The notes under the pieces: generated by a model
Database searches by the model: none
Told to the model about the DNA's origin: nothing
Seen by the model: only the letters and a program-made list of their open reading frames with translations
Shown: positions 1 to 20,006 of the stretch, piece by piece
Layout: each line of letters begins with the position of its first letter
How positions within the stretch are numbered: the stretch's first letter is position 1
Made by a program: the position numbers and the translations under genes
Virus record (IMG/VR): IMGVR_UViG_3300042992_000954
Span: 1-20,006 of that record
Strand: one strand, 5' to 3'
DNA: 20,006 bases
Source: a virus

Positions 1-367
1 TCATTTTGTTGTTCAACGCAAGCCACCCTTTGCCGAACCCAAAGTCCTCAATGGTCTTGATGTTGTCGTTTTCGGCGTCGGCGACTACCTGACGCACGGC
101 CGACTCTTCCAACCAATCAATGGTGTCGATGACGACAGTCTCGAATCCTTGGCGGTCCCGGCAGAGTTCCCGGACGATCTTCTCGAATTCATTCACCGAC
201 TGAGGCTCTAGTCGAGCCACGTCGAGTTGGTGTGTGCCACCCTCAAAGTCGATGAAGACCGGATTTGGCAGTTGGCTGGCAAGCGTCGATTTGCCGAGCC
301 CGGCCGGCGCGTAAATGCAGACCTTTTGGGGGCGGCTGCGTTTCCCTCTCGTGATGTTCAATGCCAT
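1..367 (-). CDS. Sak4-like phage RecA-fold ATPase (partial, C-terminus beyond window)
   Basis: The reading frame opens with ATG at 367 and is still open at base 1, giving 122 visible residues. A Walker A loop (APAGLGKST, residues 20-28) is followed by PNPVFIDFEGGTHQLD (34-49), and then by a Walker B-like strand TVVIDTIDWLE (77-87). This order is typical of the phage AAA_24/Sak4 group, single-strand DNA-stimulated RecA-like ATPases that work with annealing proteins in phage recombination. The gene is the last in the left part of the operon and is separated from its upstream neighbour by about 70 bases holding two small hairpins. The 20 bases before the ATG are A/C-rich and have no Shine-Dalgarno motif. 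The ATPase assignment is firm. The Sak4 role is inferred from family resemblance, and a generic phage AAA protein is the main alternative. Confidence 0.8.
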   Translation of the reverse strand, partial: MALNITRGKRSRPQKVCIYAPAGLGKSTLASQLPNPVFIDFEGGTHQLDVARLEPQSVNEFEKIVRELCRDRQGFETVVIDTIDWLEESAVRQVVADAENDNIKTIEDFGFGKGWLALNNKM

Positions 368-394
368 AGTGTTTGTGTGGTTCTAGGGTTTTGG

Positions 395-436
395 GCACGG
401 TTCCCCCGTGCGGGTGTTTCGGGGCCTGACGCCCCG
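395..436 (-). other. Two short hairpins in intergenic leader of the Sak4-like gene
   Basis: Two perfect 6-bp stems lie between the stop at 441 and the start at 367. One pairs 420-425 with 431-436 (loop CTGAC on the plus strand). The other pairs 395-400 with 406-411. The first begins five bases after the upstream stop. Neither is followed by a T-run on the minus strand, so they look more like RNA-stabilising or processing structures, or weak terminators, than intrinsic terminators. Confidence 0.4.
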
Positions 437-440
437 GAGA

Positions 441-584
441 TCAGATGCGGTCCCGGTTCAGTTCCGCGATGCGCCTGGGCCACTGCGAGCGGCGTGCCAT
501 CCGGCACCTGACGGTAATGATCAGGTGGTAGAGCGACAGTCCGGCAGCGATGCCGGCGAGGAAGTGGAAGAATGGATCGTTCAT
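441..584 (-). CDS. Small membrane-anchored protein, 47 aa, unknown
   Basis: This 47-residue gene starts at ATG 584, which overlaps the stop of the upstream 29-residue gene as ATGA. It begins MNDPFFHFLAGIAAG, with one hydrophobic segment at about residues 5-24. A strongly basic tail follows (RCRMARRSQWPRRIAELNRDRI), the usual arrangement of a helix with its positive end in the cytoplasm. It is the third of three successive tiny membrane genes. No family is recognised. The coupled start and the hydrophobic-then-basic layout support it being real, although its size makes this uncertain. Confidence 0.6.
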   Translation of the reverse strand: MNDPFFHFLAGIAAGLSLYHLIITVRCRMARRSQWPRRIAELNRDRI

Positions 585-670
585 GGGGCAAAAGTGAAGA
601 ATGCCCGGATGAAGAGGGCGAATGCTGCGGTGGCAATGATTGCCAGTAAGACTTCGTGGTGCGGCTTCAT
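581..670 (-). CDS. Tiny membrane peptide, 29 aa, unknown
   Basis: A 29-codon frame (MKPHHEVLLAIIATAAF then ALFIRAFFTFAP) starts at ATG 670 and ends at 581. It shares ATGA with the gene before it and the gene after it. Almost the whole peptide after residue 6 is hydrophobic, so it would form one membrane helix. The support is the unbroken chain of ATGA junctions and the composition. It is too short for family recognition. A small lysis accessory or membrane peptide is possible, but no function can be read from the sequence. Confidence 0.5.
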   Translation of the reverse strand: MKPHHEVLLAIIATAAFALFIRAFFTFAP

Positions 671-783
671 AGGCTGTCGATGGCATCGCCATCGATGAAT
701 GCTGCCACAACGAATAGTGTGGCGGCGATGATGAAAAGGACGGCCGAGACCGCCTTCCTCAGTTTGCGGAAGGCCGACTTCAC
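667..783 (-). CDS. Small single-pass membrane protein, 38 aa, unknown
   Basis: The frame starts with GTG at 783, overlapping the upstream stop as GTGA. A strong GGAGG lies four bases before the start, one of the clearest ribosome sites in the window. The product begins with a basic stretch (KSAFRKLRKAVS), followed by a hydrophobic helix (AVLFIIAATLFVVAAF, about 14-29) and a short acidic tail ending DGDAIDSL. This is the layout of a small membrane protein with its N-terminus in the cytoplasm. It is encoded between the ribbon-helix-helix protein and another tiny membrane gene. Function is unknown. Confidence 0.6.
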   Translation of the reverse strand: MKSAFRKLRKAVSAVLFIIAATLFVVAAFIDGDAIDSL

Positions 784-935
784 GCAGCCTCCTTTCCCTT
801 TCGACGCGCCGAACGGATCGCAGCCTGAATCAGGCTGCGGATGAACGCAGACTTGGAGAGTCCGGCCGCCGCGGCCAAAAGGCCGAGCGCACGACTCTCT
901 TCAGCCGCCAAGTGGGTTCCGATGAATTTCTTCAT
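780..935 (-). CDS. Small ribbon-helix-helix (CopG/Arc-type) protein, 51 aa
   Basis: The 51-residue product starts MKKFIGTHLAAEESRALGLL and continues AAAAGLSKSAFIRSLIQAAIR. It shows one short strand followed by two helices with the G-x-S-x-S/A-x-x-I-R-x-L-I signature at residues 25-36. That is the dimeric ribbon-helix-helix DNA-binding fold of Arc/CopG-type regulators. The C-terminus is basic (RSARRKGKEAA). It stands 77 bases after the endolysin stop, where an AT-rich hairpin lies, so it may begin its own transcription unit. A role as a small phage transcriptional regulator is an inference. A toxin-antitoxin antitoxin is less likely because no toxin gene follows. Confidence 0.65.
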   Translation of the reverse strand: MKKFIGTHLAAEESRALGLLAAAAGLSKSAFIRSLIQAAIRSARRKGKEAA

Positions 936-967
936 GACGCCCGCAATCTGAGCGGACGTCTTTCGGA

Positions 968-1001
968 ACGCAAGAAAAACTTTTTCGTTTTTGCGTTTTT
1001 T
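968..1001 (+). terminator. AT-rich hairpin with T-run reading on plus strand
   Basis: Bases 969-980 (CGCAAGAAAAAC) can pair with 987-995 (GTTTTTGCG) around a TTTTTC loop, with a 3-base bulge, and are followed by a run of T to 1001 on the plus strand. Read on the gene-bearing minus strand the same structure has no clean T-run. It therefore looks like a terminator for antisense transcription, or an imperfect bidirectional one, between the endolysin and the ribbon-helix-helix gene. Confidence 0.4.
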
Positions 1002-1012
1002 CGGTCAGGGCA

Positions 1013-1498
1013 TCAGGCGAGCATCTTCTGGACGTCCATGCCGACAGCCTGGAGGCGTGCCTTTGCGGCAGCGATTGAAGGGATTCCTTCAGTGTACTGA
1101 AAGTGCGGAGTCTCAGTAAAGCTCTTCCAGTACCCGGCCCACTCGATGCCCATTGGCTTCGCCAGTGCTCCCAGTTCCGCATACACCTTGTCGGCGAGCT
1201 TCGGGTTGGCCGAGTCGAGGTACTGGCCGCCTTTGAACAGCCCAAGGTCGATGGCGAGGCCGTAGTTGTGCCAGCTGCTGCCCGGGCGGGCGTTGGTGAC
1301 GACCTTCCCCGGTTTGGTGCGGCCCTGCGCATACAGGGCAGCCTGCTGCTGGTACGACCGCAGGCCGCTGATGACCTCAGCGGTCACCCCGTGCTTCGCG
1401 AGGATCGGCTGGGCTGCGGCAAGAAATGCCTCGAACTTGGCCCGGGCTTTTCGGTTGAGGCCCGCGAGATTCTCCAATGTGCGCTTCGAGTAGTTCAT
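1013..1498 (-). CDS. Endolysin: M15-family (VanY/L-Ala-D-Glu type) peptidase
   Basis: The 161-residue product contains the complete M15 zinc peptidase layout. It has SGLRSYQQQAALYAQGR at 44-60, SSWHNYGLAIDLG at 74-86 (zinc ligands H77 and D84) and the closing TETPHFQY at 128-135 (third ligand H132). E129 stands where many relatives have the catalytic Asp. It would cleave peptide crosslinks or stems of peptidoglycan to release phage. The start is set at ATG 1498 because a GGAG lies five bases upstream. The frame is open further up to 1534, but those residues are the shadow of a duplicated ribosome site. No signal peptide is present, so export through a holin is expected, which fits the membrane gene at 1704-2108. 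Confidence 0.88.
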   Translation of the reverse strand: MNYSKRTLENLAGLNRKARAKFEAFLAAAQPILAKHGVTAEVISGLRSYQQQAALYAQGRTKPGKVVTNARPGSSWHNYGLAIDLGLFKGGQYLDSANPKLADKVYAELGALAKPMGIEWAGYWKSFTETPHFQYTEGIPSIAAAKARLQAVGMDVQKMLA

Positions 1499-1525
1499 GG
1501 GATCTCCTGGTTCATGGGATCTCCT
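1493..1525 (-). repeat. Tandem duplication of ribosome site plus start codon
   Basis: The 16-base sequence AGGAGATCCCATGAAC (minus strand) occurs twice without a mismatch, at 1510-1525 and 1493-1508, with a period of 17. Each copy carries GGAG, a 5-base spacer and ATG. The downstream copy starts the endolysin at 1498. The upstream copy sits at the stop of the 56-residue gene and opens a six-codon minicistron. Confidence 0.9.
1495..1515 (-). CDS. Six-codon minicistron (MNQEIP) ahead of endolysin
   Basis: ATG at 1515 has its own GGAG and reads MNQEIP before TGA at 1495-1497. That stop overlaps the endolysin ATG at 1498 as ATGA. The 56-residue gene in turn stops at 1512, overlapping ATG 1515. 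The minicistron is a direct consequence of the 17-base duplication. Whether it is translated, and whether it tunes endolysin synthesis, is inference. Confidence 0.4.
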   Translation of the reverse strand: MNQEIP

Positions 1526-1682
1526 TTTCGGCATCCGAGATGCCAGCCTTCACACCGCCGTGCACGGCAGCGAAGAACGGAGGGTAGTTTCTGAGCAGCC
1601 AGAGAAGGGCATCCTTGACGGCCTTGCGGGCGAAAGCGCCGGCTGCGGCGATTGACTCAGGTGATGGTGCTGGTGGTGCCAT
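1512..1682 (-). CDS. Small unknown protein, 56 aa, in lysis cassette
   Basis: A 56-codon frame runs from ATG 1682 to TGA at 1512 and fills the gap between the membrane gene and the endolysin. The product begins MAPPAPSPESIAAAGAF. It continues with an amphipathic stretch (RKAVKDALLWLLRNYPPFFAAV, about 19-40) and ends KAGISDAEKEIP. There is no true membrane helix and no recognised family. The 21-base leader is a C/A-rich repeat (ACCCACC and ACCAACC units) without a Shine-Dalgarno site. Its position between holin-like and peptidase genes suggests a lysis accessory protein, but this is unproven. Confidence 0.65.
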   Translation of the reverse strand: MAPPAPSPESIAAAGAFARKAVKDALLWLLRNYPPFFAAVHGGVKAGISDAEKEIP

Positions 1683-1703
1683 GGTGGTTGGTTGGTGGGT
1701 GGG

Positions 1704-2108
1704 TTACTTTTTGAAGCGGTCGATGAAGTCGCGGAGGCGGTCGTTGAGCCGATTGATGACGAACCATCCGTTCATCCCCATGATGAACCCGCAGAATGCC
1801 CACGTCTGCCAGAGCATCCAAACCTGCGCTTCCGGCTCGATGATCTGCATGTAGGCGAACGTGTGGAACAGGATGCCCGGAGCGAACGCGCCGATGACTG
1901 CAGAGCCGAGGAAGTTTGATGCCACTTGGAAGTGGTCTCGCTTTTTCTGCATGGCATCCATCACCGCAAGAATGGACGCGATCACCGCCCCGATGACTGC
2001 ATAAATGTCATCCGTTGCCGGACCCTTCACGGCTGCAATCGCCACCGTCGGAAGGCTCATGGCTGCGATCAGTGGGAGGAGGAGGCTGAGAGATGTTCCG
2101 GCGGGCAT
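1704..2108 (-). CDS. Multi-pass membrane protein, holin candidate
   Basis: The 134-residue product is strongly hydrophobic, with segments at about 7-27, 35-53, 62-86 and 96-118. A charged loop (DAMQKKRDHFQ) follows the second segment, and the basic C-terminus ends RLNDRLRDFIDRFKK. The first segment ends in an alanine-rich stretch (VAIAAVKG) that could also be a signal sequence. Size, helices, charged tail and location between a lipoprotein and an M15 endolysin without its own export signal fit a phage holin. The sequence does not match a holin class I can name. It starts three bases after the lipoprotein stop, so translation is probably coupled. An inner-membrane protein of other function remains possible. 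Confidence 0.6.
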   Translation of the reverse strand: MPAGTSLSLLLPLIAAMSLPTVAIAAVKGPATDDIYAVIGAVIASILAVMDAMQKKRDHFQVASNFLGSAVIGAFAPGILFHTFAYMQIIEPEAQVWMLWQTWAFCGFIMGMNGWFVINRLNDRLRDFIDRFKK

Positions 2109-2111
2109 TGA

Positions 2112-2294
2112 TTACTTCTGGTTGATGGGTTGCGGACGGCCGTGGCTGTCGACGAGGATGGATGTCATGCCGTCAGCGTACCGGACGGAGACGGGCACAC
2201 CGCCGACGTCGCCCCGGTATTCAATGTTGAGGCCGGCGGTGGTGGCGCAACTGGTCAGCGCTGCAATGGATGCGAGGAGGAGGATGCGGATCAT
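2112..2294 (-). CDS. Small phage lipoprotein, 60 aa
   Basis: The product opens MIRILLLASIAALTSCATTAG: a short basic start, a hydrophobic core and a lipobox (LTSC, Cys16). Signal peptidase II processing and lipid attachment at Cys16 are therefore expected, leaving about 45 residues outside the cytoplasm. The mature part (GDVGGVPVSVRYADGMTSI) looks like a small beta-rich domain and is not proline-rich, unlike classical Rz1 outer spanins. It starts by ATGA overlap with the upstream gene and is followed directly by the holin candidate. It could be a spanin component or a superinfection-type surface protein. The lipoprotein call is firm, the role is not. Confidence 0.75.
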   Translation of the reverse strand: MIRILLLASIAALTSCATTAGLNIEYRGDVGGVPVSVRYADGMTSILVDSHGRPQPINQK

Positions 2295-2671
2295 GACTGG
2301 AGTCCGGGTGGGTGGAGGATCTCGTTGGCCCGCTGCTCAGTAAGCAGGCCAGACTGGATGAGTGCATGGAATCCAGCTTGGACTCTGGGATCATCACTCC
2401 ACATCTCAGCCTGCCACACAGAGAGCGAGACAACCAAGGCCCGGACAGCAGGAATCTCCGAGATGCTGATATCCACCTGTTCCTGCTGCGAGAATTCCGC
2501 CCAGAAATCAGCAGCAGTTTGCCAGACTCGACGGATTGGAGGCGGAGGCGGAGGCGGTTCTGGCTCCGGTGGCATTCCCACCCAGCCTCCATACGTCGTC
2601 ATGTGCGCGATGCGCTCGGCATCGGTTTCCTCGATGATTTGATCCGGGTATTGAGGGTGGGTGAATTTCAT
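2291..2671 (-). CDS. Small fibre-associated phage protein, 126 aa, unknown
   Basis: The start is taken at ATG 2671, overlapping the upstream stop as ATGA. A TTG two codons earlier is also in frame. The N-terminal 30 residues ([20 protein letters not shown]) precede a proline run (MPPEPEPPPPPPP, encoded by GGAGGC-type triplet repeats near 2538-2556). An alpha-helical domain follows (WAEFSQQEQVDIS, then VWQAEMWSDDPRVQAGF and SGLLTEQRANEIL). Small proteins with this helical layout often follow tail fibre genes in phages, where assembly roles have been suggested. No domain name can be given. Its position after the lectin-like gene supports a tail or adsorption accessory. Confidence 0.65.
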   Translation of the reverse strand: MKFTHPQYPDQIIEETDAERIAHMTTYGGWVGMPPEPEPPPPPPPIRRVWQTAADFWAEFSQQEQVDISISEIPAVRALVVSLSVWQAEMWSDDPRVQAGFHALIQSGLLTEQRANEILHPPGLQS

Positions 2672-3468
2672 TCGCAAGTGATCTTGAAAGCTGCGGCGAG
2701 CGCGTGGTCGATTCTCCGTTGCATCGACGAAGACAGGGAGTGGTTGGGGAACATGATTACAGCTCCCATCAGGCCGACAAATTGGACGGTCGGAATATCA
2801 GCTGCGGCCGAGCCAATAAACATGTCAAAGGACGCATTACTGGTCGTTGGGGGATCGGTAGCTGTATTCCCGCCAACAGCATCCGCTCCTGAATTGCGGA
2901 ACATGAGCCTGTCGGCGGCGGCAGCGTCGGCATCAAATGCAGTGCGATTGATTCGCCACGAGTTCCCCGGCCAGAAATTATTTGCCGCGACCACAGCGGC
3001 GAAGAATTGGTTCACCCCTCGCGCTATAGATCCCCTGAGAGTATTCGATGCGGACGCTGATGCCCGATTATCCCAGAAAACCGTTACGCCCACCTGGGCT
3101 GAACTAGTCCGATTGTTCCCCCACATGACATACGCAGCTTCCGGAGCCGGGGCAGCCGGAGTGGCGGGCCTGGCAGCAGTAAAAACGAGTGATGGAGAGC
3201 CGTTGTGCAGGCCGTTAAAAAGGGCCGTGCTGGATGGGATCTGGTAAAACCTTGCTCCATCGAATGACAGACACCGCTGCCCGCTTTCGCCGATGGCAAC
3301 AGTGGCTCTGGCTGCGGAGTTTGACTGCGTCGGATTCCTTGCCAGCCCAGATCGATCCGGCCAAGTCTGAACCGGGCTGCCAACCGCTTCTGTAAGGACA
3401 CGCGAGTCAAGTTGCAGCGCGGCACCGGGCAACGGGCGGAGCGTTAGATGTCTCTGTCGGCGGCTCAT
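2668..3468 (-). CDS. Lectin-like (LamG/ConA-fold) virion protein, probable receptor binding
   Basis: The 266-residue protein has the usual order of a laminin-G/concanavalin-like jelly roll. It begins with a core LQLDSRV...VQTWPDRSG (about 18-41), then [14 protein letters not shown] (66-79) and SLVFTAARP (92-100). It closes with [27 protein letters not shown], like the final strand and helix of this family. Such domains bind carbohydrates and often form phage adsorption proteins. It overlaps the fibre-fusion gene by ATGA. Hand counts gave 32/60 G+C at 3001-3060 and 33/60 at 2761-2820, against 40/60 at 9301-9360 in the portal, in keeping with a recently exchanged host-range gene. Catalytic glycanase residues were not seen, so binding is more likely than cleavage. 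Confidence 0.7.
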
Positions 3469-5888
3469 ACTGGGGCGGCTCGCAGCTGGATCATCTGCAC
3501 CCAGACAGTCTGGGAGAGGGGGGTTGTCTCGCTCAGGCCGATCCTGCCAATGCGGATCTGCGTCGGCGCACCGTCAACGACGGACCCTCCGGGAGTTACT
3601 GTCGCAGACCAGTCGGAAACCATGACCTGCTGCGCCGTACCGCTGGCCGAGTCGGTGACGTCTACAGCTGTCCCGGCGGCCCCAGTTTCCGCAGACGAGT
3701 CAGCGAAGCATCTGGCCTCGGATCTGAACAGGACATTCCCTGTCGTCCCAGTGGAGCGCCAGACTACACGATACTGATACCCCGCCCATCCGGTCGGCCA
3801 GCCGATTTCAAGTTCGGCGTATCGGTTGGCAGAAAGTGGGAAGGTTAGGAAATCCCGGTTCCATCCGTTTTCGAGCGAGTCCACTCCGGCTCCATTAGTC
3901 GTCGCCGGAATCAACTGAGACGCCCTGTACGTCTGGATTGGGTCGCCTCCTCCACCTCCGCCTGCGCCACCCGGTGGGACTGCCCATGTGCCATCCGAAC
4001 GCAAGAAGTTCGTGGTGCCAGCGGGGGCCTGTGGAACCAGACCTTTAGCCGATGTGCTGAAGAGGTTCAGCATTGCCGTGACCTGCGCGGCAGTCAGGTC
4101 TGATGGTGCCGCCGACGAGCCGGTGTTGTTTCCTTTGATTGTATTGGCGGCCATAGCCGCCATCAGTGAGTTGGTGACCGTTGACTGGGTGGCAAGATTT
4201 CCAAGCGCGAGCGCCACTCTGGCATCCGCCGGGGATCGCCAGACTGCATTTCCCATGTCATCAGAGACGACCATCCAGTCCTCTGCGGGTATGCCTGCGA
4301 CGTAGAGGGCTTGGTTGTTGGAGTTGACCCACACGCCGTTGAGACTGTCGTAGGTCAGCAGCTGCCCTTCCTGCGGAGAGGAAATCACGACATCGTGCAG
4401 CTCTTCAAGCTCGTAGCCGTTGTCGATTTTGATGAGGATCATCCCAACCGTGGACGAAACCCGCTCGACCCAGCCGATGCGAACGGCGTGGGCTGGAGCG
4501 GCTGGGGGCGTCTGCGTGATCTGCCCAGCGGTTTCGGACAGGTAGAGCAATGCGCCGGCCGTGAATGATGCGGTGTTGAGGTTCCGCATTGGGCCTGCCC
4601 GCTGCACCAGCCCGGTGGCTCCGGCTGCGATGGTGTGCGCCACCAGTCCAATGGTTCCGGCGCTGGTGGCCTCTGTGCTGGCGTCTGCGAGTTTGACGGC
4701 GGTGCGGTTGCCCTGGGCTCCGGAGACGTAGACGGGTTGGCCTTTGGTGAGCGTGGTCCCGCTGTCATTGTAGACGCGCGTGAACTCCTGCATGGGGATT
4801 TCCGCAGTCAGTCCATTCAGCCCCACGGCAAGCGCGGTTTCGTCGGGATCGTACCGAATGACGCCGTTGGAAATTGCGAGCGTCGATGAGGTTGAAAGCG
4901 TGATGGAATCGACGCCAATGTTTCCGGCGTCACTCACTGTGACGGCGCTGCCCTTGAGTAGTTTCCCGGTGATTCCAGAAAAGCGCGGCAGTGTGTTGTT
5001 TACGCTGGAGGATGGGCCAACCACGTCCCCGCTTCCAGGCACGCCGCCACCCGGTGCGCTCCAGGTGGGAACGCCAGCCACCAGCGCCAGCACGTAGGTG
5101 TCGGCGGCTGTTCCGGCAAAGCGGGCCGCAGGGAAGGTGCCAGTCGTGATCTGGTCGGCGCTGTGCGTGTGGGACACGGCGGCCTTTCCGGCAAGCGCAG
5201 CCACAAGGTCGGCTTGGTCTGCCAGCGTTCCGCCGATGCTTCCCCATGTGGCGGTTCCTCCCGGCGTCGTGCCTCCGGATCCTCCTCCGCAGTACCATGC
5301 GGACATGCGCCCCTCGCGCTCCTCGAGGATCTCGGATTGATCCAGCCGGGTGACGCGGGGCTGGCTCTCCACGGCGTCGGCCTCGCGGGCCTGCTCGCGG
5401 ATGGCGGCGGCCATCTGCTCCATTTGCTGGCCAGCCTGCGGGTCGAGTCGGAGGCTGGGCGCGATTGCTGCGGCGAGCCTGTAGGCGAAGTAGGAACAGA
5501 AGACACTGTCCCAATCGGTCACGTCAATGGCGTCGGCCACGTACCGCACCCGGCATTCGGCGGAGTTGGTCAGGATGCTGCGGCCCTCTACAGCGTAATC
5601 GGTCAGCCGGGTGCCGCCGGGGCGCTGGTTGACGCTCAGAACCCGCAGGCAGTCTTCCGGGAGTGGGTACGCATAACCCCAATCAAAAGGGGGCGCGGCC
5701 TCTGCGGCGGTCAGGAGGGCGCGGCGAATGGCAAAGTTCCAATCGTAGTCCCGCAAGCACAGCCGGCGCGTGTGGTCGAATGCCCGCCTGCAATGCTCCG
5801 CCGCCGGGGACCGCTCGGAGTAGTCGGAGATTCTGGCCTGCCCAAGGTGGGCCAGCGCCATGTTGCAGAGTTCGGTGGGCGTCGTCAT
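3465..5888 (-). CDS. Fusion: tail tubular protein A (gp11-like adaptor) + fibre-like polypeptide
   Basis: Residues 1 to about 192 match the gp11 tail-adaptor family: [20 protein letters not shown], then [18 protein letters not shown] (36-53), a [16 protein letters not shown] core (69-84) and a C-terminal helix (about 152-192). T7 gp11 is about this long, but here the frame continues for 615 more residues. After M195 come a Gly-rich linker, [14 protein letters not shown] (240-253) as in phage fibres, beta-rich repeats (about 290-490), the fibre-type [22 protein letters not shown] (582-603), [14 protein letters not shown], a GGAGGGGGG hinge (640-648) and a C-terminal beta domain. The product would join the portal ring to an outward fibre. 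ATG 195 (base 5306) has GAGGGG just upstream and could give a separate fibre product. A terminator stands directly before the start. Confidence 0.8.
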
Positions 5889-5894
5889 GCGGGA

Positions 5895-5937
5895 AAAAAG
5901 GGCAGGGTGCCCCGCTGGTCAAACGGGGCACCCTGCT
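5895..5937 (-). terminator. Strong intrinsic terminator between head and tail genes
   Basis: On the minus strand a perfect 13-bp stem (925-937 with 903-915 of the 5000s; GCAGGGTGCCCCG arm) with a 9-base loop is followed by CC and six T (5895-5900). It begins four bases after the stop of the 155-residue gene and ends six bases before the ATG of the tail-fibre fusion gene. Confidence 0.93.
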
Positions 5938-5941
5938 GCGG

Positions 5942-6409
5942 TCAGGCTTCGACGGTGCGGAAGGCAAGCTCGACGACGAACTTGGCTCCGACTCCGGGCG
6001 ATGTGGACACAGTGAAGAAGATGCGGAGCGCATCAGTATCACTGAGAACCGGGGGTTCTGTGTTTGCCACTGCGGCAAACGCCAGCGAACCCGGAGCGGT
6101 CGCCTGCGTGTGGACGAGCGTTCCCGTGAGGTCGCTGGCGGTTCCGGCTGCGTTCACCCGCTGAAGCTTGGAGGTGAACGAGTAGCTCCCGGAGATGTGC
6201 CGGATTCGGCACTGCTCTGGGATTACCTGATAGCCGCTTTCCGTGAGGCGCTGGCAAAGCTCGTGCCAATCGTTGGCGGCCTCGTCGCCGCGCAGCGTGA
6301 TCTCGAACCGGGCGTGCTTGACCGGAGAGAACAGGCGCTGCCCCGGAATGACCACAAGGCGGCCGGGGTTGCGTTGGGCTGTGGAGATGTCGGAGAATCC
6401 GTTGGCCAT
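5942..6409 (-). CDS. Probable head/decoration-type virion protein, 155 aa, unknown family
   Basis: The product starts MANGFSDISTAQRNPGRLVV and is rich in beta-type sequence (ARFEITLRGDEAAND, YQVIPEQCRIRHISGSYSF, ALRIFFTVSTSPGVGAKFVVELAF). It has no signal or membrane segment. It lies between the major capsid gene and a strong terminator, so capsid and this gene form one short transcription unit and would be made at high level together. That fits an abundant head-decoration or capsid-associated protein, but I recognise no family. The start has no Shine-Dalgarno motif; its leader is A-rich (CCATCCAATATT before the ATG), much like the capsid leader. Confidence 0.7.
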   Translation of the reverse strand: MANGFSDISTAQRNPGRLVVIPGQRLFSPVKHARFEITLRGDEAANDWHELCQRLTESGYQVIPEQCRIRHISGSYSFTSKLQRVNAAGTASDLTGTLVHTQATAPGSLAFAAVANTEPPVLSDTDALRIFFTVSTSPGVGAKFVVELAFRTVEA

Positions 6410-6443
6410 AATATTGGATGGTTACTGGTTGATGTTGTCAGGC

Positions 6444-7388
6444 TCAGACGGTTTCCGTGCAGGCAATGAGCTGGACGCCGGGGTCCAGCGAACGCATGGC
6501 ACCGAATGCCATCTGGCTGAGGAACTGGATGGCATTCCGCTTCATCGGAAGGCGGTCGATGGTCAGGCTCTGGATGATCGGGCTGACCTTGAAGGCGCGT
6601 CGGGTGAACGCCACACACGTCCGGGTGGTCGAGGCGGACACGTAGGGCAGGCGGTTGGTCATGATGACGTTGTATCCCATGAGCTTGGATGGCGTCCCCA
6701 TGCTGTCTGCCTTGAGCCAATTCCCGATGATCTCGGCCCAGTAGTCGTTCGTGGCATTGGCCACGTAGGCGGCCAGTTCGTACTTCTGCTTGGGCGAAAT
6801 CGCGAGGTAGCACTCTTCCTGCGTCGGGTCGATCTCGGCCTTTTCCAGGCGGATGGTGGCCTCAAGGATCTTCCACGGCGTAAGCGGGTAGTTCCCTGCG
6901 GTCTGGCCGGGTCCGACAAAGCTCACCGCAATCTGGCTGGTGGCTGGAAGCGGGATGGCCGTGGTGTACGGGTCCGCTCCGCCCACCGCATCGGCAATGG
7001 CGGCGGCAATGAACACGTCGTCGAGCTGGCGGTTGGCGGCAGCCTTCATTGTGCTGATGACATCGCCGTCAGGGATTGCTTGCCGTTCAAGCCATTGGTT
7101 GTCCCATTTGTCACGCACGACAGGGATGTCGAAGTTGCGCATGGAACCACGTCGCGCACCGCCGGAAATCTCCTGCGGGTTGGTGTCACCGAATCGCTGG
7201 CCAGTGGTTTCCCGGGCGAGGACGACATCGAGGTCTTGCCAGATGTAATCCTTGGCGGTCCAGTCGGCGGCGGTCATGCCGGCGTTGGCGAATTTCTGAT
7301 TCTGCTGCTGGAGAACCATGTCCCAGCTTGTGGAGAACTGTCTCTTGAAATGAGCCGGGATGTCCAGGCTCGCGGAATAATCGGACAT
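6444..7388 (-). CDS. Major capsid protein
   Basis: The 314-residue protein has the phage capsid-protein layout. The N-terminus is helical (SLDIPAHFKRQFSTSWDMVLQQQNQKF), followed by GQRFGDTNP (63-71) and NFDIPVVRDKWDNQWLERQAIPDGD (about 84-108). A helix AANRQLDDVFIAAAIADA follows, as found in podovirus coat proteins. After this come NDYWAEIIGNWLKADSMGTPSKLMGYNVIMTNRLP and a C-terminal strand with MKRNAIQFLSQMAFGAMRSLDPGV. It would form the icosahedral shell on the scaffold encoded just upstream. The long non-coding region before it and the lack of a Shine-Dalgarno site (pyrimidine-rich CACCTCCTCCACTTCTC, then AATACA before the ATG) suggest separately controlled expression. Confidence 0.88.
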   Translation of the reverse strand: MSDYSASLDIPAHFKRQFSTSWDMVLQQQNQKFANAGMTAADWTAKDYIWQDLDVVLARETTGQRFGDTNPQEISGGARRGSMRNFDIPVVRDKWDNQWLERQAIPDGDVISTMKAAANRQLDDVFIAAAIADAVGGADPYTTAIPLPATSQIAVSFVGPGQTAGNYPLTPWKILEATIRLEKAEIDPTQEECYLAISPKQKYELAAYVANATNDYWAEIIGNWLKADSMGTPSKLMGYNVIMTNRLPYVSASTTRTCVAFTRRAFKVSPIIQSLTIDRLPMKRNAIQFLSQMAFGAMRSLDPGVQLIACTETV

Positions 7389-7428
7389 TGTATTGAGAAG
7401 TGGAGGAGGTGAGTACCTCGCCGTTCTC

Positions 7429-7498
7429 GGTAGGCCGCAGTGTGCGGGCCGGAGGCTGCGGTGGTGCGTCTGGTAGGCCGCGGCGTGCGGGTCGGACG
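7429..7498 (-). repeat. Imperfect 27-base direct repeat in capsid leader
   Basis: GGTAGGCCGC followed by a related 17-base tail occurs at 7429-7455 and again at 7472-7498 (plus strand), matching at 23 of 27 positions with a period of 43. The pair lies 41 bases upstream of the capsid ATG on the minus strand and downstream of the terminator at 7535-7576. Paired binding sites or a local duplication are possible. Confidence 0.7.
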
Positions 7499-7534
7499 CA
7501 GGAAATCAGGGGCCTCGTGTGCGTATTGCAACGC

Positions 7535-7576
7535 AAAAAAAGAGACCCGGCGGGTGCTCAAATCCCACCGGGCCTC
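7535..7576 (-). terminator. Strong intrinsic terminator upstream of capsid gene
   Basis: On the minus strand GAGGCCCGGTGGG (7576-7564) pairs with CCCGCCGGGTCTC (7554-7542) in a 13-bp stem with two G-T wobbles and a 9-base loop. Seven T follow directly (7541-7535). It lies about 270 bases after the scaffold stop and 146 bases before the capsid start, so transcripts reaching the capsid must either pass it or start after it. Confidence 0.92.
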
Positions 7577-7611
7577 CCCCGTGCTTTCATCATGTCGTCG
7601 CTGACGTGGCG

Positions 7612-7639
7612 AGAATGCCATCTTCGCAGCGGTCGTCAA
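7612..7639 (-). promoter_or_regulatory. Candidate sigma70-like promoter in scaffold-capsid gap
   Basis: TTGACG (7639-7634) matches five of six bases of the -35 consensus. It is followed after 16 bases by CATTCT (7617-7612), which matches three of six of the -10 box. A related TCTTGACCAC sequence appears in the duplicated unit at 7741-7747 without a well-spaced -10. A transcript from this promoter would reach the terminator at 7576-7535 after only about 70 bases. Confidence 0.35.
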
Positions 7640-7843
7640 GAGTTTTGCGCAGTGTTCAAAGAAGGGGAAGACTGACCCTGTCCGGAGCCATCCTCCGGCT
7701 CTATGCCTGCACGGCGTCCAGTATGCGCAGCCCGCGTGTGGTCAAGAAAGAACCCCGCCCTGTTTCCAAGGCGGGGCCGGCAGTGTTCACCAAGGTCGAA
7801 CTCACAAACCGCTCCGGAGCCATCCTCCGGCTGCTATGCCTGC
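7635..7843 (-). repeat. Duplicated dyad-containing module in scaffold-capsid gap
   Basis: Two copies of a 30-base element carrying the dyad CCGGAG-GATGG-CTCCGG lie at 7813-7843 and 7681-7710, differing by one inserted base. In both, 22 or 23 bases later (minus direction), comes the identical TGAACACTGC (7780-7789 and 7649-7658). After that comes TCTTGAC (7741-7747 and 7635-7641). The first unit has an extra CCCCGCC/GGCGGGG hairpin between the last two boxes. The ordered, nearly equally spaced boxes indicate duplication of a regulatory unit. Confidence 0.75.
7753..7776 (-). terminator. Weaker terminator-like hairpin after scaffold gene
   Basis: A perfect 7-bp GC stem (7753-7759 with 7770-7776, 10-base loop) is followed on the minus strand by TTCTTTCTT. 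It is about 70 bases after the scaffold stop and would lower transcription past the scaffold. The T-run is broken, so it is less certain than the one at 7535-7576. Confidence 0.5.
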
Positions 7844-7847
7844 CAGA

Positions 7848-8720
7848 TTATGGCACCTGTTTCCAGAGTGCTGTCACCTTTGCGGCCACGGCGCTGTGAC
7901 GCGGGTGGCTGCTGCTGACGAATGCGGCGTGGTCCGGGTTGTTCGGGTTGGTCTGGATGTCCCGGGCCAGATCGGCTGGGCTGAGATTGGCAACGGACGG
8001 CGCGGGGATGTGTCCTGCGGGCCGCAGTTTGGTGGCCAGTGCGGCAAACGCATCGACCGCTGCCACTCCAATGAAGGCGTCGCTGGTCGGGTCGAAGGCT
8101 TCCGCCGGCAGGTATTCGGCGGCGGCTTGGCGGGCTTCGGCGAGAATGGCGTTGGCGTTGTTTCCATGGCGCTTCCGGAGTTCCGCCTGGTCGGCTTCGA
8201 TGAATCCCTGACGCAGTTGCGCGGCTTGATCCTGCGCGGCCTTCTGCCGCTGCATGTCAAAGGCGGCGAGGCGCTGGGCTTCGGCGGGAGTCAACCCCAG
8301 CTCATGCGCCACGGCGCGGAATTCAGCGGTGGCAGTTTTCCAGTCTGTGCCTTCCGGCAGACCTTCGGGGGCGGGGATGTCGTAGGCGTCCGGCGTCTCC
8401 GGTGCGCCGCGTACCTTCCGCAGTTCCGCTTGGAATGCCTGCTGCTCTTCCGGCGTGGCGTGTTCTCCGGGTAGCTTCAGCCCCTTACTGCGGGCCGCCT
8501 GCATGTTGTCCCGGTGGGATTTCAGCATCGTGCCGAGGTCGGGATACTGCGCGGCCATTGCCCGGTAATCCCCAAGGGATTCCGGCAGCTTCGAGGTCCA
8601 GTCCGGGGCGAACTTCCCGGAGTCGTCCGCGAAAAGCGCGGCGTGCCACGGCGCGGCCTGTGGCGGTTCCGGTGTTGGTGGCGCTGGTGCTGGTGGTGCT
8701 GGTGGTGCTTGTTCGCTCAT
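7848..8720 (-). CDS. Capsid scaffolding protein
   Basis: The 290-residue product starts at ATG 8720, coupled by ATGA to the gene before. It has a long Pro/Ala-rich N-terminus (residues 5-24) and a segment KFAPDWTSKLPESLGDYRAM, then LPGEHATPEEQQAFQAELRKVRGAPETPDAYDIPAPEGLP. A highly charged helical region at about 128-205 follows (ELGLTPAEAQRLAAF, AELRKRHGNNANAIL). This composition and the Y-D-I-P plus helix pattern are those of podovirus scaffolds, which direct coat assembly inside the procapsid and then leave. Position directly before the capsid and after the portal agrees. The C-terminus (SAVAAKVTALWKQVP) is a short basic helix, as needed for coat binding. Confidence 0.83.
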   Translation of the reverse strand: MSEQAPPAPPAPAPPTPEPPQAAPWHAALFADDSGKFAPDWTSKLPESLGDYRAMAAQYPDLGTMLKSHRDNMQAARSKGLKLPGEHATPEEQQAFQAELRKVRGAPETPDAYDIPAPEGLPEGTDWKTATAEFRAVAHELGLTPAEAQRLAAFDMQRQKAAQDQAAQLRQGFIEADQAELRKRHGNNANAILAEARQAAAEYLPAEAFDPTSDAFIGVAAVDAFAALATKLRPAGHIPAPSVANLSPADLARDIQTNPNNPDHAAFVSSSHPRHSAVAAKVTALWKQVP

Positions 8721-9046
8721 TGGAGTCTTGGGTCGTTGAGAAGGGCTTCGATTTTCCAGCCCGCGGCGCGAAGCGTGGGCATGGCATCGGGATGGAAAAT
8801 CTGCACCCACTTGATGAAAGCGGGCGACTGCTCCCCGGCCAACCAGTGGAACTGGACGCCTGCTTCACGGGCGAGTGCGAGCAATGCGCCGACGGTCCAG
8901 GCTTGGCGCTGTTCTTGCGTGGGCGCTTCTCCGGTTCCGCCAACGGAGGCGACGGCGACGGCTTCAACCTGCGGTTTCCGGCGGCGGCGTTTTGGAGGTG
9001 AGGGTTGGGTATCGGAGGGCGGCGTAGGTTCGGTCGTCTCGCTCAT
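8717..9046 (-). CDS. Small protein between portal and scaffold, 109 aa, unknown
   Basis: The N-terminal 40 residues are Pro/Thr-rich with a very basic patch (PPKRRRRKPQ, about 18-27), probably disordered. A compact domain follows (WTVGALLALAREAGVQFHWLAGEQSPAFIKWVQIFHPDAMPTL). It overlaps the upstream gene by 83 bases in another frame and the scaffold by ATGA. The start at ATG 9046 is the only ATG before the basic patch. The family is not recognised. The location suggests a head assembly or portal-associated accessory. Confidence 0.6.
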   Translation of the reverse strand: MSETTEPTPPSDTQPSPPKRRRRKPQVEAVAVASVGGTGEAPTQEQRQAWTVGALLALAREAGVQFHWLAGEQSPAFIKWVQIFHPDAMPTLRAAGWKIEALLNDPRLQ

Positions 9047-9284
9047 GGTGTGTGGCTGGGTCGATGGTTGTGCTGCGGATCAAGGCGGACACGATTTCTC
9101 TGCGTCCGATTTCTCGGGCCACGTCCTCCGGTGTCCTGCCTTCCGGAGGATACATGGGATGGGCCACTGCCATCAGGCATTCGGCCAGATCGGTCCCGGC
9201 TTGGCCGGAGAGTGCGGAGCGTGCGGCGTCCCGGAAGCGGTCGAGCAGCCCCACGCGGGCGAGTTGGTTTTCCAGCGGAGTCAT
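8964..9284 (-). CDS. Small protein after portal, 106 aa, unknown
   Basis: The product starts at ATG 9284 by ATGA overlap with the portal stop. It begins MTPLENQLARVGLLDRFRDA, then has a helical region (DLAECLMAVAHPMYPPEGRTPEDVAREIGRREIVSALIRS, about 32-71). The last 28 codons overlap the next gene in a different frame and look unstructured (KTPPPETAG end). The compact helical part supports it being real. No family or catalytic motif is seen. Confidence 0.6.
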   Translation of the reverse strand: MTPLENQLARVGLLDRFRDAARSALSGQAGTDLAECLMAVAHPMYPPEGRTPEDVAREIGRREIVSALIRSTTIDPATHHERDDRTYAALRYPTLTSKTPPPETAG

Positions 9285-10897
9285 ATCATGCCAGCCTGCG
9301 CGGCTTGGGCCGCAAGCTCTGGCTGCTTGGCGGCGAGGTCAAGCATTTGCTGCTGCTGCGCCTGCTGGGCCTGCGCCTGCCGGATCTCGGCTACGGCGTC
9401 GGGGTTGTTGATCCAGTCGGCTGGAACGCCACGCCCACGGGCAATCTCGCGGAGGGCTTGGTCGAGGTTCAGATTGTCGAGAAGGGACGGCTGCGCTTGG
9501 ATGAGCGGACCCATCTCCCCAACAGTGGAGAGCAGGGCTTCGGAGTTGAGGCTGTCCACAGCGAAGGCCAGACGGCTGGTCTGCACCGTGGCTGGGAAGA
9601 GGATCTGCTGTCCGCTTGGCGTGTCTGCCACGGCGTCCGGCGGCACCTCGCCAAACCTCCCCGAAATGACCAGCCTCATGAAGACGGCTTCGAGGAGCGG
9701 GTTCAAGAATTCCGTGGTCAGCAGGGTGAATGCCGGACTGATCTGGCCAACCTGCTCACGCTGGCGGGCGAGGATCTCGGTGGCGGTCATCTCCCGGTCG
9801 ATGGGTGAGACGGCCTCGAAGAGCGTGGCATGGAAGGCGCGGCGGATGAATTGCTCCCTCCGCTCCAGCACGTCCATTCCGATCCGGTAATCGGCTCCGG
9901 AATCTGCCCAAGTCTGCGGCGCGTCGGCCATGTCGCGCACCTGCGTCACTCCGCCGGCGCTCAGATCGATGTGGCCAACGGCTCCCGTTTTGGCGATGAT
10001 GCGCGGCTCCACGCCTAGCTGCATGCGGGCGTCGAGGAGGCGGTTGACCTTGTTCACGCCTTCGATGTCGGCAATGCTGATGATGGCTGGGCTGATGCCC
10101 CACACGGAATCGTCGTGCCACCGGAGCCAGCGGCTCACGAATACGGGCATTGATTCAAAGCCGGATTCCGCCGTGATCTTCTTGGACGCCTTGTGAATCT
10201 GGTAGCTGGCCACCGGGAGTCCGAACGGGCCACCGCGTGGGTTTCGGTCGGCCGGGGCGCGGGGGACAATGGCATGCAGGAATTCGTGCAGCGTGTTGCC
10301 CTTGTTGCCGCTCACCTCTTTCTGGCACTGGTCCGGCGCGTCTGGTCCGAACAGTTCGACCGCTTGGCGTGCGGTCAGTCGATACTTCCGAAAGACCCGG
10401 TCGGCAATGCCGGCTGCGTTCTCGGAGAATCTGAATGATCCGGCGGGCCAAAGCTTGAAGTTGAGCGCGGCACCGTTCCGTCCCGGTTCGACCATCATGG
10501 CCGCGGTCCCGTAGGTGCATCGCTCAAGATGGAACTGGTGGGCTACCGTGTAGAAATTGGAGTTCCCGAGAATCCGGTGGGCCTTCTGGGAGGATTGGGC
10601 GAGCCATGACTTGAGGGCTTCCGATCCCTCACGGCCTTCGGTCGGCTCCCACCGGAACCACGGAGTCTGTGACGGCGTCGTCCATCCAAGGAGTCCGGAA
10701 GTCAGAACCCGCAGGGAGTCCTGGGCAATGGCTGCATACTTGCGGATGGAGGGCGAGGGCGTGTTGCTCGCGGTCGAAAAGGTGAGCCAGCGTTCGGGCA
10801 GGCAAAGCTCTGCGCACTCACGCCAAATGTTTTCCCAACTGGTGGCGTCACCGTCCAGCTGTGCCAGTTCCTCAAGTAGGCGTTCGGCCAGCGTCAT
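9281..10897 (-). CDS. Portal (T7-type head-to-tail connecting protein)
   Basis: The 538-residue protein is of the expected length for the head-tail connecting (T7 gp8-like) family. Typical parts are a start with helix SWENIWRECAELCLPERW (20-37), the segment DSLRVLTSGLLGWTTPSQTPWFRW (60-83), WHDDSVWGISPAIISIADIEGVNKVNRLLDA (about 260-290) and VLERREQFIRRAFHATLFE (343-361). The conserved MTATEILARQRE follows at 370-381. The C-terminus is Gln/Ala-rich (QAQAQQAQQQQM). It forms the dodecameric ring at one vertex through which DNA is packed and to which the tail adaptor binds. Its start overlaps the previous stop as ATGA. Confidence 0.92.
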   Translation of the reverse strand: MTLAERLLEELAQLDGDATSWENIWRECAELCLPERWLTFSTASNTPSPSIRKYAAIAQDSLRVLTSGLLGWTTPSQTPWFRWEPTEGREGSEALKSWLAQSSQKAHRILGNSNFYTVAHQFHLERCTYGTAAMMVEPGRNGAALNFKLWPAGSFRFSENAAGIADRVFRKYRLTARQAVELFGPDAPDQCQKEVSGNKGNTLHEFLHAIVPRAPADRNPRGGPFGLPVASYQIHKASKKITAESGFESMPVFVSRWLRWHDDSVWGISPAIISIADIEGVNKVNRLLDARMQLGVEPRIIAKTGAVGHIDLSAGGVTQVRDMADAPQTWADSGADYRIGMDVLERREQFIRRAFHATLFEAVSPIDREMTATEILARQREQVGQISPAFTLLTTEFLNPLLEAVFMRLVISGRFGEVPPDAVADTPSGQQILFPATVQTSRLAFAVDSLNSEALLSTVGEMGPLIQAQPSLLDNLNLDQALREIARGRGVPADWINNPDAVAEIRQAQAQQAQQQQMLDLAAKQPELAAQAAQAGMI

Positions 10898-11172
10898 AGA
10901 ATCGTGGGGCTGCCAAGCATCGAACCGCTCACGGACTGGGCGAACCCGTATCGGCGTCCGGCTGCTCGGCTCATCTCGCGGCGCTGGGCTGCGGCGTCAG
11001 AGGCTGACCGGGTTGCCATCGGGGCCATCGGCTCCGGTGCGGGCGGGGCCAATTGCTTCTGGGCCTTCAGCTGCTTCTCCATCAGTTTCATCTGCTGGCT
11101 GAATTGGCGCTGCGACTGCTTGCGGTTGGCCTCTGCTTCCTTCTGGGCGGCGTTGGAATTTCCGGATCTCAT
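10894..11172 (-). CDS. Small coiled-coil protein before portal, 92 aa
   Basis: From ATG 11172 the product reads as a long polar helix (KEAEANRKQSQRQFSQQMKLMEKQL, about 11-35), a Pro-rich linker (APPAPEPMAPM), then an Arg-rich stretch with GRRYGFAQS and a closing GSMLGSPTIL. Small phage proteins next to the portal that carry an N-terminal helix and end in such a Gly/Ser/Leu tail are common and are thought to be virion or portal accessories. The start lies inside the upstream gene (176-base overlap) with only a weak GGA upstream. It ends with ATGA shared with the portal start. Confidence 0.7.
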   Translation of the reverse strand: MRSGNSNAAQKEAEANRKQSQRQFSQQMKLMEKQLKAQKQLAPPAPEPMAPMATRSASDAAAQRREMSRAAGRRYGFAQSVSGSMLGSPTIL

Positions 11173-11479
11173 GGGCGTTCCGGAAAATCCTGCGGCCGTG
11201 CCGATGATACACAAGTGCGGATATTTCCGGTCTTGACGCCAGAAATGCCAGCAATTCCGCGAGGTCACCAGCGGCTGCCCACACGTACCAGAGCGCGGAA
11301 TTGGCATGCGTCTGCCACGGGTCGGCCATCTGCTGCGAGGCTTGCACCGGGCGGGCCATGACGAATGCGGTGGCCGTGGAAAGAATCAACCCATGGGACA
11401 GGTGGGCGGCCATGGCGTCGGCAAATCCGACTCCCGGCGTGTTCTCGTGCATGGCCATGGCGGTTTCCGCGGGCGTCAT
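10997..11479 (-). CDS. Podophage accessory protein between terminase and portal, 160 aa
   Basis: The start at ATG 11479 overlaps the large terminase stop as ATGA. The N-terminal part includes ADAMAAHLSHGLILSTATAFVMARP (20-44) and SALWYVWAAAGDLAELLAFL (61-80). It then reaches HRHGRRIFRNAHEIRKFQRRP, which resembles small phage proteins at the same place whose sequences end in an aromatic/Arg-rich R-x-G-x-R-x-Y type tail. The last 50 or so codons run out of frame through the next gene and are of shadow-like composition, so the functional part is probably residues 1 to about 110. Function is unknown. Confidence 0.65.
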   Translation of the reverse strand: MTPAETAMAMHENTPGVGFADAMAAHLSHGLILSTATAFVMARPVQASQQMADPWQTHANSALWYVWAAAGDLAELLAFLASRPEISALVYHRHGRRIFRNAHEIRKFQRRPEGSRGQPQAVAAPIQPADETDGEAAEGPEAIGPARTGADGPDGNPVSL

Positions 11480-13050
11480 TGGTAGCGGGTGACCCTGACG
11501 GGTCCGGCGGATGCCAGGGGCGCTGGGTCGTAGAGGTGCAGCCCATCGGCCATGGCCTGCGCGAGTTGTCGGGCGGCGTCGGCTGTGTGGGAGCAGTGAT
11601 CGTGAACCGGGATTTCCCGGCCACCCTCCACCTTGCGGCGGTAGTTCTCAAGGCAGCCCAGTCCGGATGGCAGGTCTGCGCCAGTCTCGGAGATTCGTGG
11701 CACGTCGGTGCGCTTGTCGAAGTAGCTGCGGGACAGAACCTTCCGGAGTTCACCGATTCCGAGCCAGATATTGCTGACTCTCGGCACCGTGCGGATGCTG
11801 ATGTCGGGAATGCCGGCGGCCACCAGTTGGCTGCGGTAGGACAGACCGGACCCTCTGTCTCTGGTGTCCACGTCGTGAGGGAACAGGTTCAGCGCGATGG
11901 GGCGGCCCATCTCTTGGGACCATGCGCGGATCTGGTCGGCGGTCTGCGCGGCCCCGGTCCCGGTCTGCTCGTAGTGTCGGAGCCAGAGAATCTGGTTGGG
12001 CATAACCTGCACGAGCCACGCGGCGGCTGCGTCGGCAATCCCGATGTCCCACACAGTCAGGAGCGGCACGCCGGGTTCGGGGTCCAGTTGCATCACTCGG
12101 CCCTTGGCGCGGGCGTGCGTTACTTGCGGGTAAATCTGTCCGGCCACCACGCTGCGGATGCACTCGTCGGGAGTGCTGGGGAACTGGGTGAACATGTCCG
12201 GTCCCTGCACGCGGGCGCGGGCAACGTACCATGCTTGTTGTGCGCGGGTCAGCTGGATGCCATGCTCCGTACCAAGCTGCTCGAAGTAGGCAGCCTGCTC
12301 CGCTGGGGCGACCCACGTCGGTCCCGATTCAAGCACGTAGTCCGGATGCTGCCACCATGCGAAGAACCAGAACTGCCAGTCCTCGGCAGTGAGCGGCTGG
12401 CCGTGGGTAGACAGGGCGTCCTTGAACAGGGCGTAGGCCTCGCCGTAGGTTCCGCCTTCCATGGTGGTTTCGATGTCGATGCGGCCTCCGGTTGGAACGG
12501 CGTTGAGCGATTGGCGGCGGATCCGCGCAGCCTTCTGTGGGTTCTCCACTGACAACGGGCCAGCCTCTGACCAGTGCAGGCGCTGCGGGGTGCCACCCAC
12601 AAATGAGACGCCAGCCTCCTGCTTGCTGCCGTTGCTCCATTCGAGCGTGCTGGCGTTTTGTTTCAGCAGAGGATTTGCGCGGTGAATCCACTTCCAGAGG
12701 GTGCCAATCTCCCGCCGCGGGTGCTGCGGGCCCGCCGTCCACGCCGTGCTGGCGATGTCAATCTTTCCTTCCGCATGCACCTGGGTGAGATCGATGTGGG
12801 CGGCGTGAATTCCGCCGGGGGTCCAGATACATGCGTCGAGGTTGTCGACGACGATGGCGGTGGAAATGCCAAGCTTGCGGGCTTTGGGCACGAAGTTCCG
12901 GTTATGGCGGGTCGTCAGGAATCGCCACTGCTCGGGGCGAGGCACGAACGGAACCAGCTGCCCAGAGGCGTCCCGGATCTGGTACAGGTTGGCCAGCCTC
13001 CATTCCCGGCTCTGGAGGCGGCTGGCGAATTCCCGCTCGGCTGGTGTCAT
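11476..13050 (-). CDS. terL: Terminase large subunit (ATPase plus nuclease)
   Basis: The 524-residue protein has the N-terminal packaging ATPase with a variant Walker A KARKLGIST (56-64) and the catalytic box LHWSEAG (158-164, Glu162). IDIETTMEGGTYGE (191-204) lies in the following ATPase region. The C-terminal RNase H-like nuclease shows VWDIGIAD (333-340, Asp335), PHDVDTRDRG (391-400) and HTADAARQ (488-495, Asp491), the expected three acidic positions. It drives DNA into the prohead and cuts concatemers. The start is ATG 13050, overlapping the small-terminase stop; the frame runs further upstream but only as a shadow of that gene. The order small terminase, large terminase, accessory genes, portal is standard. 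Confidence 0.93.
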   Translation of the reverse strand: MTPAEREFASRLQSREWRLANLYQIRDASGQLVPFVPRPEQWRFLTTRHNRNFVPKARKLGISTAIVVDNLDACIWTPGGIHAAHIDLTQVHAEGKIDIASTAWTAGPQHPRREIGTLWKWIHRANPLLKQNASTLEWSNGSKQEAGVSFVGGTPQRLHWSEAGPLSVENPQKAARIRRQSLNAVPTGGRIDIETTMEGGTYGEAYALFKDALSTHGQPLTAEDWQFWFFAWWQHPDYVLESGPTWVAPAEQAAYFEQLGTEHGIQLTRAQQAWYVARARVQGPDMFTQFPSTPDECIRSVVAGQIYPQVTHARAKGRVMQLDPEPGVPLLTVWDIGIADAAAAWLVQVMPNQILWLRHYEQTGTGAAQTADQIRAWSQEMGRPIALNLFPHDVDTRDRGSGLSYRSQLVAAGIPDISIRTVPRVSNIWLGIGELRKVLSRSYFDKRTDVPRISETGADLPSGLGCLENYRRKVEGGREIPVHDHCSHTADAARQLAQAMADGLHLYDPAPLASAGPVRVTRYQ

Positions 13051-13571
13051 GTCGGCTGATACGTTCCTTTGACCACGGCGAAGACCACCATTTCCGCCGC
13101 GTGGAGCGACGGGCCTTCGGTCTGCGCCTTGTCCCACCCGTTCATCCGCATGAGGTGGCCGGCTGCGGCAAGCTTGTCCGGCATCTCCACCCGCTTCACC
13201 GCGCCGTTCTCATGATACTCGACCTTGTGGGCAATGCGGTGTTCCGGTGTCACCTCGGCAATCGGCGTGCGGATGATCTGCGCGAAAAATGCCTGGAGTT
13301 CGTCTCGGCTGATCTCGCTGCGCGATGCCTGCTTTTCCTTGAGCCAATGCACGCGGGCCGCCACCTCGGGGCGCTGGAGAATCAGCTTGGCGCTCCGGCG
13401 GTGGTGCGGCTCAAGCGTGGTGTCATTGGCCACCTCCCGGTAAACCTCGGCATCGCCCACCTCTGGATTGGAAAGGAGGTGCTGGACAAACGCTTCCGTA
13501 AATCGGTCCTGCAACGGATGCTCTGGGCCAAGGAGTAGCTTCGGGGCGACCTTACGTTTTACGGAGGGCAT
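13047..13571 (-). CDS. terS: Terminase small subunit
   Basis: The start is set at ATG 13571, inside the last codons of the helicase-loader gene. It gives 174 residues beginning MPSVKRKVAPKLLLG. The typical DNA-binding part of small terminases is seen: DRFTEAFVQHLLSNP (21-35), followed by VYREVANDTTLEPHHRRSAKLILQRPEVAARVHWLKE. A helical oligomerisation region with ISRDELQAFFAQIIRTPIAEVTPEHRIAHKVEY follows. It recognises phage DNA and loads the large subunit, encoded directly downstream with an ATGA overlap. A very basic N-terminus (KRKVAPK) agrees with DNA contact. Confidence 0.8.
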   Translation of the reverse strand: MPSVKRKVAPKLLLGPEHPLQDRFTEAFVQHLLSNPEVGDAEVYREVANDTTLEPHHRRSAKLILQRPEVAARVHWLKEKQASRSEISRDELQAFFAQIIRTPIAEVTPEHRIAHKVEYHENGAVKRVEMPDKLAAAGHLMRMNGWDKAQTEGPSLHAAEMVVFAVVKGTYQPT

Positions 13572-14185
13572 CGGAGGGCATAGTCTGTGGTTTCGCATTC
13601 GAGGATCACGGAACCGCCGCGGTGCATGCGGCTGCTGATCCTGGTGTCCGCTTGGTCCCACTCGGAGGTGGGCAGGTTGGTGGTAATGATTGTCCACTTT
13701 CCAAGGCGGAAGTTCAACAGATTGTAAAACAGCCCGATGGTGGCAGATGTACGGTGTTCGGCGCCGGCGTCGTCGATGACCAGCACCTCAGCCTCGCGGG
13801 CAATGTCGATGCGCCGGCGGATGTCTGTGTGTTCCTGCCATCGGGCGGCGGTGTCCGGCCAGTTGAGGAATTTGGTTGGCGTGGTGCTGCGCAGGTGCGG
13901 TCTGACTGCGTCGAGAATCATGGTGGCCAGTAGCGTCTTCCCGGTTCCGTTCCCGGCTCCGGCGCGTCCGTACAGGGTCAACCAGATTGGCGGCTGGCGG
14001 TGGATGATGGCGGCCGCGTACCGTTCCCCCCACTTCCGCATCTTGCGGAGGACCGGGTCGTCGAACGTTTGGAACCCGTCAAAAGTCGGTGGGGAGGAAG
14101 TCCCCGTCGAGGGCGGCCGGGTTTGCTCTGGGCGTTGCTGCCACGTTTCTTGTAGGCTGGCGATTCTCTGGGCGATAGTTTGCAT
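13559..14185 (-). CDS. DnaC-like helicase loader (AAA+ ATPase)
   Basis: The 208-residue protein begins with a variable helical N-terminus and a FDGFQTFDDPVLRKMRKWGERYAAAI stretch, typical of DnaC/DnaI relatives. Walker A is AGNGTGKT (77-84), Walker B VLVIDDAG (134-141), sensor 1 IITTNL (166-171), and the final RISSRM (182-187) contains the likely arginine finger. It would load the replicative helicase onto phage origins. Its start (ATG 14185) lies 107 bases inside the preceding gene. It ends 13 bases inside the small-terminase gene. Next to it upstream is a probable replication protein, the usual pair in phage replication modules. Confidence 0.85.
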   Translation of the reverse strand: MQTIAQRIASLQETWQQRPEQTRPPSTGTSSPPTFDGFQTFDDPVLRKMRKWGERYAAAIIHRQPPIWLTLYGRAGAGNGTGKTLLATMILDAVRPHLRSTTPTKFLNWPDTAARWQEHTDIRRRIDIAREAEVLVIDDAGAEHRTSATIGLFYNLLNFRLGKWTIITTNLPTSEWDQADTRISSRMHRGGSVILECETTDYALRCPP

Positions 14186-14669
14186 GGGTTTCCAGTTTGT
14201 GGAGGTTCAAGCCCTGCCAGTTTCCGGCAATGGCTGCGGTGATGCGGTCGGCCACGATCTGCGGGCCATGGGATTGCGTGAATGCCTCCACCGAGTTGGC
14301 GGACAGGCGAGCGGCCTGTGCGGTCCACGGGATCCGCAGGCGGCCGGTCGGGTGGGATGCGCGGGCCTGACGGTAGGCCTGCCATTCCTGCCACGCGGCC
14401 AGCACCTGCGGGCCTACTGATTCCGGCGGGGTGATCCCGCAGGCTTCCGGCTCCGGGCCGTAGGTCGTGCGCTTCGGCTTGGGAACCTGCTCCTCGAGCG
14501 GAGGCGGTTCCGGCGGCGGCACCGAGCGGCGCAAACGCCATGCGGCTGTCCTCTCGGCGCTGGTCCCCTTACCGGGCCGCAGCTCGACCGTCCCGTCTGG
14601 GGAAACGCGGACGGTGTAGCGGTGGGTGGCGGCGGCCTCCATGAGCCGGATGAGTTCCTCGGGGGTCAT
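14079..14669 (-). CDS. Probable replication-initiation partner protein, 196 aa
   Basis: The N-terminal 45 residues include TVRVSPDGTVELRPGKG, followed by a Pro-rich linker (about 50-70). A helical C-terminal domain follows: PQVLAAWQEWQAYRQARASHPTGRLRIPWTAQAARLSANSVEAFTQS, ending in ADRITAAIAGNWQGLNLHKL. This W-x-x-W/Q ... G-N-W-x-G-L pattern is common at the C-terminus of phage proteins paired with DnaC-like loaders and acting at origins. No N-terminal winged-helix motif is clear. The gene starts by ATGA at 14669 and its last 35 codons overlap the loader gene in another frame. The replication role is inferred mainly from the C-terminal pattern and neighbour. Confidence 0.6.
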   Translation of the reverse strand: MTPEELIRLMEAAATHRYTVRVSPDGTVELRPGKGTSAERTAAWRLRRSVPPPEPPPLEEQVPKPKRTTYGPEPEACGITPPESVGPQVLAAWQEWQAYRQARASHPTGRLRIPWTAQAARLSANSVEAFTQSHGPQIVADRITAAIAGNWQGLNLHKLETHANYRPENRQPTRNVAATPRANPAALDGDFLPTDF

Positions 14670-14947
14670 GGCCTGCTTAATTCCTCAAGCTCAAGCGCCC
14701 GGTATGCCAGCAGGTCCACAAGGCTGTCCTCGTGGTTGGGAGTCGCTTCCAAGCGGGCCAGCTTCACGCATTGCAGGAAGCACCAGACCTGCTCGTTGGT
14801 CAGTATGATTCCTGTGTGCCGCCCGAATAGTTGGGCAATTCGGGCCGCGCTGCGTTCCCGCTTCGCTCCGGTCCCGCTGGTGTCGTATTCGGTGCCGCTC
14901 CGTTTGATGGCGTGCAGCGCCCTGGTGAGTATTTCTTCGGCTGTCAT
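14666..14947 (-). CDS. DUF6378-like phage protein, 93 aa
   Basis: The start at ATG 14947 overlaps the upstream stop as ATGA. The 93-residue product begins MTAEEILTRALHAIKRSGTE and contains NEQVWCFLQCVKLARLEATPNHEDSLVDLLAYRALELEEL (51-90). This is the helix, K-x-A-R, D-S-x-x-D-x-x-x-Y pattern of the DUF6378 group, common in phage genomes between metabolic and replication genes. No activity is established for the group; acidic residues in the last helices recall MazG-like helical proteins, but that link is speculative. Confidence 0.7.
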   Translation of the reverse strand: MTAEEILTRALHAIKRSGTEYDTSGTGAKRERSAARIAQLFGRHTGIILTNEQVWCFLQCVKLARLEATPNHEDSLVDLLAYRALELEELSRP

Positions 14948-15159
14948 TTGATTCGGTAGTGGTTGGTTCCGGCCGCAATGCGGCACGCTTCGGCGGAAAG
15001 GCGTCCTTGGCAGAGTGCGCCACAGGTCTGCTTGCGGTCCCACGATGACCGGGTGGCTTTCGGACTGGGCCACATCGGCTCCAGGCATACGCGGCAGAGT
15101 TTGGTTTCCGTCTCTCGCCATGTGGCGGAGCGGGTTGGGGATGGCACCTTGAGACTCAC
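14944..15159 (-). CDS. Mini zinc-ribbon-like protein, 71 aa
   Basis: The frame starts with GTG 15159, overlapping the upstream stop as GTGA. A central CRVC (Cys22, Cys25) and a second CGALC (Cys46, Cys50) are separated by about 20 residues that include SPKATRSSWDRKQ. Two such cysteine pairs are the layout of a small treble-clef or zinc-ribbon fold, seen in many tiny phage proteins that may bind nucleic acid. The rest is basic. No named family is recognised. The coupled start and cysteine pairing support a real gene. Confidence 0.65.
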   Translation of the reverse strand: MSLKVPSPTRSATWRETETKLCRVCLEPMWPSPKATRSSWDRKQTCGALCQGRLSAEACRIAAGTNHYRIK

Positions 15160-15548
15160 GCTGCACCTCCCTTCTCGGACTGGCAGATGCATGGCACCTG
15201 CGCCAGTTCCAATTCTGTTTCGAGGGTCGCCACCGCCCATCCGGCGCTGAACACATACCACGCCATCCATTTGTTGTCCGTCTCGCTCTTGAGCGGGCAG
15301 GCAATAACCTCATCCATAAGGCGCGGCGTGCATGTCCACAGCCACGCCTTCTTGGCGAGGTTGATTCGGTCAGGGATTTCCCTGCCAATGGTGCGCCACC
15401 AAAGCTCGAAGTCAGCTCGGACATCGCCATTCTGCCCGGCGTGTTCAAGCCTTTCATGGTAGGTAAGCGGAACGTCTATGATGAAGAGGCCATGCTCCCG
15501 TTCCTCGTGCGTGGGGGCGTCGGGTTCGTAGTGGTCGTGGATGTTCAT
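15156..15548 (-). CDS. Unknown phage protein, 130 aa
   Basis: The 130-residue product begins MNIHDHYEPDAPTHEEREHG and includes FIIDVPLTYHERLEHAG (22-38), FELWWRTIGREIPDRINLAKKAW and MAWYVFSAGWAVATLETELELAQVPC. It is rich in Trp and His, with a charged N-terminus and an alpha/beta core; no membrane helix or catalytic signature is clear. It is joined by ATGA to the gene before and GTGA to the gene after, so it belongs to the same translation chain as the zinc protein and the TGT-like enzyme. Confidence 0.6.
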   Translation of the reverse strand: MNIHDHYEPDAPTHEEREHGLFIIDVPLTYHERLEHAGQNGDVRADFELWWRTIGREIPDRINLAKKAWLWTCTPRLMDEVIACPLKSETDNKWMAWYVFSAGWAVATLETELELAQVPCICQSEKGGAA

Positions 15549-15757
15549 AGGCGTGTCAGGTTCTTGGTTGGGATGTAGACTTCGGAACCGCCTGCCGTGA
15601 TGGCGACGGCTTCGGGATCAGGGACATTTCTGCCGTCCTGATCTGCGGCACGGTCCACGACGGTGACGACTGCGCCAGCTTGCAATCCTACGTAACCGCG
15701 TAGGCTTGTGCGCTCGGCTTCGCAGTCTTCCTTGAGCGTCATGCGGACACGTTTCAT
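15545..15757 (-). CDS. Small beta-rich protein, 70 aa, unknown
   Basis: The start ATG at 15757 shares its A with the TAA stop of the upstream gene (TAATG). The 70-residue product (MKRVRMTLKEDCEAERTSL, then VGLQAGAVVTVVDRAA and EVYIPTKNLTRL) resembles a short SH3- or KOW-like barrel: alternating strands, a G-A-V-V-T-V-V core and a closing strand. No family can be named. It follows the TGT-like gene with the tightest possible coupling. Confidence 0.55.
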   Translation of the reverse strand: MKRVRMTLKEDCEAERTSLRGYVGLQAGAVVTVVDRAADQDGRNVPDPEAVAITAGGSEVYIPTKNLTRL

Positions 15758-16434
15758 TACAGCAACGGAATTTGAGTGGTGCGGCGGCCTTCGATGAATT
15801 GATGCAGCGCCAGCATTTTGTCTGGTCGTGTCGGGTCACGGAACCATCCGGTTCCGTCTGCGGACTGCACGCCTAGGCGGTCGCACGTTTCCAGTAGTTC
15901 GACCGTGTTGACGCGGCCAACATGCACGGGTCGGCCAGTGGCCACCCATGATTCGACTGTTGACCATTTCCAGCGGCTGGTGCCTCCCACAAAAACTACG
16001 TCAGCAGCCGGCGGAACGTCGGAGGGGGTCATGCCATCCTGTACCGCAAACGCCAACGGCCAGCCATATCGTGCGGCCACGGGAGCATATACGGACCACA
16101 GACGCAGCGTGGCTTCGGCGTCTGCGACTTGGTCGGGAACCAGCACCCATTGCGGCCGGAGATTGGACTGGCGAATGCGGGAAAGCATGTCGAGCCACGC
16201 CTGTTCATTCCATGGCTGCTGGGTTGTCCATGCGGTGAATGCGTCGTTATCCAATGCGAATGGCATCCATGTGCGCAGCTTTGTCTTCGGCGCTGCGGTT
16301 GGGCCAATGAGCCACCCGATTTTGCCGGGGTATCGACCAGCCCAGAAATGCACTTCCGGACTGCTGTGGTTTCCCGGCATGACCATCATGGGGGCGCGGC
16401 GCGTGCGTGCCAAGCATTGTGCCCAGTGCATCAC
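15757..16434 (-). CDS. TGT-like TIM-barrel protein (possible DpdA-type DNA base-exchange enzyme)
   Basis: The 225-residue protein shows, in order, the landmarks of tRNA-guanine transglycosylase. These are ALDNDAFTAW (60-69) in place of the D-S/D-G-G-F active-site loop, VLVPDQVAD (97-105), AVQDG (130-134) for the substrate Gln-Gly, VFVGGTSRWKWS (147-158) for the Gly-Gly loop, VHVGRVN (170-176) and QSADGTGWF (190-198), whose Asp193 would be the nucleophile. The zinc-binding cysteines of tRNA enzymes are absent. Phage DpdA enzymes are short TGT relatives that place 7-deazaguanines into DNA, and this product would fit. No preQ0 synthesis genes are in the window. The TGT-like fold is inferred from motif order; a DpdA activity is a hypothesis. 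Confidence 0.55.
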   Translation of the reverse strand: MMHWAQCLARTRRAPMMVMPGNHSSPEVHFWAGRYPGKIGWLIGPTAAPKTKLRTWMPFALDNDAFTAWTTQQPWNEQAWLDMLSRIRQSNLRPQWVLVPDQVADAEATLRLWSVYAPVAARYGWPLAFAVQDGMTPSDVPPAADVVFVGGTSRWKWSTVESWVATGRPVHVGRVNTVELLETCDRLGVQSADGTGWFRDPTRPDKMLALHQFIEGRRTTQIPLL

Positions 16435-16568
16435 TCTGATTTGGTGGTGGGGTTTCCGCTGCGGGTGGCGGCTTCATGGAACAGCAGGCCAACGCCAAAA
16501 ACGGTGCCGAGCAGGAAGCACAGGAAACACAGGATGGCGCACAGGCCGGCAGGAATGCGGTCGTTCAT
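16431..16568 (-). CDS. Tiny membrane peptide, 45 aa
   Basis: The start at ATG 16568 overlaps the resolvase stop as ATGA, and the stop overlaps the TGT-like start as ATGA. The sequence is a single hydrophobic helix (AGLCAILCFLCFLLGTVFGV, about 7-26) flanked by MNDRIP and a polar tail ending TTKSE. The cysteines in the helix are unusual. Function unknown; coupling on both sides makes it very likely a real gene. Confidence 0.65.
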   Translation of the reverse strand: MNDRIPAGLCAILCFLCFLLGTVFGVGLLFHEAATRSGNPTTKSE

Positions 16569-17119
16569 AGGTGGATGCGGCGAATGTGTTCGGCGATCAG
16601 GGCGGCGTCGATCATGCCGGAGTGTGGCGTGCGGCAGCCTTCCGCGATGAAGGATTCCTCTGGCCAGAATTTGCGGGCGAGCGCCAGCGCGGCAGGCTTT
16701 GTCTCGTCCTTCTTCAGTCGGCCCAGCATGCAGGTTTGCCATGAGGTTTTGCTGCGTCCGCTTTCGACTGGGGTCACTTGCAGGCGTGCCATGTCGATGG
16801 CTGCCACGATGATGCCCCATGAAAACGCCATGGAACGCATAGCGGCCTTGTCCCGGCTGTGATTCGGGCACGGTTCAGCGGCCACCATAATGCGCGTGAA
16901 GGTTTGGGATTCGGTGATTTCCAGTCTGGCGTCTGATGCCCAGTGGTTCAGAATCTGCGCCAGTCGCAGGGTGTGGATGCGTCTGCAGTCAAGCTTGGCG
17001 TCCCGAATGACTGGCATGGGTGCGCGGCACAAAAGGCTGCCGTCCCATCCTTTAAGCATGACCAGTCCCCCGGTCAGTCCGTTGTCGATTCCGATGATGT
17101 GCGTGTATCTGGGTTTCAT
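16565..17119 (-). CDS. RuvC-like Holliday junction resolvase
   Basis: The 184-residue protein carries the RuvC-type RNase H fold. It has IGIDNGLTGGLVML (9-22, Asp12), then EITESQTF (67-74, Glu70), and finally TPHSGMIDAALIAEH (164-178, His166 and Asp171). A KKDETKPAALALARKFWPE stretch (136-154) is the usual helix before the last acidic residue. Such phage enzymes cut branched DNA before packaging or during recombination. It starts three bases after the helicase stop, so the two are co-expressed. Length is close to bacterial RuvC. Confidence 0.83.
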   Translation of the reverse strand: MKPRYTHIIGIDNGLTGGLVMLKGWDGSLLCRAPMPVIRDAKLDCRRIHTLRLAQILNHWASDARLEITESQTFTRIMVAAEPCPNHSRDKAAMRSMAFSWGIIVAAIDMARLQVTPVESGRSKTSWQTCMLGRLKKDETKPAALALARKFWPEESFIAEGCRTPHSGMIDAALIAEHIRRIHL

Positions 17120-17122
17120 GGT

Positions 17123-18817
17123 TCAGAATTGGGATGTTGCTGCGGATCCGTCATTGATGGTGTCGAAGCCCAGCATTTTCCGCCTGGCTCGCTCCACCAT
17201 CTTCTCGGAAATCGTGCCCTGCACGCAGGGGATCCACTGCTCGGAGGCGGTCACGCCGCCCACCCGGTCCACCCGTCCGGTGGCCTGCCGCATGTGGACG
17301 GGGTTGTCCGAGGGGAAAATGTAGGCGCTGCGGGGTCGGTCGCCTGTGGTATCGTGGAGGCTGACGCTGGCCCCGCCTGCTCCGATCTGATTGATGAGCA
17401 GGAATTCCCGGTTCGCTTGGAACTGCCGCTCGAAGTATTGACGGCGAGCCAGCGGCTGGCCTCCGTAGAAGCCCGCGTTGGTGTTGAGCATCTTGGCCAA
17501 TGCCGTGCGGGTTTCCGTGAAGCTCACGAACACGGCAACACTGCGGCCTCCGCGGATGTCGGCGCGGATCCGCTCCGCGATGGGTTCAACTAGGGCTTTC
17601 TCTGCGGCCTGCCAGATCCTCATGCGGCAGCGTCTCCATTCGATCTCATACTGCCGGGTTCCGCGGAGGCGGGCGAGGTGGGCTTCGGTGTCGTTCCAGA
17701 GTTGGGCGATGCGTTCGCCGGCTGCGCAGCGGATTGGCAGCACGGTGATGGAAGTCTCCGGGCATTCCTCCCCAAGATCCTGCTTCCTGACCCGGCAGCC
17801 CCGGCGCGGGAAGAGTGCGGCATTGATGCGGGCCAGCGCGGAGAAGTCTCCGTCCCATTTCCATGTCTTCGATCCCTTCGGCTTCGCGCAGCCATGCCGC
17901 ACAAGGAAGCGTGCCCAGTCCTCGGCTCCGTCATGCAGTCCCACGATGCGGCCAGCGAACCGAAATTCGCGGGGGTCGATGGCGATGGTGGCGCTGGCTG
18001 CGATGATCGGAATACCCTGCCTCACCGCACCAGAGCAGAGTGCGACGTTCAGCGTGTCGTCATGCCGGAGGGCTTGGGCTTCGTCGAGGATGAGAATGAT
18101 GTCGTCCGGCGACTGCCACACAAAAGTGCCGTCTTCCTTCTGGGCGACAACGTGCGGGCGGTTGCCGGAGCGCAATCCCTCGTAGGTGCCAATGAAATGC
18201 GGCTCGGCTCCGAAATGCTCGAAGGCACGTTCCCACCCGGCGCGGCCCACCACCGGGCAGAGGACGACCACCTTGCGGCCAGTGGCCAGAGCGGCGGCCA
18301 GCCCCATGTACGTCTTCCCGGTCCCCATGTCAGAAAAATCCACGGCTCCGGGGTATCCCCATTCGTGCTTCCCGTGGGTCAGGGCGCGGAATAGCTGGCG
18401 GGCTGGTATCACCTGATACCCTCTGAGTTTCCCCTCGAGGTCATGCGGCAGCGGGTCCAGTACAAGTTCCGGCTCCGGCAGGTCCAGTGTCCCGGTGGCC
18501 TGCTCGGCGCGGCGGGCGTCGAGGCGGGCAATCTTCTCCAGCGTGACGGGCGTCAGGCAGCCGTCGATGGTGAGCCACTGCTGCAACGTCGTCTTGTCGT
18601 TCCAGCTATTGAGTCCCCACCCGGCGCGGGTCATGGCTCCGCCGTAGGTCTTCCACCAAATGCGGAACCGGGCTTCATCCGGGAGATTGATCGGGACGGC
18701 CCGGAAAAGGCACGGCCCCGCCGCCGTCCTGCGCGGCGACGGGGTCGGAGGCGCAGACCACCAGTCCGGCCACGCAGGAGGAACGAGGAATCGGCTGGCT
18801 GGTGGCGCTGCGGTCAT
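17123..18817 (-). CDS. SNF2-like superfamily II DNA helicase
   Basis: With ATG 18817 (ATGA overlap with the upstream stop) the protein has 564 residues. The first 125 residues hold Trp-rich sequence of unknown role. The helicase core then shows DMGTGKTY (163-170, motif I), a DEAQ box (245-248, motif II), SAT (275-277, motif III), VAVFVSFTETR (427-437, motif IV region) and QATGRVDRVGG (511-521, motif VI). The DEAQ and R-V-D-R-x-G pattern is typical of phage SNF2-type helicases that act in replication or recombination. The frame is open for 62 more codons upstream, but this is the shadow of the previous gene. A resolvase follows directly. Confidence 0.88.
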   Translation of the reverse strand: MTAAPPASRFLVPPAWPDWWSAPPTPSPRRTAAGPCLFRAVPINLPDEARFRIWWKTYGGAMTRAGWGLNSWNDKTTLQQWLTIDGCLTPVTLEKIARLDARRAEQATGTLDLPEPELVLDPLPHDLEGKLRGYQVIPARQLFRALTHGKHEWGYPGAVDFSDMGTGKTYMGLAAALATGRKVVVLCPVVGRAGWERAFEHFGAEPHFIGTYEGLRSGNRPHVVAQKEDGTFVWQSPDDIILILDEAQALRHDDTLNVALCSGAVRQGIPIIAASATIAIDPREFRFAGRIVGLHDGAEDWARFLVRHGCAKPKGSKTWKWDGDFSALARINAALFPRRGCRVRKQDLGEECPETSITVLPIRCAAGERIAQLWNDTEAHLARLRGTRQYEIEWRRCRMRIWQAAEKALVEPIAERIRADIRGGRSVAVFVSFTETRTALAKMLNTNAGFYGGQPLARRQYFERQFQANREFLLINQIGAGGASVSLHDTTGDRPRSAYIFPSDNPVHMRQATGRVDRVGGVTASEQWIPCVQGTISEKMVERARRKMLGFDTINDGSAATSQF

Positions 18818-19173
18818 GGCGTGCGGAAGGAAGTCGAGTGCCGCTCGTAGCAATACACGGTCAGGCCATCGTCGCGCCAACCTTTGGCCACAGACTCCTG
18901 TTCGCTGTAGATGAAAAACGCCGGATCGGATGCGCTGCGGATTGCCCACACGAATTCTGGCTCGTCTGGGTAGATTACGAATTTTCTGCCGCTGAAAATG
19001 CACGCAACGGTTGGTCCTTGGGTGATGTCTTTCCAGTGTTCATTGTCCCGATCCCGCCAGACGATTCTCTTCCCGGCATGAATGGCGGTGTAGATGGCTG
19101 CCAGTTCTCCGCAGATTTCCCGGAATCTGTCGGGACTGCAATTTGGCCAAGTGTCCTGCGGGGCCGGAATCAT
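18814..19173 (-). CDS. Unknown phage protein, 119 aa
   Basis: The 119-residue product starts MIPAPQDTWPNCSPDRFREI, then has CGELAAIYTAIHAGKRIVWRDRDNEHWKDIT and KFVIYPDEPEFVWAIR followed by FFIYSEQESVAKGW. It is alpha/beta with many aromatic residues and no membrane segment. It starts and ends with ATGA overlaps, between a membrane gene and the helicase. No family is recognised. Confidence 0.65.
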   Translation of the reverse strand: MIPAPQDTWPNCSPDRFREICGELAAIYTAIHAGKRIVWRDRDNEHWKDITQGPTVACIFSGRKFVIYPDEPEFVWAIRSASDPAFFIYSEQESVAKGWRDDGLTVYCYERHSTSFRTP

Positions 19174-19373
19174 GACTGGCCTCCTTTCTTGATGGCGATA
19201 AGTGCCTGTTCCCGGACTGACTGCGGAACCTCCATCGTGTGGTAGATGTCGAACAAGGCCTGCCGGAGTTGGTGGATGCGGTCGCGTTGGCGCTTGATCG
19301 TGCGGGCCATGTCGAGGGTGAAGTATGCCAGGATTCCGAGAACCATGACATTAAGAACCTGTGGGAGCGTCAT
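19170..19373 (-). CDS. Small single-pass membrane protein, 67 aa
   Basis: The start is ATG 19373, forming ATGA with the preceding stop; the frame is open further but is the shadow of that gene. An N-terminal hydrophobic helix (QVLNVMVLGILAYFTLDM, about 5-22) is followed by a charged helix (ARTIKRQRDRIHQLRQALF) and a tail with QSVREQALIAIKK. It would insert with the basic part in the cytoplasm. Function unknown. Confidence 0.7.
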   Translation of the reverse strand: MTLPQVLNVMVLGILAYFTLDMARTIKRQRDRIHQLRQALFDIYHTMEVPQSVREQALIAIKKGGQS

Positions 19374-19561
19374 CGTGCGCCCCCCTTCCATCCATGCGGA
19401 CGAGTCTGACGGTGCTGTTTCCGACGCTTCCGTTGGTTCCGGTGGTAGTGCGGAGGAATCCCGCTGGCGACTGGCCTGTAGAGCAACTGGGTCAATTGCC
19501 CCATTCCGGTTTCCATTGCCATGGTACCGGCGGAGAGAATCATGATTTTGCTGATGCTCAC
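19370..19561 (-). CDS. Small basic protein, 63 aa, unknown
   Basis: The start is GTG 19561 (GTGA overlap), with a good GGAGG six bases upstream. The sequence MSISKIMILSAGTMAMETGM is followed by QLTQLLYRP and a very basic tail (HRNQRKRRKQHRQTRPH). The tail could bind nucleic acid. The frame has no family resemblance, but the coupled starts on both sides and the ribosome site support it. Confidence 0.5.
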   Translation of the reverse strand: MSISKIMILSAGTMAMETGMGQLTQLLYRPVASGIPPHYHRNQRKRRKQHRQTRPHGWKGGAR

Positions 19562-20006
19562 TTCGCACCTCCTTCGTCGCTGAGTTCCTCGTCGTTGAAC
19601 ATGGTCAACTGGCGGTCCTCCTCGGGAATCCTCTCATGCCTGATGGCCTCCCACGTGTCGGTCCTGACCAGCGTGCGGCGGTCGGGGTCCACGATCATGC
19701 TGCCGCTCTCGTCGGTTCCGGCGGTTTCCCAGATCCAGACGCACTCCACGTCCCGCGTGTCGGCTCCCCGGTCGATCAGGACGCGGCTGCGGTTGATTGC
19801 GGACTGGCATTCCTCGGCCTTGGCCTTGAACTGGTCATTGGCGGCCTTGGCTTCGCTTCGGATCTGGTCCGCGAGGCTTAGGTTGTCCGTGAGTTTGTGG
19901 GCCTCTTCGATCATCTCGGATTCCGTGAGCGGCACAGAAAGGCCGCAGACTTCCTTCCGCTCCGGCCAGTCGGCCTGACGGCTGATGATGTCCGGGATAA
20001 ACGGCA
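19558..20006 (-). CDS. Unknown phage protein, N-terminus beyond window
   Basis: The frame is open without a stop from 19558 to the right edge. GTG at 19935 is a possible start, but the 23 codons upstream (PFIPDIISRQADWPERKEV and on) look coding, so the true start is probably outside. The visible 148 residues contain a helical, charged middle (MIEEAHKLTDNLSLADQIRS, then AKAANDQFKAKAEECQSAIN) and a C-terminal part VWIWETAGTDESGSM ... IPEEDRQLTMF, ending in acidic residues. Such proteins are common in phage early regions. No domain name can be assigned. Confidence 0.65.
   Translation of the reverse strand, partial: PFIPDIISRQADWPERKEVCGLSVPLTESEMIEEAHKLTDNLSLADQIRSEAKAANDQFKAKAEECQSAINRSRVLIDRGADTRDVECVWIWETAGTDESGSMIVDPDRRTLVRTDTWEAIRHERIPEEDRQLTMFNDEELSDEGGAK

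Follow-up and report, generated by a model that had tools for sequence, protein, structure and literature searches.

Organization of the fused gene and its neighbourhood

The window analyzed here, a viral contig of 20,006 bases, carries on its minus strand an open reading frame (5888 to 3465) that begins with ATG and encodes a protein of 807 amino acids. The initial annotation gave this frame correctly as open and 807 residues long, but left its strand unsaid. Residues 1 to 192 (5313..5888, as with all features below on the minus strand) form a complete head-tail adaptor domain of the gp11/TTPA type that starts at the ATG of the gene. The translation also bears out the 615 residues described in that annotation as continuing in frame into a fibre-like sequence. 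These comprise a linker and fibre-like body (residues 196 to 640; 3969..5303), recognized by homology to tail-fibre-like ORFs with other N-terminal anchors and by purifying selection, a Gly-rich hinge (3945..3980), and a tip domain (residues 649 to 807 and the stop codon; 3465..3944). Within the body, residues 365 to 490 (4419..4796) form a predicted beta barrel of the capsid-cement or head-fibre-base type. The stop codon of the fusion overlaps the start of the next gene (2668..3468) in the sequence ATGA; this gene encodes a 266-amino acid protein matching a virion structural protein family (phrog_10356, E 3.3e-12).

An intrinsic terminator precedes the fused gene at 5902..5936, with a 15-bp stem and a T6 tail (dG -32.7 kcal/mol, z -5.3), and its T-run stops only a few bases short of the ATG. 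The related contig L007 has a counterpart of this hairpin at the same position, differing in bases of the stem, and this terminator may keep expression of the adaptor below that of the capsid protein. A second strong terminator-like hairpin lies at 7751..7778 (minus strand), between a scaffold-like gene and the capsid gene.

The wider gene order is best seen in the 41-kb relative G003, where the capsid gene is followed by a gene for a 155-amino acid protein, the fusion, a gene for a 132-amino acid protein, the nozzle gene (756 amino acids; phrog_376, 2.5e-168), an acetyltransferase-like gene, and genes for proteins of 678 and 3041 amino acids. A single small gene separates the fusion from the nozzle gene, whose position is much like that after the adaptor in ordinary podophages. 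The fusion lies between the capsid and nozzle genes in G003, G001, G005 and G007; no nozzle gene was found in the window, the left part of which is foreign. Further on, G003 also encodes a separate fibre-type protein, in which a tail-fibre-type N-terminus (phrog_1640, 1.9e-12) is combined with a phosphoesterase domain.

Adaptor domain and fibre-like body

The phrog_394 (tail protein) profile matches residues 1 to 192 with an E-value of 2.2e-55, covering positions 1 to 189 of its 190, and phmmer retrieved the solved adaptor 8ck1_E (2e-9). An AlphaFold2 model built from a 48-row alignment is confident only at about residues 1 to 170, where pLDDT is mostly above 90, and 365 to 490. Residues 1 to 191 of this model show the adaptor fold, a helical bundle with a beta insert, and superpose by VIA-align on the Carin-1 connector (8ck1_E; Z 20.4, rmsd 2.9, 189 residues aligned), T7 gp11 (7box/6r21; Z 12.4-12.8) and KP32 TTPA (Z 12.6). 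The full-length profile match and these superpositions confirm the domain as a complete gp11-type adaptor, as first proposed. The domain belongs to PHROG 394, and the protein as a whole is a fusion rather than a stand-alone adaptor of about 190 to 220 residues. By fold and family, the N-terminal 192 residues are expected to form a 12-subunit ring under the portal. Pfam and PHROG scans detected no N-terminal anchor domain like that of T7 gp17-type fibres, the N-terminus being the adaptor itself.

The linker at residues 176 to 222 is of low confidence in the model and is probably flexible, and most of the fibre region is likewise poorly modelled apart from the block at 365 to 490 (pLDDT 83-94). 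This block resembles capsid cement or decoration folds (8qsy_JJ, Z 12.1; 8saj, Z 10.3; VIA-align) and, more weakly, phi29 gp12, a tail protein, and the base of the phi29 head fibre gp8.5 (Z 7-8; 7.4 for the gp8.5 base); homologues also match PF09956 (Phage_cement_2), weakly. Matches to the viral structure library fall mostly over poorly modelled fibre bodies, and carry little weight beyond this shared module. The module is common to ORFs of about forty other viral contigs, where it stands behind other N-termini, including MANTIKxKRSS-type sequences and Mtd_N, and proteins with homologous bodies carry fibre features (Mtd_N, Peptidase_S74). In zth2-2, a version of the module is encoded between the portal and capsid genes. 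The phi29 gp8.5 base and PF09956-type cement proteins share the fold but are capsid-bound, whereas here the module is part of the adaptor chain. Cement-type modules are trimeric in known relatives, and for the up to twelve fibres proposed in the initial annotation both four trimers and twelve single arms on the ring are possible.

Conservation, mosaicism and parallels in cultured phages

The open fusion recurs in eight further contigs (L002 to L009) at identities down to 56%, the carriers forming a small group of short-tailed freshwater (lake) phages. The fused proteins of these relatives have 884 to 985 amino acids, against 807 in the window: those of L002 to L004 have 985, that of L008 has 884 (56% identity), and L005, L006, L007 (68% identity) and L009 carry the fusion too. 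In L006 the fused ORF is frameshifted near residue 398 (around 5262 of L006), away from the domain border, probably through an assembly or sequencing error. The dN/dS of the adaptor is 0.03-0.08 (0.03 against L004 and 0.08 against L007), and that of the fibre body is 0.11-0.19 for close relatives (L004) and 0.16-0.56 for distant ones (0.16-0.38 for L007); these values indicate purifying selection on both halves. A sequencing frameshift or stop loss as the source of the fusion is ruled out by this selection and by the same open frame in the eight contigs. The initial annotation had named an artefact near 5306 as the possible flaw in its reading and a search for relatives with the same fusion as the check; the search found them.

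In the other clades surveyed the adaptor is a shorter protein. Searches with three narrow profiles collected 253 adaptor ORFs whose 3′ end is complete; they represent 171 distinct domains and come mostly from viral contigs of IMG/VR. Of these ORFs, 238 end no more than 40 amino acids past the domain, and the other 15 are copies from this clade; nearly all those outside the clade end within 20 residues. A long C-terminal extension is thus confined to this clade among the 253 ORFs, in agreement with the earlier statement that adaptor and fibre are normally separate genes. Most of the annotated phages compared likewise encode the adaptor on its own, the next gene being of nozzle size. A close-relative search found no adaptor relatives in genome contigs. 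Two database entries met in this comparison stand apart. The podophage adaptor of MW202478.1 (L318:241-2196) carries a 420-residue N-terminal extension, with phrog_394 at residues 421 to 636 of 652, and is a fusion on the opposite side. Limnohabitans phage DC33 (PQ492659.1) is filed under Inoviridae, which looks wrong; its 39-kb genome has a podophage adaptor gene and, after it, one of nozzle size.

Each record of a fused relative, including G003, contains exactly one phrog_394 match, and the phrog_394 scan found no separate adaptor gene elsewhere in G003 or the other relatives' records, suggesting that the fused chain itself probably serves as the adaptor. If G003 is near complete, as its size suggests, the fused chain would be its sole adaptor, with a second fibre beside it.

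Three unrelated tips occur on these proteins: Gly_rich_2 in L002 (8.5e-12), a phrog_15388-type tip in L008, and another, perhaps foreign, in the window protein, which has no Gly_rich_2 match. Compared with the window protein, L008 differs little in the adaptor (dS 0.57) but much more in the fibre part (dS above 1), which indicates exchange of fibres with retention of the fusion. The 159-residue window tip is absent from the fused relatives and is 95% identical to the tip of a collagen-like fibre (L011, residues 415 to 573) in G009, a temperate-phage-like record that encodes an integrase and whose capsid gene is different. The 266-amino acid downstream protein travels with this tip, its only relative found in viral contigs being that of G009 (90%). 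At positions above 3967, the window DNA is about 93-94% identical to the podophage relatives G001 and G003; between 3968 and 2099 its sole match is G009, at 86%, the switch falling in a GGN-rich repeat within the hinge (junction 3967/3968). These matches indicate another, G009-like phage lineage as the source of the approximately 160 C-terminal residues and of the whole window left of 3967, and residues from about 645 to 807 may not belong to this phage. The in-frame fibre body described at the outset stands, but the annotation missed that its C-terminal 160 or so residues are foreign to the clade. The domain border at 5306 is far from the junction and unaffected.

Whether positions 1 to 3967 joined this phage by assembly or by recombination bears on the window copy only. 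The assembly may have joined this phage to a temperate phage like G009, in which case the true C-terminus would differ, and such a chimera is somewhat more likely: the best match switches sharply within the repeat, the window lacks the nozzle and ejection genes located downstream of the fusion in G003, G+C is 59.5% in the left part against 62-64%, the podophage relatives showed nothing corresponding to the window endolysin and Sak4, and a search for the exact junction in viral contigs, a set from which near-identical records may be missing, returned no second contig. Recombinational exchange of the tip would, however, look identical, and G009, at only 86% identity, is not the donor itself. Several unrelated phages carry relatives of the endolysin, which is compatible with either origin, and tetranucleotide comparison of the two sides is weakly informative.

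A parallel in cultured phages, missed by the initial annotation although the fusion it reported is real, is found in the Vibrio phage VP2 group. VP2p14 of phage VP2 (741 amino acids) and its K300 counterpart (750 amino acids) are phrog_394 adaptors (4e-43 and 4e-44) continuing into three Ig-like domains and a Gly_rich_2 tip, an arrangement common to 38 Vibrio records at 50-100% identity. These proteins, classed with that of phiVC8 as 'tail tubular protein' in PHROG 9239, share with the window protein an N-terminal phrog_394 domain and a long C-terminal extension, with L002 the Gly_rich_2 tip, and with the fused relatives a following tail gene and a separate tail fibre gene elsewhere. They differ in having an Ig-like shaft where the lake phages have the cement-type module, in an adaptor only about 28-29% identical, and in their marine and cholera hosts; no Ig-like match follows the adaptor in the window protein, L002 or L008. 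According to the available text of the OVC8 study, the 74.1 kDa ORF14 protein, the 741-residue fusion product, is among the four main virion proteins detected by mass spectrometry, OVC8 and phiVC8 share genome length and ORF14 start, and what is recorded for ORF14 is an Ig domain, not an adaptor (PMC4802629). Other records of the Vibrio fusion (L322 among them) are annotated as 'PE family protein', 'major tail subunit' or 'hypothetical protein', and the start is shortened in JSF9.

Better-known adaptors are organized differently. T7 gp11, KP32 TTPA and the Carin-1 connector share the fold (Z 12-20) and the order capsid, adaptor, nozzle, but end at about 190 to 220 amino acids, their fibres being separate proteins. 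The head-tail adaptor gp83 of Pseudomonas phage DEV also has an extra domain, in this case a lectin-like stretch of 101 residues inserted into the helical bundle, and the DEV fibres (gp53) form a separate collar around the adaptor (PMC10925440). None of the papers found by searching the open-access literature treats a fusion of adaptor and fibre as such.

Probable function of the appendage

The protein probably forms the head-tail adaptor ring of a short-tailed phage while bearing a covalent, fibre-like appendage with an exchangeable tip. The N-terminal 192 residues would assemble into the usual 12-subunit ring under the portal, from which the chain would exit through the flexible linker into a shaft module of the cement-type beta-barrel kind and end in the exchangeable tip. 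The appendage would project from the neck or tail, its tip probably binding host surface sugars or proteins, and covalent fusion to the adaptor would replace the usual non-covalent fibre anchor. The direct continuation of the adaptor domain into the fibre-like body supports the original proposal that the appendage is anchored to the adaptor ring of the portal, and the fibre-type domains and variable tip are those by which a tail fibre or receptor-binding protein is recognized. Several observations count against this assignment: the separate fibre-type protein of G003 may also be a receptor binder, trimeric fibre modules do not fit the symmetry of a twelve-fold ring unless further arranged, most of the fibre region outside residues 365 to 490 is modelled with low confidence, and the cement-type module could bind the capsid rather than the host. 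A chimeric origin of the window copy is compatible with the proposed function.

Binding of the module to the capsid underlies the main alternative, that the extension reinforces the neck or collar, its cement-type module binding the capsid vertex and tying the ring to the head. Such a role would suit the likeness of the module to cement and decoration proteins and the phi29 head-fibre base, the weak PF09956 matches of homologues and the gene position in zth2-2, yet it appears unlikely given the many ORFs with fibre features in which the module sits, the occurrence of its fold in phi29 gp12, a tail protein, and the differences between tips of close relatives, as in receptor binders. It is very improbable that the chain is cleaved after assembly, or is a neutral read-through fusion, to give two separate virion proteins; the low-confidence, probably flexible linker would allow it, but the frame has stayed open over deep divergence under purifying selection, and the Vibrio counterpart is reported from virions at its full predicted mass (PMC4802629).

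Equally improbable is the suggestion, made in the initial annotation, that one gene yields both a fused and a free fibre through an internal start. The in-frame ATG at residue 195 (5304..5306), with GAGGAGCGCGAGGGGCGC upstream, is indeed present at the domain border, where its GAGGGG provides the best Shine-Dalgarno duplex of the in-frame starts (-8.1 kcal/mol), and it is identical in L002, L004, L005 and L006. In L007, however, the codon is TGG (Trp), and in L008 and L009 the start is displaced by one codon (ACC ATG) behind a weaker purine tract; the purines are sufficiently explained by the conserved Glu/Arg codons of EEREGR; the phage's own start codons mostly lack a Shine-Dalgarno sequence; and a free fibre would have no known anchor. 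Use of this ATG as a start is therefore not supported, and it is possibly a relic of an old fibre start. The minus-strand starts at 7388, 6409, 5888 and 17119 lack a Shine-Dalgarno sequence, some with pyrimidine-rich leaders, and such starts may hint at a host that makes little use of this signal.

Adaptors are usually viewed as a conserved piece of plumbing, and fibres as parts of their own that dock without covalent bonds; the fused chain is both. Genes combining an adaptor with an extension already exist in cultured Vibrio phages, apparently unremarked and apparently as an independent parallel. It is tentatively suggested, at slightly less than even confidence, that a covalent receptor-binding arm on the adaptor arose at least twice, in lake podophages, whose shaft is of the cement type, and in Vibrio phages, whose shaft is made of Ig-like domains, with convergence on a Gly-rich tip. 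If so, these phages would display, beside their ordinary fibres, an unrecognized second and permanently anchored set of up to twelve neck arms. The fusion illustrates how new appendages can evolve by a simple route, their position and copy number being tied to the ring, and predicts that in common cholera phages, those of the phiVC8 group, the 'tail tubular protein' genes encode unrecognized neck appendages.

Follow-up and report, generated by a model that had tools for sequence, protein, structure and literature searches.

A compact TGT/DpdA-like phage gene family with a probable role in 7-deazaguanine modification of DNA

Hutinet et al. (2019; PMC6884629) described DpdA and DpdA2, along with a large set of phages that carry DpdA without the pathway. 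According to that source, loss of dpdA in phage CAjan abolished dPreQ0 and left the DNA sensitive to the restriction enzymes tested, many DpdA-bearing phages have modified DNA, and the DNA of Orion, a phage with another singleton DpdA, whose host is without the preQ0 pathway, is unmodified. DpdA2 is claimed there as a relative of tRNA-guanine transglycosylase (TGT) beside preQ0 genes (PMC6884629). DpdA-like proteins were sorted into seven clusters in the paper on MED16 (PMC8306585). Literature titles and abstract openings gave no account of a compact DpdA next to individual preQ0 genes.

The stretch of DNA analysed here, called the window, comprises 20,006 nt (positions 1 to 20,006 of the IMG/VR virus record IMGVR_UViG_3300042992_000954). 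It carries a short gene whose product is, with a probability of about 0.75, a compact DNA-guanine transglycosylase putting 7-deazaguanine into phage DNA. The enzyme would be of a biochemically known kind, a minimal variant of the DpdA-like transglycosylases, for which no reported activity was found.

The compact gene and its family

The gene and the two ORFs that overlap it are as follows.

15757 to 16434, minus strand: compact TGT/DpdA-like gene, 225 codons counted from the GTG at 16434
16431 to 16568, minus strand: small hydrophobic ORF of 45 aa, upstream, its stop overlapping the ATG of the compact gene (context only)
15545 to 15757, minus strand: next ORF, 70 aa, downstream, its start overlapping the stop of the compact gene (context only)

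The ATG at 16431, directly after the GTG at 16434, is more probably the start, because it overlaps the stop of the small upstream ORF as TGATG. The stop of the compact gene overlaps the next ATG as TAATG, and with overlaps at both ends the gene is therefore a link in a chain of overlapping genes. Family searches with the downstream ORF gave no match. On the same strand, the PHROG search identified a DNA-helicase-like protein (phrog_62, 7.6e-19), a Holliday-junction-resolvase-like protein (phrog_1770, 3.4e-10), a DnaC-like helicase loader (3.8e-22), a head-tail connector (3e-96), a major head protein (3.4e-34) and, weakly, a replication-initiation O-like protein (2.4e-4); a small-terminase-like ORF scored 9e-5, under the Pfam cut-off. 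The surroundings of the compact gene are thus genes of DNA replication and packaging.

The window protein matched PHROG 15826, which is unannotated and of unknown function, at E 2.7e-29. A pattern scan of IMG/VR found a relative encoded in 127 viral stretches, from which the best 80 were kept; a phage collection gave matches in 24 records, each <60% identical to the window protein, several of the actinophage matches being already annotated as 'DpdA-like tRNA-guanine transglycosylase'; and a genome pattern scan gave 53 loci or contigs, many from Caballeronia and Paraburkholderia. The proteins GreaseLightnin gp55, Sonali gp81 and Aoka gp40 of actinophage isolates belong to the same family, with the same invariant residues (PHROG 15826 E of 1.8e-117 for GreaseLightnin gp55 and 4.1e-90 for Sonali gp81), at only about 27-32% identity to the window protein.

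Members were aligned in a set of 36 (the window together with 35 viral loci chosen from the 80, those omitted being mostly near-duplicates) and in a hand-picked set of 23 diverse members. Residues invariant in the 36 include D62, N63, P100, D101, Q132, G134, F148, G150, G151, K156, H171, R174, D193, G194 and T195, and thirteen are invariant in the 23 (D62, N63, P100, D101, Q132, D133, G134, F148, G150, G151, K156, H171 and D193). Because of these invariant residues and the 127 viral stretches that code for a relative, the ORF is not a chance one. The motifs listed in the first-pass annotation are present in the translation in the order given there (ALDNDAF at 60, VPD at 99, VQDG at 131, FVGG at 148, VGRVN at 172 and SADGT at 191), and its numbering of D62 and D193 was found to be correct. 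The principal conserved positions are listed below.

16249 to 16251, minus strand: D62 codon (LDN motif), invariant in the 36 and the 23 members; its counterpart is the Asp of DpdA1 LDSGAF and, via DpdA1, of TGT TDSGGF
16132 to 16134, minus strand: D101 codon (VPD motif), invariant in the 36 and the 23 members
16039 to 16041, minus strand: Q132 codon (VQDG), invariant in the 36 and the 23 members, aligned on VQGG of TGT
15982 to 15987, minus strand: G150-G151 codons (FVGG), invariant in the 36 and the 23 members, aligned on IGG of TGT
15913 to 15924, minus strand: H171 to R174 codons (HVGR), H171 invariant in the 36 and the 23 members, R174 invariant in the 36 and nearly so in the 23
15856 to 15858, minus strand: D193 codon (SADGT), predicted nucleophile, invariant in the 36 and the 23 members, aligned on TGT FDCVMPT

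Homology and fold compared with TGT and DpdA enzymes

Searched singly, the window protein had no match in Pfam (the cut-off of PF01702, TGT, was not reached), in PDB sequences or in PADLOC; its single NCBIfam match was rejected as chance, and phrog_887 (queuine tRNA-ribosyltransferase) gave a weak E of 0.22. Against the PDB the family profile gave nothing beyond weak, unrelated matches. Across the family, phrog_887 matched 27 of the 36 aligned members at E <=1, with a best value of 1.5e-7. Profile-profile comparison bore out the kinship proposed in the first-pass annotation: the compact family matched DpdA1 at E 1.2e-5 (probability 81%) and TGT at E 1.2e-3 (probability 19% only, with the motifs in register), the controls ribulose-phosphate epimerase and tryptophan synthase alpha scored 0.014 and 0.12, and the accepted pair DpdA1-TGT scored 6.9e-3 by the same method. 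In the TGT profile alignment VQDG falls on VQGG, FVGG on IGG and SADGT on FDCVMPT; D193 therefore sits on the TGT nucleophile, which we take to be the Asp of that motif (D280 in Zymomonas), in keeping with the role predicted for it from the sequence alone. D62 falls on the Asp of DpdA1 LDSGAF, which in turn falls on TDSGGF of TGT, so that its register with TGT is via DpdA1 only, and D101 is unaligned to TGT. The zinc cysteines, described earlier as missing, are indeed absent: CxCxxC occurs in none of 55 members and none of 4 phage DpdA1 proteins, compared with 13 of 15 TGTs, and the window protein has two cysteines only, C7 and C184.

An AlphaFold2 model was built from the 36-row alignment (pLDDT 90.0, pTM 0.87) and compared with VIA-align to the 1000 best chains. 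The best 50 listed were all TGTs (Z 15.3-14.4), among them ArcTGT 1j2b (15.3), Zymomonas TGT 2z1x (15.0) and human TGT 7nq4 (14.9), the best match having an rmsd of 3.1 over 207 residues. The model is a TIM barrel closest to TGT, and together with the alignments it confirmed the proposed TGT-like fold and order of active-site motifs. In its printed secondary structure, given without coordinates, strands end immediately before D62, Q132 and G150, a two-residue strand precedes D101, and H171 and D193 are among the final residues of their strands; the alignments did not place D62 or D193 outside the barrel active site. In the search of viral models an uncharacterised protein was the best match, and the next ones were phage proteins that bear the name queuine tRNA-ribosyltransferase.

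With VIA-align most barrels scored well, Z >=8 being reached by 976 of the 1000 chains. The Foldseek ranking differed: tryptophan synthase alpha came first, rank 14 was a ribulose epimerase, and Zymomonas TGT appeared from rank 15 onwards. Both observations would suit a different TIM-barrel enzyme with a coincidental motif order. That explanation is extremely unlikely, since the best 50 chains listed after re-alignment were all TGTs, the profiles prefer DpdA1 and TGT over both of the other barrels, and relatives are linked to preQ0 genes (see below). Tryptophan synthase alpha itself, suggested by Foldseek alone, was rejected, as re-alignment with VIA-align puts TGT first.

That the closest solved folds are tRNA TGTs, and that preQ0 genes would serve tRNA modification equally, speaks for a phage tRNA-guanine transglycosylase which raises preQ1 or Q in tRNA and leaves DNA untouched. 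We consider this quite unlikely, given the zinc motif frequencies above, the lack of a Pfam TGT match, DpdA1 as the best profile match, the position of the gene among DNA replication and packaging genes, and the modified DNA of many DpdA phages (PMC6884629). Compared with tRNA-guanine transglycosylase, the compact family has the same barrel fold and order of catalytic motifs but is shorter. Its size, only about 210-225 aa without the C-terminal part of TGT, would also fit a glycosylase or a non-catalytic relative that stops short of the full exchange and only binds guanine or 7-deazaguanine or takes it out; this is very unlikely, because all alignable catalytic positions are retained in the 23 diverse members and neighbouring genes make the incoming base. 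A compact transglycosylase acting on DNA remains our preferred reading.

DpdA1 (phages 9g and CAjan) resembles the compact family in its parallel motif order, in the profile match given above, in being without a zinc motif and in its linkage to preQ0 genes. It is about 80 to 100 residues longer (306 aa in CAjan) and has FHFGE where the compact family has VQDG. Profiles and proteins barely see each other singly, the GreaseLightnin protein scoring E 0.31 against the DpdA1 profile and CAjan DpdA1 E 0.0011 against the compact profile (n=6). Run on phage records at E <=1, the compact profile had no match in those of 9g, CAjan, nt-1, Dp-1 and HVTV-1, and weak matches in those of 7-11 (2.5e-5) and CP220 (7.9e-4) and to Sonali DpdA1 (1.5e-5). 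A direct test of six proteins ranked GreaseLightnin (8.6e-63) before 7-11 (6.6e-9), Sonali DpdA1 (1.2e-7), CP220 (2.6e-6), CAjan DpdA1 (see above) and DpdA2 of Vibrio phage nt-1 (464 aa), which at 0.74 was without a profile match. On the record searches and the six-protein test, the compact family is, by sequence, separate from DpdA1 and DpdA2, and the name DpdA needs a qualifier for it. In the wide sense of a TGT-like phage protein linked to genes of preQ0 synthesis or transport, DpdA covers the family through its relatives; in the window's own record such genes were not found.

Two further phage proteins lie near these groups. The 234-aa DpdA of Salmonella phage 7-11 (L211:788-1492, annotated 'queuine tRNA-ribosyltransferase') shares LDNGAF and VPDVIG with the family in a 52-column alignment (E 3.9e-6) and scores between the compact family and DpdA1, fitting the DpdA1 profile (8.2e-14) better than the compact profile. 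According to PMC6884629, the virion DNA of 7-11 contains a little dADG. In Campylobacter phage CP220, the 258-aa 'hypothetical phage protein' CPT_0056 (L212:1176-1952) has the motifs LDN..F and VPD..GD..AT and matched the compact profile at E 7.9e-4 in the record and 1.3e-4 / 2.6e-6 in the six-protein test; it may be the transglycosylase of CP220.

preQ0 genes beside the compact gene and the supply of the base

The 80 viral loci were collapsed at 95% identity to 43 lineages, and in 26 of these QueD, QueC or QueE adjoins the compact gene (QueD 16, QueC 11, QueE 4). No adjacent que gene was found in the other 17, which include all 13 lineages closest to the window (L001-L021). The HMMs used to detect these que genes were made from the very neighbour clusters in question, with a check in Pfam and NCBIfam for representatives only, and some of the adjacent ORFs overlap the compact gene, scripted ORFs beginning at the first possible start. 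In Pfam, representatives matched PTPS (5.7e-32) and QueC (4.2e-45 and 2.3e-50), and a QueE candidate matched Radical_SAM at 2.6e-4, under the cut-off. In NCBIfam, both QueD representatives were above the cut-off (91.5 and 90.5 bits vs 89.25), as was one of the three QueC representatives (156.8 vs 150.3, the other two being below), and three QueE candidates were best matched by QueE models (E 7e-19 to 1.3e-15), below every cut-off.

Whole records were searched in a set of 48: 37 records from the 80 loci (mostly longer contigs), that of the window, and those of 10 isolates out of 24. QueC was found in 10/48, QueD above the cut-off in 19/48 and FolE in 4/48, while in the 38 records without the isolates a QueE-model match occurred in three, none over the cut-off. 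G007 contains a PTPS match of E 9.6e-4, which is under the cut-off and was taken as chance. A gene of the Vut_1 (queuosine-precursor-transporter-like) family was above the Pfam cut-off in 3/48 records, all from actinophages; it is the overlapping upstream neighbour of the compact gene in GreaseLightnin and ReqiPine5 and lies one gene further up in Aoka, and both Vut_1 proteins compared with NCBIfam were under its cut-off. In E. coli, the Vut_1 family member YhhQ is reported to be involved in preQ0 transport (PMC5372724). As a rough yardstick of frequency, tblastn on 50,697 phage records found QueC homologues in 311 and QueD in 23, the QueD query being insensitive and only the best 10 of the 23 QueD records being listed.

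The linkage of the relatives to que genes is the decisive evidence for a 7-deazaguanine role. The link to 7-deazaguanine, which the first-pass annotation had drawn from phage DpdA, thereby gained independent support, relatives adjoining queD, queC, queE or a transporter-like gene.

Whether the base is made by the phage or taken from the host had been left open, and the answer differs among phages: one or two of the steps are encoded by many of the relatives, and none was found for the phage of the window. The folE, queD, queE and queC search proposed earlier found none in the window record, and that record (20 kb) and two contigs with an identical protein (41 and 25 kb) had no QueC, QueD, FolE, QueE-model, Vut_1 or phrog_887 match, absence in such fragmentary records being no proof, since even the contig of 41 kb is perhaps incomplete. 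These searches gave no support to a window phage making its own base. Because no que, folE or transporter gene was found, its base is probably host-made. In the tree, the row with the window protein (L001) lies between the queC-linked L081, which comes from a bin of Acidobacteria, and a clade of 14 rows, among them the queD-linked L022 and L024. The simplest reading for the window is the same activity as in the que-linked relatives, with a host-supplied base.

The four records with FolE are those of the isolates phiG7, SHIN8, R29Z and Sonali, each of which also has a canonical DpdA1. These four carry the compact family and canonical DpdA1 together, the compact gene being split over two frames in two of them. 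In Vibrio phage R29Z (L137) and Arthrobacter phage Sonali (L141), an open compact gene and canonical DpdA1, FolE, QueD and QueC are present in one genome. In the Seuratviruses phiG7 (13244-13836, L135) and SHIN8 (24407-24999, L138), the genes for the clamp and the DNA polymerase flank the compact gene, which is annotated there as a pair of overlapping ORFs in different reading frames; it may be decaying, encode a split protein or be read by frameshifting. CAjan has no compact gene at this place, its clamp and polymerase genes being direct neighbours.

A different neighbourhood was observed in the loci L086-L124, mainly from Caballeronia and Paraburkholderia. There a protein with a PAPS-reductase domain, which matches PADLOC DndC (7.3e-46), follows the compact gene (e.g., L119:4153-5946 and L100:2185-4503) and an SbcC-like ATPase (phrog_77, 5e-37) precedes it, the DndC-like and SbcC-like neighbour clusters each occurring in 26 of the loci. 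These loci are possibly prophages or a bacterial modification locus. PAPS-reductase-domain genes are also found near the compact gene in Erythrobacter phage R6L (L139:6397-7440) and Rhodococcus phage ReqiPine5 (L142:5559-6476).

Proposed function and meaning

The first-pass annotation was largely supported and was right in substance. The fold, the conserved active site, the homology to DpdA1 and TGT and the preQ0-gene linkage of relatives were computed. We infer DNA as the target, the identity of the base, restriction protection and host supply, and a swap of guanine for 7-deazaguanine in phage DNA is most likely because relatives adjoin genes making that base. In the proposed reaction, D193 would attack C1' of deoxyguanosine and guanine would depart; the incoming 7-deazaguanine base, most likely preQ0, would be held by D62, D101, Q132 and G150-G151. 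Phage DNA bearing 7-deazaguanine would then be poorly cut by host restriction enzymes. Many related phages would contribute a transporter for the precursor, or the step of QueD, QueC or QueE, and the window's phage would probably draw on host-made base. A more far-reaching view, which we regard as unlikely, is that these enzymes form a distinct subfamily of minimal-barrel DNA-guanine transglycosylases whose base or sequence specificity is particular to them; they would work alongside DpdA1 in some phages, use host preQ0 plus one or two phage steps and, in Burkholderiales loci, be paired with a DndC-like PP-loop protein that perhaps helps to write an undescribed base.

A function is thereby proposed for the unannotated PHROG 15826, relatives of which the two pattern scans located in 127 stretches of viral DNA and on 53 contigs of genomes. 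The results suggest that many uncultured phages may bear 7-deazaguanine in their DNA by adding a single supplied step to host preQ0 in place of a complete pathway, and such phages would therefore be missed by surveys seeking the full FolE-QueD-QueE-QueC set. In isolates with an intact compact gene and DpdA1 (Sonali and R29Z), it becomes testable whether each enzyme has different sites or bases.
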